Part shown: piece after piece, positions 1 through 64,000 of the stretch
Numbering within the stretch: the stretch's first letter is position 1
Layout of the letters: every line of letters begins with the position of its first letter
DNA from: an uncultured Clostridium sp.
GTDB taxonomy: Bacteria > Bacillota > Clostridia > Lachnospirales > Lachnospiraceae
Direction of reading: 5' to 3'
DNA: 64,000 nt
NCBI GenBank assembly: GCA_947178475.1
Contig: CAMWYM010000004.1
Span: 1 to 64,000, forward strand
Notes under the pieces: model-generated
What the model saw: the letters and a program-made list of their open reading frames with translations, nothing else
The model's database searches: none
What the model was told of the DNA's origin: nothing
Program-made: the position numbers and the translations under genes

Positions 1-1560
1 ATCCAGACCAACACCTCGTCCGGATACATCGGAAATCTTCGCTGCGGTAGAAAAGGCCGGACGGAATAACAAATCAATTGCCTCTTTCTCAGACATCATA
101 TCCGCCTGCTCTTCTGTAATATGTCCCTTTTTGATAGCTGATGCCTTTACCTTTTCTACATCAATTCCGGCACCGTCATCAATAACCTCAATCGTTACAT
201 TATTACCATCCTGATATGCATTCAATTGAATAGTTCCAACCTGAGGCTTTCCGATTTTTAAACGATCAATAGTCGACTCCAGTCCATGATCAGCAGAATT
301 TCTCAACATATGCATTAAAGGGTCACCAATCTCATCAATAACCGTTCGGTCAAGCTCTGTATCCTCACCGGTCATAATCAGCTCCATCTCCTTGCCAAGC
401 TTCTTAGACAAGTCACGAATCATACGCGGGAAGCGGTTAACAACACTCTCAATTGGTACCATTCGTACTTTCATTACCGATTCATGCAGATTAGTGGTAA
501 TCCTCTCCAGATATTCAATCTGATCATTAAAGCCCTGTATAGAGGTCTTACTATCCTCCTGATTGCTGACAGACACCAGACCATTTTTGGCAATAATCAA
601 CTCACTTACTAAATTCATTAACACATCCAGCTTCTCAATATCAACACGAACAGAACGGTTTGCCACCGGTTTGCTGTTCGTCTTAGCAGGAGCAGTCTTT
701 TTCTTAGTCTCTTCCTTTTTCTCCGGTGCTTTTTCTTCTTTCTTCTGAACAGAAGTCACCACTTCAACATCTCCAGGGATATCATAATTTTCAATAATTA
801 CTTCTTTGATTTCTGAAACACTGGCAATAACCTTCTTCACTTCCTCCAAGGATTTTTCAGAAATAATCAGCATAGAAAAATCAAATTCAAATTTCTCATC
901 TTCAATATCCTGAACAACCGGGACAGATTTAATCACCTCTCCGATTTCTTCCAGACCCTTAAACACCAAAAATGCTCTTGCAGCCTTCAATATACAATTC
1001 TCATCAATATATACGGTAGCACCATATACATTCTTTTTCTGTGACTTGGCCTCCATAATTGCAGTTTTTTCAAAATCAGCGATACTGATATGCAAAAACT
1101 TACGTTTCTCTTCATCACTCAAAGAAGCCTCCTCTGGCTGCTTTTCCTGTTCCTTTGGCCCGGCCTGTGACTCCCCTTCCGACGCAAGGCATGCATTCAA
1201 CAAACCGATAATCTCTTCATTGTCATTATCGCCTTCATCTGAAGTTTCCACAATACAGCCCAGATATTCTTCAATGGCATCCAAGCATTTAAACACCACA
1301 TCCACCAAATCCGGTGTTACACTCATTTTGCCATTTCTCACCTCTGAAAATACATTTTCCATATCATGGGTTAAACGCTGCATACGTTTAAATCCCATCG
1401 TACCCGCCATGCCCTTAAGGGAATGAGCCGCACGGAAAATCTCATTGACAGTATCAATATTATCCGGTTCCGCCTCCAACACCAACACCTGGTCATTCAA
1501 GGTCTGTAAATGCTCTTTTGTTTCATCAATAAAAATCTCAAGATATTGACTTAAGTCCAT
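1..1560 (-). CDS. cheA: Chemotaxis histidine kinase CheA (C-terminal part outside window)
   Basis: CheA passes chemoreceptor signals to CheY and CheB by autophosphorylation and phosphotransfer. Translating the minus strand from ATG at 1560 gives 520 open codons to the window edge. An N-terminal Hpt (P1) domain carries the phospho-accepting His46 in AAHSLKG. A CheY-binding-like P2 domain follows (about residues 145-250), then a charged K/E linker, the P3 dimerisation helices (VDIEKLDVLMNLVSEL) and the start of the P4 kinase domain with the N box (HMLRNSADHG). The visible part ends inside the G2-like motif GRGVGLD; the rest of P4 and the CheW-like P5 domain lie left of the window. It starts one base after the cheB stop, so it is probably co-transcribed; its ribosome site (GGGGG) is atypical. 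Confidence 0.97.
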   Translation of the reverse strand, partial: MDLSQYLEIFIDETKEHLQTLNDQVLVLEAEPDNIDTVNEIFRAAHSLKGMAGTMGFKRMQRLTHDMENVFSEVRNGKMSVTPDLVDVVFKCLDAIEEYLGCIVETSDEGDNDNEEIIGLLNACLASEGESQAGPKEQEKQPEEASLSDEEKRKFLHISIADFEKTAIMEAKSQKKNVYGATVYIDENCILKAARAFLVFKGLEEIGEVIKSVPVVQDIEDEKFEFDFSMLIISEKSLEEVKKVIASVSEIKEVIIENYDIPGDVEVVTSVQKKEEKAPEKKEETKKKTAPAKTNSKPVANRSVRVDIEKLDVLMNLVSELIIAKNGLVSVSNQEDSKTSIQGFNDQIEYLERITTNLHESVMKVRMVPIESVVNRFPRMIRDLSKKLGKEMELIMTGEDTELDRTVIDEIGDPLMHMLRNSADHGLESTIDRLKIGKPQVGTIQLNAYQDGNNVTIEVIDDGAGIDVEKVKASAIKKGHITEEQADMMSEKEAIDLLFRPAFSTAAKISDVSGRGVGLD

Positions 1561-1561
1561 G

Positions 1562-2158
1562 TTAAGACACCCCCACTTTTTTGTTAATTTCTTTTCCAAT
1601 TTCATCCAACGGTAAAACAATATCTGCCATGCCATTTTCCACGATCGCTTTAGGCATGCCATACACTACACAGGTTTCTTTGTTCTGCGCAATGGTATAT
1701 ATGGATTGTCGTTCCTTCAACGCTTTAATCCCCTTATAACCATCCGCTCCCATGCCGGTAAGTACAACACATATAACGGATTCAATGGATAAAGCCGCCA
1801 AACTCTCAATCGTTATATTGGCACACGGTTTTAATCCATTAACCGGTTCCCGGTCTACCTCAGACAAAAATAAATGTCTGTGTGTATCTCTTTTTAATTG
1901 TAAATGTGTTCCTCCTTTAGCAAGATACACATGTCCCTTTTCAAGAACCTGACCGTCCACAGCCTCACTGACACAAATTCCACTGACATCATTCAGACGC
2001 TCTGCCAGAGAAGCCGTAAAGCCTTTTGGCATATGCTGTACAACCACAACCGATGCGTCCAGAGTTGGTTTCAGAGTCGGAATCAAGTTATGAAGGGCCT
2101 TCGGTCCGCCTGTAGAGCTGGCAATCATCACAAGCTTATTCGTTATGTTCGCAGCCAT
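1562..2158 (-). CDS. cheB: CheB-type protein-glutamate methylesterase, catalytic domain only
   Basis: CheB removes methyl groups from chemoreceptor glutamates during adaptation. The 198-residue product matches the catalytic domain: Ser15 in SSTGG, His42 in QHMP and Asp139 in GMGADG form the expected triad. The usual N-terminal receiver domain of about 110-120 residues is absent, and only 80 bases separate this gene from the PilZ gene upstream. A GGAG ribosome site lies 7-8 bases before ATG 2158, so the short form looks like a real start and not a decayed gene. Without a receiver it cannot be activated by CheA in the classical way. It could be constitutive or controlled by a partner. The catalytic assignment is secure; its regulation is unknown. 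Confidence 0.92.
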   Translation of the reverse strand: MAANITNKLVMIASSTGGPKALHNLIPTLKPTLDASVVVVQHMPKGFTASLAERLNDVSGICVSEAVDGQVLEKGHVYLAKGGTHLQLKRDTHRHLFLSEVDREPVNGLKPCANITIESLAALSIESVICVVLTGMGADGYKGIKALKERQSIYTIAQNKETCVVYGMPKAIVENGMADIVLPLDEIGKEINKKVGVS

Positions 2159-2189
2159 ATTTTTTCACTCCGTCATTTTCTATTCTTAT

Positions 2190-2221
2190 ATTATACCAAA
2201 AATCAACTGCACATAAGTGCA
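2190..2221 (-). promoter_or_regulatory. Possible internal promoter and small palindrome ahead of cheB-cheA
   Basis: The 80-base gap before cheB holds, on the minus strand, an extended -10 (TGG-TATAAT, with TATAAT at 2190-2195). No good -35 is visible. Just upstream is the palindrome TGCAC-ATAA-GTGCA at 2208-2221. The combination could give the chemotaxis genes separate expression, but it rests on motif inspection only. Confidence 0.35.
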
Positions 2222-2238
2222 TAATAACCTTTCGCTGT

Positions 2239-2973
2239 CTAAATTTTCCCCAGCTGTTGGGACCGATTCTTTCTCTGTTGCTCAAAAATATAGCGAATGA
2301 TCTTTTCCCTCTTATGATGCTCCATCCTCCAGAACTGGATATGATGGTCATAAATCGTCGGTTTGTTCTGATTGCGTTCTACCCGCATTATCTTCGCATA
2401 GGAATACACCACTGTTCCTTTATTTCCCAGAACAATATTAAACCGCACCTCAACCATGGCTCCATTATTCTCCGCAACATCAGCAACAAAATAAATCCCA
2501 CCACCACTCAGATCCAGCATAATTGCATTTTTCCATTCCAACAGTGCATCATCCGGCTTGTAAGTATCTCCTGCTTCTATTATTCCCAATTCCGGCTCAT
2601 CAACTATACGATAATCTATACGCGTCCGGCAAGGAAAACGGAAATATTCTCTCCGCTGCACTTTTTTAAGGATATCCTGAGGTTCAAGCTCTACCATGAA
2701 CAGATTATCCTTTTTGTAACGTCCTATCACCTTCACCTTGCAGCGCAAAAGTCCTGTCTGCTTTGTATAAAAGGTTGCAGTAAACATCTGGTCAACCCCC
2801 AGAGGAATCATTCTCCCCTCCTGTATGGGCATCGCTGCAAGAATGTTATCATATTCTCCTTCATCCAGCACCTGACTTACATATACAGTCGATTCACTGT
2901 CGGGGTTTACTGCCAGACGAGTATCAATTTTTACCAATTCAAGCTTATCGCCAATTGCAATTCTGTTATCCAT
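2239..2973 (-). CDS. PilZ-domain c-di-GMP effector, YcgR-like flagellar brake
   Basis: YcgR/DgrA-type proteins bind c-di-GMP and slow or stop the flagellar motor. The 244-residue product has an N-terminal YcgR-N-like beta domain (about 1-100) and a C-terminal PilZ domain with both ligand signatures, an RxxxR element (RREYFRF) and the DxSxxG element (LDLSGGGIYF). I chose ATG 2973 over a GTG two codons upstream because it sits 5 bases after GTAGG. It lies next to flhG in the fla/che operon, which supports a motility role. No GGDEF or EAL enzyme is encoded in the window, so the c-di-GMP source is elsewhere. Confidence 0.9.
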   Translation of the reverse strand: MDNRIAIGDKLELVKIDTRLAVNPDSESTVYVSQVLDEGEYDNILAAMPIQEGRMIPLGVDQMFTATFYTKQTGLLRCKVKVIGRYKKDNLFMVELEPQDILKKVQRREYFRFPCRTRIDYRIVDEPELGIIEAGDTYKPDDALLEWKNAIMLDLSGGGIYFVADVAENNGAMVEVRFNIVLGNKGTVVYSYAKIMRVERNQNKPTIYDHHIQFWRMEHHKREKIIRYIFEQQRKNRSQQLGKI

Positions 2974-2979
2974 ACACAC

Positions 2980-3861
2980 CTACCTATTACTCTTTTTTGA
3001 TTTAATAAAATTAAGTAGTACCTTAGCAATCCCCGTTTTACTTTCCTCCTCAGCAGAAATATCCAACAGCCGGTTACAGATACTGCTTAACCGGTTCGTT
3101 GTTTCGCTGTTTGGTGCACTCAGGGAAACTGGTTTTTGCTCAATGACAGAAGCTGTCATCTTTTTATCCTGTGGAATATAACCTAAATACTCCAATTCAA
3201 TATTCAGGAACTTAGAGACAACTATACGAATTTTATCATAAATCTCCTGTCCTTCCCGTTCTGAATTTACCCGATTGGTAACCACCTTGATCGCCTTCTG
3301 CTTCCTGTCAAAATTCTTCTTACGATTCACTGCCTTTAGCAAGGAATATGCATCAGTAATGGAAGTCGGCTCCGGTGTCACCACCAGCACTACCTCTGGT
3401 GAACTCAACACAAATTCAATAACCGAATCTGCAATCCCTGCACCGGTATCCACAATCACCACATCATACATCCCGTCTAATTTTACCAGCTTGGCAATCA
3501 GATTCTGAATTTTCTCCTTGTCAAGATTCACTAATTCCTGTACACCAGAACCACCCGAGATAAATCCAATCCCCATCGGTCCCTCTGTGATAATCTCCTC
3601 GATTGATTTATTTTTATAAATCAAATCAGTCAAATCATACCTTGGACGGATTCCCAGCATAACCTCAACATTTGCCAAACCAAAGTCTGCGTCAAGAATG
3701 ACAACCTTTTTTCCCTGTAGCCTGAACTGCAGTGCCAGATTCACCGAAATACTGGTTTTTCCCACACCGCCCTTTCCACTGGTAACGGCAATTACTCTGG
3801 CAGAAGGCATCTCACTTTTTAGCAGCTCCACCTTCTCACGTAACTTATCCGCCTGATCCAT
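2980..3861 (-). CDS. flhG: FlhG (YlxH), MinD-like ATPase for flagellar number control
   Basis: FlhG is a MinD/ParA-family ATPase that works with the GTPase FlhF to set flagellum number and position and helps C-ring assembly. The deviant Walker A (SGKGGVGKTS) is near residues 28-37, followed by the Walker A' aspartate (VILDADFGLANVEV) and the switch aspartate (VIVDTGAGI). An N-terminal DQADKL segment resembles the FlhF-activating motif of FlhG proteins. ATG 3861 is preferred: AGGAGG lies 11 bases upstream, whereas the GTG at 3873 overlaps that site. It overlaps the end of flhF by 17 bases, indicating translational coupling. Confidence 0.95.
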   Translation of the reverse strand: MDQADKLREKVELLKSEMPSARVIAVTSGKGGVGKTSISVNLALQFRLQGKKVVILDADFGLANVEVMLGIRPRYDLTDLIYKNKSIEEIITEGPMGIGFISGGSGVQELVNLDKEKIQNLIAKLVKLDGMYDVVIVDTGAGIADSVIEFVLSSPEVVLVVTPEPTSITDAYSLLKAVNRKKNFDRKQKAIKVVTNRVNSEREGQEIYDKIRIVVSKFLNIELEYLGYIPQDKKMTASVIEQKPVSLSAPNSETTNRLSSICNRLLDISAEEESKTGIAKVLLNFIKSKKSNR

Positions 3862-5155
3862 AACCGTCACCACCTCCTAACACTTGCTTGGCAATGATTT
3901 GAGGATTCATCACATCAATATCCTCCGGTACATTCTGTCCATATGAAATATAAGACAACGCTCTGCCAGTATCTAATTTAATGTTTAATATATTACCGAT
4001 TGCATCTGTTTCATCTAATTTAGTGAAAATAAGACTATAATCCGTAATATCCTCATACAGTGCTGTAATCCTCTTTAAATCTTTATATTTCGTAGTAGCA
4101 CTGAGCACCAAATAAGTGAGAATACTATATTTTGAAAAAACATCAAACAAGTTTTTCAAATCATCTACCTGTTCCTTATTCTTATGGGAACGACCTGCCG
4201 TATCCACTAACAGATAATCGCAATCCTTATATTTAGGCAAAATATTCTCCAAATCCTTGCTCTCGTATACAACCTCCACCGGGATTGACAAAATATTTGC
4301 ATAGGTCTTAATCTGCTCCACTGCCGCAATACGATATGTATCAGCCGTTACAATAGCAATCTTTTTCTTCTCCTCCAATATGAGCTTGGAAGAAAGCTTG
4401 GCAATCGTCGTGGTCTTACCCACACCTGTCGGTCCCACAAAAAAAATCACCTTTGGTCTCTTATCTCCGTCATCAAAGGAAATAGGCTTTGTCTGACCCA
4501 GCTTCAAGACGATTTTCTGATAAACCAATGACAGCATCTCATCCAATGTCCGGATACTTCCGGAGCTTGTAATCTCATCCATAATTTGCTTGGCATAATT
4601 ATAGGTCACCTCATTATTGGTCATCTGTTCCATAATCAAATCAATAGATTTATCCTTGAGACTTGCACCTTCTTCCTTAGCAGAAGTACTATCCTCTGCC
4701 TCCGAATCAGAAGCACTCTTATCCGCCTCCTTGTCAATTGCCTCCTCTACCGCCTTGGTCGAAGACGTCTCCTCTGATTTTTTGCCCTCTTTCTTCTGAC
4801 TCTCTATCTGCTGTTCCAGCAGCATTGCCAGATTATTTAATTTTTCCTCCAGCTCCTTGGCTTCCTTAGCTTCCTTAGTTTCCTCTGTTTTCGTTCTTTC
4901 TGGATGAAGCTTTTCATCAATCTGCGCATTAAACTGTGTAGATGACTTGCTCTCGGGCTTTTCCTGACTGCTCTCTTTTTTGCTGACCTCGTCAATCGCC
5001 GCAGTAACCTCTACCTTTGTCCTCCGGAATATTTTAAATAATCCCTTAGGCTTTATGGTTTTTATATTCATCACTATAGCATCCTTGCCAAGGTCATCCT
5101 TAGCCAGCATAATCGCTTCTGTCTCTGTATTTGCTTGAAATTTTTTAATTATCAT
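3845..5155 (-). CDS. flhF: FlhF, SRP-type GTPase for flagellar placement
   Basis: FlhF is an SRP-family GTPase that marks the site of flagellar assembly. The 436 residues comprise an N-terminal basic domain (about 1-55), a long low-complexity Lys/Glu/Ser linker (about 55-165), and the N and G domains. G1 is GPTGVGKTTTIAKL, G3 is DTAGRS and G4 is TKLDE. The linker is poorly conserved in this family, so its composition is not surprising. Its start codon lies within the flhA 3' end (11-base overlap) with a GGGGTGGTGA ribosome site. Confidence 0.96.
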   Translation of the reverse strand: MIIKKFQANTETEAIMLAKDDLGKDAIVMNIKTIKPKGLFKIFRRTKVEVTAAIDEVSKKESSQEKPESKSSTQFNAQIDEKLHPERTKTEETKEAKEAKELEEKLNNLAMLLEQQIESQKKEGKKSEETSSTKAVEEAIDKEADKSASDSEAEDSTSAKEEGASLKDKSIDLIMEQMTNNEVTYNYAKQIMDEITSSGSIRTLDEMLSLVYQKIVLKLGQTKPISFDDGDKRPKVIFFVGPTGVGKTTTIAKLSSKLILEEKKKIAIVTADTYRIAAVEQIKTYANILSIPVEVVYESKDLENILPKYKDCDYLLVDTAGRSHKNKEQVDDLKNLFDVFSKYSILTYLVLSATTKYKDLKRITALYEDITDYSLIFTKLDETDAIGNILNIKLDTGRALSYISYGQNVPEDIDVMNPQIIAKQVLGGGDGYGSGG

Positions 5156-7211
5156 TTATCGTCACCACCCCAATTGATTGTAACTCTACATCCGATTCAA
5201 TCTCATTATATGATATTACGATTAAATCTTTAAAATAATCTTTTGTCAACTTCTTAAAATACATTCTCACAATCGGAGACGTAATTATAATCGGTGCCTT
5301 TCCCTGATTTTCCAGTTTTTTCAATTCCGCCTCTACAGAGCTTAATATCTGCTTAGTAACAACCGGGTCTAATGTAATATATGCACCCTGCTCTGTCTGT
5401 TTGATAGAATTCATAATATCCTGTTCAATTTTCGGGTCTAAGGTCACCACTGTGGTCATCTCACTGTCTGTAAAATACGTATTGGATATCGCACGTTTCA
5501 GACGCTGCCGCACATATTCTGTCAATACATCCGTATCCCGTGTAGTGGCTGCATAATCTGCCAGTGTCTCAAAAATGGTAACTAAATCCCTGATAGAAAC
5601 ACCCTCCGACAGAAGATTCTGCAATACCTTCTGAATCTCACCAACACCAAGCAGCTTTGGTACCAGCTCGTCCACCAGTGTTGTATTTGTCTCTTTCACA
5701 TTGTTGATTAAGTTTTGTACATCCTGTCTTGTCAGCAGCTCGTCCAAATGACTCTTGATAATCTCGGTCAAATGGGTCGCAATAATGGACGGCGGGTCAA
5801 CAACTGTGTATCCCATAGACTCCGCTCTCTCCCTCTGTGCTTCAGTAATCCAGATTGCAGGCAGATGGAAAGATGGTTCAAAGGTTGGAATACCAGTAAT
5901 CTCCTCCTCGACATATCCCGGATTCATGGCCATATAATGGTCAAACAAAATCTCACCTTCACTAATCTGAATACCCTTTATCTTAATGATATACTGATTC
6001 GGATTCAACTGAATGTTATCCCGCAGACGAATAATCGGGACAACCGCTCCCAGCTCCAACGCTATTTGCCGCCTTATCATTACGACTCGGTCTAACAGGT
6101 CACCGCCTTGATTTACATCCGCCAAAGGAATAATACCATAACCAAACTCCAATTCAATAGGATCAACCTGCAACAGAGCATTGACATTCTCGTGCCGGCG
6201 AATTTCGTCTGCCTGTACTTCCTCCTCCTGCACCTCTTCCTCAATAGCAGCAACCTCTTCCGTATGGGCAATCAACCTTCCGACAACAATAATACCAAGC
6301 CCCATAGCCAGATAAATCAAAATTCTTCCCTCGCTGCGAAGAGGGGTAAAAATACCAAGGAAGCTAAGTGTTGCACCAACCATATAAAGCACCTTTGGCA
6401 CATGAAACAGCTGACCAATCATGATATCCCCAATATTGCTGGATTTAGAGGCCTTGGTTATCAAAATACCAGTTGCCAGTGAAATCAGCATAGAAGGAAT
6501 CTGTGATACCAGACCGTCACCGATGGTCAGGATAATGTAGTAGGAAATAGCCTCAGAAATTTCCATGCCCTGCAAGACAACACCTAATATAATACCACCC
6601 ACTACATTAATTAAGGTAATGATCAAACCTGCAGTTGCATCTCCCTTTACATATTTGGTAGCACCATCCATAGAACCAAAGAATGCGGATTCCTGCTGAA
6701 TCTTTTCACGACGTTCAATGGCCTCTTTATCTGTAATGGCACCCGTGTTTAAGTCGGCATCAATTGCCATCTGCTTACCGGGCATAGCATCCAATGTAAA
6801 ACGCGCCGTTACCTCAGATACACGCTCGGAACCTTTATTGATAACAACCATCTGCACAATAACCAGCACAATAAAAATAATTGTACCGACAACCAGATTA
6901 CCTCCACCAACAAAGTTACCAAAGGTTTTGACAACAACACCCGGGTCACCTGTTAACAGAATCAATCTGGTGGATGACACATTCAGAGAAATTCTAAAAA
7001 ACGTAGTAAACAGCAAAATTGTCGGAAAACTCGACATTGACAGCGTTTCCTCGGCAAACAGGCAGTTAAAAAGAATAATCAATGCCACCATGATGTTGAA
7101 GGAAATCAATACATCCAACAGTAAAGAAGGAATGGGAATTATGAAAAAGATAACAGCAGCCAGCAAGTATAAGCCTACAAATACATCGCCACGAAAGCTA
7201 ACCTGTTTCAT
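5145..7211 (-). CDS. flhA: FlhA, flagellar export gate protein
   Basis: FlhA is the nonameric membrane component of the flagellar type III export gate. The 688-residue product has the expected N-terminal block of about eight membrane helices, including the FHIPEP-region cytoplasmic loop (TARFTLDAMPGKQMAIDADL), a linker near residue 330, and a C-terminal cytosolic domain that docks chaperone-substrate complexes. The length is normal. AGGAGG stands 13 bases before ATG 7211. It follows flhB after an 83-base gap and overlaps flhF. Confidence 0.98.
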   Translation of the reverse strand: MKQVSFRGDVFVGLYLLAAVIFFIIPIPSLLLDVLISFNIMVALIILFNCLFAEETLSMSSFPTILLFTTFFRISLNVSSTRLILLTGDPGVVVKTFGNFVGGGNLVVGTIIFIVLVIVQMVVINKGSERVSEVTARFTLDAMPGKQMAIDADLNTGAITDKEAIERREKIQQESAFFGSMDGATKYVKGDATAGLIITLINVVGGIILGVVLQGMEISEAISYYIILTIGDGLVSQIPSMLISLATGILITKASKSSNIGDIMIGQLFHVPKVLYMVGATLSFLGIFTPLRSEGRILIYLAMGLGIIVVGRLIAHTEEVAAIEEEVQEEEVQADEIRRHENVNALLQVDPIELEFGYGIIPLADVNQGGDLLDRVVMIRRQIALELGAVVPIIRLRDNIQLNPNQYIIKIKGIQISEGEILFDHYMAMNPGYVEEEITGIPTFEPSFHLPAIWITEAQRERAESMGYTVVDPPSIIATHLTEIIKSHLDELLTRQDVQNLINNVKETNTTLVDELVPKLLGVGEIQKVLQNLLSEGVSIRDLVTIFETLADYAATTRDTDVLTEYVRQRLKRAISNTYFTDSEMTTVVTLDPKIEQDIMNSIKQTEQGAYITLDPVVTKQILSSVEAELKKLENQGKAPIIITSPIVRMYFKKLTKDYFKDLIVISYNEIESDVELQSIGVVTINDN

Positions 7212-7294
7212 ATGTTTTCCACACCTCCTTTTCTTTCCGTAATACTAACATAAATATATACATAAATAAAATGGTAATTTCAGATAAAATCCCT

Positions 7295-8425
7295 TCAGCT
7301 TACCTTGTTGTGAAGCTGATATACATAAGCCAGTACCTCTGCCACAGCCTGATACAGCTCTGGCGGAATCTCTGCATCCAATTCAACATTATAATAAAGC
7401 ATTCTGGCCAGTGGTTTATTCTCCACAATATCCACATTATGCTCCTTAGCAATCTCCTTAATACGACCTGCCAGAAAATCCGCACCCTTCGCTACCACCA
7501 CAGGTGCCTGAGACTTCCCGGATTGATAAGACAGCGCCACTGCAAAATGTGTCGGATTGGTGATAACCACGTCCGCCTCCGGAATTGCCGACATCATACG
7601 GCGCATTGACGCCTGCTGCATTCTCTGCCGCTGTTGTCCTTTTACCTTCGGATCACCCTCCTGATTCTTAAACTCATCCTTAACCTCTTGCTTGGTCATC
7701 TTATTATCTTCTTTAAATTTCCACCTCTGATACATAAAATCTGCTGCTGCAATAAACACAAACAGAAAGCATATCTTCAGCAAAAGCTCCAAAACAATAT
7801 CATACATCAGCAAAAGGCACTGATTCACAGACATGTCATATAACAGGTAAATCTCGTCCACATGCTCCTTAAACACACCATATGCTATATAGGTGATAAA
7901 GACAATTTTAACAATGGATTTTAAGAGTTCTATCACAGTATTCAGTGAAAATATCCTTTTAAATCCGCTAATTGGATTCAATTTGTTGAATTTAGGCTGC
8001 AATGGCTTGGTTGTTATCTGAAACTTGAACTGCAAAGAATTTCCATAGAAGGAAACAATCAGTCCCACCAGCAAAAAAGGAGCAATAATCAAGGCAACAC
8101 TCAATATTCCCCTTAATAGCAGATATGAAACACCTGCCACATCAACGCCATCCTGCGTATATCTGGGAATTAAAGTATAAAATGTAGAAAATCCCTTAAT
8201 CAGCTGACGTCCAATAAACCCCACCGCAAACCTCAGACAAAAATACAGTGCAAATAATGTTGCCGCTGTCACAATCTCCCGGCTCTTTGCAACACTACCC
8301 TCTTTTCTTACATCCTTTAACTTCTTGGAGGTAGCATCCTCTGTTTTTTCTCCTCCCGGACCCTCCTTTGCAAACATCTGAAGATCCAATGGTATTAGAA
8401 TCGTATATTGATATTCCTGTTTCAC
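7295..8425 (-). CDS. flhB: FlhB, export-gate switch protein
   Basis: FlhB switches export specificity from rod/hook to filament substrates after self-cleavage. It has an N-terminal [12 protein letters not shown] segment, four membrane helices, and a C-terminal domain with the autocleavage motif NPTH about 83 residues from the end. I place the start at GTG 8425, 8 bases after GAGG; the GTG at 8434 overlaps that ribosome site. It follows fliR by 31 bases. The intact NPTH implies a functional switch partner for the FliK encoded in the same cluster. Confidence 0.96.
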
Positions 8426-8456
8426 AAATTCCACCTCAATCGTTTGTCATGTCCGC

Positions 8457-9236
8457 CTAATAAAATGCCTGCAGCACATTCATGACAATTTTCTGCATCT
8501 GTTCATAGACATATCCTGTTATATTCGACAAAAACGGTATTGTCACCACCAAAATGCCAAAGCCGACAAATATCTTTAACTGTATACCAATAACAAACAT
8601 ACTCATCTGTGGAGCAGTCTTCGCCAAAACACCCAGAATCACATTCAGCAAAACTATGGCAATCATAATAGGCAGACCAATTCTCAGTGCAATCAAAAAA
8701 TAATCCACCATATACTGAAGCATTGTATCATATATCCTTCCACTGTCCAGCTTTACATTTCCAATGGGAATCAGGACAAAGGAATCCGACAATGCCGATA
8801 ATATATAATAATGCAAATTTGACACAAGCATAATTACCCTGACCAGCATGGAATAAAACTCTGCAGTGATGGTTGTATCGGTATTAAAGCTCTGGTCAAA
8901 TGCGGAAACCATGGAAAATCCCATCTCCCGGTCAATAAACTGACCGGCCATACCAATAATGGTAAGGGTGATATTGGAGACAAAGCCAATACTTAACCCC
9001 ACAACCAGCTCCTTCAACAGCAAAATCGTATATTCCAAAAAGGAGTTGTAATTTAACGGAACATAGGGATTTGCCGCAAATATTGCAAACGCTGCTGCAA
9101 TGCTTAGCAATATACGCACTCTTCTCGTCACTGTAACATTACCAAAAATGGGGGCAAAGGCCATTGCTCCCATCACCCTGACAACAATCGCCAGAAAATA
9201 TTCCAGATGATAAATGGAAAATGATTGCTCAAGCAT
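8457..9236 (-). CDS. fliR: FliR, export-gate membrane protein
   Basis: FliR forms the core of the export channel with FliP and FliQ. The 259-residue product is very hydrophobic with about six membrane segments and the family-typical MGAMAFAPIFG and PIMIAIVLLNVILGVLAKTAPQM regions (normal length). It follows fliQ by 7 bases and precedes flhB, the conserved fliPQR-flhBA order. Confidence 0.96.
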   Translation of the reverse strand: MLEQSFSIYHLEYFLAIVVRVMGAMAFAPIFGNVTVTRRVRILLSIAAAFAIFAANPYVPLNYNSFLEYTILLLKELVVGLSIGFVSNITLTIIGMAGQFIDREMGFSMVSAFDQSFNTDTTITAEFYSMLVRVIMLVSNLHYYILSALSDSFVLIPIGNVKLDSGRIYDTMLQYMVDYFLIALRIGLPIMIAIVLLNVILGVLAKTAPQMSMFVIGIQLKIFVGFGILVVTIPFLSNITGYVYEQMQKIVMNVLQAFY

Positions 9237-9243
9237 ATAACAG

Positions 9244-9513
9244 CTACCTCACATAAGTAGAAAAATTCTCAAACAACCGTTCCATAAAGGTTACAATATT
9301 ATTCATTATCCAGCCACCACATAAAATCAAGGTAATAAAAATACTCAGTATCTTCGGGACAAAAGTCAAGGTCTGCTCCTGAATAGAAGTAACCGTCTGA
9401 AAAATACTGATCAGCAGACCTACTACCAAAGATATAAGCAGCAGAGGTGCAGCAGATTTAATGATCAGCCATAAAGCTTCTCTTGCAATATCCATTACCA
9501 ATTCTGTTGTCAT
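9244..9513 (-). CDS. fliQ: FliQ, export-gate membrane protein
   Basis: A small 89-residue protein with two membrane hairpin helices, matching FliQ (AREALWLIIKSAAPLLLISLVVGLLI; IQEQTLTFVPKI). FliQ subunits surround the FliP-FliR core of the export gate. The length is normal, and the gene sits between fliP and fliR. Confidence 0.96.
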   Translation of the reverse strand: MTTELVMDIAREALWLIIKSAAPLLLISLVVGLLISIFQTVTSIQEQTLTFVPKILSIFITLILCGGWIMNNIVTFMERLFENFSTYVR

Positions 9514-9552
9514 ACACTCACATCCAATCTCAACAATTGTACCGATTCATCG

Positions 9553-10416
9553 TCAATAATTAAAGCTTTTCACCAGCTCACCTATCACCAGATTCCAGCC
9601 ATCAGCCATCACGAATAGCAAAATCTTAAACGGCATAGAAATTGTTGTCGGTGGCAGCATCATCATACCCATAGCCATCAGGGTAGAAGCAACTACCATA
9701 TCAATAATAATAAACGGAATATATATCATAAATCCAATAATAAACGATTTGCGAAGCTCACCCATAATAAACGAGGGTATCAGCACAGAGCTTGGAATAT
9801 CCGATATCTCTTGCACATCATCAATCCTTGCCAAATCTAAGAAAAAGTTTACATCCTCCGGCTCCACATTATTAATCATAAAATCCCTAAGCGGCTCCAT
9901 ACAGGCCTTCAGACCATCCTCCTGAGTAATCTCTCCGGCAGAAAGAGGCTTGATTCCCTCCTCGTTGATCCGCGACAATGTAGGTGACATGATAAAAAGG
10001 GTTAAAAACAACGCTAGCCCTACCAATACATTATTCGGAGGCGTCGATTGAGTACCTAGAGCCGTGCGCAAAAAATGAAACACCACTACGATTCTGGTAA
10101 ATGACGTCATCATCACAACGATTGATGGAGCTATTGAAATAACAGTAATCACCAAAAGCATCTGAAGTGTACCTGCAAGAGTACCCTCATCATTAGAAGT
10201 ATCCACTGTTACTCCTAATGAAAAAGGGACATCATTTTCCAGGTTTGTCAGTCTTTCCGTTTCATCATTAATATTGTCCTGAACACCCATAGCATATACC
10301 TGATGCCCTACACATAAAATCATAAAAATGATAACATAAGCAATTATGAACTTTTTAATATGAATATGTTGTATAATTCGTCTTTTATTTTTGTTTGTCA
10401 TGATCTTTTTTTTCAT
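9553..10416 (-). CDS. fliP: FliP, export-gate membrane protein
   Basis: FliP forms the pentameric core of the flagellar export channel. A long basic N-terminus leads into a signal-peptide-like helix (residues about 22-42, ending VYA). The conserved region follows: SFTRIVVVFHFLRTALGTQ, an extracytoplasmic loop, and a C-terminal pair of helices with MGMMMLPP. The first ATG (10416) overlaps the fliO end by 32 bases; ATG 10401 is an alternative start. It is the largest of the fliPQR set, as usual. Confidence 0.96.
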   Translation of the reverse strand: MKKKIMTNKNKRRIIQHIHIKKFIIAYVIIFMILCVGHQVYAMGVQDNINDETERLTNLENDVPFSLGVTVDTSNDEGTLAGTLQMLLVITVISIAPSIVVMMTSFTRIVVVFHFLRTALGTQSTPPNNVLVGLALFLTLFIMSPTLSRINEEGIKPLSAGEITQEDGLKACMEPLRDFMINNVEPEDVNFFLDLARIDDVQEISDIPSSVLIPSFIMGELRKSFIIGFMIYIPFIIIDMVVASTLMAMGMMMLPPTTISMPFKILLFVMADGWNLVIGELVKSFNY

Positions 10417-10762
10417 TTTTAATCTTATCCAATATATTCTTAAAATTCATCGGTTCTAATGACACTTCCTGCTCATTAATCTCTGTTTCCTCTAATTGTG
10501 TCAGCACAGTTACACTGTCCTTACAGACAGCAAGAGCAAGATACTGATTGCCTATTTTCACAATCTCTATCACTTTATTATTGGATAACCGAAACACCTC
10601 GATTACTCTTATATTGCTGCGCTTATTTAATACATTGGATTGAAAACTTCCAGTAATCCGAGCCGCCAAATAAGCCAATACTAAAACAAATATAAATAGC
10701 AAAATAGTACATATCAGCTGGGCAATGCTATCCAAACCAGAAGTCTCACGAATTAAAAACAT
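10385..10762 (-). CDS. fliO: FliO (FliZ)-type flagellar export assembly protein
   Basis: FliO is a small single-span membrane protein that helps assemble the FliP ring. The 125-residue product has one N-terminal helix (about residues 12-36, IAQLICTILLFIFVLVLAYLAA) and a cytosolic SH3-like region (IRVIEVFRLSNNKVIEIVKIG) typical of FliO. I use ATG 10762; TTG 10771, 3 bases after AGAAGG, is possible but too close. The assignment rests on this architecture and on its place directly before fliP. Confidence 0.85.
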   Translation of the reverse strand: MFLIRETSGLDSIAQLICTILLFIFVLVLAYLAARITGSFQSNVLNKRSNIRVIEVFRLSNNKVIEIVKIGNQYLALAVCKDSVTVLTQLEETEINEQEVSLEPMNFKNILDKIKNEKKDHDKQK

Positions 10763-10763
10763 A

Positions 10764-11126
10764 TTAACCAAGAGCCTTCTGTACTGCTTCTAATACTCTA
10801 TCCGGCTGGAATGGCTTAACAATAAAGTCTCTTGCTCCGGACTGAATACTTTCAATAACCATTGCCTGCTGTCCCATAGCAGAACACATAACAATGCTGG
10901 CATTCGGGTCAGACTCCTTAATTTTCTTAAGTGCCTGAATACCATCCATCTCTGGCATGGTAATATCCATCAGCACAAGGTCTGGCTGAGTCTCAGCATA
11001 TTTCTCAACCGCCTTTGCACCATTCTCTGCCTCTCCGGCAATGGTATAACCATTCTTAACCAGAATGTCTTTAATCATCATTCTCATAAAAGCTGCATCA
11101 TCACAAATTAAAATACTCTTTGCCAT
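10764..11126 (-). CDS. cheY: Chemotaxis response regulator CheY
   Basis: A single receiver domain of 120 residues with the acidic pair Asp9/Asp10, phospho-acceptor Asp54 (LMDITMPEMDG), the switch Ser (CSAMGQ) and the conserved Lys in VKPF. Phosphorylated by CheA, it binds the FliM/FliY switch to change motor behaviour. GGAG stands before ATG 11126. It lies between fliY and fliO, as in the Bacillus operon; fliY upstream probably encodes its phosphatase. Confidence 0.97.
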   Translation of the reverse strand: MAKSILICDDAAFMRMMIKDILVKNGYTIAGEAENGAKAVEKYAETQPDLVLMDITMPEMDGIQALKKIKESDPNASIVMCSAMGQQAMVIESIQSGARDFIVKPFQPDRVLEAVQKALG

Positions 11127-11152
11127 ATCATATTCTCCATTTCATAAAAACT

Positions 11153-12325
11153 TTATTCTTTAATGATATCAGTTACTCTGATACCAAAACTCTCTTCAAT
11201 TACAACAACCTCACCCTTGGCAACCAGCTTGCCGTTTACCAATACATCTATCGGTTCACCGGCTATGTTATCCAACTCGATAATCGTACCTGGAGCAAAC
11301 TCCAATATCTCTTTAATGGATTTGCTTGTCCGTCCAAGTTCCACAGTGACCTCCAGCGGAACATCCATAATCAAATCAATGTTTTCCTGCTGGGTAATAG
11401 GATTAACTGCCGCATTAAACGGCTGGAACTGAACCGGTTGGACATTAACATCCTGCATAGGTGGTGCATAAGCATATTGCGGCATCCCCATCATTGGCTG
11501 TCCCATCATTGGTTGTCCCTGCATCGGTTGTCCCTGCATTGGCGGTGCCTGATACATAGCAGCCTGTGGTGCCGGTTCAGGCACAGGTGGCGGTGATGTC
11601 TGTGGTGCTGGTTCCTCCTTCACTTCTTCAACAGATGAAGCCTGATTAGAGTTAAACTGATCATATAAATCCTTTGCCAAATCAATCGGATACAGCTGCA
11701 TGATATTGCTGTCTACAAGGTCTCCTATTTCCATTCGGAATAAAACCTTAACAAAAGCATTATCATGAAATATTCCCAGCTTTCCTTCGTCTATATCATC
11801 TGCCAAGTCTACCAGTTCTGCTGACGGCGGTGAAATATCAACCATCTTATTCAGCATTGTTGATAATGATGTGGCTGAGGACCCCATCATCTGGTTCATC
11901 GCTTCACAGATTGCACTCAAATGCAGGTCAGACAACTCGTCCACTAGATTTGTTCCGTCTCCACCCATCATTAAGTCTGTTATTACTTTAACATCATCTT
12001 CGCGAAGAATCAAGAGATTCTTACCATCAATTCCTTCTTTATATGAAATATTGATAAAAACACAAGGTTTTTCATAATCTGTCGTCAACTCTTCCCATGT
12101 GGAAATTGATACCGAAGGGGTGGTAATCGTAACTTTCTGGTTAACCAGCGAATAAAGCGTTGTCGCTGCTGTTCCCATACAGATATTAGAAATCTCACCA
12201 ATTGCATCTTGTTCCTGTGTCGTTAAAGTATCCACTGAGGCAGAAGCCGGGGCTCCATCGCCGCCATTGTCATCCATGTTTCCTAACAACGCATTGATTT
12301 CTTCCTGTGATAACATTCCGTCCAT
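11153..12325 (-). CDS. fliY: FliY, motor-switch protein with CheC-type CheY-P phosphatase domain
   Basis: FliY combines a C-ring subunit with a CheY-P phosphatase. The 390 residues hold an N-terminal FliM-like CheY-docking peptide (MLSQEEINALL), a CheC-like domain (about 35-215), a Met/Gln/Pro/Gly-rich linker with tandem QPMxG repeats, and a C-terminal FliN/SpoA domain (DVPLEVTVELGRT). Both phosphatase centres match D/S-x3-E-x2-N-x22-P: one begins DAIGEISN, the other SAICEAMN, each with Pro at the right spacing. Active phosphatase function is therefore expected. The ribosome site GAGGAG lies 7 bases before ATG 12325. Confidence 0.96.
   Translation of the reverse strand: MDGMLSQEEINALLGNMDDNGGDGAPASASVDTLTTQEQDAIGEISNICMGTAATTLYSLVNQKVTITTPSVSISTWEELTTDYEKPCVFINISYKEGIDGKNLLILREDDVKVITDLMMGGDGTNLVDELSDLHLSAICEAMNQMMGSSATSLSTMLNKMVDISPPSAELVDLADDIDEGKLGIFHDNAFVKVLFRMEIGDLVDSNIMQLYPIDLAKDLYDQFNSNQASSVEEVKEEPAPQTSPPPVPEPAPQAAMYQAPPMQGQPMQGQPMMGQPMMGMPQYAYAPPMQDVNVQPVQFQPFNAAVNPITQQENIDLIMDVPLEVTVELGRTSKSIKEILEFAPGTIIELDNIAGEPIDVLVNGKLVAKGEVVVIEESFGIRVTDIIKE
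11482..11545 (-). repeat. 15-base tandem repeats encoding the FliY linker
   Basis: Four degenerate 15-base units encode QPMQG/QPMMG repeats in the flexible linker between the CheC-like and FliN domains of FliY. They are in frame, so copy-number change would alter only linker length. Confidence 0.7.
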
Positions 12326-12329
12326 GTCC

Positions 12330-13307
12330 CTACTCCTCTCTTATAATTTCTGTCACCTTAACGGCATAGCTCTCTGTGCCGGAACCAGGTAACGCTTTAA
12401 ATTTAACAATATTACCAACAAAGACACTCAACTCTTCATCTACATGAGAATCCAGTTTAATAATATCGCCAACTTGCAGATTAATAAAATCCATAACTGA
12501 AATACTACTCTTACCAAGCAATGCTTTAATCGGAATCTGCGCCTTATTAATAATTGTTTCAATCACTTCATCATAAGAAGCCTCATCCTTACTCTGCATA
12601 GTAGAAAACCAATACTTTGTATTCAGCTTATCCATAATGTCCTCTAATGTCATAAAAGGAAGACAAATGTTCATCAACCCCTCAACATTCCCAATTGCCA
12701 TATTAATTGTAACAATGGCAATCATTTCACTAGGGGAGATAATCTGTGCAAATTGCGGATTTGTTTCTATACGCTCCAATCTAGGGTGTATGGAAAGCAC
12801 ATTTTCCCATGGTTCTCTAAGCAAATCCACCAAGATAGTGAAAATTCTTTCCAAAACACTCAGCTCAATCTCGGAGAAATCCCTGGGCTTATCCAAAGGC
12901 TCCCCCAGACCTCCTAGCATACGGTCAATTATGGTAAATCCAAGATTGGATGCCAGTTCAATAAGTACACTTCCATTTAGCGGAGCAAAATCCACAATTC
13001 CTAATAATGCCGGATTAGACAATGCATTAGAAAACTCCGAATAGGTAACCGCTTCTGAATTCATTACATCTATTTGCACATTTTTCCGCAGATATGCTGG
13101 AAAATTATTGGCTACCAATCTGCCGAAATGTTCAAATATAATCTCCAAGGTTCTCAGATGCTCTTTAGAAAACTTGGCAGGTCTGGCAAAATCATACTCT
13201 TTAATTTTAACAGCGGGCTCATCGTTCATCTCGTCAACATCTAATTCACCTGAGCTAAGCTGTTTCAGCAACGCATCAATCTCATTTTGAGACAATACAT
13301 CTGCCAT
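12330..13307 (-). CDS. fliM: FliM, flagellar motor switch protein
   Basis: FliM is the C-ring subunit that binds CheY-P and FliG. The 325-residue product begins with the CheY-binding peptide (LSQNEIDALL), continues with the CheC-like middle domain (HLRTLEIIFEHFGRL; GGLG), and ends with a SpoA/FliN-like domain (LQVGDIIKLD). The length is normal. GGAGGTGAGAAT precedes ATG 13307, and fliY starts 5 bases after its stop. Confidence 0.97.
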   Translation of the reverse strand: MADVLSQNEIDALLKQLSSGELDVDEMNDEPAVKIKEYDFARPAKFSKEHLRTLEIIFEHFGRLVANNFPAYLRKNVQIDVMNSEAVTYSEFSNALSNPALLGIVDFAPLNGSVLIELASNLGFTIIDRMLGGLGEPLDKPRDFSEIELSVLERIFTILVDLLREPWENVLSIHPRLERIETNPQFAQIISPSEMIAIVTINMAIGNVEGLMNICLPFMTLEDIMDKLNTKYWFSTMQSKDEASYDEVIETIINKAQIPIKALLGKSSISVMDFINLQVGDIIKLDSHVDEELSVFVGNIVKFKALPGSGTESYAVKVTEIIREE

Positions 13308-13353
13308 ATTCTCACCTCCAACAGTCTCTACAATTCTTCATAAACAGATAAAA

Positions 13354-13881
13354 CTATTGGACTGTAAATTTACTAAACGATACACTGTAGATACATTGTG
13401 TCCCATACTTTTCCTGCAGACCCTCAAGAATCTGTTTCTTAATATCATTCTGTACTTCCTGACTCTTAATCTCTTCAAAGGTATAATTCTGGATAATATT
13501 GCGAGCCACATCAAATACTGAACCGGCAGACAAAACAGCATTCAAGTCATCATAATCCTTAGAAGACCCATCTAAGCCTAGGGTTAACCCCAGCTGTACG
13601 TAATGACTTTCAGCTTCCTCCCCGTCTGCTGTCGCATCGCTGCTATCCTTCAGATTCACAACCTGAGCCTCCACATCATAGGTTTGCATATCCTTCAACG
13701 CCACCTTAGGCTGATCCTCACCCTTACTCTCCAATTCCAGATTCAAAACCGAAGCAATCTCCGTAATCAAGTTATTAGTCTTCTTGGCTGAAGGCATACA
13801 CACAAACACAAGCATTACATTTAATATTAGGTTCACCACACAAAGTGCCAAGATAATTACTGTAATCAAATTCTTTTTCAT
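13354..13881 (-). CDS. fliL: FliL, basal body-associated stator protein
   Basis: FliL is a single-span inner-membrane protein that surrounds or stabilises stator units. The 175-residue product has a membrane helix at about 8-28 (VIILALCVVNLILNVMLVFV) and a periplasmic domain ending with the family-typical pattern (IIQNYTFEEIKS... KQILEGLQEKYG... VSFSKFTVQ). It sits between motB and fliM, consistent with a stator link. Confidence 0.9.
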   Translation of the reverse strand: MKKNLITVIILALCVVNLILNVMLVFVCMPSAKKTNNLITEIASVLNLELESKGEDQPKVALKDMQTYDVEAQVVNLKDSSDATADGEEAESHYVQLGLTLGLDGSSKDYDDLNAVLSAGSVFDVARNIIQNYTFEEIKSQEVQNDIKKQILEGLQEKYGTQCIYSVSFSKFTVQ

Positions 13882-13890
13882 GTTCTTCTC

Positions 13891-14853
13891 CTACTCCTCC
13901 ATCTGTGTTTCTGAATTCAACGGGTTATATATCTTAATGGATACCCTTCTGTTTCTGGCACGCCCCTCTTCACTGTCATTGGAAGCCACCGGACGGCTTT
14001 CACCATATCCTGCCACCTTCATATTTCTATCTTCCAGATTGACCTGCTCCATAATATAATCATACACCTTATTGGCTCTCGCCGTTGACAGATAGCGATT
14101 GCTTTCATACAGGGAACTGTGTATCGGTACATTGTCCGTATGTCCCTCAATTTCTATGATACAATCACGGTACTTTTCCAAAATCGCTGCAATCTTCTGC
14201 ATGAAAATTCTGGCATCTCCCCGCAAATCCGCCTGTCCTGCATCAAACAAAATCGCTCCGTTTAAATCCATAGAAACATACTGTGAATTATAATCAAGTA
14301 TTATCCTGTCATCTATGCTGTAGGATTCTGTCATCTGTGCAACTTCATCATACATCTCAGCAGATTCCTTGAGTCCCTCCTCTGTCATCTGCTCCTTTAA
14401 TTCCTGTTGAGAAAAAGCGCTTGTTGGTTTCTTGGTAGATTCCATCGTCTCAGATATTTCCTGACCGGCAATTTCCATGCTGTTTTCTACACTATCCGGC
14501 TGATCCGAGGCATCATTTTGACCATCGTCTGCTCCTGTAGCAGATAAATTCTCATTATCTCCTGCCACCTCAGAGGATACTCCAATATATTCCAGTATAG
14601 ACTCAATGCCCGGAAGCTGTGTTACACCACCGGAAACAATATCACCCTCCACTAAGGATACTGCTCCTGCTTCCAAAATACTAAAGCTCATATTATTGAA
14701 AGAAGCAGCAATCCTCTGAATTTTGCCCTGATCCACAGAAGAGCTGGCAAACAGCAAAACGAAGAAACACAGCAGCAAATTCATCAAATCACTAAAGGTT
14801 GCCATCCACGCCGGAGACCCCTCCTCAGGTGGTTTTTCTTTTCTCTTTGCCAT
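13891..14853 (-). CDS. motB: MotB-family stator protein
   Basis: MotB anchors the stator to peptidoglycan and carries the ion-binding aspartate. The single helix begins near residue 18 with Asp22 (FSDLMNLLLCFFVLLFA). An acidic, low-complexity segment spans about 75-165. The C-terminal OmpA-like domain (EIEGHTDNVPIHS; ESRPVASNDSEEGRARNRRVSI) binds cell wall. The helix resembles sodium-type PomB (LMxLLMCFFVLL) more than proton-type MotB, but this is an inference. The start overlaps the motA stop by one base (TAATG). Confidence 0.95.
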   Translation of the reverse strand: MAKRKEKPPEEGSPAWMATFSDLMNLLLCFFVLLFASSSVDQGKIQRIAASFNNMSFSILEAGAVSLVEGDIVSGGVTQLPGIESILEYIGVSSEVAGDNENLSATGADDGQNDASDQPDSVENSMEIAGQEISETMESTKKPTSAFSQQELKEQMTEEGLKESAEMYDEVAQMTESYSIDDRIILDYNSQYVSMDLNGAILFDAGQADLRGDARIFMQKIAAILEKYRDCIIEIEGHTDNVPIHSSLYESNRYLSTARANKVYDYIMEQVNLEDRNMKVAGYGESRPVASNDSEEGRARNRRVSIKIYNPLNSETQMEE

Positions 14854-15641
14854 TATTCTTCACCGCCTTCAGATAAATTTTCCCTAATATTTGGTGCAAG
14901 GAAAGACTTAAGCTTTTCTTCAATAACTCTGGGATTCTCGCCGGCCTGAATAGATAACAGACCCTCTATCATAATTTCTTTTAACTGCATTTCAGCATCA
15001 TTAAAGCTTCCAAGCTTGGTGGCAACCGGTGCACTTATCCAGTTTGCCAGCACCGAACCATAATATGTAGTAATCAGCGCCACCGCCATATTCGGTCCAA
15101 TAGAATCCGGATCTGACAGGTTTTTAAGCATCAGCACCAGTCCAATCAGCGTACCAATCATACCCCATGCCGGTCCCATCGCTCCAATCATCTTCCAAAA
15201 TTCAATATTTTTCTGATGTCTTGCATCAGTGTTCACCATCTCAGCTTCCAATATCCCTCTGACCAGCTCCGGGTCAGTACCGTCTACAATCAACAGTATT
15301 CCTTTTTTCATAAAGGGTTCTTCCAGTGCATTGGCCGATTCCTCTAAGGCAAGAAGACCTTCCTTTCTTGCAACATTAGATAAATCAATAATTTGCTTAA
15401 TCGTTCCGATAGTGTCCAGACTAGGCACTTTGAAAACCAATGTTATAGACTTAAGACCGGCAATGAAATCCGGCACTGTATTACTGGCAAGCACCGCAAA
15501 TAAAGTTCCACCAAAGGTAATCAAGATCGACTGTTTGTCAACAAACCATCCTGCTGCGGTCCATCCAAAATCACCGGTAACCATGGCCATAAGCATTAAT
15601 GCAAACGCTGCTACTAATCCAATTATTGTTGCTATATCCAC
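14853..15641 (-). CDS. motA: MotA-family stator protein
   Basis: MotA forms the pentameric ring of the stator and contacts FliG. The product has four membrane helices, a cytosolic loop, and the family signature near the third helix (GPAWGMIGTLIGLVLML). I chose GTG 15641, giving MDIATIIGL, a typical MotA start 8 bases after GTGAGG; a TTG eight codons upstream would place the ribosome site inside the gene. It follows flbD and is translationally coupled to motB. Confidence 0.95.
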   Translation of the reverse strand: MDIATIIGLVAAFALMLMAMVTGDFGWTAAGWFVDKQSILITFGGTLFAVLASNTVPDFIAGLKSITLVFKVPSLDTIGTIKQIIDLSNVARKEGLLALEESANALEEPFMKKGILLIVDGTDPELVRGILEAEMVNTDARHQKNIEFWKMIGAMGPAWGMIGTLIGLVLMLKNLSDPDSIGPNMAVALITTYYGSVLANWISAPVATKLGSFNDAEMQLKEIMIEGLLSIQAGENPRVIEEKLKSFLAPNIRENLSEGGEE

Positions 15642-15765
15642 AACTTCCACCTCACTAATCGACAAGTAAATTAAGTGTTCTTTTCTTTTGGGAATACCCT
15701 TTCTAAAAACACTACGATATTATAACACAAAATTTTGATATATGCCACTAAATTTTACAATATTT

Positions 15766-15948
15766 TTAGTGGTATATTGCTCTTTTGTAAGAAATCACTA
15801 AATCTGTCACTTCCTGCCGGCTTTCTTTTACGATAATTTTCTTTCCGGTAGTCAAAGTAATCACTGTATCCGGTGTCTCCTCTACAAACTCAATAATATC
15901 CGCATTAACGGTAAATTTCAAGTCGTTATACCTTGTTAACTCAATCAT
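15766..15948 (-). CDS. flbD: FlbD family flagellar protein
   Basis: A 60-residue protein matching the FlbD family (MIELTRYNDLKFTVNADIIE... TVITLTTGKKIIVKES), common between flgE and motA in Gram-positive and Thermotogales flagellar operons; its function is not settled. I choose ATG 15948, preceded by GGGAGG with 6-base spacing. An in-frame ATG ten codons upstream lacks such a site. It appears to be the first gene of the second half of the flagellar cluster. Confidence 0.92.
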   Translation of the reverse strand: MIELTRYNDLKFTVNADIIEFVEETPDTVITLTTGKKIIVKESRQEVTDLVISYKRAIYH

Positions 15949-15996
15949 ACACTTCCTCCCGGCAGCCTTATCTGTCACTACAGCACATTTTCTACT

Positions 15997-16026
15997 ATTA
16001 TACTCCTCATACCCCCAGCTTGTCTA
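15997..16026 (-). promoter_or_regulatory. Sigma-A-type promoter before flbD
   Basis: On the minus strand: -35 TAGACA (16021-16026), 18-base spacer, -10 TATAAT (15997-16002), about 50 bases before the flbD start. It lies just past the terminator-like hairpin after flgE and would drive flbD-motA...cheA independently of flgB...flgE. No sigma-28 motif was recognised. Confidence 0.6.
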
Positions 16027-16121
16027 CGGTATTTTTCCAAAAGAAAAAAATGCCAAAAAAGGGATTACTTTTCACCACTTGACCAGCCGGATGCTCTAGC
16101 AAAGTACACACAACAACAAAA

Positions 16122-16143
16122 GGTGCACAGTTTCCTGTGCACC
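16122..16143 (-). terminator. Terminator-like hairpin downstream of flgE
   Basis: A perfect 9-bp stem (GGTGCACAG / CTGTGCACC, 4-base loop) sits about 20 bases after the flgE stop. On the minus strand it is followed by TTTTGTTGTTG. The interrupted T-run suggests partial termination inside the flagellar cluster. Confidence 0.7.
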
Positions 16144-16164
16144 CTTCCTGTATTCACTATTCTA

Positions 16165-17556
16165 TTATCTCTTCAGATTAACCAATTCCTCAATCAGTGT
16201 ATCAGAAACCGTAATGATTCGGGAATTAGCCTGAAAACCTCTCTGTGTAACGATCATCTCTGTAAACTCTAAGGAGAGGTCAACATTCGACATTTCCAAC
16301 ACACCCTGTGTCATCGTTTCACCTACACTGTCAATAGACTGACCAACTCCATCAAACTCACCGGATGCATTAGTCTCCTTATATAAGCTGTTACCGATTG
16401 CCTCCAGACCTGCCGGATTGACAAAGTTTGCTATAGCGATCTGACCCAGCAGCTTGGTGATACCATTATCATAAACACCATAAATCATACCGGATGTTTC
16501 AATGGTCACATCGGTAAGCTTACCAACCTTACGTCCGCCGCCTTCACCCTCGGTAGAGCCCCTATGAATCTCATAGGTACATTCCTTAGTCTTAGAATAC
16601 ATTTTCAAATTAGAGAAATCAAATTCAACACCGGTTACCGGCTCACCATTGATTATACTCTGGAATACATTACCTTTATCACTAGTTCCTTTAGGTGTAA
16701 TTTGCAAGGTAGCAGATGTAGAGCCTGCAGCGCCCACATACTGAAAAGTACCTGAGTCTTTGTTAAATTTGACGGTAACCATTGGGTTTACCGTTGCGGT
16801 TCCATCCGGAGCCGTTCCTGAAAATCCATAATCATAATCACCATTAATATCGTTATTATTGGCATCCTTAATGGAGACAATATTGACATCATATTCTCCC
16901 TCATTCCCATTCTCCCTGAATGTCATTTTAACCGTATATGCGTTACCAAGGTTATCATAAATAGATACCGTTCTTGGCACACCGTCGGCGGTTCCCAAAT
17001 TTGGATCCGTTGAGGCAATACCACCGGATAAATATGCCTTTGATGTCATTTCTGGCTCTGCAGTCTGGTTCTCCTCAGCCTCCGGTCTCAACGCAGACAC
17101 GGTATCCTTCCGAATCTGAGTCGGGTCATCCGGGTCTACCTGCCAGCCCATTACCAGCTCACCGTTACCGGTAACCAGATTACCTGCATCATCTGTATTA
17201 AAGGCACCTACCTTAGTGAAGTAATTCATCCCCTCTCTGCTGACAATGAAGAATGAATTACCGTTAATCATTAAATCATATGGATTGTTTGTGGACTGTG
17301 CAGAGCCTGCCTTATGGGACACGGTTATCGTTGCTGTTGTTGTACCCAAACCAATCTGCTTAGCATTGGTACCACCGCTTCCCTCTGTATTTGCTCCGGT
17401 TGCCCGTTGTGTTGTCTGATATAACACATCCTTGAATAATACCTGACTGGATTTGAAGCCTACGGTATTTACATTTGCAATATTATTACCAATTACATCC
17501 ATTTTGGTCTGATGTGTCTTAAGTCCTGACACGCCAGAGTAAAGTGATCTCATCAT
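16165..17556 (-). CDS. flgE: FlgE, flagellar hook protein
   Basis: FlgE polymerises into the hook. The N-terminal rod/hook signature (MMRSLYSGVSGLKTHQ... MDVIGNNIANVNTVGFK) and the C-terminal D0 helix (FTEMIVTQRGFQANSRII) are intact, with a variable surface domain between them (463 residues). ATG 17556 is preferred because AGGAGG stands 9 bases upstream; the open frame runs 16 codons further without a better site. It follows the TIGR02530-type gene, as in other Gram-positive clusters. Confidence 0.96.
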   Translation of the reverse strand: MMRSLYSGVSGLKTHQTKMDVIGNNIANVNTVGFKSSQVLFKDVLYQTTQRATGANTEGSGGTNAKQIGLGTTTATITVSHKAGSAQSTNNPYDLMINGNSFFIVSREGMNYFTKVGAFNTDDAGNLVTGNGELVMGWQVDPDDPTQIRKDTVSALRPEAEENQTAEPEMTSKAYLSGGIASTDPNLGTADGVPRTVSIYDNLGNAYTVKMTFRENGNEGEYDVNIVSIKDANNNDINGDYDYGFSGTAPDGTATVNPMVTVKFNKDSGTFQYVGAAGSTSATLQITPKGTSDKGNVFQSIINGEPVTGVEFDFSNLKMYSKTKECTYEIHRGSTEGEGGGRKVGKLTDVTIETSGMIYGVYDNGITKLLGQIAIANFVNPAGLEAIGNSLYKETNASGEFDGVGQSIDSVGETMTQGVLEMSNVDLSLEFTEMIVTQRGFQANSRIITVSDTLIEELVNLKR

Positions 17557-17634
17557 AATTAATGACCTCCTATAATTTCCATTGATGTTCTCCCCTTCTG
17601 TCATTCAGGGGAAACTAGCCTCCAAAAGGTCCGG

Positions 17635-18039
17635 CTATACGATTACTGCTCCATCAATATTTGTAAACACATTACTATCATTTGTATCCTGATCCATTGC
17701 GGTTACAACTGTATTATTCTTGACATTAACAATAAACGCTATATTGTCCATCATAACAAGCGATTCTTTAATGCTCTTTTCCTTCGCCTGCAATACTCCT
17801 TTGTTCAAACGATTCATCTGTTCATCATTCAAATTAATATTCCGGCTGGCAAGCCGTTCATTTGCATGCTTGGAAAAAGTAAGACCTGACAGTTCTTTTA
17901 CTCCTGTCTGTTCTAAAACCTCCCGAAATGAAAATCCCTGTTCATTCACCATTTCCTTTTGGCCGGTCTTTTTCTCGCTATTCAGATATGTATCCGCCAT
18001 CTGGTCAATGGATATAAATGAACCCTGTAAACGTTCCAT
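17635..18039 (-). CDS. TIGR02530-type flagellar operon protein
   Basis: A 134-residue soluble protein resembling the TIGR02530 flagellar operon family found between flgD and flgE in many Firmicutes. The conserved core is FSKHANERLASRNI... LNKGVLQAKEKSIKESLVMMDNIAFIVNVKNNTVVTAMD. A role in hook assembly is inferred from position only. GAGGGG lies before ATG 18039. Confidence 0.85.
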   Translation of the reverse strand: MERLQGSFISIDQMADTYLNSEKKTGQKEMVNEQGFSFREVLEQTGVKELSGLTFSKHANERLASRNINLNDEQMNRLNKGVLQAKEKSIKESLVMMDNIAFIVNVKNNTVVTAMDQDTNDSNVFTNIDGAVIV

Positions 18040-18062
18040 GTTATCGCCCCTCTTCCTTAAGG

Positions 18063-18596
18063 TTATTCTCCTTCAGCTCCGTCTGTTCCTTCGCCATTAC
18101 CGCCATTTTCACCGTTACCTTCACCCTCACCTGTACCTTCACCATTACCAGCGGCATCCTGATTAGCATTGTTAATCAAATGCTCCAGATAATCAATGCT
18201 CACTACAGAATCCAGATACTGGGATGGATAATACTCCTCACCAATGTGAAGATAGGTTGTGCCATCCTTAAGTGTCACATAATCCACAAGACCGCTCACC
18301 TGCTTAACATTACCTGCTGAATCCGGTACATTCAAAATTACATACTGCCCGGTCAGGTTCAGGCTCTGACTGTTTGTCATAGATGTACTCAGATTCTGTA
18401 ATTCCTCAACCACCGAGAACTGAGCCAGCTGAGCCATATATTCCGTGTTACTGGTGGGTTCCAATGGGTCCTGATACTGCATCTGAGTTACCAGCAGCTT
18501 CAAAAAAGCATCTTTGTCCAGCTGACTACCGTTTTTTTCGGTTTGCGGTGTTGTCGCTGTTGCTACCTTTGAAGTATCAATTCCTATTCCTGCCAT
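18063..18596 (-). CDS. flgD: FlgD, hook-capping scaffold protein
   Basis: FlgD caps the growing hook and is needed for FlgE polymerisation. The N-terminal part carries the family signature (LDKDAFLKLLVTQMQYQDPLEP... YMAQLAQFSVVEELQNL). After a short beta-rich region, the last 28 or so residues are a Gly/Glu/Asn repeat tail, unusual for this protein. I choose ATG 18596 (AIGID follows as MAGIGID) because GGAGG lies 8 bases upstream; an open frame extends 17 codons further. Confidence 0.94.
   Translation of the reverse strand: MAGIGIDTSKVATATTPQTEKNGSQLDKDAFLKLLVTQMQYQDPLEPTSNTEYMAQLAQFSVVEELQNLSTSMTNSQSLNLTGQYVILNVPDSAGNVKQVSGLVDYVTLKDGTTYLHIGEEYYPSQYLDSVVSIDYLEHLINNANQDAAGNGEGTGEGEGNGENGGNGEGTDGAEGE
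18075..18160 (-). repeat. Short tandem repeats encoding the Gly/Glu/Asn-rich FlgD tail
   Basis: Degenerate 6- and 9-base units encode alternating GNGEG, GTGEG and GGNGEG at the FlgD C-terminus. They are repetitive enough to vary in length by slippage without breaking frame. Confidence 0.6.
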
Positions 18597-18659
18597 TTCT
18601 CTTACCTCCTTTTTATTATACATAATTTGTATCGGATAAAAAGTCAAAACACTTTAGCC

Positions 18660-20225
18660 TCAGGCGCTATAGCTAACACTACTGCCCGCTGCCCGCATTT
18701 TTTCGACCTCTATCGCCTCTTCATCAACTGCATCATCCTCTAGTTCTGACAAATCTATTTTCTTTCGGTTTTTTGATGCTCTATTCTCTGCTGCGGAATC
18801 TTTTTCCGCATCGCCACGTTCAAATCCGGTAGTAGATACCATAACCTCGATAGCTTCAACCTTCAAATCCTGTTGCTGCATAGCTTCCTTCAAATTGGTA
18901 AGTCCGCCTTCAATCGCCTGCTTTGCAGCCTCATTCTCTGCAACGATTCTGGCCGTCATAACACCATCTTTCGATACCACATTAATCTGGATTCTTCCCA
19001 GATGTTCCGGATAAAGCTGCATTTCCATTGATGTCGTACTCTGGCTCATATGGACCTTTACCTGCTCCACTATCTGCTGAATCACCTCAACCTGACGTAC
19101 CGGCTGTGCCTCTGTTTCCCCAAGTGTACTTGTCTGGTCAATGGCATCTTCAATCGCTTGTAGAATAGGATTTTGAAAAAGCTCCTGCTTCTTCGTTTCT
19201 GAACGTTCCACATTGCTGTTGCTATCCATATTCCGATGCTCGGATAATCCCTCTGACTCATGCTCTTTAGAAGCTGTTTGGTTCCCCTTGCTCTCAGAAT
19301 GCCTTTCGTTTGTTACAATTACCTCCGGTTCTTCCGTTATTTCCTTGACGACCTGCTGTTCCTGAGGTTCTTCCTCCTCCACTTCCGGCACTTCTCCAAC
19401 CGGTGCATTTGACCGAACATACGGAACCTCCTCAACTACTTCGGTTATCTCCGCTGGCTCCTGTACAATCGATAGTGCTTCAACCAGCAAATCCTCCATC
19501 TGCTGTTCTGGTAGAACTTGCGGCAACTCACTGTCTATCTGCTGTAGAAGACTATCTGCCTCAGCAACAAATGACTGCAAATCCTGATTCAGAACTTCGT
19601 CTACGATTAAATCCGAGACCTCCGCAGAATTCATCTGCAGGAAAAATTTTTTCAACCCTTCCTCAGACAATAAATCTTTCGGCTCCATATCAAATTCTTT
19701 CAGCTTATCTGTCAGTTCCTGTACAGGAAACTGAAACTGCTCTGTCACCGTCTGCAGCAAACTGCCAAGAATTTCTAAGACACTCTCCATTTCTTCGTCA
19801 GACAGCTCAGGAATCTGTATGACTGCTTCTTCAACCAGCTCTGTCTCACCAAAATCAGTCATCTGCTCTGCAGTCTCCACATCAGACACATTCGCATCAT
19901 CCGGTACTGTTTCAGACATCCCGTTATCTACAGTCTGATTGTCAACAGCTTTATTGTCAACAGCTCTGTTATCAACATTCTCAGTCTGACCCTTGCCTTG
20001 TGCATTATATGCCTTAGAATCCTGATTTTGAGACTTCTGCACTTCAGCGTTCTGAGATTTTGAATCCTTCACATTAGTTCCGGCAATGGCATTGTTGTTC
20101 TGTGCCTTATCGAAATAGTCTGCAAAATTAGCTACATTATTCACATCTGGCTTAACAGCAGATATATCCATTCCCGCCCCTACCAGTAAAAGATTCGCCG
20201 CATTTACGCTTTCCTTTACCTGCAT
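18660..20225 (-). CDS. fliK: FliK, flagellar hook-length control protein
   Basis: FliK is the secreted ruler that sets hook length and triggers the FlhB specificity switch. The long N-terminal region is acidic and low in complexity, including VDN-x-A repeats near residues 85-100. The C-terminal Flg_hook domain (about 385-470) has the characteristic MQLYPEHLGRIQI... VTARI-like pattern and ends in a charged tail. 521 residues fall within the broad family range. AAGGAGG precedes ATG 20225. Confidence 0.92.
   Translation of the reverse strand: MQVKESVNAANLLLVGAGMDISAVKPDVNNVANFADYFDKAQNNNAIAGTNVKDSKSQNAEVQKSQNQDSKAYNAQGKGQTENVDNRAVDNKAVDNQTVDNGMSETVPDDANVSDVETAEQMTDFGETELVEEAVIQIPELSDEEMESVLEILGSLLQTVTEQFQFPVQELTDKLKEFDMEPKDLLSEEGLKKFFLQMNSAEVSDLIVDEVLNQDLQSFVAEADSLLQQIDSELPQVLPEQQMEDLLVEALSIVQEPAEITEVVEEVPYVRSNAPVGEVPEVEEEEPQEQQVVKEITEEPEVIVTNERHSESKGNQTASKEHESEGLSEHRNMDSNSNVERSETKKQELFQNPILQAIEDAIDQTSTLGETEAQPVRQVEVIQQIVEQVKVHMSQSTTSMEMQLYPEHLGRIQINVVSKDGVMTARIVAENEAAKQAIEGGLTNLKEAMQQQDLKVEAIEVMVSTTGFERGDAEKDSAAENRASKNRKKIDLSELEDDAVDEEAIEVEKMRAAGSSVSYSA
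19937..19980 (-). repeat. 15-base tandem repeat in fliK
   Basis: About three units with the core TTGTCAACAGC (plus strand) encode VDN(R/K/Q)(A/T) repeats in the disordered part of FliK. Repeats in the ruler segment could affect hook length. Confidence 0.55.
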
Positions 20226-20254
20226 ATTCTTCCTCCTTTCCTATAGTTAAGCGG

Positions 20255-21013
20255 CTAATAGGGCATCAGCTTCTTTGTAATATTAGCTGCGAAAGCCGGG
20301 TCCATCTGACCAATGACCTTCGCTCGGCTGTCAGCCTTCATCGCCCCAAGTATCGTTGCCACTGTATCCAGATTGTCACTCATTTTTTCCAATACAGCAG
20401 CCGCCTCTGCCGGTTTCATATTCTCATAGGTCTTAGCCAAATCCTTTAAATCTGCATTCGTAGAGCCTGACGAAACGACCTGTCGATATATTGCTTCCGC
20501 ATTGGCTGGATTGATACTTTCATACCACTCTTTATATGTATCGGCATCCGGAGCATTTTCTCCATAGACTATTTCATTATAAAATTCTTCTTTTTGCCGC
20601 TGAAATTCACTCTGACTCTCCTCAAAAGCTTTCAAGCGCTCCACTTCACTGGCTAAATCCGCATTTTCTTCCTTAAGAGATTTATTGGATGAACTAAGGT
20701 CTGAGTTTTCCTTCTCAAGCTGACTAATCATTTCCTTCGCCTGAGACAGAGTGGCAATCTGGTTCTCGTCACCGGATTCCTCCGCCTCCTGAGCTAATTG
20801 TTTCTCTGACGGTTCGGGTAAAACCTTATTCACCACCGGTACATCCTTCAAAATCGGGCGCAGTACATTATTGCCAAATCCACCGATATCCAGCTTAATC
20901 AACGCAATGATAATAGCAAGCCATACCAGAATAATTAATATTACAAAAAAGACTGATAAAATTTTGCTTCCTAAACTTTCCCCATCATCTTCATTTCTAT
21001 TTCTTTTTGCCAT
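20255..21013 (-). CDS. MotE/YlxF-like membrane protein with MgtE-N-type C-terminal domain
   Basis: A 252-residue protein with one N-terminal membrane helix (about 17-40), a coiled-coil stretch (about 85-140) and a C-terminal helical repeat (MKPAEAAAVLEKMSDNLDTVATILGAMK) like MgtE N-terminal domains. This is the build of YlxF/MotE proteins encoded between fliJ and fliK in Gram-positive bacteria; MotE acts as a chaperone for a flagellar motor protein elsewhere. The role here is inferred from architecture and position. Confidence 0.8.
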   Translation of the reverse strand: MAKRNRNEDDGESLGSKILSVFFVILIILVWLAIIIALIKLDIGGFGNNVLRPILKDVPVVNKVLPEPSEKQLAQEAEESGDENQIATLSQAKEMISQLEKENSDLSSSNKSLKEENADLASEVERLKAFEESQSEFQRQKEEFYNEIVYGENAPDADTYKEWYESINPANAEAIYRQVVSSGSTNADLKDLAKTYENMKPAEAAAVLEKMSDNLDTVATILGAMKADSRAKVIGQMDPAFAANITKKLMPY

Positions 21014-21018
21014 GGATT

Positions 21019-21471
21019 TTATACCTCCTCTGAACTGCCATTATATTGATAACTAACCAATTGGTCAATTTCTTTTATCTCTTCTGCGTTTAACTCCTGC
21101 TTAAACACCTCAAACTGATTCTCTTTAAGCTTTTCATGAATCTTTCTTTCTTTGACCGCTTCATTCATGAGCCGGATTGCCTCCTCAAGCTCCCGTTCAA
21201 TCTGTTCAATTACCATTTGTTGGTTGATAATATAATCTCCCATCAAAAGAATTGCATTTTTGCACTGTTCAATCTCCAAAACCACAAGCTGCTCGGATAC
21301 CAGCCCCATATATTCCTGCATATACTGCTGTCTGCGGCTTTCTAACCGTTCCAGTTCCTCCTCTGCTTCGTTCAATCGAGACCGCACTGTCATATAATTC
21401 TGCTTCGCCTGCTCCTCCAGCTTGTATTTAATATCCAGTATATTCTGCATTCGATAGAGAAATTTTGCCAA
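21019..21471 (-). CDS. fliJ: FliJ, export chaperone / ATPase stalk
   Basis: FliJ is a coiled-coil protein that links the FliI hexamer to FlhA. The 150-residue product is almost entirely helical and charged, starting MAKFLYRMQNILDIKYKLEEQAK, a typical FliJ N-terminus. TTG 21471 is the apparent start, 8 bases after GGGAGG. It follows fliI by 33 bases. Confidence 0.9.
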   Translation of the reverse strand: MAKFLYRMQNILDIKYKLEEQAKQNYMTVRSRLNEAEEELERLESRRQQYMQEYMGLVSEQLVVLEIEQCKNAILLMGDYIINQQMVIEQIERELEEAIRLMNEAVKERKIHEKLKENQFEVFKQELNAEEIKEIDQLVSYQYNGSSEEV

Positions 21472-21504
21472 TCTAAAAACCTCCCTTTTTCACAAAGCTC
21501 TGCC

Positions 21505-22818
21505 CTAGTCAAATATTCCAGTCATCATGGCAACCTCTTCATCAAACTGATATTTGGTCTCCACATCCTGCATCAGAAAATCATTCACCTGATGAATCTT
21601 GGAAATCGCAAAATCAATATCCGGATTAGAACCGGCTTTATATGCGCCTATATTAATCAAGTCCTCTGCTTCATTATAGGTTGCCAGTACGTTTTTGATC
21701 TTACCTGCAACCTGCTTGTGCTCATCCTGTGCAATTCCGCTCATACACCGGGAAATGCTCTGCAAAACATCAATAGCAGGATAATGATTTTTGTGTCCCA
21801 GTTTTCGGGAAAGAATAATATGACCATCCAAAATTCCCCTGGCCGTATCAGAAATCGGTTCGTTAAAATCATCACCATCCACCAAAACAGCATACAGCCC
21901 CGTAATAGACCCTTTCTCAGAATTACCTGCACGCTCTAACACCTTTGGCAGTTCAGAATACACAGACGGCGGATACCCTCTTGTCACAGGAGGCTCTCCA
22001 GACGCCAGTCCAATCTCCCGTTGTGCCATACAGAAACGGGTCATATTATCCATCATCAGCAAAACATCCTTACCCTGATCCCGAAAATATTCCGCAATCG
22101 CTGTTGCTGTTTTTGCTGCTTTATTTCGGATTAACGCCGGCTTATCCGAAGTGGCAATCACCACCACCGAACGTTTTAGACCTTCTTCCCCCAAATCCCG
22201 CTCAATAAATTCGCGAACCTCTCTTCCACGCTCTCCAATCAGGGCAATCACATTTACATCCGCCTTAGTGTTTCTTGCGAACATACCAAGCAGTGTAGAC
22301 TTACCGACACCCGACCCGGCAAAGATACCTATACGCTGCCCCTTGCCGACCGTAATCATCCCATCTACAGCCTTTACACCCAACGGAAGCACCTCAGAAA
22401 TAAGTTTACGCCGCAAAGCATCCGGTGGCGGTGCCTCAATGGGATAAGTTTCACTTAAGTTCAGCTCCTTCCCATCCATAGGCCTGCCCAGTCCGTCTAA
22501 AGACCGACCAAGCAGCTCCTCACCTACATGAACCTGCAGCGGTTCTTTTGTATTCTCTACAATGGCACCTAACCCGATACCCTCCACACTTTCAAAAGGC
22601 ATCAGTAAAACACGGCTATCACGAAAGCCCACTACTTCCGCCATAACCTCCTGTGTACCGTCCTTAGATGTGATTTTGCACAAATCATTTAATTTACAGG
22701 TAGGACCCACTGATTCCACAGTAAGTCCTACTATTTTTGCCACTTTTCCTAACTCCTTAACATAAGAACCATTCGCCAGAGAAAAGTACTGCTCATAATT
22801 AATTTCCAAAGAAATCAC
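21505..22818 (-). CDS. fliI: FliI, flagellum-specific export ATPase
   Basis: FliI energises export and resembles F1 ATPase beta subunits. Walker A (GIFAGSGVGKSTLLG) is near residues 165-180, the ERGREVREFIE motif and Walker B (DVLLMMDNMTRF) follow, and the C-terminal substrate-binding domain is intact (437 residues, normal). It starts at GTG 22818 immediately after the fliH stop, with AGAGG 5 bases upstream, so it is coupled to its regulator FliH. Confidence 0.97.
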   Translation of the reverse strand: MISLEINYEQYFSLANGSYVKELGKVAKIVGLTVESVGPTCKLNDLCKITSKDGTQEVMAEVVGFRDSRVLLMPFESVEGIGLGAIVENTKEPLQVHVGEELLGRSLDGLGRPMDGKELNLSETYPIEAPPPDALRRKLISEVLPLGVKAVDGMITVGKGQRIGIFAGSGVGKSTLLGMFARNTKADVNVIALIGERGREVREFIERDLGEEGLKRSVVVIATSDKPALIRNKAAKTATAIAEYFRDQGKDVLLMMDNMTRFCMAQREIGLASGEPPVTRGYPPSVYSELPKVLERAGNSEKGSITGLYAVLVDGDDFNEPISDTARGILDGHIILSRKLGHKNHYPAIDVLQSISRCMSGIAQDEHKQVAGKIKNVLATYNEAEDLINIGAYKAGSNPDIDFAISKIHQVNDFLMQDVETKYQFDEEVAMMTGIFD

Positions 22819-23703
22819 CTATTCCTCTTCCTTAATCATCAGCTTTAAGGAGGTCAGCAGATTATCCAGCTGAACATCCAGACTGACATCTACAATGCCG
22901 TGGTCTGTCTCAATCAGGCACTGCATCGGTGCAAGCTTTGCATCCGCAAATATTTCTATCTTAATACTCGGGTTCAACGCCCCATATATTGCATCCTTTT
23001 GCTGTAAAAGCGCTTCATAATCCTCATCAGATACCTTAATCACAAACTGTTTACTGTTATCCAAATCCTGCATCGCACAATTAATCATATAAAGCAATAC
23101 ATCTCTTTGCTGCTCAATCACTACACCGGTAACCGATGGAATCAGACGACATAATATATCTACCATCTTACTCTCGGTGTCCTTTAAAAGAGCCTTTTCT
23201 TTATCTGCAAAATCCGATTCCAAATCCTGCATACGTTGCTCAAATTTATCTGTCTGTGCCTTAATCGCTTCCTCGGCAGCAGCCATCCCCTCATTGTAAC
23301 CTGCTTGATATCCCTCTTCCTTAGCCTGTTGCTTAATCTGTTCCACGTCATCATAAGCAGCGGCACGCATCTGTTCCGCATCGTCGTGAGCCTGACTTAC
23401 AATGGACTCCGCCTCACTTTTAGCAGACCGGATCACCTCGTCTGCAACCTTTTTCAGTTCTATAGACATCCCTGCAGCATCGGATAAATCAGAAGTGTCC
23501 ATGGTCAACAAATCATCGCCAAAATCCACACCCTCTAATTCTGCATCTCGCAACATTGTCGCCGCCAATGCCTCCTCCATAGAAAGAGACGCTTCCTCCG
23601 CTGCATCATCAATCGCTTTTATAATTTTGCTTTCATTCGCATCAATGACAAGTGTGTTATCTTGAGAAAATGCAACAAAACCGGATTTAATCAAATTAGA
23701 CAA
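22819..23703 (-). CDS. fliH: FliH, negative regulator of the export ATPase
   Basis: FliH binds FliI and the C-ring. The product has a long helical, Glu/Ala-rich centre with GxxxG-like spacing (EGYQAGYNEGMAAAEEA) and a C-terminal V-ATPase E-like domain (MVDILCRLIPSVTGVVIEQQRDVLLYMI). I prefer TTG 23703 (MSNLIKSGF), which follows GGAGGTG at 11 bases and overlaps fliG by 8 bases. The ATG at 23736 would lie deep inside fliG. Confidence 0.9.
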   Translation of the reverse strand: MSNLIKSGFVAFSQDNTLVIDANESKIIKAIDDAAEEASLSMEEALAATMLRDAELEGVDFGDDLLTMDTSDLSDAAGMSIELKKVADEVIRSAKSEAESIVSQAHDDAEQMRAAAYDDVEQIKQQAKEEGYQAGYNEGMAAAEEAIKAQTDKFEQRMQDLESDFADKEKALLKDTESKMVDILCRLIPSVTGVVIEQQRDVLLYMINCAMQDLDNSKQFVIKVSDEDYEALLQQKDAIYGALNPSIKIEIFADAKLAPMQCLIETDHGIVDVSLDVQLDNLLTSLKLMIKEEE

Positions 23704-24712
23704 TAATCTCGTCACCTCCACCACGGGAAATAACAATCTCGCCAGTATCCTCTAATTTTCTTACAATATTTACAATCTTCTGCTGTGCATCCTCTACATC
23801 CTTTAACCTTATCGGTCCCATATATTCCATGTCCTCTTTGATCATAGCAGACAGACGAGAAGACAAGTTGCTGAAAATACAGTTCTGAACCTCCTCGTTG
23901 GCATTTTTGAGCGCAATAGCAAGCTCGCTGTTGTCCACCTCTCGGAGAACCGTCTGAATGGCACGATTGTCCAGCGTAAGGATATCCTCAAATACAAACA
24001 TTTTACGACGAATTTCATCCGCAAGTTCTGGTTCTTCCACTTCAAGAGTTTCCATAATATGCTTCTCAGTACTACGGTCTACCGTATTCAAAATAGCCAC
24101 AGTAGCATCTACACCACCCACAATGGTATAATCCTGATTGACCAGTGAAGACAATTTTCTCTCCAATACTTTTTCCACCTCTTTGATGACATCTGGACTG
24201 GTACGATCCATCAGCGCAATACGCTTTGCAACCTCAGCCTGCTTCTCTGGCGGAAGGGCACTCACCACTGCCGCAGCCTGACTAGAGGGCAAATATGCCA
24301 AAATCAAAGCAATCGTCTGCGGATGCTCCTCCTGTATAAAGTTAAGCAGCTGGGACGGCTCAGCCTTACGAACAAACTCAAAAGGTCTAACCTGCAAGGA
24401 TGCCGTTAATCTTCCAATAACATCCTTTGCCTTATCCTCACCAAGAGACTTGTCAAGCAACTCCTTTGCATAGCCAATACCACCCTCGGAAATATATTGC
24501 TGGGCCAGACAAACCTCATAGAACTCCTCCAATACCTGTTCCTTCAAGTCAGGAGGAACTCCTCTGGTATTAGCAATTTCCAGCGTTAAAGATTCAATCT
24601 CATCCTCTTTTAAGTGTTTAAAAATATTTGATGACTTCTCAGGTCCCAAAGAAATTAATAATATTGCCGCTTTTTGCAATCCTGAAATATCATCTCCAGC
24701 ATGCGCTGCCAT
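23696..24712 (-). CDS. fliG: FliG, flagellar motor switch protein
   Basis: FliG transmits torque from the stator. All three domains are present (338 residues): an N-terminal FliF-binding part, a middle domain with the EHPQ motif (QEEHPQTIALIL), and a C-terminal torque domain with the charged helix region (LDNRAIQTVLREVDNSELAIALKNA). The length is normal. GGAGG precedes ATG 24712, 27 bases after fliF. Confidence 0.98.
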   Translation of the reverse strand: MAAHAGDDISGLQKAAILLISLGPEKSSNIFKHLKEDEIESLTLEIANTRGVPPDLKEQVLEEFYEVCLAQQYISEGGIGYAKELLDKSLGEDKAKDVIGRLTASLQVRPFEFVRKAEPSQLLNFIQEEHPQTIALILAYLPSSQAAAVVSALPPEKQAEVAKRIALMDRTSPDVIKEVEKVLERKLSSLVNQDYTIVGGVDATVAILNTVDRSTEKHIMETLEVEEPELADEIRRKMFVFEDILTLDNRAIQTVLREVDNSELAIALKNANEEVQNCIFSNLSSRLSAMIKEDMEYMGPIRLKDVEDAQQKIVNIVRKLEDTGEIVISRGGGDEIIV

Positions 24713-24739
24713 ACAATCGCCTCCATTTATATCAATGTG

Positions 24740-26359
24740 TTAATCCCAATCATCATTTAACCAATTTCGCAAAAGAAGGGCAACTTCTTGAGGATTCTCA
24801 TCCACAAACCGTTCAATCTGCTGTCTGGTCGCCGATTTATCACTAAACTCAATATCCTCCAAAGTCTGGTTCTCCTTTGTCGTTGCAAGCAATGCCTCTA
24901 CAGAAAGCTCCGGCTCTAACTCTGTCACCTCTACCGGCTTCATTCCCTTAAACACAACAAAGCAGAGCAGTAAAACAATCAACAAAGCAAGGAAGAATTG
25001 AAGATAATTTGCAGCTACATCAATGGCACTTGTCTCCCGCGGATAAAAAAGCGGAACCTCGTATGCCTGAATCTGTATATTTTCAGTACTGATACCTGTT
25101 GCCTTTTCCACCAATGCATAAGTCTCAGCATCCACCTCAACCGGGGTACGCTCATCATTTTCTTCCTGAAAAGCCTCAAAATTTGTACCTCTAAGCTGTC
25201 CGGCCTTTTTCATCTTAGCCTCATCATAGATAATATATTTACTAAGTACAAGTGCAATTGTAGAATTTGCAGTATTAACTGTCCCTACAGACTGCTCTGT
25301 CACCGTTCGAGTCACGCTGTCATGATAGGTCTGCTTTACCACATTTGCATTACTATTCGCATTAGTACCATTTAAAATCTCATAGTCATTGACCGTTGCA
25401 TCATTGGAATCCGTTCCCGGTATTCCAACTGTACCGTCATTATTTTCCGCCGAATATGTATACTGTTCCACCAGAGGACCTGTATCCTCTTCCTCGTCGT
25501 CAGTATAATGATGCTCATCCTCTACAGTTGTCTTATTCAAATCCACATCCAGATTTGCCTTTACCTCTGCATCGTTATAAATTCCTGAATTGACAAACAG
25601 ACTTCTAACCTGATTCTGTACATTTTCCGTTACCTGCTGCTTAATTTTCATTGTTTGGGCAGCTGAACCAGATGCCGTGGAGCTGTCATTATCCCCTCCA
25701 AACAGAAGTTTTCCCGACTGATCCACAATACGAATAGAGTTGGTTGTCTTGTTGCCTAATGATGTTGCCACCACATTGGCAATACCTTCTACTCGCTCCT
25801 CCTCCAGCTCCTCTGTAGTGATCAACAGAACACTGGCAGTCGCCTCCTTATTCTCAGACAACAGCGAATTGGTTGAATCCGGAATATCAATCTGCACATT
25901 CGCCTGTTTAACTCCCTGAATCAATTCCAATTCCTTTACAATTTCATTCTGTGTATAAATCTTATTTTTCAGCTGTCTCTCACTGTCCGTTGTAGACATA
26001 CTGTTATCAAACAGCCAATCACGGTCTGTATCCTTATTCGTAGCAATATTATTCTCACCCAAAACAAGCCTTGCACTGGATTCATCCTTTTCATCAATAG
26101 TAATGGTCAATCCGTTACTTGATACAGAATAGGACGTAATTCCCGCCTCATCCAATACTGATTTTGCCGAAGCCGCATCTGTGGTATTATCAAAGGTAAC
26201 CAATTCTACATATTGCGAACGGTTCAACAACCAGATAAGCGCTACCAATGTCAATATCACTCCTGCAGATATTGATACAATTAATGTTTTCTGTTTACTT
26301 GTAAACCGATTCCAAAACTCAACAAGCCGAGTCTGAATGTCTTTTAATCTGTCTAACAT
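24740..26359 (-). CDS. fliF: FliF, MS-ring protein
   Basis: FliF forms the MS ring that houses the export gate. It has two membrane helices (about 25-45 and 445-465), ring-building domains between (LELIQGVKQANVQIDIP... SLLSENKEATASVLL), and a cytosolic FliG-binding C-terminus (EEVALLLRNWL-like, here PQEVALLLRNWLNDD). 539 residues is normal. It is one of the first genes of the cluster, after fliE. Confidence 0.97.
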   Translation of the reverse strand: MLDRLKDIQTRLVEFWNRFTSKQKTLIVSISAGVILTLVALIWLLNRSQYVELVTFDNTTDAASAKSVLDEAGITSYSVSSNGLTITIDEKDESSARLVLGENNIATNKDTDRDWLFDNSMSTTDSERQLKNKIYTQNEIVKELELIQGVKQANVQIDIPDSTNSLLSENKEATASVLLITTEELEEERVEGIANVVATSLGNKTTNSIRIVDQSGKLLFGGDNDSSTASGSAAQTMKIKQQVTENVQNQVRSLFVNSGIYNDAEVKANLDVDLNKTTVEDEHHYTDDEEEDTGPLVEQYTYSAENNDGTVGIPGTDSNDATVNDYEILNGTNANSNANVVKQTYHDSVTRTVTEQSVGTVNTANSTIALVLSKYIIYDEAKMKKAGQLRGTNFEAFQEENDERTPVEVDAETYALVEKATGISTENIQIQAYEVPLFYPRETSAIDVAANYLQFFLALLIVLLLCFVVFKGMKPVEVTELEPELSVEALLATTKENQTLEDIEFSDKSATRQQIERFVDENPQEVALLLRNWLNDDWD

Positions 26360-26461
26360 AGTACTCCCTGCCGGATGTTATCATCCGTTTTTATTCATAT
26401 ATACAACCGCCAAACATTTTGCCATATTCTGCCAATACATTTGCCGGTAATGTATTTATTC

Positions 26462-26776
26462 CTATAACTGCATGTTCATAAGTTCCTTATATGCCTCTAA
26501 CGCCTTATTTGTTACACTAACCGTATACTGCAAGGAAATATTTGCCTTTTGCTGTGCAACCGCAAGGTCGTGTGTGCTGGTAGCATACCCCAAAGCAAAA
26601 TTCATTTCTGAGGTCTCTGCCGCATTCTGCAAATCGTCAGCTTCCTTATACATACTGATTGCCGAATTAAGTAAATTATCAAAAGCAGATTTGCTATCAG
26701 TTGTAACCTTTGCTGCATTCCTGTTATACAACATCGCATCGTTTTGTACGATATCATGAATCGAAGAAATTCCCAT
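26462..26776 (-). CDS. fliE: FliE, hook-basal body adaptor
   Basis: FliE joins the MS ring to the rod. The 104-residue helical protein has the family C-terminal pattern (DLAVAQQKANISLQYTVSVTNKALEAYKELMNMQL). It follows flgC by 23 bases and precedes fliF, the standard order. Confidence 0.95.
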   Translation of the reverse strand: MGISSIHDIVQNDAMLYNRNAAKVTTDSKSAFDNLLNSAISMYKEADDLQNAAETSEMNFALGYATSTHDLAVAQQKANISLQYTVSVTNKALEAYKELMNMQL

Positions 26777-26799
26777 TTTTTATCACCTGTCCATTTCCG

Positions 26800-27243
26800 T
26801 TAATCAAATAATTCTAAGCCCTTCATCGCCATTGACTTTGCCGCATTAAATGCCGTTGCATTTGCTTCATAGGATCGGCTGGCGTCAATCATATTGGTCA
26901 TCTCCGTCACCGTGTTGACATTAGGCAATGTTACATATCCATTCTCGTCTGCATCTGGATGCATCGGGTCATAAACCATAGCTCCTTCCGTTGTATCCTC
27001 AACAATCGCTGCAATCTTAACGCCCTTTGCATCGTAAGTCTCCAGCTTATTACTCAAAATATGATCAAAAGAAGAATTAGAATTCTCCCTAAACACAACA
27101 GTCTGTCTTCTGTAAACCCTGCCATATTCATCTCTTGTCGTATTTACATTGGCAAGATTCTGAGAAATAATATCCAATCTGGTTCTCTGCGCTGTCATTC
27201 CCGAAGCTGCAACATCCATCGCATTAAAAATACCACTAGCCAT
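26800..27243 (-). CDS. flgC: FlgC, proximal rod protein
   Basis: The 147-residue rod protein carries the N-terminal signature (FNAMDVAASGMTAQRTRLDIISQNLANVNT) and a C-terminal helix (MTNMIDASRSYEANATAFNAAKSMAMKGLEL). AGGAGG lies 8 bases before ATG 27243; it follows flgB by 14 bases. Confidence 0.97.
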   Translation of the reverse strand: MASGIFNAMDVAASGMTAQRTRLDIISQNLANVNTTRDEYGRVYRRQTVVFRENSNSSFDHILSNKLETYDAKGVKIAAIVEDTTEGAMVYDPMHPDADENGYVTLPNVNTVTEMTNMIDASRSYEANATAFNAAKSMAMKGLELFD

Positions 27244-27257
27244 CTTTCATCCTCCTA

Positions 27258-27650
27258 TCACTTTGATAATACCATTTTATATCTTGCAAATTCCTGTCCA
27301 ATCTGATCTAATAATGCATTATATCGTATCTGATTTTCTGCTAATGCTGCATTCTCCGTATCAATATCTACATTATTACCATCCAGCCTGTACGACAATG
27401 TCGAGGAATCCGTATAGATAAGTCCTCCAAAATCGGACAAGTGAGTATTAACCCCTGCCACTCTCTCATCCAGTGATTCATTGCCCATTAGTGCCATTTC
27501 CAAATAACTCTGAAAAGATACATCCTTGCGCTTATAATTCGGTGTACCTACGTTGGCAATGTTGTTGGAAATGATTTCATTTCTGGAATTTGCCGCATCT
27601 GCAGCTTTGTCCAATACGTTGATATAATTGTAAATATTGGTATTGATCAT
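27258..27650 (-). CDS. flgB: FlgB, proximal rod protein
   Basis: FlgB is a rod subunit and the first gene of the fla/che cluster. It shows the family signature (SRNEIISNNIANVGTPNYKRKDVSFQ). ATG 27650 has GGGAGG 7 bases upstream; the ATG at 27665 would overlap that site. The 117-base gap to codY lacks a strong sigma-A promoter; TTAACA with TAATAC at 16-base spacing is a weak candidate. No c-di-GMP riboswitch or sigma-28 motif was seen there. Confidence 0.95.
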   Translation of the reverse strand: MINTNIYNYINVLDKAADAANSRNEIISNNIANVGTPNYKRKDVSFQSYLEMALMGNESLDERVAGVNTHLSDFGGLIYTDSSTLSYRLDGNNVDIDTENAALAENQIRYNALLDQIGQEFARYKMVLSK

Positions 27651-27767
27651 ACCCATACCTCCCATCTTTCTGAATCTAATGTATTAATTTGTATAAAATA
27701 TTTGTTAACAGCAAGAACAGCAAAGGAATTCAAATAGAAATCACAAATCCGTTTGCCATTCTAAATC

Positions 27768-28541
27768 CTATACTCTATGCAGTTTATCTAACTCTTCAAA
27801 TATCAGGTCATTTAAAACCTTGATATATGTTCCCTTCATTCCTGCCGACTTTGTCTCAATAACCCCTGCACTCTCAAACTTCCGAAGTGCATTGACAATG
27901 ACAGAACGAGTAATACCTACCCTGTCAGCAATTTTGGAGGCTACCAGAATGCCTTCCATTCCATTCAACTCATCAAACACATTGACGATTGCCTCCTGCT
28001 CTGAATTGGATAATGTGCCGATTGCAGAACGAACGATAGCCAGCTTTCTGTTCTCCTCCTCTGATTCCTCATTGACACTACGCATCATCTCTAATCCCAC
28101 AACGGTAGTCCCATATTCGCTGACAATGATATCATCAATCGTATATTGTTCATTCTCTTTATACATAAAGACGGTTCCTAACCGCTCACCGGCAATATCA
28201 ATCGGAGAAATAATCGCCTGATAGTGTTCCAAATTATCAAATTCAAATCCCAATGTTGCCAGATTCACATTCTCCTTTGTGGACAGCACACCCAGTAGCC
28301 TTTCATTCAGCATCCTGTCAATAAAGCCACCCACATCCGGAACAATCAACTCTGTTATTTCACTGATATCCGAACGGTTTCTCAGCCCCAGAACCTTTCC
28401 TTTTCTGCTGATCACCATGATATCAGATTCTAAAATTTCACTTAAAACTTTGCAAATATCATTAAAGACAACCTTATGAGAACTGCTATTATGTAAAAGC
28501 TGGTTGATTTTTCTCGTTTTATCTAATAACTGTACACTCAT
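27768..28541 (-). CDS. codY: CodY, GTP- and branched-chain amino acid-sensing repressor
   Basis: CodY is the global Firmicutes nutrient regulator. The 257-residue product has the N-terminal GAF sensor (MSVQLLDKTRKINQLLH...) and the C-terminal winged helix (LVASKIADRVGITRSVIVNALRKFESAGVIE), both nearly canonical. ATG 28541 sits 6 bases after GGAGG; the open frame runs 29 codons further upstream without support. It stands directly before flgB, as in Bacillus, so read-through into the flagellar genes is possible. Confidence 0.96.
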   Translation of the reverse strand: MSVQLLDKTRKINQLLHNSSSHKVVFNDICKVLSEILESDIMVISRKGKVLGLRNRSDISEITELIVPDVGGFIDRMLNERLLGVLSTKENVNLATLGFEFDNLEHYQAIISPIDIAGERLGTVFMYKENEQYTIDDIIVSEYGTTVVGLEMMRSVNEESEEENRKLAIVRSAIGTLSNSEQEAIVNVFDELNGMEGILVASKIADRVGITRSVIVNALRKFESAGVIETKSAGMKGTYIKVLNDLIFEELDKLHRV

Positions 28542-28631
28542 AGGCTCCCTCCAATCGCATATATTGATTCTAACACAATTTTGAAACAATAACAACAATT
28601 TTATGAAAAGGAGGGAGCAAAAATGCATTCC

Positions 28632-30704
28632 TTATTTTTCCATAGGCTTTTCACACACATATCCACAGCCCTCATTACTGCACACAAGCTTGTTTCCCTT
28701 TTCCAACATAATATGGTCACATTTTGCGCATTTTACGGTTGACGGCTTCTGCCAGGACATAAAATTACATTCCGGATTATCAATACATCCGTAATATCTC
28801 CTGCCTTTTTTTGTCTTCTTTAACACAATATCCTTACCACAATTTGGACAAGGGACACCTGTTTTTTCATAATACGGCATAGTAAAGCGACACTCTGGAA
28901 ATCCCGGACAGGCCAAAAATTTACCATGTGGACCATATTTCACCACTAAATTCCGTCCACACTCCTGACAGATTTCCTCTGTCACCTCATCTTCAATCTT
29001 AATATTCTCCAGCTCTTTATTAGCTGCCTGCACCGCCGCATCCAAATCCGGGTAGAAATTCTCTACCACTGTTTTCCACGGTATTGTTCCCTCTTCAATT
29101 TTATCTAAAAGCGACTCCATATTTGCCGTAAATTCCGTATCCACAATAACCGGAAATCCCTTTATCATAATCTGATTCACTGCTTCACCAAGCTCTGTTA
29201 CATACAGATTGCGGTTTTCCTTCACGATATATCTTCTCGCTAAAATAGTAGATATAGTCGGTGCATAGGTGCTCGGTCTTCCTATTCCCAGTTCCTCCAG
29301 CTGTTTCACCAATGAGCCCTCAGTGAAGTGAGCCGGGGGCTGGGTAAAATGCTGTTTATCCACAAACCGATCCACTACAAGCTTTGTCTCTTTATCAATC
29401 TCCTTAAACAAATTCTTCTGCTCATCATTCTCATCCTCTATCGCATATACTGCCATAAATCCTTCAAAGAGCAGCTTCGTAGACACCGCACCAAACTCAT
29501 ATCCCTTTGCTTCCAGCTTCAGGGAAGTACTCTCGTACCGGGCAGACTCCATACAGCTTGCCAAAAAACGATTATAAATTAATTGATAAAGACGGAATTG
29601 GTCTCTGGACAACTGATCCTTAACCTGTACCGGAGAAAGTGTTACATCTGTCGGGCGTACTGCCTCATGAGCATCCTGTATTTTCTTACCGGTACCACCC
29701 TTGGGATTACCTGCTCCCACATACTCTTTTCCATACTTATCTGCAATATAATCCACCGCTGCGCTGTGTGCCTCTTCCGAAATACGAACAGAGTCGGTTC
29801 TCAAATAAGTGATCAGTCCCACACTGCCTCTTCCCTTTATATTGACACCTTCATAAAGCTGCTGAGCAATCCTCATTGTCTTACCCGTAGCAAAATTCAG
29901 CTTCTTTGATGCCTCCTGCTGCAGAGTAGATGTGGTAAAAGGTAATGGCGCCTTTTTGGTCCGGGGAGATTTTTTCAAATCTTTAACCGTCAGACCTGCG
30001 CCCGACAAATCCTCCAAAATCTGGTTCATCTGTTCCCTGGAATTAATCTCGGCCTTACCTTTAGGCGTTCTCTGAAGCTTTGCCAAAAAGGACTTCTTAC
30101 TTCCCTCAGCAGTAACCTCCGCCTCCAATGTCCAATATTCCTCCGGAATAAAATTATTGATTTCCTCTTCCCTGTCACAAATCAACCGAAGTGCTACAGA
30201 CTGTACCCGTCCCGCACTTAATCCACGTTTAATCTTAATCCACAAAAGAGGACTGATTTCATAGCCCACCAAACGGTCTAATGCCCGTCTTGCCTGCTGT
30301 GCATCTACCAAGTTCATATCAATATCTCTGGCATTTTTCAGAGAATTTTTCACAGCATTCTTGGTAATTTCATTAAATGCAATACGCTTAAATTTTTTAT
30401 CTTCTAATTTGAGTGCTTTAGATAAATGCCACGAAATGGCTTCCCCTTCCCGGTCCGGGTCAGTTGCAAGATAGACTTTATCTGCCTTTTTCACTTCCTT
30501 GCGAAGCGATGCCAGCAAATCACCCTTTCCTCGAATGGTAATATACTTTGGTTCAAAACCATGCTCTACATCAATACCCATCTGAGATTTAGGTAAATCC
30601 CGAACATGTCCGTTAGATGCTACAACTTCATAGCTGTTTCCCAGAAATTTTTTGATTGTTTTGGCTTTCGCCGGTGACTCCACAATTACAAGGTTCTTTG
30701 CCAT
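28632..30704 (-). CDS. topA: DNA topoisomerase I
   Basis: Type IA topoisomerase that relaxes negative supercoils. The TOPRIM domain (VIVESPAKAKTIKKFLG... ATDPDREGEAISWHL) and the active-site region with the catalytic Tyr (GLITYLRTDSVRIS) are intact. Three C-terminal zinc ribbons (CQEC/CPGFPEC, CPNC/CIDNPEC, CAKC/CSNEGC) complete the 690 residues. It lies between dprA and codY. Confidence 0.98.
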   Translation of the reverse strand: MAKNLVIVESPAKAKTIKKFLGNSYEVVASNGHVRDLPKSQMGIDVEHGFEPKYITIRGKGDLLASLRKEVKKADKVYLATDPDREGEAISWHLSKALKLEDKKFKRIAFNEITKNAVKNSLKNARDIDMNLVDAQQARRALDRLVGYEISPLLWIKIKRGLSAGRVQSVALRLICDREEEINNFIPEEYWTLEAEVTAEGSKKSFLAKLQRTPKGKAEINSREQMNQILEDLSGAGLTVKDLKKSPRTKKAPLPFTTSTLQQEASKKLNFATGKTMRIAQQLYEGVNIKGRGSVGLITYLRTDSVRISEEAHSAAVDYIADKYGKEYVGAGNPKGGTGKKIQDAHEAVRPTDVTLSPVQVKDQLSRDQFRLYQLIYNRFLASCMESARYESTSLKLEAKGYEFGAVSTKLLFEGFMAVYAIEDENDEQKNLFKEIDKETKLVVDRFVDKQHFTQPPAHFTEGSLVKQLEELGIGRPSTYAPTISTILARRYIVKENRNLYVTELGEAVNQIMIKGFPVIVDTEFTANMESLLDKIEEGTIPWKTVVENFYPDLDAAVQAANKELENIKIEDEVTEEICQECGRNLVVKYGPHGKFLACPGFPECRFTMPYYEKTGVPCPNCGKDIVLKKTKKGRRYYGCIDNPECNFMSWQKPSTVKCAKCDHIMLEKGNKLVCSNEGCGYVCEKPMEK

Positions 30705-30797
30705 GATTGGCCCCTCCAGTTATATTAATATCAAGCTGCAATATGATATACACTACGCTGTCTGTTCACATATGCTGCACATCATACAGTACCTCTG

Positions 30798-31907
30798 TCA
30801 TATCCTGACTGCATAATAATTTCTTGCAGTTTCTTCAATAACATTCAAAATCACCAGATGATTCAGTGCCATACACACCTCCTGCGGTGCAATTCCTGCA
30901 TCCCGAATAATATCATCCACGTATTTTGCTTCATCAACCCGTAAGCAACTATACACCATTTTTTCATTGGGTGCAAGAGCGTTTTTTGCAAAATTTTCTT
31001 CTATGCTATATTCAAGCCTCCTGCAATCTGACTTATTCTCTACCTGAAGAATCTCTAAAACATCCTCCACTCCTGTGACTATATGTGCTCCCATTCTTAC
31101 TAAATTATTACATCCCAGACTTTTGGAATCAGTGATTCGTCCGGGTATTGCCAAAATTTCCTTTCCCTGCTCCAGCCCTTGGTCCACAGTGATAAAGGTT
31201 CCACTTTTTTCCATTGCCTCCACCACCAAAACTCCATCTGCCAGACCTGCAATCAGACGATTTCTCTCCGGAAACAATCCCGCTGACGGCTTAATACCGA
31301 TGTTATTTTCTGATAGTATTCCTCCTTTTTCTTCCATTTGCAGAAACATCCGATAATTCTCTCTTGGATATACAACATCAATGCCACAGCCCAGTACGCC
31401 CATAGTATATCCCTCTGCCTCCAATGCACCGCAATGTGCCATTCCGTCAATCCCTCTGGCCAGTCCGCTGATTATTGAAACTCCACACCGTGCCAGCTCC
31501 CGTCCGAAAAAACGTGCCATTTCACTCCCGTATCGCGTACACTGCCTTGTTCCAATAATCGCAACCGCCTTTTGTCTCTCCGAAGGAAGCTTTCCCTTTA
31601 CATACAATCCCACAGGTGCATCAGGAATATTACGCAGACGTTCCGGATATTCCTTTGATTCAGGATGAATAAAAGAGATACCCTTCTCTCCCAGTCTCTG
31701 ATAGCTGCTTAAAATCTGCTTTTTATCCTTAGAAATGCTGAAGCCTTCCCTTTGCGGTATTCTGTTCAGAAACTTTATTATCTCCCGTTCCTCTGCATGA
31801 TATAATTTTTCTGGAGAACCAAATATATCCAGCATCTTATGACATGTTATGCGCCCAATCCCCGGAATATTATTAAACCAATACCAATAATAATCTTCTT
31901 TGTTCAT
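30798..31907 (-). CDS. dprA: DprA (Smf), DNA-processing protein
   Basis: DprA loads RecA onto incoming single-stranded DNA. The Rossmann-type domain has the family GSR-like and GLARGIDGMAH motifs (ISGLARGID), and the C-terminal winged helix is present (about 305-369). 369 residues is normal. Its ATG overlaps the stop of the upstream comM-like gene by 4 bases (ATGA). Confidence 0.96.
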   Translation of the reverse strand: MNKEDYYWYWFNNIPGIGRITCHKMLDIFGSPEKLYHAEEREIIKFLNRIPQREGFSISKDKKQILSSYQRLGEKGISFIHPESKEYPERLRNIPDAPVGLYVKGKLPSERQKAVAIIGTRQCTRYGSEMARFFGRELARCGVSIISGLARGIDGMAHCGALEAEGYTMGVLGCGIDVVYPRENYRMFLQMEEKGGILSENNIGIKPSAGLFPERNRLIAGLADGVLVVEAMEKSGTFITVDQGLEQGKEILAIPGRITDSKSLGCNNLVRMGAHIVTGVEDVLEILQVENKSDCRRLEYSIEENFAKNALAPNEKMVYSCLRVDEAKYVDDIIRDAGIAPQEVCMALNHLVILNVIEETARNYYAVRI

Positions 31908-33439
31908 TGCACTCCTCCCCCCTGATAAAATTCAGGCATACGATAGGAAAGTGCTTCTAATATATGGCTGCATTTCACTGCTTCTGAAGCCTCCATATCC
32001 GCAATGGTACGGGCAACCTTTAAAAGCTTTGATGCACCTCTTGCCGAAAGGTTATACTGTTCAAAAACCTCTCTCCTTAACTGATCCTCCTCTTTTCCCA
32101 ACTGACAAAATCCGTCCAAAAGATTGACCGGGATTTGTGAATTAAATCGAATGCCATAGGGCTCCAGCCTTCTCTGCTGTATTGCCTGTGTTGCCGTAAC
32201 ACGTTTCTTAATCGTTTCTGAGCTCTCTGTCTTTTCCTGTCCATATAATTCCTCATAATTCATTTTTTTAACCGAAATATTCATATCTATTCTGTCTAAC
32301 ATCGGTTCTGATACCTTTTTCAGGTAACGGTCAACTTGAGGTCTGGTGCAGTGGCACCTTTTGAGGTCCGGATAATACCCACAGGGACATGGATTCATCG
32401 CAGCCACCAGCATAAATTCACAGGGAAAGGTATAACTGCCCTGAAGTCGTGATATCGTAATCTTTCCATCTTCTAGAGGCTGCCTCATCATCTCAATGAT
32501 ATTTTTCTGAAATTCCAAAAATTCATCGAGAAACAATACACCATGATGTGCCAGACTAATTTCTCCCGGTTTGGGTATCTTACCCCCACCAATCAGTGCA
32601 TGTCCGGTAATGGAATGATGTGGTGTGCGGAAGGGTCTGCGTCTAATTAAACCTTCCTCCGAATCCAACAGACCATTCACACTATATATCTTTGTTAGTC
32701 CGATACTCTCCTGATAGGAAAGTTCGGGCATAATTGTGGGAATCCGTTTGGCTGCCATGGATTTGCCTGCCCCTGGTGGTCCTAAATAGAGAATATTGTG
32801 CATACCTGACACGGCAATTTCCGTTGCTCTCTTCATTGCCTTCTGCCCTTTTATATCGGCAAAATCCACAGAAAATGAGTCTGCATGATTTGCCTCTGGC
32901 TGACGGACTTCCTCTGGAGCAAGCTGCACTCCTCCCGTCAGGTGTTCCACCACCTGTTTAAGATTCTTCACCCCAAGAATATCCACTCCTGGTACAAAGG
33001 AAGCTTCTCTTCTATTATCATAAGGAAGAATAATCGTATTTACCCCCATCTTCTGTGCGTAATCAACAATAGGGAGAATCCCTCTAACTGCCCGCACATC
33101 ACCATTTAAGGACAACTCACCAATCATCAAAATCCCCTCTAATGACTGCACAGGGATATAGCCATATGCCGACAGCAGCGCAATGCTGATGGGTAAATCA
33201 TAGACAGAACCTTCCTTACGGACATCTGCTGGTGAAAGATTAATGGTAATTCGTTTTGGTGGAATCTGGTAACCCGAGTTTTTCAGAGCTGTCCGCACCC
33301 GGTCACTCGCCTCACGTACTTCAGATGCTAAGAAGCCTACCATATTAAATACTGGCAGCCCCTCGCTTACATCGGCCTCTACCGTGATGAGTCTGCCTTC
33401 GACCCCATGTAAAGTACCGCTAAGAATTTTGCTATACAT
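31904..33439 (-). CDS. ComM/YifB-type AAA+ ATPase (Mg-chelatase-like)
   Basis: A helicase-like AAA+ protein of the ComM/YifB family; ComM drives branch migration during natural transformation. It has an N-terminal Lon-like fold (VEADVSEGLPVFNMVGF), Walker A (GPPGAGKSMAAKR), Walker B (LFLDEFLEF) and a small cysteine cluster (CPCGYYPDLKRCHC). ATG 33439 lies 9 bases after GAGGAG; an upstream extension of 17 codons lacks a site. Coupling with dprA supports a DNA-uptake or recombination role. Confidence 0.94.
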   Translation of the reverse strand: MYSKILSGTLHGVEGRLITVEADVSEGLPVFNMVGFLASEVREASDRVRTALKNSGYQIPPKRITINLSPADVRKEGSVYDLPISIALLSAYGYIPVQSLEGILMIGELSLNGDVRAVRGILPIVDYAQKMGVNTIILPYDNRREASFVPGVDILGVKNLKQVVEHLTGGVQLAPEEVRQPEANHADSFSVDFADIKGQKAMKRATEIAVSGMHNILYLGPPGAGKSMAAKRIPTIMPELSYQESIGLTKIYSVNGLLDSEEGLIRRRPFRTPHHSITGHALIGGGKIPKPGEISLAHHGVLFLDEFLEFQKNIIEMMRQPLEDGKITISRLQGSYTFPCEFMLVAAMNPCPCGYYPDLKRCHCTRPQVDRYLKKVSEPMLDRIDMNISVKKMNYEELYGQEKTESSETIKKRVTATQAIQQRRLEPYGIRFNSQIPVNLLDGFCQLGKEEDQLRREVFEQYNLSARGASKLLKVARTIADMEASEAVKCSHILEALSYRMPEFYQGGGVQ

Positions 33440-33500
33440 AAAATGGAACTCCTCTTCCATTTTTAAATACGAACAAACATATTGTATCAAATCAGATACA

Positions 33501-33536
33501 AAAAAGCAAGCCTTTTACTAAAAAAGCTTGCTTTTT
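33501..33536 (-). terminator. Terminator downstream of nrdR
   Basis: An 11-bp stem (AAAAAGCAAGC / GCTTGCTTTTT) about 45 bases after the nrdR stop, reading into a T-run on the minus strand. Confidence 0.75.
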
Positions 33537-33579
33537 CGTATGTCATGATAAATTTGATTGCTAACAGCTCTAAAAATCA

Positions 33580-34029
33580 CTAATTCAACAATTTTTTCAA
33601 CTCATCCATAAAGATATTGACATCCTTAAATTCGCGATATACAGAAGCAAAGCGCACATAAGCTACCTGATCAAGTGTCTTTAACTCTTCCATGACAAGC
33701 TCGCCAATTATGGAACTGTCAACCTCCTTTTGTTCTAAATTAAATATTTTAGTCTCTACCCGGTCAATGCACTTTTCAATATCATCTACAGAAATCGGAC
33801 GCTTATGACAAGATTTGATAATCCCAGCCTCCACCTTTGAGCGGTCATAGGTCTCCCGAATTTTATCTTTTTTAATGATAATAAGCGGAATGGTCTCTAT
33901 CTTTTCATAAGTGGTAAACCGTTTCCCGCAGTCATCGCATTCCCTTCTCCTGCGAATGGAGCTGTTATCGTCCGCTGGTCTCGAATCAATTACTCTCGTG
34001 TTATCCTCTCCACAAAATGGACATTTCAT
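33580..34029 (-). CDS. nrdR: NrdR, ribonucleotide reductase repressor
   Basis: NrdR senses ATP/dATP and represses ribonucleotide reductase genes. The N-terminal zinc ribbon (CPFC, CDDC) and the ATP-cone (about 49-139) are present, and the 149-residue length is standard. GGAGG lies before ATG 34029. Confidence 0.97.
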
Positions 34030-34127
34030 ATCTGTATCCTCCTATGTATTTCTATAACTGATTTTGTCACTTTTCATCAGTTGCTCTGTGCATCACATAT
34101 ATAACATTCTCGTGTATCCTGTACCGC

Positions 34128-34385
34128 CTATTCTTCCTTCATTATCACGTTATCCAGACACACATCCACCAATATAATATCCGGTCCGATCCGGACCACA
34201 TCACAAAACTTTATGTAATATCGCTCACATCTTCCAAAACATGAGAAAAAGCGCACCGGAACCGGTACAATCAGACCACAAATCTGACCGCTGCAGGGAT
34301 CAAACTCCATGTCAGCTACACAGCCGATCCTCTTACAATCCTTGCAGTTAATCACTTCCTTCTGCCTTAAGTCCAAAAACGTCAT
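34128..34385 (-). CDS. YlmC/YmxH family PRC-barrel protein
   Basis: An 85-residue protein resembling the YlmC/YmxH family, often annotated as sporulation-linked in Clostridia. The pattern is FLDLRQKEVINCKDCKRIGCVADMEFD followed by VPVRFFSCFGRCERYYIKFCDVVRIG. Function is not established. ATG 34385 is chosen over a GTG one codon upstream; the ribosome site is weak in both cases. Confidence 0.8.
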   Translation of the reverse strand: MTFLDLRQKEVINCKDCKRIGCVADMEFDPCSGQICGLIVPVPVRFFSCFGRCERYYIKFCDVVRIGPDIILVDVCLDNVIMKEE

Positions 34386-34536
34386 CACGGCACCAAATCA
34401 ATCTTATTATAACAATATATGCCGTTTTTCCGTTAAAAGACACGAAAATTGAACTTTACATAATCTCTTTACCTTTCGATTATACAATATCTGTCAAAAA
34501 AAAGCTACTAAAATTATGAACATTTTGCAAAAAACT

Positions 34537-34565
34537 TTTAACTTCCACCTCTGATATGCTATAAT
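34537..34565 (+). promoter_or_regulatory. Promoter of the membrane protein gene at 34601
   Basis: TTTAAC (34537-34542), 17-base spacer, TGC-TATAAT extended -10 (TATAAT 34560-34565), 35 bases before the start codon. Confidence 0.6.
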
Positions 34566-34600
34566 GTCACCAACGTTATATACAAATAAGGAGACTTTTT

Positions 34601-35476
34601 ATGTCAAACACAGATAACAAGCCAAAAGAACCCCAAAAAACAGTTGCCAGTGAGAATACCTCAACTACGGAGCAGCACAAATCAGAAAATAGCACCACCG
34701 GTGAAAACAAAAAAACGAATGAGGAAAAAAAACTGGATTTATATGCTGAGGATTCTCTTGCGCTAGCCGGTCTGTCTTTTAAGGAAAAAACTGCTTATAA
34801 ACGCAGCTTATACAAAAAACGCATTGCTGACATGGATACCAAAGATAAAATCAGTTACACATTTGTATACTATAAATGGCATTTTTTATTCTTTGTCTTT
34901 CTGCTCGTCATCGCAGGCTGGTGTATACGAACCGCCTACCGCACTACCCTTCCAACAGTACTGAGTGTCGCCATTTTAAACGACCCTTATAACCACACTG
35001 CCGCTGACTATATTCCGGAAGCATTCCGGCAATATCATCAGCTTGACAAAAAGAACTTTTTTAAGGTATATACTGACCTTTTTGTTTCCTCCACAGAAGA
35101 TAAAGAACAACTCGGTACTACAATGACCGACTACCAGAAAATTGGTTATTACAATATGTACGATATGCTGGACGCAATCATCGGCGATGAGGAAGCGCTG
35201 ACTCTCTATGCTACCTCCGATGATACTACCGGTATTGATTTAAGTATGGACGAAGCCCTATATAAAAAAATCAAAGATCATGTTATCACTATGTCCGACC
35301 CTACCGGCATAAAAAATGACGGCAAGCCATATGCTGCCGCCATTGATATCAGTGATACTGAATTCGTAAAAAATTGTGGGATTTCCTATGACAAGGTATA
35401 TCTGATGATTCCCAGCACCAAATACACGGATAATCAAGGAACCATCGATTTAATCAAGCTTATTTTCTCCCTGTAA
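34601..35476 (+). CDS. Uncharacterised single-span membrane protein
   Basis: I do not recognise a family. The 291-residue product starts with a hydrophilic Lys/Glu/Thr/Asn-rich segment (about 1-90), then a membrane helix (about 97-120, WHFLFFVFLLVIAGWCIRT) and an extracytoplasmic domain of about 170 residues. AAGGAGA precedes ATG 34601. It is one of only two complete plus-strand genes here, has its own promoter, and its 3' end overlaps the convergent deoB by 27 bases. The length and coding quality support a real gene. Confidence 0.8.
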   Translation: MSNTDNKPKEPQKTVASENTSTTEQHKSENSTTGENKKTNEEKKLDLYAEDSLALAGLSFKEKTAYKRSLYKKRIADMDTKDKISYTFVYYKWHFLFFVFLLVIAGWCIRTAYRTTLPTVLSVAILNDPYNHTAADYIPEAFRQYHQLDKKNFFKVYTDLFVSSTEDKEQLGTTMTDYQKIGYYNMYDMLDAIIGDEEALTLYATSDDTTGIDLSMDEALYKKIKDHVITMSDPTGIKNDGKPYAAAIDISDTEFVKNCGISYDKVYLMIPSTKYTDNQGTIDLIKLIFSL

Positions 35477-36643
35477 AATAAGCTTTAACCGGCTGGTTCC
35501 GATTGCCGGTCTGCTCACTCCGAAATTATCAGCTATTGTTGCCCCAATATCTGCAAAGGTATCCAAGGTACCCAGATTAATCCCGCTCTTCATCTTTCGG
35601 TGATACATCAATACCGGAATATACTCTCTCGTGTGGTCACTTCCTCGAAAGGTGGGGTCACATCCATGGTCTGCATTGATAATTAGTAAATCATCATCCT
35701 GCATCCTTGCAAGTATTTTACCGAGCTCCTCATCGAAGGTCTCCAGTCCCTGAGCATACCCCTCTACATCTCTCCGATGTCCCCATGTCGAATCAAACTC
35801 CACCAAATTGGTAAAAATCAGCCCCTCTCGCTGGGTTTCCATAAAATCTGCGGTCTTTTCCATTCCATCCACGTTACTTTTGGTGTGCAGTGCATCTCCA
35901 ATGCCAACTCCGCCAAAAATATCCTCAATCTTGCCTACAGCCGTGACACGATATCCAGACTCCTTCAAATAAACCAGAAGATTATTTTCATCTGGTTTTA
36001 ACGAAAAATCTCTGCGGTTTGGTGTACGGACAAATTTATTCCCCTCTGTAATAAAAGGTCTGGCAATCACTCTCGCCACCGCATGTTCTCCCTGCAAAAG
36101 CTCCCGCGCTTCCTGACAGATTCCATATAACTCATTCAGTGCAATCACACTCTCATGAGCAGCAATTTGAAATACCGAATCAGCAGAGGTATAGACAATA
36201 GGATATCCTGTCTTTACATGGTCACCGCCAAGCTCATTGATAATCTGCGTACCGCTGGCCACAATATTGCCAAGGTATCCTTTGCAGCCTGTCCGTTTCA
36301 CGAACTCCTCCATAAGCTCTGCTGGAAAGCCCATTGGATATGTAGGAAATGCCTGCTTCGTTTCAATCCCTACCATCTCCCAATGTCCGATGGTGGTATC
36401 CTTTCCGTTAGACAGCTCCTTTGCCTTGCCATAGGCACCAACAGGCACTGTGTCTGTCTTTGGCAGTGTAGTTCCGTCAATGGAAAACAATCCCAGTTGT
36501 TGTAAATGCGGTACATTCAAATGTCCCCGTTTTCGGAATATATTGCCAAGAGTGTCTGCACCTGCATCGCCAAAGGCTTGTGCGTCTGGTGCTTCTCCAA
36601 TACCCACACTGTCCAGTACAATCCAAATTACTCGTTTAAACAT
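35450..36643 (-). CDS. deoB: Phosphopentomutase DeoB
   Basis: DeoB interconverts ribose or deoxyribose 1- and 5-phosphates in nucleoside salvage. The alkaline phosphatase-fold metal sites are visible: N-terminal VLDSVGIGEAPDA, and C-terminal NADHGCDPT and SDHTREYIPV. 397 residues is normal. ATG 36643 lies 7 bases after GGAGG; an in-frame ATG eight codons upstream overlaps that site. Confidence 0.97.
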   Translation of the reverse strand: MFKRVIWIVLDSVGIGEAPDAQAFGDAGADTLGNIFRKRGHLNVPHLQQLGLFSIDGTTLPKTDTVPVGAYGKAKELSNGKDTTIGHWEMVGIETKQAFPTYPMGFPAELMEEFVKRTGCKGYLGNIVASGTQIINELGGDHVKTGYPIVYTSADSVFQIAAHESVIALNELYGICQEARELLQGEHAVARVIARPFITEGNKFVRTPNRRDFSLKPDENNLLVYLKESGYRVTAVGKIEDIFGGVGIGDALHTKSNVDGMEKTADFMETQREGLIFTNLVEFDSTWGHRRDVEGYAQGLETFDEELGKILARMQDDDLLIINADHGCDPTFRGSDHTREYIPVLMYHRKMKSGINLGTLDTFADIGATIADNFGVSRPAIGTSRLKLILQGENKLD

Positions 36644-36682
36644 CCATACACCTCCGCTTCCGTCCATAGCCTGACAGAACCG

Positions 36683-37516
36683 TTAATCATCCTTCAATCT
36701 TAATGAACTATGCCCCGACTGATTATCAGTTTCTGGCTTATAATCATCCGCAACACCCATTCCAAGTCCATCGGCAGCAGAATGAACCTCACTGCCTAAA
36801 TCCATATCCCCAAAAGCACTTCTCGTTTCTGGCTGATATGTATCGGCATCATTTCTGACTACAGATTCCTGCCTGTCTGATGGACCGTTGGCAAACACAA
36901 CTTGATTTTTTCTCCTCTCAGATATAACAGGAATCACAACTATGGCAATTCCGATAAAAAGACATACGACACCAACCATAAGCTCCCAGCCCCAACCGTC
37001 ATAATTATCACATTTAATATAATACTCCAGAATCAGGCTGTTAATTTCACTGTCGGTAAATCCGATATCCCGCATATAATCCTGCAGATACCCCTTCGTC
37101 TCACCACTCATTTTCATGACTCTTCCCTTAAAGTGAACCGGTGTCGGCGATGTATCGGTCTCCCCCATCATATAGGCATATGTTGCGTCAGCCTGAGCAT
37201 TTAATTCTGACTCCTGAGAACTATTTAAATTCAACAGCCCCATATACTGTTTCTCGCCTACAGCAATCATATAATTATACTTTGAGTCTCCGGTCTTTAT
37301 CCCGTTTCTCGTTGTATAATTCTCCTCAAAGGCTCCCAGATTAGCATAGAGATCCCCTTCCACCAGTATGCCCTTTTCAAAATCTGCCTCCGTCATGGCA
37401 TTAAAATCTTCCGGGGTCTTCCTGCTATAAATAAAATCCCTGGCGCCCATAAAGCTAAGAACGGCACCTATACCAATCAAGGCAAATATCAACCTTCCCA
37501 ATACATTATTTCCCAT
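36683..37516 (-). CDS. Uncharacterised two-span membrane protein
   Basis: No function recognised. The 277-residue product has a membrane helix near each end of its central domain (about 5-25 and 178-200), an extracytoplasmic region between them (about 25-175), and a hydrophilic C-terminal tail. AGGAGG precedes ATG 37516. It lies between the DAHP synthase and deoB genes, all on the minus strand with short gaps. Confidence 0.8.
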   Translation of the reverse strand: MGNNVLGRLIFALIGIGAVLSFMGARDFIYSRKTPEDFNAMTEADFEKGILVEGDLYANLGAFEENYTTRNGIKTGDSKYNYMIAVGEKQYMGLLNLNSSQESELNAQADATYAYMMGETDTSPTPVHFKGRVMKMSGETKGYLQDYMRDIGFTDSEINSLILEYYIKCDNYDGWGWELMVGVVCLFIGIAIVVIPVISERRKNQVVFANGPSDRQESVVRNDADTYQPETRSAFGDMDLGSEVHSAADGLGMGVADDYKPETDNQSGHSSLRLKDD

Positions 37517-37546
37517 TTGTTATTCCCCTCCTGAATTTTCTTTCGT

Positions 37547-38578
37547 TTATAAAAGCTCTGCCATTTCCAGCAGCAATTTTTCCGATTTCTCCCAGCCGAG
37601 GCACGGATCCGTAATGGATTTACCATAACAGCCTGCCCCGATTGCCTGATTGCCGTCCTCAATATAAGATTCCACCATGACTCCCTTCACCAGCTTTGCC
37701 ACATCGGTACTGTGCCGCATACTGTGAAGGATCTCTTTCACTATACGTGGCTGCTCATCCCATTTCTTACCGGAATTATTGTGATTCGCATCCACGATAA
37801 CTGCAGGATTCTTAAGCTTTGGAAACTTCTCATAGGCCTCATGCAGCAAAATCAAATCCTCATAATGATAATTCGGCATCGAAACACCGTGACGGTTCAG
37901 AGAACCTCTAAGAATACAGTGGGTAAGTGGATTCCCATCTGATTTAACCTCCCAGCCGGCTGTCATAAAGGTGTGTCCTGACTGACCTGCAATACAGGAA
38001 TTCATCATGACAGAATAATCACCAGAGGTAGGATTTTTCATTCCCACAGGAACATCAATTCCCGAAGCAGTCAACCGATGGGACTGATTTTCAACAGACC
38101 TGGCACCTACTGCCACATAAGACAAAATATCGGACAGATATGGCCAATTATCCGAATAAAGCATCTCATCCGCCGCGGTCAGACCTGTTTTTGCAATGGA
38201 ATCAATATGCATCTTGCGGATTGCCTTTAACCCCTCCAAAAAATTTGGCTTTTCCTCAGGATTAGGCTGATGCAGCATTCCCTTATAGCCGGAGCCATTA
38301 GTCCTCGGCTTATTCGTATAAATACGCGGAATAATAATAATCTTATCCTTTATCTTCTCCTGTACCTTGGCCAAACGGCTGATATAATCTAAAACGGCCT
38401 CTTCATTATCCGCAGAGCACGGACCGATAATCGCAATAAACTTATCAGACTCACCGGTAAATACCTTTGCAATCTCCGCATCTCTTTCGGCCTTCACTTT
38501 TTTTAATTCATCCCCCATCGGAAACAGCTCTTTTATTTCCTCTGCTGATGGGACCTGTTCAATGTAATGTAAACCCAT
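37547..38578 (-). CDS. 3-deoxy-7-phosphoheptulonate (DAHP) synthase, class I
   Basis: Catalyses the first step of aromatic amino acid synthesis (PEP + erythrose 4-phosphate). Class I AroFGH-type motifs are clear: IGPCSADN, KPRTNGSGYKG, AADEML and NPTSGDYSVMMNS, and metal ligands including the His in DANHNNSGK. No chorismate mutase domain is fused. 343 residues is normal. No T-box or TRAP-like leader was recognised upstream; the leader does contain an imperfect 8-bp hairpin (GCAACAGC / GCTGCTGC) near 38630. Confidence 0.95.
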   Translation of the reverse strand: MGLHYIEQVPSAEEIKELFPMGDELKKVKAERDAEIAKVFTGESDKFIAIIGPCSADNEEAVLDYISRLAKVQEKIKDKIIIIPRIYTNKPRTNGSGYKGMLHQPNPEEKPNFLEGLKAIRKMHIDSIAKTGLTAADEMLYSDNWPYLSDILSYVAVGARSVENQSHRLTASGIDVPVGMKNPTSGDYSVMMNSCIAGQSGHTFMTAGWEVKSDGNPLTHCILRGSLNRHGVSMPNYHYEDLILLHEAYEKFPKLKNPAVIVDANHNNSGKKWDEQPRIVKEILHSMRHSTDVAKLVKGVMVESYIEDGNQAIGAGCYGKSITDPCLGWEKSEKLLLEMAELL

Positions 38579-38695
38579 TTCTATAATCTCCTTTTCTATT
38601 GTAAATTATTATTTTCTTGTCTTTGCCGCAACAGCTGCAAGGCTGCTGCCCTACATGCACCACGTTTGACAGTTTAGCACGTTGAAGTGAAAAAA

Positions 38696-40015
38696 TCAAC
38701 CGTCTGCCAAGGAATAGCCTCCAAAAAACTTAAGTAAAATTCTTTTCAAAATATACTCATATGTAATTTTAGTACGTTTTTCCATAGAATACAATGGAAC
38801 AATTTTGTAAACCTCATCGTTAATCGTGATAGTCACCTCTCCTATTGTCTGTCCCTGCTCCACCGGAGCAGACAATGCCACCGGCAGCTTTACATTAAAA
38901 TTCACTTTTTCATCCTCCCGTAAAAGCAATGCAACAGCTTCCTGATTATAGGGAGTTATACTGCCACCCTCAATACTGTCAGCCACCGGAATCTGTTGAA
39001 AGGTAATTCCGGTCGGAAGAATTTCCTTTAAATTGTACTGTGATATGCCGTAATTCATCAAGCCTGCCGTATCCTTCCACTTATAGGTCTTATGGGGCGG
39101 CCACCCACAGGCAAGCACAACACTGACAAGACGCTTTCCCTCCCGGTCAACAGCTCCCACAAAACAGTAGCCGGCATTCCCTGTAAATCCAGTCTTTATT
39201 CCGATTGCTCCCTCATAGGAGGTCAAAAAGCGGTCCTTGTTATTAACAGTAAATGCTCTGCCGGTAGTCTGTTCATGAAAGCTATAGGATGGAGTCTGCA
39301 CAATCTGTAAAAAGGTTTCATTTTGAATGGCATAACTGGAAATCAGGGCTAAATCATAAGCAGTGGTATAATGATTTTCTGCGTCCAAGCCGTTAGGCGT
39401 AACAAAGTTCGTGTTATATGCCCCTAATTCCTGTGCCTTTTCATTCATCATAGCAGCGAAGCCCTCCACACTCCCCCCTACATGCTCAGCAATTGCCACA
39501 GCAGTATCATTATGGGATTCCAGCATCAATGAATACACCAAGTCTCCCAACCGGTATTGTTCATCTTTTCGTATATTAAGCTGGACATCCGGCATGGAGG
39601 CGGCATAGGCGGAGACCGTCACAATATCATCAAGATTTGCATTTTCAAGAGTAACCAGAAGGGTCATGATTTTTGTCGTGCTGGCCATAGGAGCCTGTTC
39701 ATAGCCTGATTTTTCAAATAACACCCTTCTGTTTGTAGCATCCATCAGCAGTGCATACTTGGCATTCAGATTGGGAAGGACTGCCGTATCCGTTACCGTG
39801 TTTACCAATTCCTGCCCTTCTTTTTCGTCTGGTATCAGGACACCATCACTTAACGATAGCTGATAGGTGTACATTTCATTGGTATCTCTTTGGCTGACAC
39901 GAATTTCCCCCTGATGAATAATCACGCATGATAATGCAAGAAAAAGCGCAAAGCTCCAAATAAAAAAAGAATCCTGTGTTGACTCATCCGTTCTGATAAA
40001 TTGAAAAAAAGACAT
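38696..40015 (-). CDS. D-alanyl-D-alanine carboxypeptidase (DacF/PBP5 type)
   Basis: Serine peptidase that trims peptidoglycan stem peptides. An N-terminal membrane/signal segment (about 17-35) precedes the catalytic domain with SxxK (ASTTKIM), SxN (ESHN) and KTG (IKTG). A C-terminal PBP5-like domain follows (about 330-410). 439 residues is normal. It follows scpB, a common clostridial neighbourhood. Confidence 0.94.
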   Translation of the reverse strand: MSFFQFIRTDESTQDSFFIWSFALFLALSCVIIHQGEIRVSQRDTNEMYTYQLSLSDGVLIPDEKEGQELVNTVTDTAVLPNLNAKYALLMDATNRRVLFEKSGYEQAPMASTTKIMTLLVTLENANLDDIVTVSAYAASMPDVQLNIRKDEQYRLGDLVYSLMLESHNDTAVAIAEHVGGSVEGFAAMMNEKAQELGAYNTNFVTPNGLDAENHYTTAYDLALISSYAIQNETFLQIVQTPSYSFHEQTTGRAFTVNNKDRFLTSYEGAIGIKTGFTGNAGYCFVGAVDREGKRLVSVVLACGWPPHKTYKWKDTAGLMNYGISQYNLKEILPTGITFQQIPVADSIEGGSITPYNQEAVALLLREDEKVNFNVKLPVALSAPVEQGQTIGEVTITINDEVYKIVPLYSMEKRTKITYEYILKRILLKFFGGYSLADG

Positions 40016-40080
40016 ATTTTCACACTAGCACCTATTTGATACAAGTATATGAAACTGCCATTTTCTTTATCACATATTTT

Positions 40081-40665
40081 TTAATCCTTTACCGGTGCAA
40101 AGGACAGCTGTGCTTCCTCCATGGCCTGCTGCTTAAAGTCTTCAATCTTATCCGGTGTGATAATCGGCAGCTCATCGGTAGACTGTACACCAAAGCTTCT
40201 CAAAAAGTCATCGGTAGTCCCAAAAAGGATAGGTCGCCCTGCTGCTTCCAAACGTCCGACCTCCTGAATCAGATTATATTCCACTAATTTATTCACTGCA
40301 TGTACACAGGAAACACCTCGTATCGCTTCAATCTCCTGTCTGGTAATAGGCTGCTTGTATGCTACAATGGAGAGTGTTTCCAACAGCACATCGGTCAGTA
40401 TATGCTTCTTCGGAATATTGATTACTTTTACCAGGGTGTCATAATAGTCTGCCTTGGTACACATTTGAAATGCATCCTCCAGCTCAACAATCCTGACTCC
40501 GCGATTCACACCATCATATTTATCCATCATATTATGTATAATTTTTACCACTGTATCCACGTCTAATTCCAGTGCCTGGGCAATCCTCTCTCTTCCGACT
40601 GCCTCTCCCACCGAAAACAGTATCGCCTCGATTTTTCCTTCTATTACATTAATATCCTGTTCCAT
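40081..40665 (-). CDS. scpB: ScpB, condensin-like segregation protein
   Basis: ScpB is the winged-helix kleisin partner of the SMC-ScpAB complex. Two winged-helix domains are visible (MEQDINVIEGKIEAILFSVGEAVG; ETLSIVAYKQPITRQEIEAIRGV). ATG 40665 lies 5 bases after AGGAG. The open frame runs 37 codons further but that part is encoded by the palindromic element at 40680-40754, so it is not part of the protein. Confidence 0.96.
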   Translation of the reverse strand: MEQDINVIEGKIEAILFSVGEAVGRERIAQALELDVDTVVKIIHNMMDKYDGVNRGVRIVELEDAFQMCTKADYYDTLVKVINIPKKHILTDVLLETLSIVAYKQPITRQEIEAIRGVSCVHAVNKLVEYNLIQEVGRLEAAGRPILFGTTDDFLRSFGVQSTDELPIITPDKIEDFKQQAMEEAQLSFAPVKD

Positions 40666-40679
40666 ATTTACTCCTGTCA

Positions 40680-40754
40680 TTTGTAACCAATTTTGCTCTG
40701 CAAAATTGATTGCCTGCTTGCCCGCCATCACGGAGTGATTCTTAATGCGGGCAA
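40680..40754 (-). repeat. Dispersed palindromic element, copy A (full two-hairpin form)
   Basis: It lies between scpA and scpB. Plus strand: hairpin 1 is AACCAATTTTGC-TCT-GCAAAATTGATT (40685-40711). A 6-base linker follows. Hairpin 2 has an 8-bp outer stem TTGCCCGC / GCGGGCAA (40718-40725 / 40747-40754) around a 21-base loop that itself holds ATCAC-GGA-GTGAT. Related copies are at 44670 and 57950. In gene sense it ends 5 bases before the scpB ribosome site. Confidence 0.85.
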
Positions 40755-40784
40755 TTCCCGTCTCATAAATTTTCATAATCTACT

Positions 40785-41588
40785 TTACACTATCTTTTCA
40801 CCTGTAATATCTTCCTCTGTTGCCGCCGCCTCATCCCCAGTCTCAAGCTCATCCAGCGAATCAATCATTATCTCACCAAAGGTCTCCTCCTGACGGATAG
40901 CAATCGCACCAACCTTCATCAATTCCAAAATGGACATAAACGTGATAATAATATTCATTCTGGTAGGCTGGGTTTCCAACAATGTACGGAAATTAATTCC
41001 CCTCAGTCCCCGCAGCTCCTCTCGTACCTGAACCATACGATCCTCGATACTGATTTCCTCTTTTTCAATCGTTCCAAACTTCGAACGTATTGGATCGATT
41101 TTATCCACCTGCCTGCGCATAATAGACTTAAAGATATCATTAAGCATGGCAAGCGTCATACCATCCACCAGCTCTGCCGGGTCTATCTCCTCCTTGTAGG
41201 CTGTCACCTGCTGGGGAATGGTCGGTTTTTTGTAAAAATTTCGAGAGGCATCTAATTCCATATCCTTTAATTCCAGCGCTGCATACTTATACATTTTGTA
41301 TTCTAACAGACGTCTGACCAGCTCCTCCCTCGGATCTTCCTCCTCCTCTTCCTTTTCCTCTCTCGGAAGAAGCATCTTAGATTTAATCTGAATAAGCGTT
41401 GCCGCCATCACCAAAAATTCGCTCATGACGTCCATATTACGTTCCTGCATCTGACCCACATAGTCCAAATACTGCTCTGTAATAATCACAATGGGAATAT
41501 CATAAATGTCTACCTTATTCTTTTCAATTAAATGCAGCAACAAGTCAAGAGGTCCCTCAAACACCTGCAGTTTATATTCAATGTTCAT
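40785..41588 (-). CDS. scpA: ScpA, condensin-like kleisin
   Basis: ScpA is the kleisin that bridges SMC heads in chromosome condensation. The N-terminal signature (YKLQVFEGPLDLLLHLIEKNKVDIYDIPI) and the C-terminal winged helix (FMSILELMKVGAIAIRQEETFGEI) are intact. 267 residues is normal. It precedes scpB, separated by the palindromic element. Confidence 0.97.
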   Translation of the reverse strand: MNIEYKLQVFEGPLDLLLHLIEKNKVDIYDIPIVIITEQYLDYVGQMQERNMDVMSEFLVMAATLIQIKSKMLLPREEKEEEEEDPREELVRRLLEYKMYKYAALELKDMELDASRNFYKKPTIPQQVTAYKEEIDPAELVDGMTLAMLNDIFKSIMRRQVDKIDPIRSKFGTIEKEEISIEDRMVQVREELRGLRGINFRTLLETQPTRMNIIITFMSILELMKVGAIAIRQEETFGEIMIDSLDELETGDEAAATEEDITGEKIV

Positions 41589-41621
41589 AAATACGACTAT
41601 CCTTATCCGTAAATTCCTTCT

Positions 41622-42824
41622 TTAGTCCCTGAAATATAAATCTCTTGTATATACCTTATCCAACACATCCTCAAGCTCTTCACTATATCGGTTTGCCACG
41701 ATCACATCACTTATTTTCTTAAATTCATCCATTGAACGAATCACTCTGCTGTTAAAGAATGACTCCTCGGCAAGCGTCGGCTCAAAAATAACCACCTCAA
41801 CACCCTTCGCCTTAATGCGCTTCATTACGCCCTGAATAGAGGACTGCCTGAAATTATCCGAATTTGCCTTCATCGTAAGCCGATAGATTCCCACAACCAC
41901 ATTTTTCTTCTGTGGAAAGCCTGCCCTTCCAAGTATCTGCTCCGCTATAAAGTCTTTTCTTGTACTGTTTGCATCTACAATAGCCCCAATTATATTATTG
42001 GGTACATTCTCATAATTGGCAAGGAGCTGTTTTGTATCCTTAGGCAGACAATACCCTCCATACCCAAAGGAAGGGTTGTTGTAATGGGTACCAATTCTCG
42101 GGTCAAGTCCAATCCCTTCAATAATCTGCTTGGTATCCAAACCACGTACCTCTGCATAAGTATCCAGTTCATTGAAAAATGATACCCTCAAAGCAAGGTA
42201 TGTGTTGGCAAAAAGCTTTACTGCTTCTGCCTCAGTAGGATTTGTATATAAAATATCAATATTCTCTTTAATTGCTCCTCCTGCCAGCAATCCGGCAAAG
42301 GTATGGGCCGCCTGTACCAATCTCTCATCCTCAAGAGGCGCCCCCACAATAATACGGGACGGATACAAATTGTCATATAGTGCTCTTCCCTCCCTTAAAA
42401 ATTCCGGAGAAAAGATAATGTTATCACTCTTATATTTTTTTCTAACCGACAGTGTGTATCCGACAGGCACCGTTGATTTGATAACCATAACTGCATCCGG
42501 ATTAATCTTCATCACCTGTTCAATTACACTTTCCACGGATGAAGTATCAAAATAATTCTTTTTGGGATCATAATTGGTAGGTGTGGAAATAATAACATAA
42601 TCTGCCCCCCTGTAAGCCAGCTCTGCATCCGTAGTGGCTGTTAAATTAAGCTCTTTATTTGCAAGATAATCTTCTATCTCTGCATCTACCAGCGGAGATT
42701 TTCTATTGTTGATCATCTCCACCTTTTCCGGAATAATATCTACCGCATACACCTCATTATGCTGAGAAAGCAAAATAGAATTGGATAAACCTACATAACC
42801 TGTTCCTGCAACTGCAATTTTCAT
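41622..42824 (-). CDS. UDP-glucose 6-dehydrogenase family (nucleotide-sugar dehydrogenase)
   Basis: Oxidises a UDP-hexose to a UDP-uronate with NAD. The Rossmann motif ([14 protein letters not shown]), the central Lys region and the catalytic Cys region ([18 protein letters not shown]) are present. 400 residues fits the shorter branch of the family. ATG 42824 has GGAGG 8 bases upstream within a run of three ATGs. It heads the wall-polymer cluster, so a uronate-bearing polymer is plausible; substrate unproven. Confidence 0.9.
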
Positions 42825-42908
42825 CATCATTTCCTCCATAATTAAATATTAACTGGCTATCCAAGGTCTGCAGCAAAACTTCTGCAGCTACCCTGAACAG
42901 CTAACCTG

Positions 42909-43934
42909 TTATTTATCCCATATCATAATTGTCTTACCGATTAATTTGTGAATATCCATCTCAAATGCTCTTGCAATATCCTTGATTTCACGCACCTTAA
43001 TCTGTTCACCCACAATATTTTCCAGATAATCCACAACCTCAGGCCTCTCCTTATACAGTTCCACAAGATTTACAAAATCCTCTCTGCCGCTGCGACTGCT
43101 GCCAATTATGCGGAGTCCTTTTTCCAAGACCATCCGTGTATTAATAGGAGCCAGATCCTCGGTAACACCTAAAATAGCAATAGTGCCCTCCGGATTAATA
43201 TAATCAATAATCTGATTAATCGCTCTCGGTGCGCCGTTTCCCCCGACACATTCCAATGCATGATCTATATGAAATCCCTTCGGTATCTCATTAACGAGAT
43301 ATGTGCCATCTGCAAAGGTGAAATCATTAAGCTTTGACTCATTCACTCCCATAATATATACCTGTATCTCCGGATACAGACTCTTGAGCAGCAAAGAGGT
43401 GATATACCCAAGATTACCGTCCCCCCATACGCCAATCACATCTCTTCTGGCATGGGCAGTTTTCATAAACCGGTCAACCGCATGAAAGCTCACACTGACA
43501 ATCTCGGTAAACGCCGCAACTGCCAGATTAATGTTTTCCGGAAGCCTCACCAAACGGTCAGGAACCGTTTCCACATATTCCTGCAAAAAGCCGTCTGTTC
43601 CACTGGCTCGAAATCTTGAGCTTCTCAAATAATTCTCGGCAATCACATCATCCTCCTCACTGGGCAGGTTAGGTATCATAACCACATTATCTCCCACCTG
43701 AAACTGATGTGTCGGATCATATACCACTCTCCCAATGGCCTCATGGATTAACGCCATTGGCAGCTTCTGCTTCAGCACCTCCTCAGGACGATTCCCCTGA
43801 TAATAACGCTGGTCCGCATTACAAATCGATAAGTGTGTAGGTCTCACAATGACATGTTCCTGATCAAAGGTAATATCCTTAAAAACCAGTTCAAATTGTC
43901 TTGGACGTTTCAACTGATATACTGCATTTAACAT
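42909..43934 (-). CDS. tarJ: TarJ-like ribitol-5-phosphate dehydrogenase
   Basis: A medium-chain dehydrogenase resembling TarJ, which reduces ribulose 5-phosphate to ribitol 5-phosphate with NADPH. The N-terminus (NAVYQLKRPRQFELVFKDI) and zinc-site region (STHLSICNADQRYYQGNR-like, here THLSICNADQRYY) match that family, as does the cofactor region (GVWGDGNLGYITSLLL). 341 residues is normal. Pairing with tarI next door supports the assignment. Confidence 0.9.
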   Translation of the reverse strand: MLNAVYQLKRPRQFELVFKDITFDQEHVIVRPTHLSICNADQRYYQGNRPEEVLKQKLPMALIHEAIGRVVYDPTHQFQVGDNVVMIPNLPSEEDDVIAENYLRSSRFRASGTDGFLQEYVETVPDRLVRLPENINLAVAAFTEIVSVSFHAVDRFMKTAHARRDVIGVWGDGNLGYITSLLLKSLYPEIQVYIMGVNESKLNDFTFADGTYLVNEIPKGFHIDHALECVGGNGAPRAINQIIDYINPEGTIAILGVTEDLAPINTRMVLEKGLRIIGSSRSGREDFVNLVELYKERPEVVDYLENIVGEQIKVREIKDIARAFEMDIHKLIGKTIMIWDK

Positions 43935-43935
43935 A

Positions 43936-44652
43936 TTATACCCCTCCTAAAAGAGCCTCCGCAACCCTTAGGTCATAAGGGTATGTAATCTTAATATTGG
44001 ACTCCTCACCCTCCACCAGATGTACATTTTCACCCTTCATCACCAGTATTTTACAGGCATCTGTCAAAATCTTTTTCTCCTCCTCGGTAAGCGATTCATA
44101 AATCGTCTTTAAATGCTTTGCCTTAAAGGATTGTGGCGTCTGTCCCTGATACATCACAGAACGATCCGGAATATCACTAATCATCTGATGATCCTTGCTC
44201 TCCACAATGGTATCCGTCGCCGGAATAACCGTATCGCATGCACCATACTCCTTTGCATAACGAATATTTTCCTCCAAAATTCTATGGGTCACAAAAGGTC
44301 TTACCGAATCATGCGTTACGATAACCGTATTCTCTTCCAGCATTCCATTCCCTTCAATGTGTGAAATCGCATTCATAATGGTTTCATTGCGGGTATCACC
44401 GCCTTCAATCACCTGAATTCTGTCATCGGCAGGAATATATTTCCGAATTAAATCCTGCGTATGCTTAATCCATTGCTTTGGTGTCAACACAAGAATACCG
44501 CAAAATTCAGTATTCATGATAAATTTCTCTATCGTATGCACGATAATCGGCTTTCCGCCAAGCTCCATAAACTGCTTTGGTTTTTCTACATTCCCCATTC
44601 TGGTTCCCTTGCCTCCGGCCAGAATAACTCCATACACATTACTTTTTTCCAT
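43936..44652 (-). CDS. tarI: TarI-like ribitol-5-phosphate cytidylyltransferase
   Basis: Nucleotidyltransferase of the IspD/TarI family. The CTP-binding loop (VILAGGKGTRMG) and conserved VTHDSVRPFV and ATDTI motifs are present. With tarJ beside it and polyol-phosphate transferases around, CDP-ribitol synthesis is more likely than isoprenoid IspD function. ATG 44652 follows AGGAGG at 7 bases; the open frame upstream runs through palindromic element copy B. Confidence 0.9.
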   Translation of the reverse strand: MEKSNVYGVILAGGKGTRMGNVEKPKQFMELGGKPIIVHTIEKFIMNTEFCGILVLTPKQWIKHTQDLIRKYIPADDRIQVIEGGDTRNETIMNAISHIEGNGMLEENTVIVTHDSVRPFVTHRILEENIRYAKEYGACDTVIPATDTIVESKDHQMISDIPDRSVMYQGQTPQSFKAKHLKTIYESLTEEEKKILTDACKILVMKGENVHLVEGEESNIKITYPYDLRVAEALLGGV

Positions 44653-44669
44653 ACTGCTTCCTCCTGTTA

Positions 44670-44709
44670 TTTGTAACCAATTTTGCAAAGCAAAATTGAT
44701 TATCTGCTT
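44670..44709 (-). repeat. Dispersed palindromic element, copy B (hairpin 1 only)
   Basis: The plus strand shows hairpin 1, AACCAATTTTGC-AAA-GCAAAATTGATT (44675-44701), then ATCTGCTT as in copy A (GCCTGCTT). Hairpin 2 is absent. In gene sense it ends 5 bases before the tarI ribosome site. Confidence 0.8.
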
Positions 44710-44717
44710 TTCACTAT

Positions 44718-45872
44718 CTACTCAGCATTAAGTACATATCCGACAATCCGCTGTGTTGAATGTCCATCACATCCGCTCATATATTCTTTGCAAAAAGCAA
44801 CTATTCTATCCCTGTCAAACTGTTCAATCTGCCGAATTTCCCGCAGCAGCTCCTCTGTCGTGCGCACTATCGGTCCCGGCACAAATTCCTCATAGGGATA
44901 ATAAAATCCCCGTTCATCATAGTAATCCTCCAAATCATAGGCAAAAAATAACATTGGCTTTTGCAACAGCGAATACTCAAACACAATAGATGAATAATCC
45001 GTAATACAGATATCCGCCACCATCAACAATTCTTCAATGGACATCCTATCCCCAATCTCCATGCAGAAATCCCGAAAGGATTCTGGAATCTCTGTCCTTT
45101 CTCTGACAAAGGGATGATTCTTAATCAGTACCACATATTCCTGATGCAGACTATATAAGACAGATAAATCCAATTGGTCCGGAGCCTTCGCTCCCCGTAT
45201 AGTATCCCCCCGAAAGGTAGGCGCATACAAAATAACCTTCCGTCCCTTTATGGGAAATCCCAAATTCATCAGGTGAGAATGTGCCTCCTGCTTTTTTGAC
45301 TCCGTAAAATATACGTCTGTGCGGCTCACTCCCAGAGGCTTAACGATGTCCGGCTTGTCCTGCAAGCCAAATGCCTCAACATACGCCCAGCAAACAGCCT
45401 TACCGCTTACCGGAACAAGATTGTAATTTCTGTGCCCCGAATATGTGTCCAGCGCCTTTTGATCCTCACCGAAGGTTTTATCCACAACACTGTATCCCCA
45501 TTTTTTAAAGGCGCCGCAGGCGTGCCAAAGCTGTATCAGCCTTGTCTCCTCTCTCAGGTTAAATGCGCCAAAAACACTGTTTGAATCATTTATCAATACA
45601 CAGCTTGCAGCTGTCATGTCCCAAATAAGCTTAATCGTGCGAAAAACAATCTTTCCCCATGAAAAAATCGAAAGTCCAAGATAATGAATACGCACATCAC
45701 AATTTTCCCGTTTCAAATGCTCATATATCAGGATATAATCATCCGACAACTGCTCTCCATGATTCTCCACAAGGATAATTCTTTTTTTCTTGATTTTCCG
45801 TGGGCTTCCGGCATAGTAGCAGACAGGATATACCCATTTAAACACAACCCACTTGCAAATACGTCTAATCAT
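44718..45872 (-). CDS. CDP-glycerol/CDP-ribitol polyol-phosphotransferase
   Basis: A TagB/TarK/TarL-type membrane-associated transferase that adds glycerol or ribitol phosphate to a wall polymer. The Glyphos_transf domain has WHACGAFKKWG, YAPTFRGD and DYSSIVFEY motifs. An N-terminal hydrophobic patch fits peripheral membrane binding. It starts one base overlapping the stop of the ABC ATPase gene. Which polyol it uses cannot be read from sequence. Confidence 0.92.
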   Translation of the reverse strand: MIRRICKWVVFKWVYPVCYYAGSPRKIKKKRIILVENHGEQLSDDYILIYEHLKRENCDVRIHYLGLSIFSWGKIVFRTIKLIWDMTAASCVLINDSNSVFGAFNLREETRLIQLWHACGAFKKWGYSVVDKTFGEDQKALDTYSGHRNYNLVPVSGKAVCWAYVEAFGLQDKPDIVKPLGVSRTDVYFTESKKQEAHSHLMNLGFPIKGRKVILYAPTFRGDTIRGAKAPDQLDLSVLYSLHQEYVVLIKNHPFVRERTEIPESFRDFCMEIGDRMSIEELLMVADICITDYSSIVFEYSLLQKPMLFFAYDLEDYYDERGFYYPYEEFVPGPIVRTTEELLREIRQIEQFDRDRIVAFCKEYMSGCDGHSTQRIVGYVLNAE

Positions 45873-46654
45873 TATTTCATAAACTCCTGATATTCCGCCA
45901 GAACCTCTGCCGGATTACCGATACGCTTAATCTCTCCATCATGCATCCACATTACTCTGTCACACAAACTCTGAAGAGTATCCTCATTGTGGGATACAAT
46001 AACCACAGTACGATCCTTATTTGAAATTAATTCCTTCATCTTCCGAAAGCTTTTTTTCTTAAACTTGGCATCTCCCACACTCAGCACCTCGTCCACTAAC
46101 ATAATCTCGGTTTCTAAGATTGCCGTGATAGAAAAGGCAAGCTTGGAATGCATACCACTGGAATAAGTTTTCACCGGCATATCAATAAACTTTCCCAGCT
46201 CGGCAAATTCAATAATCTCCGGCATTTTTGCCCGAATCTGTTCCTCTGAAAAGCCTAAAAGCATCCCGGACAGTAAGATATTCTCCCTTCCGGTAACCTC
46301 CTTTTGAAAGCCGACTCCAATGGACAACAGGGAAACTGAATGTCCCTTCAAATCTATGCTCCCGCTGTCCGGACAAAAAATTCCCGCCAATGCCTTCAGC
46401 ATCGTGGATTTACCGCTTCCGTTTTTGCCTATAATACCTAAGATTTCACCCTTCGTCACGGAAAAGGAAACATCCTTCACCGCCTGAAACTCTTCCACAT
46501 GGGCTTTTTTCAGCTTCAAAAGACTCTTTTTAATCGAATATGCCTGAATATTCTTATAACCAATCCGAAGATTTTTCACTTCAATGGCAATATCCCTGCC
46601 CTCGTTTACCATCTCACTTGTTTTTTCCTGTACTTCTTCTTTTAATTCTTCCAT
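45872..46654 (-). CDS. TagH-type wall-polymer exporter ATPase
   Basis: ABC ATPase for polysaccharide or teichoic acid export. Walker A (GIIGKNGSGKSTML), signature (YSSGMHSKL) and Walker B (IMLVDEVLSVGDAKF) are intact. At 260 residues it lacks the C-terminal extension of Bacillus TagH. ATG 46654 overlaps the stop of the permease gene; TTG 46657 is an alternative. Confidence 0.93.
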   Translation of the reverse strand: MEELKEEVQEKTSEMVNEGRDIAIEVKNLRIGYKNIQAYSIKKSLLKLKKAHVEEFQAVKDVSFSVTKGEILGIIGKNGSGKSTMLKALAGIFCPDSGSIDLKGHSVSLLSIGVGFQKEVTGRENILLSGMLLGFSEEQIRAKMPEIIEFAELGKFIDMPVKTYSSGMHSKLAFSITAILETEIMLVDEVLSVGDAKFKKKSFRKMKELISNKDRTVVIVSHNEDTLQSLCDRVMWMHDGEIKRIGNPAEVLAEYQEFMK

Positions 46655-47445
46655 CAAATCACCTTTACATAACTGTTTTCATTCTTATAAATCGTATGGA
46701 TACCAATCATCGACAATACAACAGCTACCACTCCCCAGATTGCCAGAGCGACCCAGTCCGGTCCCTGCCGATAGAGAAGAACATTACGCATATCCCGTAT
46801 CAGAAGTGCCATTGGATTCCCATAGGTCAAAAGCTTTGCCGCCATTGGATGCTCTGGTCCCAAGCGGGTGTCTATATTATATAATATACCTGTCATATAA
46901 AACAGAAGCTGCATCACAATATTAATTACATTCCCCAAATCCTCTATAAACACACCAAAGTGCATCAGATTCACCGAGATGGCAAAGGTAATCAGAAACA
47001 TGATCAGAAAAATCGGAATACAACAAACAACATAATAGGAAAGCTTCACCCGAAAAGCAATCATCATCATAATAACAATAACGCATGAAATGGTCATCTT
47101 AAACCCGTTTATCATCATATTGGATATTAGCAAAACAAATTTGGGAATATATACCTTTGATACAATCGGCTTATTCCTTTTAATCATTCTCACACTTTGC
47201 TGGACATTTTTGCTGAAAAATCCCCACATTGTCTGTCCAATAAACAAAAAGGGAATAAAATACTGCTCCTTAGCTTTAAAAATGATACCAAAAATCAGAT
47301 AGTAAATCATCATGGAAAGCAGCGGGTCCAGCACCCACCATATCCAGTTTAAATAGGAATTTGCCACCTCCGTCTTAAGAGAAGACTTAGCAGCTCTCAC
47401 CTCATATGCATTATATTTAATAATATCATCAAAAAATCGTTTCAT
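46654..47445 (-). CDS. TagG-type wall-polymer exporter permease
   Basis: ABC-2 family membrane subunit with six hydrophobic segments (263 residues), including the N-terminal amphipathic segment (KSSLKTEVANSYLNWIWWVLDPLL) typical of O-antigen/teichoic acid exporters. ATG 47445 has GAGGAG 8 bases upstream. It is coupled to the ATPase gene. Confidence 0.92.
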   Translation of the reverse strand: MKRFFDDIIKYNAYEVRAAKSSLKTEVANSYLNWIWWVLDPLLSMMIYYLIFGIIFKAKEQYFIPFLFIGQTMWGFFSKNVQQSVRMIKRNKPIVSKVYIPKFVLLISNMMINGFKMTISCVIVIMMMIAFRVKLSYYVVCCIPIFLIMFLITFAISVNLMHFGVFIEDLGNVINIVMQLLFYMTGILYNIDTRLGPEHPMAAKLLTYGNPMALLIRDMRNVLLYRQGPDWVALAIWGVVAVVLSMIGIHTIYKNENSYVKVI

Positions 47446-47529
47446 TCTCATATCTCCTCATTCGCTCATTGTATCATAGAATACCTAAATTCACAAGGCA
47501 TGTTATTCCTGAAACAAACAAGCCAAATA

Positions 47530-49302
47530 TCACTGCTGTTTGTCTAACAGACTGAGTATAAAGTCTGCCACACGCTCTGATGATTTCCCGTCTAAATCAT
47601 CAAAGAACCGGTGTTTAAAGTCCTTAATTTTATCCTGTCCGTATTCCCCGCTCTTAATGGAATCGGCAATATCCTCCTGAGTGCGGACAATTCTGCCTGG
47701 AACAAAATTCTTAAATGGATAATAGAAATCCCTGTTAACCACATATTCCTCTAAATCAAAAGCATAGAACAGCATCGGAATATTCAAAAGGGATGCCTCA
47801 AAAATGACAGAGGAATAATCGGTAATCAATACATCCGTGATAAACAGCAAATCATTAATCTCGGATTCCTTTGACAGGTCTAGTATCCGTTCTCCTATCT
47901 TATCGTCAACCGGATGAGTCTCCTTCACAAAGGGATGATGCTTAATAATCAGCACATAATCCTCACCCAATGTTTTAAGCAGCTTTCCCGTGTCAAATCT
48001 TTCAAAGGGGTAGTACGCCGTTCCCACACCGTTTCCCCGGAAGGTCGGTGCAAATAAAACAATTTTTTTATCCTTTAATACCGGATAGGTTTCATATAGT
48101 TTTTCTCTAATCGCTACTTTATATTCCTCTTTGAAGAAATCATCCGTTCTCGGTACTCCCAGTGCTTTGACATTTCTCTCGTCAATACCAAAACCCTCCG
48201 CATAAAAACGGCGGATTTCGGATGAACTGACCATCGCATAATCATAATTTCTGTGATTCCTGCTTGTCTGCTCCGGCCCACCATCCTTTCCAATTCTTGA
48301 AAATCCAAAGGTCTTAAATGCTCCGCAGGCATGCCAAAGCTGTACCAGCTTACGCTTCTTAAGTGCCCAGATTCCGTTTAATATCGGTGTAAAATCATCA
48401 ACAACTATCACCCTGCTTTTTGCAATCTTACTAGCGAGGGAAAAGATTTTGCCCATTTTGATGTACTTCGTCTTTCCTGGCTCTAACCAGAACAGCACAT
48501 CTGCATCCCTCTCCCTAAGCACCTCGTTAACATATGCGATATTTCCTGTCAAATCGTCCCTTCGTGACGACATGAATAATATGCTTTTCTTTCTTGAAAA
48601 CACAGATAAAAATGAAGCTGCCAGATTCAGAATCATATGCTTTATCGACGCTATGTTAATCCCCCATCTGCAAAAGTAAGAAAATCTCCATTTAGCAAAG
48701 AGAATCGTTCTCTTTAACTGGCTGCCTCCAAAACTCACCTCCATCTTCATCCTTCTGTTTCCAAGCACCACTACATAAAAGCTGTCCAGAAGAAACAATG
48801 GTATCAGCACTATTCCGATTAAAAATTCTATGATACGATAAATGCTGCAAAGAACAAACAAAATCCCGTTTTCTTTAACAGGTCTGACCGGCTTTTTCCG
48901 GCGTATCACAATCTGCTTATTCTCCAACAGACAGGCATATTCATTTTCCTCTTTTACCTGATTAAAATCCATATTATCGACAGTGACATCCACATACTCC
49001 CTGCCGTCATAGGCCTGAACGATCACTTTAAAATCATTCAAATCTCTATTCCAAAACACATTATCCAGCTCATAATCCAATACCGCATATCCGATGTAAT
49101 TTCCCTGCTCATCAAAGCTGGTATCCGTAATCGGCAAAGGCAGATATCTTAACTCAGATGAATTTTCAAATCGAACACACAGTTTAATTTCCACATTTTC
49201 CGGTTCCCCGGAAGTATTTTTTGCAATTGCTCCCAGTGTCATAACATTTTTTCTAATTGCAAGCCGGTCAATATTAACCTCGGTATCTACATTTAATCTC
49301 AT
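47530..49302 (-). CDS. TagF-type polyol-phosphate polymerase with N-terminal extension
   Basis: A large CDP-polyol phosphotransferase (590 residues). An N-terminal beta-rich region (about 1-145) and a hydrophobic stretch (about 148-180) precede the Glyphos_transf domain with WHACGAFKTFG, FAPTFRGNG, KHHPFVKE and DYSSVIFEAS motifs. Bacillus and Staphylococcus polymerases are also long, so it may be the polymer-extending enzyme. Substrate is inferred from neighbours. Confidence 0.9.
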   Translation of the reverse strand: MRLNVDTEVNIDRLAIRKNVMTLGAIAKNTSGEPENVEIKLCVRFENSSELRYLPLPITDTSFDEQGNYIGYAVLDYELDNVFWNRDLNDFKVIVQAYDGREYVDVTVDNMDFNQVKEENEYACLLENKQIVIRRKKPVRPVKENGILFVLCSIYRIIEFLIGIVLIPLFLLDSFYVVVLGNRRMKMEVSFGGSQLKRTILFAKWRFSYFCRWGINIASIKHMILNLAASFLSVFSRKKSILFMSSRRDDLTGNIAYVNEVLRERDADVLFWLEPGKTKYIKMGKIFSLASKIAKSRVIVVDDFTPILNGIWALKKRKLVQLWHACGAFKTFGFSRIGKDGGPEQTSRNHRNYDYAMVSSSEIRRFYAEGFGIDERNVKALGVPRTDDFFKEEYKVAIREKLYETYPVLKDKKIVLFAPTFRGNGVGTAYYPFERFDTGKLLKTLGEDYVLIIKHHPFVKETHPVDDKIGERILDLSKESEINDLLFITDVLITDYSSVIFEASLLNIPMLFYAFDLEEYVVNRDFYYPFKNFVPGRIVRTQEDIADSIKSGEYGQDKIKDFKHRFFDDLDGKSSERVADFILSLLDKQQ

Positions 49303-49330
49303 CTTTTACCCTACTCTTTCTAAATTACGG

Positions 49331-50554
49331 TTATTTCTCTCCATTGCTCTTCACTATTCCTCTTATCCGGTGATAAAGGGCTGTGAGCATAGCCATAAAT
49401 TTATAACGCTTTGTACTTTTGATATAGTTCAATTCTTTTTCTTTTTTCTGAAGCTCCTTTTTCTCATTCTGAAGCTCCTTTTTATCTCCCTGCAAGTCCT
49501 TTATTCTGCTGTCCTTATTTTTAATCAGATTATTCTTTCTGCCTATAGTATCCCGATACTCCCGGTTTTTTAAAAGCAGATATTGCTCGCAGGTATTTTC
49601 TAAAATCAATTGGAGATTGGTATATTCCTGAGGATTAAAATAATATTCCTTCTCCTGCACTTCAAAGCCCAGCTCCCTAAATCCCTCATCCTTAAACTTA
49701 TTATATAACTGCCGATATCCATTCAAATCAGACTGAATGTTTAGACTGTACAGCAATAGATTCAGTATTTTGTTATCCAGTGCGCAACGAACCACTGGAT
49801 TTTGAAGTAATCCTTTCGATTCAAGAGTGTGATGTACCTTAAGCATTGCCTCATAAGAGCAAAGCGGTGTTTCAGAGTATCTGGTGGTAAGATTATCCTT
49901 CTGGCATACCCTGTAATGAATCAACCGGCTTCTCTCTATAGTAATACGCTCCGCCAATATCAGGCACATTATCGAAAAGTACTGGTCATTTGCCCTTGCT
50001 ATTTCCTGAAAATCGATTCCCTGCTCAGTCAGAAAAGACCTTCTAACCATTTTATTCCACGGCACGCTGGTTGTAAAATAGAGAATATATTTCCCAATTG
50101 TTTCCTTTGAAAAGGGAAGCTCCTCCGGAAGAAATTTTTCCCTTAGATATTGAGGCTTATCTACATACTCCTTCTTTTCGGTATCGTACTGGTCTGCATT
50201 ACAGACACAGATATCTGCCAGGTCCCTCTTACAGGCCTCATACATTTTTTCTAACAGCTCCGGCTCAAACAAATCATCACTGTCCAAAAAAAGCACATAT
50301 TCCCCTGCTGCATACCGCAGTCCCAGATTTCTTGCAGCTCCTGCATTTGCCTTTGCCTGTTCAAACACCCTGACTCTGCTGTCCTTTTTCTCGTAATCCC
50401 TAAGAATATCAGCCGTACCGTCAGTGGACTCATCATCCACACAGATTATCTCAATATCCTTAAGCGTCTGCGCCAGAATATATCCCATGGTTTCTTCTAT
50501 ATAATCCCTTCCATTATGAAATGGCATGACCACTGACACCTTAATGTCACTCAT
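49331..50554 (-). CDS. Family 2 glycosyltransferase with C-terminal coiled coil
   Basis: GT-A fold sugar transferase; the N-terminal domain has VSVVMPFHNGRDYI, the donor motif VDDESTDGT and the DxD-like LFLDSDD. A Lys/Glu-rich coiled coil lies near the C-terminus (about 355-385). ATG 50554 is chosen because the GT domain starts there and it overlaps the preceding gene by 8 bases. ATG 50575 has a better-spaced GAGAGG and is possible. Likely decorates the polymer. Confidence 0.88.
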   Translation of the reverse strand: MSDIKVSVVMPFHNGRDYIEETMGYILAQTLKDIEIICVDDESTDGTADILRDYEKKDSRVRVFEQAKANAGAARNLGLRYAAGEYVLFLDSDDLFEPELLEKMYEACKRDLADICVCNADQYDTEKKEYVDKPQYLREKFLPEELPFSKETIGKYILYFTTSVPWNKMVRRSFLTEQGIDFQEIARANDQYFSIMCLILAERITIERSRLIHYRVCQKDNLTTRYSETPLCSYEAMLKVHHTLESKGLLQNPVVRCALDNKILNLLLYSLNIQSDLNGYRQLYNKFKDEGFRELGFEVQEKEYYFNPQEYTNLQLILENTCEQYLLLKNREYRDTIGRKNNLIKNKDSRIKDLQGDKKELQNEKKELQKKEKELNYIKSTKRYKFMAMLTALYHRIRGIVKSNGEK

Positions 50555-51734
50555 TATCCCGTTTTCCTCTCTCATCACAAATCCTCTCGGCAACCATCCG
50601 GCAGCATTCGCCTGTTTCATAGCTCCCCAAATGCTCTAAATGTTCATCTATCAGCATATCCGCTTCCTTTTGGTCATAAGTCCTGATTCTGTTTTCCAGC
50701 TCCTCCATACTTGCAGCCTGTGCAAAAGGCCACTTCTCTGGACCTACATAAAATCCAGTATTCGAGGTATACTCATCCTTATCCGGCACAAACAAAAAAC
50801 AGGGACGTTTCAAAAAAGCATAATCCCATACACAGGAAGAATAATCGGTAATCAGCATATCCGCTGCACCAAGCAACTCCTGCATATCCGGATAATCTAT
50901 CACGTCAATAATATGATTCCCCGTCACCCGGATATCCATACTCTCATCCTGATAACGGTGATAACGACACATAAAATACCATTTTTCAGTTCCCAGTGCC
51001 TCCGTTTTATCTAATATGTCAAGCAGATAGTCACTGTCCATAATAACCGGAACCGATGTCCTTCTATACGTAGGTGCATATAACACAATTCGCCCATTGT
51101 CCGGAATACCATACCGTTTTCTCACCCGGTCCGCCATGTCCCGAACCTCGCCCCGGACAATCCGGTCATTTCTCGGAGTACCAGCTCTTAATACCTCCCC
51201 CTTATACCGGTAGGTTGTCCGAATCATCTGTTTCTCCTGCTCTTTACAGCTTGCCAGAAACAAATCAATATTTGCTGCACAAAATTCTGCTCTTTTTCTT
51301 GTTGCCCAGTTGGCATCCGGTCGTTCGTTTTCCACCTTTTTATAAGCTCCGCCACCATGCCATGTATTAATGACATACTGATGTCTTCGAAAAGGAAACC
51401 ATGGTGCATATGATCCATTAGTTACTATAACTCCGGCAGTCAACAGCATCGGAAAAGACGATACGGTAAAATGCTTTATAAGCTTCACTCCTTCTTCCTG
51501 CAAAAAGCCATACTTCTTCTTATCACTGACCACCCAGACATACTCAAACTCCCCGGGGAAATGGTCCCTCATATACTCGTATAAGTATTTGGGATTACAG
51601 GAATAGTCATAGGCATTTCCTCCCGTAAGTCCGGTAAAAAGTATCCTGTTTTTCTTCACCGGCAGAATTCTGATAGGGTATGTCACAATCCGTACAATCT
51701 CAGAAAACACCACTTTTGCTAACGCCTTATTCAT
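50547..51734 (-). CDS. CDP-glycerol/CDP-ribitol polyol-phosphotransferase
   Basis: Third Glyphos_transf enzyme in the cluster (395 residues): NTWHGGGAYKKV, YAPTYRRT, and ITDYSSCVWDYAFLKRPCFLF. The WHGG form and overall length resemble TagF/TagB single-domain enzymes. GGAG lies 9 bases before ATG 51734. It appears to be the first gene of the operon part after the spoIVA terminator; no strong promoter seen. Confidence 0.92.
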   Translation of the reverse strand: MNKALAKVVFSEIVRIVTYPIRILPVKKNRILFTGLTGGNAYDYSCNPKYLYEYMRDHFPGEFEYVWVVSDKKKYGFLQEEGVKLIKHFTVSSFPMLLTAGVIVTNGSYAPWFPFRRHQYVINTWHGGGAYKKVENERPDANWATRKRAEFCAANIDLFLASCKEQEKQMIRTTYRYKGEVLRAGTPRNDRIVRGEVRDMADRVRKRYGIPDNGRIVLYAPTYRRTSVPVIMDSDYLLDILDKTEALGTEKWYFMCRYHRYQDESMDIRVTGNHIIDVIDYPDMQELLGAADMLITDYSSCVWDYAFLKRPCFLFVPDKDEYTSNTGFYVGPEKWPFAQAASMEELENRIRTYDQKEADMLIDEHLEHLGSYETGECCRMVAERICDERGKRDNE

Positions 51735-51852
51735 CCGGAAATGCTCCTTCTGCCGCCACTATACGGCAATCTGACTAAATGCTCCAAACTCCCTTATTAC
51801 ATACTGATATATTATACTCAATACACCAAAATTTGGCAAGAAAAAAAGAAAA

Positions 51853-51883
51853 CCCGCCAGCCCCTGTTGTCGGGACTGACGGG
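51853..51883 (-). terminator. Terminator downstream of spoIVA
   Basis: A 12-bp GC-rich stem (CCCGCCAGCCCC / GGGACTGACGGG with wobble pairs) directly after the spoIVA stop, followed on the minus strand by TTTTCTTTTTTTC. Confidence 0.85.
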
Positions 51884-51889
51884 AGGCTT

Positions 51890-53365
51890 TCAGATAATGA
51901 TAAATACCATTCCGCCGTTGCTGTCATTAATGATTTTTTCCATGGTGTCCTGAAGACGAATCTGGGAGTCATCATTAATTTTGTTGGACTTGGAAATTAA
52001 TCCCTCCTCCACCATCTGTTCCACGGTTTTTCCAAAAATATTGATTTTCCACAGAGCCTCAGGAGAAGTTTTCAGCTGCTCCTTCATATTGGAAAGGAAA
52101 TCCTTTGCCTGATCCTCTGTTCCCACAATCGGTGCTATCTCTGTCGTGACGTTTGCCTTAATAAAGTGCAGCGATGGAGCATTCGCCTTAATCTTTATAC
52201 CATACTTCGTTCCATGCTTAATCAGCTCAGGTTCCGCCAGAGTAATGTTTTCCTTCTCTGGCATCACAAGCCCATACCCTTTCATCTGTACACTGTTCAT
52301 CGCATCCGCTACATGCTCATATTCTCTTCTCTTACCGGCAACCTCCCTTAACATGGTAAGGAAGTCGTATTCATTTTCTACCGGTGCTCCTAGAAGACTG
52401 GTGAGCATTTCGTAATAATAATTTTCCGGTATAGAGATATTCAGATTTACCGTTCCATCCTTTAAACTCAGATTGGCAATAAAGGCATTACTGATATATT
52501 CACTTTCCGGGTTAGGAATTTCATAGACATTCTTCATATCCGTAACAATTGTCATCACCTGCTTTGCATAGTCCACAACCGCCTGCTTAATCGGATGTGT
52601 ACATTCCAACGTCTCTGCCCATTTCGGGATACAGAAGCTGAGCTGGCTGATTGGAAATTCCAGTAAAATATTTTTAAGCACTTCTATGATGTCCTCTGCC
52701 TTTAACTGGTCACAGTTTACCGGCAGTACCTTCACACCATATTGACCGGTAAGCTCCTCTGCTAGGTCCTGGGTTTCCCTGCTGCCCGGCTTCATACTAT
52801 TCAAAATCACAATAAACGGCTTACCAAGTGATTTCATTTCCTCTACTAAATCCTTTTCTACCGGATAAAAGCTGTCACGATCAAGCTCTCCAAAAGAGCC
52901 GTCCCCCGTGATAATAACACCAATGATTGCATGATCGGTCATGACCTTTTTGGTTCCGATATGTGCCGCCTTTGTAAAAGGAATCTCGTAATCATACCAC
53001 GGTGTTTTTACCAGTCTCTCTTTATCCTCCTCCTCATGACCGGAAGCTCCGTCCACCATATAGCCCACACAGTCCACTAAGCGCACATTTATACTGGCTT
53101 CATCATTTAATGCTATCTTTGCGCCCTGCTTCGGGATAAATTTAGGTTCCGTTGTGGTAATGGTTCGACCTGATCCGCTCTGGGGGAGCTCATCTATCGT
53201 TCGCTCCTTCTCTGCACCGTCCTCCATTCCCGGCAAAACCAATGTTTCCATGAAACGCTTGATAAATGTTGATTTTCCGGTACGCACCGGTCCCACCACA
53301 CCTATGTACATATCGCCGCCGGTGCGCTCCTTTATATCCTGATATACATCAAACTGCTCCTTCAT
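51890..53365 (-). CDS. spoIVA: SpoIVA, spore coat basement-layer ATPase
   Basis: SpoIVA polymerises on the forespore surface using ATP and anchors the coat. The Walker A (GPVRTGKST) near residue 30, the TRAFAC-type D-x-x-G region (RLVDCVGYMVDG), and the C-terminal domain are present. 491 residues is normal. ATG 53365 has GGAGG 5 bases upstream; an ATG five codons earlier overlaps it. Presence implies sporulation capacity. A sigma-E-like promoter candidate lies upstream. Confidence 0.97.
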   Translation of the reverse strand: MKEQFDVYQDIKERTGGDMYIGVVGPVRTGKSTFIKRFMETLVLPGMEDGAEKERTIDELPQSGSGRTITTTEPKFIPKQGAKIALNDEASINVRLVDCVGYMVDGASGHEEEDKERLVKTPWYDYEIPFTKAAHIGTKKVMTDHAIIGVIITGDGSFGELDRDSFYPVEKDLVEEMKSLGKPFIVILNSMKPGSRETQDLAEELTGQYGVKVLPVNCDQLKAEDIIEVLKNILLEFPISQLSFCIPKWAETLECTHPIKQAVVDYAKQVMTIVTDMKNVYEIPNPESEYISNAFIANLSLKDGTVNLNISIPENYYYEMLTSLLGAPVENEYDFLTMLREVAGKRREYEHVADAMNSVQMKGYGLVMPEKENITLAEPELIKHGTKYGIKIKANAPSLHFIKANVTTEIAPIVGTEDQAKDFLSNMKEQLKTSPEALWKINIFGKTVEQMVEEGLISKSNKINDDSQIRLQDTMEKIINDSNGGMVFIII

Positions 53366-53477
53366 ATAATCCTCCTTCAAATATTGTTATGTCCTCTCCC
53401 CCATGAAATATCATGAAAGGATTTTTCAAAAAATCATACTGGCAGGCTAATGATTTTTCTCATATCGTCTTAAAAAG

Positions 53478-53504
53478 AATATATGCAACAGCTTGATAAA
53501 TATG
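53478..53504 (-). promoter_or_regulatory. Sigma-E-like promoter candidate before spoIVA
   Basis: Minus strand: -35-like CATATT (53499-53504), 13-base spacer, -10-like CATATATT (53478-53485). This partly matches the mother-cell sigma-E pattern used by spoIVA in Bacillus. Weak and unproven. Confidence 0.3.
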
Positions 53505-53520
53505 TCTGTTTTCATAAAAA

Positions 53521-53547
53521 AAGGAACACATTCATCATGTGTTCCTT
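53521..53547 (-). terminator. Terminator downstream of gpsA
   Basis: An 11-bp perfect stem (AAGGAACACAT / ATGTGTTCCTT) eight bases after the gpsA stop, followed by a T-run on the minus strand. Confidence 0.9.
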
Positions 53548-53554
53548 CTGTTCT

Positions 53555-54568
53555 CTATGCTTTCCATTCCAGATTTTCCGACTCCGAGGTTCTGTCTCTT
53601 AACAACAGCTGCATAGAAGCCTCTCTTGCATCTGCCCCATTAAACAGCACCTGATTTACGGCCTCTACAATAGGCATACTGACATTATGCTTTCTGGCAA
53701 GCTCCAAAGCCGCCTTGGCGGAATATACACCCTCTACCACCATCTTCACCTCATCCATAGCCTGCTGATAGGTCTTTCCCTGTCCCATCAGATATCCTGC
53801 ATTGCGGTTACGGGAATGCTTCGAGGTACAGGTTACAATTAAATCTCCGATGCCTGAAAGTCCGGCCAGCGTTTCGATATGACCTCCCATTGCCACCACC
53901 AAACGTCCAATTTCCGTGATGCCACGGGTCATCAACGCTGCCTTCGTATTATCTCCAAAACCAAGTCCGTCAACCATTCCAGCTGCCAAAGCGATAACGT
54001 TCTTCAGGGAACCGCCAATCTCTATCCCCACCACATCAGGACTGGTATAGACACGGAACACATCATTCATAAAGATATCCTGAATCCGCTCTGCCACCTG
54101 CTTATCATGGGAGCCTGCTACAATGGTCGTAGGAATTTTACGCCCCACCTCCTCGGCATGACTGGGTCCTGAAAGAATTCCTGTCTTCGCCTGTGGACAC
54201 TCCTCCTCTATAATCTCTGTCATCGTTTTGTATGTATTTTCTTCAATACCTTTTGCCACATCCACTACAATAGTGCCTGCCTGAATATATGCCGAAGCGT
54301 TCTTCATGGTAGAACGGACAAAGGGTGACGGCACAGCACAAACCACCAGTTCTGCATCTATTAAACCTGTCTCCATATCTGTTGTAAATTCAATAGTACT
54401 TGGAACCATGACTCCCGGAAGCTTATCCCGCTGTTCGCGATTTTCCTTCAACATTCTCACTTCTTCCGGGTCAATAGACCAGACAGTCACATCATGCCCA
54501 TTATTACACAGCAAAATAGCAAGTGCGGTTCCCCAGCTCCCTGCACCTAATACACAAATTTTACTCAT
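53555..54568 (-). CDS. gpsA: Glycerol-3-phosphate dehydrogenase [NAD(P)+]
   Basis: Makes sn-glycerol 3-phosphate for phospholipids. The NAD-binding motif (VLGAGSWGTALAIL) and family regions (GPSHAEEV; GGSLKNVIALAAGMVDGLGFGDNTKAA) are intact; 337 residues is normal. It follows plsY, the acyltransferase that uses its product. Confidence 0.97.
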   Translation of the reverse strand: MSKICVLGAGSWGTALAILLCNNGHDVTVWSIDPEEVRMLKENREQRDKLPGVMVPSTIEFTTDMETGLIDAELVVCAVPSPFVRSTMKNASAYIQAGTIVVDVAKGIEENTYKTMTEIIEEECPQAKTGILSGPSHAEEVGRKIPTTIVAGSHDKQVAERIQDIFMNDVFRVYTSPDVVGIEIGGSLKNVIALAAGMVDGLGFGDNTKAALMTRGITEIGRLVVAMGGHIETLAGLSGIGDLIVTCTSKHSRNRNAGYLMGQGKTYQQAMDEVKMVVEGVYSAKAALELARKHNVSMPIVEAVNQVLFNGADAREASMQLLLRDRTSESENLEWKA

Positions 54569-54634
54569 TAAACAAACCTCCTGAATATTACTATGTAAAA
54601 CGGAAAAGATATATTCCCCGCTTAAATGCTATAT

Positions 54635-55336
54635 CTATTGGTCCTCTTCTTCATTCTCGGACACTTCGGGCTTCTTTGAAAAGATTTTATTTTCCTCTCC
54701 ATGTACCAGCCGCACAATATTCTCTTTATGGCGGTAAAATGCCAATGCCGCAAAGATAAAGATAACTACATAGCTCTCTGTCAATTCACCGCCGGCATAA
54801 GGTAAGTCCGTAATCGGATTGATAATACCGTCATGGTATCCCAAAAACAGGAAGGTTGCAAAAAACAGGACCATAACAATCAGAGAACCCAGACTGACAT
54901 ACCTTGTTATCACAACACAGAGAATGAACGCCACAAGACACACCACAATAATTCTTACATCTAAAAGTCCCAGAATCACTCCTGCCGTGGCAGCAATTCC
55001 TTTTCCTCCACGAAAATTCATATAAAACGGATAATTATGACCAATGACAACACCAAGACCTGCCCACAAAATCATCGGATACACTATTTCCGGATAGAAA
55101 GCAGCTCCTACCAGCCTTGCAATAACACAGGCTATAGCAGCCTTAAACAGATCACCTAAAAACACAATCAAACCTGCCTTTTTTCCTAGCACCCGCAACG
55201 CATTTGTAGTTCCGGAATTGCCACTGCCATGCTCCCGGATATCTATTCCATGAAGCTTTCCATATATATATGCAGTCTGAATAATTCCAAAAAAGTAACC
55301 CATTACAACACAAAGAATACGCACAATAATTTCCAT
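54635..55336 (-). CDS. plsY: PlsY, glycerol-3-phosphate acyltransferase
   Basis: Membrane enzyme acylating glycerol 3-phosphate from acyl-phosphate. Several membrane helices and the conserved HGSGNSGTTNALRVLG, GHNYPFYMNFRGGKG and ATAAGV-like motifs are present. ATG 55336 starts just inside the hydrophobic N-terminus; the open frame runs 22 codons further into der. It has a charged C-terminal tail. It sits between der and gpsA. Confidence 0.95.
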   Translation of the reverse strand: MEIIVRILCVVMGYFFGIIQTAYIYGKLHGIDIREHGSGNSGTTNALRVLGKKAGLIVFLGDLFKAAIACVIARLVGAAFYPEIVYPMILWAGLGVVIGHNYPFYMNFRGGKGIAATAGVILGLLDVRIIVVCLVAFILCVVITRYVSLGSLIVMVLFFATFLFLGYHDGIINPITDLPYAGGELTESYVVIFIFAALAFYRHKENIVRLVHGEENKIFSKKPEVSENEEEDQ

Positions 55337-55343
55337 ATATCCA

Positions 55344-56669
55344 TCAACCTTTCTCTTTTCTTTCCCGGATAATAAATTTAACAGGGGTTCCCCTGAATCC
55401 AAAGGCTTCTCTTATCCTGTTTTCAATATACCTTGTATAAGAGAAATGACTAAGCTTCTTATCATTTACAAAAATAACAAAGGTCGGAGGCTTAACGCTT
55501 ACCTCCGTCATATAATATAACCGCAGCTTCTTCCCTTTATCCGACGGTGGTTCCTGCATTGCCACCGCCTCTGTAAGGATTTCATTGAGCACACCGGTTC
55601 CCACCCGTAGTGCATGATTGTCAATGACGATATCAATAAGGTCAAAAAGCTTTGGCAGCCTTTGTCCCGTCTTTGCCGAGATAAATAAAATCTCAGCATA
55701 GGAAATAAAGGAGAGAATCCTCCTTATATTCTCCTCAAACTTATACACCGTCTTATCATCCTTTTCGATTGCATCCCATTTATTTACAGCAATGATAAGC
55801 CCCTTTCCTCTTTCATGGGCTACTCCGGCAATCTTAGCATCCTGTTCGGTTACTCCCTCTGTGGCATCAATGACCAATACACAGACATCTGCACGCTCTA
55901 CAGCAGTCACTGTCCGGATAATCGAGTATCGCTCCAGCTCTTCTTTAATCTTATTCTTTCGGCGAAGCCCTGCGGTGTCAATAAAAATGTATTGCCGACC
56001 ATCTCTTGTCACCTCTGTATCAATGGCATCCCTGGTGGTTCCTGCAATGTCGGATACGATAACCCGCTCCTCCCCCAACAGCTTGTTGATAATGGAACTC
56101 TTTCCCACATTAGGTTTGCCGATAACCGCTATTTTGGGGCGTTCATCCTCTTCCTCACCTGCCGCATCCTCAGGAAAATGAGATATCACCTCATCAAGCA
56201 TATCTCCGATACCGAGCTGTGAAGCCGCTGAAACCGGAACAGGGTCTCCAAGACCCAGATTATAGAACTCGTATACCTCAGGCATAAATTTATCAAAATT
56301 ATCTACCTTATTCACCACTAGCACCACCGGCTTATGGGAACGCCTCAACATATCTGCCACCTTATTATCTGAATCCACCAATCCCTGTCTGACATCCACA
56401 AGAAATATAATGACATCTGCTGTATCCATGGCTATCTGTGCCTGACTGCGCATACTTTTTAAAATTATATCTTCACTTTCCGGCTCAATACCGCCGGTAT
56501 CAATCATGGTAAAATGATAATCCAGCCAATCCACATCAGCATAAATCCGGTCTCTGGTCACCCCCGGAGTATCCTTTACAATAGATATTCTGGAACCAGC
56601 CAGTGCATTAAACAATGTAGATTTACCCACATTTGGTCTGCCCACAATGGCAACTATCGGTTTGCTCAT
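55344..56669 (-). CDS. der: Der (EngA), double GTPase for ribosome assembly
   Basis: Essential 50S assembly factor with two tandem GTPase domains: G1 motifs [12 protein letters not shown] and [12 protein letters not shown], and G3 motifs DTGGIE and DTAGLR. The KH-like C-terminal domain is present (441 residues, normal). The der-plsY-gpsA-spoIVA order is typical of spore formers. Confidence 0.98.
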
Positions 56670-56828
56670 ATATTTTCCTCCCTGTGCGAAACCCGCTGAC
56701 AGCCTCTCAATGATGATTGGAGAAAACGTCTTAATTAGTATATCACCCCAAAAATATCTCTGCTGATTACATTAATTATTTACAAGATGATATACTAGTT
56801 TACAATAGAGAATGATTTTTGTAAACAT

Positions 56829-57068
56829 TTATTTTGATACCGCTCTCGCTACGGCAATTAAGATACATGCACCGATTACCGAAATAATGATATTCCCGAT
56901 AATACCATGTCCCGATATTCCAATAATACCTAAAACAAAGCCACCCACGGCACCTCCTACAATTCCCAGAATCATATTTTTCAGCCAGCCGCCCTCTACA
57001 TGCATAATCTGACCGGCAATCCAGCCTGATGCCGCACCAACCAATAAGCTAACAATAAATCCAATCAT
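56829..57068 (-). CDS. GlsB/YeaQ/YmgE-type small membrane protein
   Basis: A 79-residue, Gly-rich protein with three hydrophobic segments, matching the transglycosylase-associated GlsB/YeaQ/YmgE family (GWIAGQIMHVEGGWLKNMILGIVGGAVGGFVLG). It is stress-linked in other bacteria; the biochemical role is unclear. AGGAGG precedes ATG 57068. It has a structured leader upstream. Confidence 0.9.
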   Translation of the reverse strand: MIGFIVSLLVGAASGWIAGQIMHVEGGWLKNMILGIVGGAVGGFVLGIIGISGHGIIGNIIISVIGACILIAVARAVSK

Positions 57069-57122
57069 ATTTTCCTCCTTTAAATTCCAGTTGGGTTTTG
57101 AAAAAATCTAAGCCTTATGTTA

Positions 57123-57189
57123 TTTCCTCTCCCCTGCTGTTATGAACCCTAACAGGAGAAATGCTTGCGCGTCAGCGCAATTCATTATA
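57123..57189 (-). promoter_or_regulatory. Candidate promoter and structured leader of the GlsB-type gene
   Basis: Minus strand: extended -10 TGT-TATAAT (TATAAT at 57184-57189) with no clear -35. The leader then holds a 6-bp hairpin TTGCGC / GCGCAA (57165-57180) and a second stem pairing CTCC with GGAG and TGTTA with TAACA (about 57123-57161). No known riboswitch recognised. Confidence 0.4.
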
Positions 57190-57236
57190 ACATGATTTTA
57201 AACAATTTTCTTGGTTATTCACAAAACAATGAGAAG

Positions 57237-57602
57237 TTATCTCTTCTCTTTATATGCATATCCAAAATCAATAGGTGGTGATGTTATTGAAATATATACA
57301 AATTCAGTATCTCCATCATTTAACAACCCATGAACATCTTTATCTGCAAATCGAACTACATCACCAGCTTTAAAATCTTTTTCTCGGTCGTCTGCTAGTA
57401 AAAGCTTTCCTGCACCCTGTGTAGCATACCAAATTTGTTCTGAAGCATCATGTGTGTGTCTTGGTTGACTTGCTCCTGCTTCTAAATGTACTTCTGTTAT
57501 TGTTACTCTTTGACTTGTAGAATTTTCAGTATTTAACAGTTGCCTTGATACAACCCCGGGATTTGCTAATTCCTTGATATCATTTTTCTCAATAAATTCC
57601 AT
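57237..57602 (-). CDS. Small cupin-domain protein
   Basis: A 121-residue single cupin with the two metal-site motifs (LEAGASQPRHTHDASEQIWY and DVVRFADKDVHGL). Such proteins vary from isomerases to sensors, so no reaction is claimed. It is more AT-rich than its neighbours and has its own promoter, which could mean recent transfer. GGAGG precedes ATG 57602. Confidence 0.85.
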   Translation of the reverse strand: MEFIEKNDIKELANPGVVSRQLLNTENSTSQRVTITEVHLEAGASQPRHTHDASEQIWYATQGAGKLLLADDREKDFKAGDVVRFADKDVHGLLNDGDTEFVYISITSPPIDFGYAYKEKR

Positions 57603-57664
57603 GTTTATAAACCTCCATAATTTCTATTTTCTGTACTTTTTATCAAATTACAGATTGTATTATC

Positions 57665-57692
57665 ATTATACCTAATACATATTTTCAGTCAA
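57665..57692 (-). promoter_or_regulatory. Promoter of the cupin gene
   Basis: Minus strand: TTGACT (57687-57692), 16-base spacer, TATAAT (57665-57670), about 60 bases before the start. Confidence 0.65.
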
Positions 57693-57738
57693 CAAACAAT
57701 ACAGGTGATATTCCCAAAAACACTCTCCCATACACAAA

Positions 57739-57767
57739 GGAGTAACATAGCACTGCTATGTTACTCC
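57739..57767 (-). terminator. Terminator-like hairpin at the end of the feo operon
   Basis: A perfect 12-bp stem (GGAGTAACATAG / CTATGTTACTCC, 5-base loop) about 30 bases after the last feo gene, followed by TTTGTG on the minus strand. Confidence 0.7.
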
Positions 57768-57798
57768 TCAATAACAAATATATCTAAGAATAATCTGC

Positions 57799-57933
57799 CT
57801 AATGGCATCCTCTGCACTTTGAACAGTCACCACCACATTGTAATGATTTTCCACTCCTCTTATCCCGAATCATGCTCCGGATACTAAGCGCAACGATACC
57901 GGCTAAAACCACACCAACTATAACTGTCCCCAT
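57799..57933 (-). CDS. FeoB-associated Cys-rich membrane protein
   Basis: A 44-residue protein: a membrane helix (about 2-21, GTVIVGVVLAGIVALSIRSM) and a tail with CGGDCSKCRGCH. This is the FeoB-associated Cys-rich family encoded after feoB in Firmicutes, thought to help iron transfer. ATG 57933 has GGAGG 7 bases upstream; the longer open frame is encoded by element copy C. Confidence 0.88.
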   Translation of the reverse strand: MGTVIVGVVLAGIVALSIRSMIRDKRSGKSLQCGGDCSKCRGCH

Positions 57934-57949
57934 TTTTACACCTCCATCT

Positions 57950-58090
57950 TTTGTAACCAATTTTGCTCCGCAAACTTCGTTTGTTGCGATAGTCGCTAAA
58001 TGTGTGTGCAAGCACCCACGCTTAGCTCGTTATTCGCACAAATTGATTACCTATTCACGTGCCATTACGAAGTGATTTTCATGCACGTGA
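57950..58090 (-). repeat. Dispersed palindromic element, copy C (two hairpins plus insert)
   Basis: It lies between feoB and its Cys-rich partner. Plus strand: AACCAATTTTGC (57955-57966) is followed by TCCGCAAA, then about 62 bases with several small hairpins (for example GCGA-TAG-TCGC), before AAATTGATT (58040-58048) resumes. A 6-base linker and hairpin 2 follow: outer stem TCACGTGC / GCACGTGA (58055-58062 / 58083-58090) around a 20-base loop close to that of copy A. Confidence 0.85.
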
Positions 58091-58107
58091 TACCTTAAAC
58101 AAGAATT

Positions 58108-60480
58108 TTATACTGACAATTTTTTCATATCCACATTCAACGTCTTACTTTCGCTATAAGGTCTAAAAAGCAGATAAATAAATGCGATTACCAGCAGGAA
58201 CGCAATTGCCGTTCCGATACCAAAGATACCCGCCGCAATAAAAGTACCAATCTGATAAATACACAGTCCCACAATATAGGCAAGTATAGTTTGATAACCG
58301 ATTGCAAACCAGAACCATTTTACATTATTCATCTCTCTCTTTATTGCACCCATCGCAGCAAAGCACGGGGCACACAAAAGATTAAATACAAGAAATGCAT
58401 AAGCGGCAACCGGTGTAATAGCCGCTGACAGCTCACTCCAAATCTCCGCACCATCTTCCGCAACCTCCGCATATCCAAACAACACACCAAAGGTGGCTAC
58501 AACATTTTCTTTTGCAATCAAGCCTGTCACCGTTGCCACTGCCATTTTCCAGTCACCAAAGCCCAAAGGTGCAAAGATTGGTGCGATCACATTGCCAATT
58601 GCAGCAAGTAAACTCTGGTCAAGCTCTTCTGCTTCCAGCATTACAAGACCCCCATCCCAGGTAAAGCCCTGCAAAAACCATAAGACAATAGTTGAAAGTA
58701 AGATAATTGTACCGGCCTTCTTAATAAAGGACCAGCCGCGTTCCCACATGCTCCTCAAAACATTTCCGACAGTCGGCATATGATAGGCTGGCAGCTCCAT
58801 GACAAAAGGAGCCGGATCTCCTGCAAACATACGGTTTTTCTTTAATATGATACCTGAACAGATTATTGCTGCAATCCCGATAAAATAAGCACTCCATGAA
58901 ACCCAGCCGGAATTATCAAAAAACGCACCGGCAATTAAGGCAATAATCGGCAGCTTTGCCCCACAGGGAACAAAAGTAGTTGTCATAATGGTCATCTTAC
59001 GGTCTCTGTCATTTTCAATGGTACGGGATGCCATTATTCCCGGAACACCACACCCACTGCCAATCAGCATTGGGATAAAAGATTTACCTGAAAGACCAAA
59101 CTTACGGAAGATACGGTCCATGATAAATGCCACTCTCGCCATATAACCACATGCCTCTAAAAATGCAAGAAAAATAAATAATACCAGCATCTGAGGCACA
59201 AAGCCGAGAACCGCACCTACGCCGGCCACAATACCGTCCAGAATCAGGCTCTTTAATCCGTCTGCACAGTTTAACGCATCAAGTCCCCTTTCCACCAATA
59301 CCGGTATACCTGGAACCCATACACCATAATCTGCTGTATCCGGTTCTCCCGCCTCAATAATCTGCTGTGCCTGTGTTACAACGCTATCCGAAATATTAAC
59401 GGTTTCAATCACATTATCCTCTTCATCTACAATCTCTGCAGTAACAGCTCCCTCCTCCCAGGCAGCTACAATCTGGTCTGCCCGGCTAAAGTCTGCCGCA
59501 TCCTCCTCATAAGCTGATGTACCGATTCCAAGTAAATGCCAGCCATCGCCAAAAACGCCATCATTGGCCCAGTCGGTTGCCCATCCACCAACCGTGGTAA
59601 CCGATATATAGTATACCAAAAACATCACCACTGCAAAAATCGGTAAAGCCAGCAAACGGTTTGTCACAATTTTATCAATTCGGTCAGACACCGTCAACTT
59701 ATTTTCTCCTGCCTTTTTTACACAGTCACCGATAATAGAAGAAATATATACATACCGTTCATTGGTAATAATGCTTTCTGTGTCATCGTCAAACTCCTTC
59801 TCCAGAGCTTTAATTTCTGCCGAAACATCAACCGATGCATTTAATTGCTCAGCAATCTTATCATCCCGCTCAAGCAGCTTAATGGCAAAGAAACGCTTCA
59901 GTTCTTCAGAAACATCCAGTTTTCTCTCCACGTTCTGGATAGCCTCTTCCACCTTGGAACTAAATACAGGAGTCTGTGTCACAGCCTGTGCCTTTGCTGC
60001 AAGCTCTACTGCCTTAGCCGCCGCCTTTTCAATGCCGGTTCCCTTAAGCGCAGAGATTTCCACAACCTCACAGCCAAGTGCCTTACCCAGTTTATCTATG
60101 TATACCTTATCACCGCTCTTTTCCAATAGGTCTGCCATATTAACTGCCATGATAACCGGAATACCCAGCTCCATAATCTGCGTAGATAAGTACAGATTTC
60201 TTTCGATATTGGTTCCGTCAACAATATTGATAATGGCATCCGGTCTTTCTGAAATCAGGTAATTACGGGCAACCACCTCCTCTAAGGTATACGGTGACAG
60301 GGAATAAATTCCCGGCAGATCCATAATGGTAACTTCCTTATTCCCTTTCCACTTTCCTTCCTTTTTCTCTACAGTTACTCCCGGCCAGTTCCCTACAAAC
60401 TGGTTAGAACCGGTGAGTGCGTTAAATAATGTTGTTTTTCCGCAGTTTGGATTACCTGCTAATGCTATTTTTACTGACAT
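58108..60480 (-). CDS. feoB: FeoB, ferrous iron transporter
   Basis: Main Fe(II) importer. The N-terminal G domain has GNPNCGKTTLFN (G1), DLPGIYSL (G3) and NMAD (G4). The membrane part carries Gate motifs including VPCGAKLP and GCGVPGIMA. 790 residues; an acidic extracytoplasmic insert of roughly 60 residues follows the first membrane helix (about 325-400). AAGGAG precedes ATG 60480. It follows two feoA genes. Confidence 0.97.
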   Translation of the reverse strand: MSVKIALAGNPNCGKTTLFNALTGSNQFVGNWPGVTVEKKEGKWKGNKEVTIMDLPGIYSLSPYTLEEVVARNYLISERPDAIINIVDGTNIERNLYLSTQIMELGIPVIMAVNMADLLEKSGDKVYIDKLGKALGCEVVEISALKGTGIEKAAAKAVELAAKAQAVTQTPVFSSKVEEAIQNVERKLDVSEELKRFFAIKLLERDDKIAEQLNASVDVSAEIKALEKEFDDDTESIITNERYVYISSIIGDCVKKAGENKLTVSDRIDKIVTNRLLALPIFAVVMFLVYYISVTTVGGWATDWANDGVFGDGWHLLGIGTSAYEEDAADFSRADQIVAAWEEGAVTAEIVDEEDNVIETVNISDSVVTQAQQIIEAGEPDTADYGVWVPGIPVLVERGLDALNCADGLKSLILDGIVAGVGAVLGFVPQMLVLFIFLAFLEACGYMARVAFIMDRIFRKFGLSGKSFIPMLIGSGCGVPGIMASRTIENDRDRKMTIMTTTFVPCGAKLPIIALIAGAFFDNSGWVSWSAYFIGIAAIICSGIILKKNRMFAGDPAPFVMELPAYHMPTVGNVLRSMWERGWSFIKKAGTIILLSTIVLWFLQGFTWDGGLVMLEAEELDQSLLAAIGNVIAPIFAPLGFGDWKMAVATVTGLIAKENVVATFGVLFGYAEVAEDGAEIWSELSAAITPVAAYAFLVFNLLCAPCFAAMGAIKREMNNVKWFWFAIGYQTILAYIVGLCIYQIGTFIAAGIFGIGTAIAFLLVIAFIYLLFRPYSESKTLNVDMKKLSV

Positions 60481-60547
60481 TTTTATTCTCCTTCTTGTCT
60501 TAAAATAGAATTTACATACTATAATAATTTGTTATATCTATCTTGCA

Positions 60548-60561
60548 TTAGTTACACCTAA
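60548..60561. promoter_or_regulatory. Putative iron-regulator box upstream of feoB
   Basis: TTAG-N6-CTAA in the gap between feoA and feoB, the same arrangement as the site at the operon promoter. Confidence 0.4.
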
Positions 60562-60578
60562 CCTATGTTTAAAAAAAA

Positions 60579-60800
60579 TTATTCCACCTCTATCATCTGT
60601 GCATCTGCCCTGCGCAGTGAAAGCTCGTATCCTCGCACCGTAACCTCCACCGGGTCCCCCAGCGGCGCAACCTTTCTCACAAAAATCTGCACCCCTTTTG
60701 TGATTCCCATATCCATAATTCTTCTCTTCACCGGACCCTCTCCGGAAAGCTTCTTCACTGTAACCGTTTCTCCAACGGAAACCTCCTTCAATGTTTTCAT
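60579..60800 (-). CDS. feoA: FeoA, SH3-like ferrous transport accessory protein
   Basis: A 73-residue SH3-like protein (MKTLKEVSVGETVTVKKLSGEGPVKRR... MGITKGVQIFVRKVAPLGDPVEV). FeoA supports FeoB, probably by contact with its cytosolic part. It lies between a second feoA and feoB. Confidence 0.94.
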   Translation of the reverse strand: MKTLKEVSVGETVTVKKLSGEGPVKRRIMDMGITKGVQIFVRKVAPLGDPVEVTVRGYELSLRRADAQMIEVE

Positions 60801-60903
60801 GATAAATCTTCCTTTCCTATATTACTCTTATTATTTTGAAATCAAATTGTAATCTGGCAACCCAAACTTTCCTCTCTTAAACAGTGTTATATAATAAAAC
60901 CCT

Positions 60904-61113
60904 TCATACCATAATCCGGTTCGCCATATCTCTCCCGATAGCTACTCTGGAGTCCTTTACATTGACAATCACATTTCCGTTGATTTCAGAAACAACTGTC
61001 ACAATTCCTCCGGTAACAAAACCAAGATTTTCCAAAAACTTTTTTGTTTCTTCTTTGCCTCCAACCCTCTTAATGGTATTGGGTACTCCTGTCTGAGCCA
61101 TAGTAAGTGGCAT
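60904..61113 (-). CDS. FeoA family protein (second copy)
   Basis: A 69-residue FeoA-type protein (MPLTMAQTGVPNTIKRVGG... LGFVTGGIVTVVSEINGNVIVNVKDSRVAIG). ATG 61113 has GGGAG 8 bases upstream; in-frame ATGs at 61131/61134 lack a site. It is the first gene after the operon promoter. Tandem feoA genes are common in Clostridia. Confidence 0.92.
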   Translation of the reverse strand: MPLTMAQTGVPNTIKRVGGKEETKKFLENLGFVTGGIVTVVSEINGNVIVNVKDSRVAIGRDMANRIMV

Positions 61114-61162
61114 AAAACCAACTCCCTTCATCATTAACTAAATTTAACACCTTTTTATAATG

Positions 61163-61178
61163 TTAGTATAATCTAACT
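61163..61178. promoter_or_regulatory. Putative DtxR-type operator at the feo promoter
   Basis: Perfect palindrome GTTAG-N6-CTAAC overlapping the -10 of the feo promoter. Half-sites resemble DtxR/IdeR boxes (TTAG.../...CTAA). The divergent regulator gene beside it fits. Binding not tested. Confidence 0.55.
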
Positions 61179-61194
61179 TCCATTAGTTGTCAAT
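61166..61194 (-). promoter_or_regulatory. Promoter of the feo operon
   Basis: Minus strand: TTGACA (61189-61194), 17-base spacer, TATACT (61166-61171), about 50 bases before the first feoA. Near-consensus sigma-A. Confidence 0.8.
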
Positions 61195-61267
61195 AACATT
61201 TTTCGATTTTTATAGGGACACCAGTATTGTTTCAAACTAAAAGGTTTTCCTTTTTTTGATAATTATG

Positions 61268-61274
61268 CTATAAT
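61268..61274 (+). promoter_or_regulatory. Extended -10 of the DtxR-type regulator gene
   Basis: TGC-TATAAT (TATAAT 61269-61274) about 110 bases before the start. No clear -35. Implies a roughly 100-base leader. Confidence 0.45.
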
Positions 61275-61384
61275 GTATACAAATTTATCTGACAGCAACA
61301 ACATAATAACTCAAACCTCGCACATATCAAGTTGTATTCAGGGTTTAGGAAAATAATTTTAATAATTAATAAACGGAGGAAATC

Positions 61385-61756
61385 ATGGCAACAAGCGAAT
61401 CTTCAGAAAATTATCTGGAAACCATATTAATACTTAGCAAATCATTACCGGTAGTGCGTTCTGTTGATATTGCAACCGAACTGGGTTTTAAAAAATCCAG
61501 TGTCAGTATTGCAATGAAAAATTTGAGGGAAAAACAGTATATTACGGTTACTGATGCCGGCTACATCTACCTGACGGAGGCTGGCAGGGAAATTGCGGAA
61601 ATGATCTATGAACGGCATGAATTATTTACGAAATGGCTGGTGAATCTCGGTGTCGACGAAAAAACTGCATCAGAGGATGCCTGCAAAATGGAACACGTCA
61701 TCAGTAAGGAAAGCTTTGAAGCTATCAAAAAGCATATACCGGATTTTACCAAATAG
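61385..61756 (+). CDS. DtxR/IdeR-type iron-dependent repressor, short form
   Basis: Metal-dependent repressor. N-terminal winged helix (about 5-65) and a dimerisation/metal domain. Ligand positions match iron-type DtxR more than MntR: Cys100-x2-Glu103-His104 (DACKMEHV, as in DtxR Cys102/Glu105/His106), plus His78 in ERHEL. At 123 residues it lacks the C-terminal SH3-like domain. CGGAGG precedes ATG 61385. It is divergent from the feo operon, its likely target. Confidence 0.9.
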   Translation: MATSESSENYLETILILSKSLPVVRSVDIATELGFKKSSVSIAMKNLREKQYITVTDAGYIYLTEAGREIAEMIYERHELFTKWLVNLGVDEKTASEDACKMEHVISKESFEAIKKHIPDFTK

Positions 61757-61790
61757 TAATTTGTCCCGTCTATGGCGGATTAATCTAACA

Positions 61791-61818
61791 AAGGGGTGTC
61801 GCAGCTGCGACACCCCTT
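61791..61818. terminator. Palindrome between the regulator and pta
   Basis: A 28-base perfect palindrome (arm AAGGGGTGTCGCAG) between the convergent genes. Little T-run on either side, so bidirectional termination is likely but not certain. Confidence 0.65.
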
Positions 61819-61893
61819 AAATATAGTACGTGCATATAAAAATCCATTTTTACCACTTATCATGCAATTATGGATAAAGAATATCAATGCAAC

Positions 61894-62877
61894 CTACGAT
61901 AATGCTGCTGTGATAATCGCCATAGAGTAGACCTCAGTGGCCGTACATCCACGTGAAAGGTCGTTAATCGGTGAATTCAGCCCGAGAAGGATTGGTCCGT
62001 ACGCCTCAAAGTTACCCATTCTCTGAGCAATCTTATACCCGATATTGCCAGCATTGATATCTGGGAAAATAAATGTATTTGCATGTCCGCCCACCTCGGA
62101 ATCAGGACATTTCTTTTTGGAAACAGACGGTGAAACCGCCGCATCAAACTGCATCTCTCCGTCAATCGGAACATCCGGATTGCGCTCCTTCGTCTTTCTC
62201 GCTGCATTGCGCATTTTATCCACATCCTCACCGCTGCCTGAACCATCAGTTGAATAGCTTAAAAAGGCAACCTTCGGGTCAACTCCAAAAATCTTTGCAC
62301 AACGTATTGTCTCTTCCGCGATCTCCACCAGTTCATCCTCTGTCGGTTTGATAATAATTCCACAGTCCCCCATTGCCAGCACCTCATTTCCACCTGTCGC
62401 AGAAGGTCTAACCAAAATAAAACATGAGGAAACAATAGAATTTCCCGGCTTGGTCTTAATCAACTGTAAAGCCGGTCTTACTGTATCCGCCGTTGAATAG
62501 GTTGCACCGCCAAGCAGTGCATCTGCATATCCCATTTTCACCAGCATGGTTCCAAAATAGTTATTCTCTAAAAGATATTTTCTTGCCTGTTCCGGTGTAA
62601 CTCCCTTGCTCTTTCTGAGTTCACAAAACTCCTCTACCATTTTGTCTATATCCTCAAAGTCCGCCGGATTAATAATCTCTGAACCTCTGATATTAAAACC
62701 ACTATCCTCAGCCGAATCATAAATTTCATCCGGATCACCAATCAGAATCGGATGTAAGAAATTACTTGCCAAAAGTCTTGAGGAAGCCTCCAAAATACGA
62801 GGATCTTTTCCCTCTGTCAGAACGATTTTCTTTGGATTTTTTTTCAGGATATCAATTAACTGTCCAAAACCAAACAT
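61894..62877 (-). CDS. pta: Phosphate acetyltransferase
   Basis: Converts acetyl-CoA and phosphate to acetyl phosphate, giving acetate and ATP with acetate kinase. Family motifs are clear (LTEGKDPRILEAS; LLGGATYSTADTVRPALQ; SYSTDGSGSGEDVDKMRNA; FDAAVSPSVSKKKCPDSEVGGHANTFIFPD). 327 residues is the usual short form. ackA is not in the window. GGAGGGG precedes ATG 62877. Confidence 0.97.
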   Translation of the reverse strand: MFGFGQLIDILKKNPKKIVLTEGKDPRILEASSRLLASNFLHPILIGDPDEIYDSAEDSGFNIRGSEIINPADFEDIDKMVEEFCELRKSKGVTPEQARKYLLENNYFGTMLVKMGYADALLGGATYSTADTVRPALQLIKTKPGNSIVSSCFILVRPSATGGNEVLAMGDCGIIIKPTEDELVEIAEETIRCAKIFGVDPKVAFLSYSTDGSGSGEDVDKMRNAARKTKERNPDVPIDGEMQFDAAVSPSVSKKKCPDSEVGGHANTFIFPDINAGNIGYKIAQRMGNFEAYGPILLGLNSPINDLSRGCTATEVYSMAIITAALS

Positions 62878-62921
62878 TATTTACCCCTCCACTTTCTATA
62901 ATTGTATACAATATATGTTTT

Positions 62922-62949
62922 ATTATATAGTTTTTTTTCAAATTCTCAA
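62922..62949 (-). promoter_or_regulatory. Promoter of pta
   Basis: Minus strand: TTGAGA (62944-62949), 16-base spacer, TATAAT (62922-62927), about 45 bases before the start. Confidence 0.65.
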
Positions 62950-63004
62950 GACATTTTTAACAAAAAGTATTCCTTTTTTTGTCTTTTTTTATGTACAACC
63001 AAGC

Positions 63005-64000
63005 TTAAAAGCCCCTTCTCTTTAAATCTGCCACAAGCTGTACAAAAAATTCCCTCACATCAAAACCGTCAAAATTCTCACGATTTAAGTCAATCATATC
63101 TCCATGAGAAATCCCCCGTCTCCCCTCCACAGTCAGAAACTGAAAGCGCTCTCCCCATGAAACGGAGCCTTGTCCCACCAAACCGTCATTAGGTCCGTCA
63201 AAGGCATTCACCAGCTTATGGGAAAGATTTAAAGGGAAACGCCCTCCTGAGGCCACATTCAGCTTAGATCCCACACTCTGATAATATATTCCGGGTACAT
63301 CCTCCACCACTTCATTTCTCTTACTACAAGCCGATGCTGTCAGGTCCGTAACAGCCTCAATAAAATTCGGATCAGGGTCTCCCAGTTTGGCAAGTGCCGC
63401 ATTGTAGGTATTTGCCATCAAATCCTTTTGCTGCTGGGGTATCTTTGACAACAGATAATCAGCAAACTCGCAGCCTCTGTGAGGTGTATTAATTGTAGTC
63501 AGGGTTGCCACATATTTCCCTGCCCCAAGCATGGACAATGCATATCTGCTGTCCAGCCCGCCCTTGGAATGTGCAATAATATTTAGCTTTTCACACCCTG
63601 TTTCCTTTACAATCTGTTCTATTCTCTCGGCCAGTTCACGCCCGCACTCCTCTACCGAAGCTGCTGACTGATGATTACCGTAATAAATGACTGCACCGTT
63701 TTGCTCTAACTCCTTCGGAATCCTCCCCCAGTAATTCATATACCGGAAATCTCTGAAAAACACACCGTGCACCATCAAAATAGGATATTTTGTGGCACAG
63801 ATTCGCTGGTCACTGCGGGATTTATTCAACAGTATTTTACTGTTCTCAACTGAGACCTCTTTAGACACGGTTTTGATAATAATTCCCAGTACAATCAGAT
63901 GGGCAATAGGAATCCATCCACAGATAATACCTATTACACGCCAGCGTATGCCAAGCTGTCCGGAGGTAACATAAACCCTGATAATTCCATTCCAAAACAC
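63005..64000 (-). CDS. Lipase-like alpha/beta hydrolase (5' end at or beyond window edge)
   Basis: Alpha/beta hydrolase of the bacterial lipase/esterase type. Oxyanion region (YPILMVHGVFF), nucleophile elbow (IIAHSKGGLDSRY) with Ser, and a late His (RGISHGDMI) as the probable triad member; also TTINTPHRGCEFAD. A membrane helix lies near the visible N-terminus (about 18-40). The frame is still open at base 64000, where a GTG happens to fall, so the true start may be further right. Confidence 0.85.
   Translation of the reverse strand: MFWNGIIRVYVTSGQLGIRWRVIGIICGWIPIAHLIVLGIIIKTVSKEVSVENSKILLNKSRSDQRICATKYPILMVHGVFFRDFRYMNYWGRIPKELEQNGAVIYYGNHQSAASVEECGRELAERIEQIVKETGCEKLNIIAHSKGGLDSRYALSMLGAGKYVATLTTINTPHRGCEFADYLLSKIPQQQKDLMANTYNAALAKLGDPDPNFIEAVTDLTASACSKRNEVVEDVPGIYYQSVGSKLNVASGGRFPLNLSHKLVNAFDGPNDGLVGQGSVSWGERFQFLTVEGRRGISHGDMIDLNRENFDGFDVREFFVQLVADLKRRGF

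Follow-up and report, generated by a model that had tools for sequence, protein, structure and literature searches.

Dispersed two-hairpin elements at Shine-Dalgarno and -10 sequences of Lachnospiraceae genes: candidate non-autonomous mobile elements

The window analysed here, a 64,000-nt stretch of DNA from an uncultured Clostridium sp. of the family Lachnospiraceae, carries copies of what appears to be a superfamily of elements of about 50-190 bp, in which two hairpins are joined by a GYAGG foot. These elements have a covarying structure, are dispersed through the genome, keep one orientation and one position with respect to expression signals, are accompanied in one of their two types (P) by a duplication, and are spread among species. 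We consider it likely that they are non-autonomous mobile elements which insert in a single orientation at expression signals and which, as predicted from the sequences, leave the signal working.

Results

Two types of element were defined by their right ends, GGTTAC in the S-type, to which copies A, B and C of the window belong, and GGTGAC in the P-type, and the end sequence goes with the kind of site occupied (GTTAC in S and GTGAC in P). All the copies of the window lie on its minus strand. Copy A is a full S-type element (40679..40796; BLAST match 40679-40794, covariance-model match 40683-40754 with 94 bits) located between scpA and scpB, both identified by Pfam (ScpA/ScpB; scpB, 40081..40665, minus strand, PF04079, E=7e-52). 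Read on the minus strand, it consists of (GA)TAGTGTAAAGTAGATTATGAAAATTTATGAGACGGGAA, hairpin 2 (40718..40754; outer stem TTGCCCGC/GCGGGCAA and inner hairpin ATCAC/GTGAT), the foot GCAGG (40713..40717), which separates the two hairpins and is conserved in the S and P types, and hairpin 1 (40683..40712; AATCAATTTTGC AGA GCAAAATTGGTTAC, with a conserved T.G pair), followed by AAATGACAGGAGTAAATATG, which is the Shine-Dalgarno sequence and start of scpB. The right end, TTACAA, adjoins this Shine-Dalgarno sequence (CAGGAG), and the ATG start codon (40663-40665) likewise comes after the copy. Copy A has a left extension of 38 nt, and its left end, (GA)TAGTGTAAAGTAG, contains stop codons in all three frames, the stop codon of scpA being supplied by the element.

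Copy B (44669..44716, minus strand; BLAST and covariance model) is a short S-type element between the CDP-glycerol glycerophosphotransferase gene and ispD (43936..44652, minus strand; PF01128 (IspD), E=5e-48). It has the left end GATAGTG, the foot and hairpin 1, without hairpin 2, and is followed by ACAGGAGGAAGCAGTATG. Copy C (57950..58104, minus strand; left end CTTGTTTAAGG; covariance-model match 58012-58090) is a type-2 S element whose hairpin 1 is enlarged at its apex by a long structured insertion. It is located between feoB and the gene for a FeoB-associated Cys-rich membrane protein (57798..57933, minus strand; PF12669, E=6e-16), whose Shine-Dalgarno sequence, GGAGG, comes after the copy. 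The window also contains a P-type remnant (57163..57191, minus strand), in which a -10 box and the P left end follow each other (TTATAATG and then AATTGCGCTGACGCGCAAGC) and the right half is lost.

An earlier note on this DNA had described copies A and C, both with the two hairpins and with a conserved linker, which we recovered together with the third copy, B; the limits it had given for copy A were too short. Its statement that the outer stems of A and C pair perfectly was confirmed, but they do not differ completely, since TTGCCCGC and TCACGTGC differ at four of the eight pairs, all of them on both sides. The two copies are different subtypes (type 1 and type 2, respectively) with unlike outer stems. 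Mechanical ORF calls ran scpB (40666-40776, ATG 40776) into copy A and ispD (44653-44688, TTG 44688) into copy B, and over-extension of this kind is a likely source of mis-annotated N-termini.

Single-strand folding of the gene-sense strand gave z scores against shuffles of -3.5 for A, -3.6 for C and -4.0 for B. In an alignment of 20 S-type copies with 26 pairs, 96% of the cells were paired and nine pairs (46 cells) were changed on both sides, a number reached by none of 500 shuffles; when the partner strand was slid, pairing fell to 27-48%. Sixteen of the 20 rows had been picked by a search that required paired outer arms; the inner hairpin of hairpin 2, which had no part in the choice of rows, showed two-sided changes at three of its four pairs, in seven to nine sequences each. 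Covariation in helix 2 and in the hairpin 1 apex, neither of which had guided the choice of most rows, was no weaker than in the outer stem, so that selection on the structure of the S elements, as the earlier note had argued, is supported. The foot (GCAGG or GTAGG) lies 5' of hairpin 1 and is common to the S and P types. The T.G pair of hairpin 1 was kept on the sense strand in all 20 rows and the wobbles of hairpin 2 occurred in both directions, so that wobbles do not fix the strand, as had been noted before; the strand can nevertheless be decided, because every intact copy is oriented with its downstream gene, and the element is thus read on the gene-sense strand, the minus strand of the window.

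The position of the S-type, and that of the P-type at -10 signals, are absent from the earlier note. An S right end was scored as placed at a gene start when a start codon followed 10-25 nt on, with a Shine-Dalgarno match of at least 4/6 and an open frame. This was the case for 64 of the 78 ends scored, 14 further ends having another copy next to them downstream. The distance from the right end to the start codon was 12-23 nt (mode 17-19), with the Shine-Dalgarno sequence just downstream of the element. The same test was passed by 7/78 P-type ends (S versus P, Fisher p=2e-21) and by 7% of random positions, and a random intergenic point and orientation, given the gene layout of the window, has a 4.5% chance of meeting a 12-24 nt rule. 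Of the copies that the covariance model was the first to detect, at least 16 obeyed the rule by inspection. The genes downstream look unrelated and are housekeeping genes, and none of the near-identical, recent copies was found in neutral 3' or convergent spacers.

Five of the 14 ends outside the rule were chance pattern matches. The others were located before AGTGGGAGGG, in nusG-rplK and a neighbouring ribosomal-protein leader (L179, L323 and L432), inside GA-cis RNA (L434 and L437), at two gene starts whose signal is weak or far away (L010 and L410), and at L180 and L240. Hairpin 1 is found in the nusG-rplK and nearby ribosomal-protein spacers both in the genome that carries the window (L432) and in the congener G018 (L179 and L323), where it is in tandem directly before AGTGGGAGGG; nusG-rplK is an older, shared insertion site.

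The spread of the distance to the Shine-Dalgarno sequence was similar to that of the distance to the start codon (SD 1.9 versus 1.7 nt), so that these spreads fit either one as the anchor. Type-2 copies nested in the loop of type-1 copies are followed by GATGGCGGGC, which is G-rich and is not a start site, and this hints that it is the motif, rather than the start codon, that is read in S targeting.

The P-type has the layout AATTGCGCTGATGCGC-AAGCAGG-TCATCAATTTTC...GAAAATTGGTGACA, with its parts in the same order as in S, and many P copies form tandem arrays with a period of 62-65 nt. A TATAAT sequence with no more than one mismatch was present within 12 nt to the left of 108 of 111 P copies, which usually begin directly after the box, as TATAATG, compared with 6.5% of random positions and 3/29 S left flanks. 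The left and right flanks of a P copy matched each other better than flanks drawn from separate copies did (z=5.7), with columns -5, -6 and -8 of NTATAATG giving z values of 3.5-4.6, a likeness that we read, from the flanking sequences, as the mark of a target-site duplication. In G024, the orthologous region upstream of the second enolase gene (eno2) has TATGTTATAATGAAT and no element, consistent with a -10 box that predates the P insertion. Relatives lack the boxes present at rplI and hisG, and for this reason part of TATAATG may travel as a piece of the P element.

For S-type flanks, a variable-offset test did not detect a target duplication (p=0.6), and a fixed-offset scan gave one z of 3.5 among 84 tests; the flanks at scpB and L016 look duplicated individually and were left out of the count. 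As no duplication was detected, S insertion is not proven base by base; S may enter by a route unlike that of P, or its left boundary may have been misjudged.

The 3.1-Mb genome carrying the window (G000, 90% complete) has 37 exact sites of the hairpin-1 sequence ACCAATTTTGC and 58 BLAST matches of the element. A covariance-model search, proposed in the earlier note, gave 66 matches, so that copies elsewhere are not few, and P copies too were retrieved by a model made solely from S copies. These numbers are underestimates, because contigs break inside the repeats; contigs C145, C97, C157, C62, C77 and C94 are among many that end in this way. Among 60 relatives searched, three congeners (G018, G021 and G023) had multi-copy families. 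A scan for the pattern in 85,462 species genomes gave at least 94 stretches, mostly in Lachnospiraceae, and Schaedlerella arabinosiphila, Dorea sp. 5-2 and Lachnospiraceae bacterium 28-4 were among the matches listed; the exact S pattern was rare (2/397 genomes of the family). Searches of plasmid and phage collections found no elements, and none of 28 pattern matches in the viral collection was a true element.

Copies within G000 were 97-99% identical by BLAST, and a copy in G023 was 99% identical, whereas the orthologous genes of these species mostly show 70-82% identity. At the starts of scpB, ispD, pdp, eno, luxS and rlmD, same-genus orthologs mostly had a short spacer from which the element was absent; these empty sites come from relatives about 78% identical, rather than from strains, and the L007 gene is an exception, its G018 ortholog also carrying an element. 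Copies 97-99% identical in congeneric species with genes only 75-80% identical, together with the empty orthologous sites, indicate on sequence grounds that the elements are mobile, in agreement, as is their dispersion, with the MITE/REP-like family suggested previously. A vertically inherited conserved leader is ruled out by the contrast in identity between element and genes.

Type-2 copies were found nested within type-1 copies. GA-cis RNA (RF02987), copies of which are dispersed leaders in G000 and G021, holds hairpin 1 at one and the same internal place in two genomes (L434 and L437), and a third copy of this RNA (L157) is without it, which makes a possible occupied/empty pair. A second kind of repeat present in this genus, GTACTAAG...AAGTACCGACGG...GAGTTTYGCAATTACCTA, also occurs upstream of luxS, eno, rlmD and other genes in several species (L096, L100, L108, L140, L160, L180 and L212), with one copy antisense beside a P element. 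A further variant, in which AGCTCGCTGATGCTCGCGCAGGTCATCAATC is combined with an unlike apex, is found at L005 (minus 930) and L189 (plus 288).

A search for Y1_Tnp (PF01797) found none in the 90% complete G000 and one to four in G018, G021 and G023, and a search for reverse transcriptases found one weak match in G000. In the genus, neither Y1 nor reverse-transcriptase genes had an element-like hairpin nearby, and neither a Y1 transposase/RAYT nor a reverse transcriptase is supported as the partner. Neither the surroundings of unpaired P left ends nor the Schaedlerella genome yielded a long element sharing the ends.

Discussion

In the mechanism that we propose, a putative trans-acting enzyme would recognise the ends in their folded form, probably that of DNA hairpins, and would select the site, a G-rich Shine-Dalgarno-like (S) or a -10-like (P) stretch of target DNA. 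Ending a few nt before the Shine-Dalgarno sequence, the S element would form the 3'-terminal part of the 5' leader of the gene, and the stop codons that its left end is predicted to supply in three frames would let the operon still read correctly. Insertion of the P element would take place at the -10 box, a few bases of which would be duplicated, and TATAAT would be kept directly at the left end of the element. That S and P are sister systems which target host expression signals (Shine-Dalgarno or -10), in the sense direction only and with the signal rebuilt, is a more tentative proposal, to which we give somewhat less than an even chance. If it is true, such elements could spread through essential operons at little cost, the signal being rebuilt. 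A cis-acting RNA role is possible, and the leader may influence translation or mRNA stability.

Position at expression signals could also arise if insertion were near-random and selection kept the copies at Shine-Dalgarno sequences (S) or promoters (P) that help expression, in which case the element would be a mobile leader RNA acting in cis, for example a translation standby site, an RNase site or a protein-binding leader. The S copies, all in 5' leaders and in sense, the stable hairpins that precede the Shine-Dalgarno sequence by a few nt, and the hairpin 1 grafted into a GA-cis leader fit this explanation. Random insertion, however, predicts unselected copies elsewhere, and the recent copies, 97-99% identical, are missing from many neutral 3' and convergent spacers; the downstream genes are unrelated housekeeping genes and the P copies occupy another signal, and we judge selection after near-random insertion to be unlikely.

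SINE-like movement as RNA, with reverse transcription into the target, would account for the constant 3' end, the left truncations, the sense orientation and the variable duplications. Five copies (L183, L184, L015, L083 and L086) have indeed kept the right end and lost the left, and the duplication at P copies points the same way; four others (L017, L018, L070 and L085) are nevertheless short by internal deletion with both ends kept, and G000 has a single weak reverse-transcriptase match, with no element near such genes, which leaves this route rather improbable. The chances are slighter still that selection acts on the product of the short type-1 ORF (MKIYETGIARIKNHFVMAGKQAINFAEQNWLQ), such as a coupled leader peptide. 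Its frame is open and in copy A it fuses to scpB, but its start is lost in L007 and L071, its frame is shifted in L027 and broken by nested type-2 copies, and the ORF is absent from type-2, P and short copies; the frame-breaking copies contradict a leader peptide as the selected product. Site-directed insertion of a mobile element remains our preferred reading.

The operons affected include important genes, such as scpB, ispD, enolase and luxS. If the targeting is real, it would be a naturally evolved means of adding leader sequence without breaking genes, an idea that is testable in cultivable gut bacteria. Near-identical leaders of this kind could pass for conserved regulatory RNAs, which is a warning for annotators.

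The earlier note knew of no named family with this layout, and our searches agree: no Rfam family scored above its gathering threshold, or with relaxed thresholds, and the open-access literature describes no such elements in Lachnospiraceae, although this is weak evidence, most subscription papers being outside its scope. REP/REPIN sequences with RAYT transposases comprise GTAG- and CGTC-tagged repeats (PMC3733652) and REPINs (PMC3116915), the GTAG repeats being reported in Proteobacteria, Cyanobacteria, Chloroflexi and PVC, and not in Firmicutes (PMC3733652). Like them, the elements are small, high-copy intergenic palindromes presumably mobilised in trans, and the foot GYAGG beside hairpin 1 resembles the GTAG/GGAG of REP, being similar rather than identical and internal rather than terminal. 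Unlike them, the element is made of two different hairpins in a fixed order, is without a RAYT/Y1 gene in G000, and is placed strictly at a Shine-Dalgarno or -10 sequence in one orientation.

The MITEs RUP and Correia (PMC2229807) are likewise non-autonomous, dispersed and hairpin-forming, of about 100 bp, and a target duplication is shared with the P-type, but their TA target is not used by our element. Short, multi-copy, non-autonomous and apparently mobile, the element has the general characters of a MITE; when its ends were compared by eye no terminal inverted repeats were seen, and no parental IS was found. The MIRUs of mycobacteria are short units in the intercistronic gaps of operons, in gene orientation and compatible with translation; their insertion sites are overlapping stop/start codons, and they contain ORFs. 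Our element is also found in intercistronic gaps in gene sense; it differs from MIRUs in its position before the Shine-Dalgarno sequence, its conserved hairpins and its promoter-seeking sister family. It shares with GA-cis RNA (RF02987) the condition of a structured, dispersed leader in the same genus, with a different sequence and fold, and it has the covarying structure in 5' leaders that marks a structured cis-regulatory RNA.

Thus the elements resemble REP/REPIN and MITEs in scale and lifestyle and lack what defines these (RAYT and terminal inverted repeats), and placement at start signals without breaking them is described for no named repeat family that we found. Bacterial mobile elements usually spare their hosts, using spacers, terminators or other elements as landing sites; the landing sites here are the ribosome-binding site and the -10 box, entered in sense and with the signal apparently surviving.
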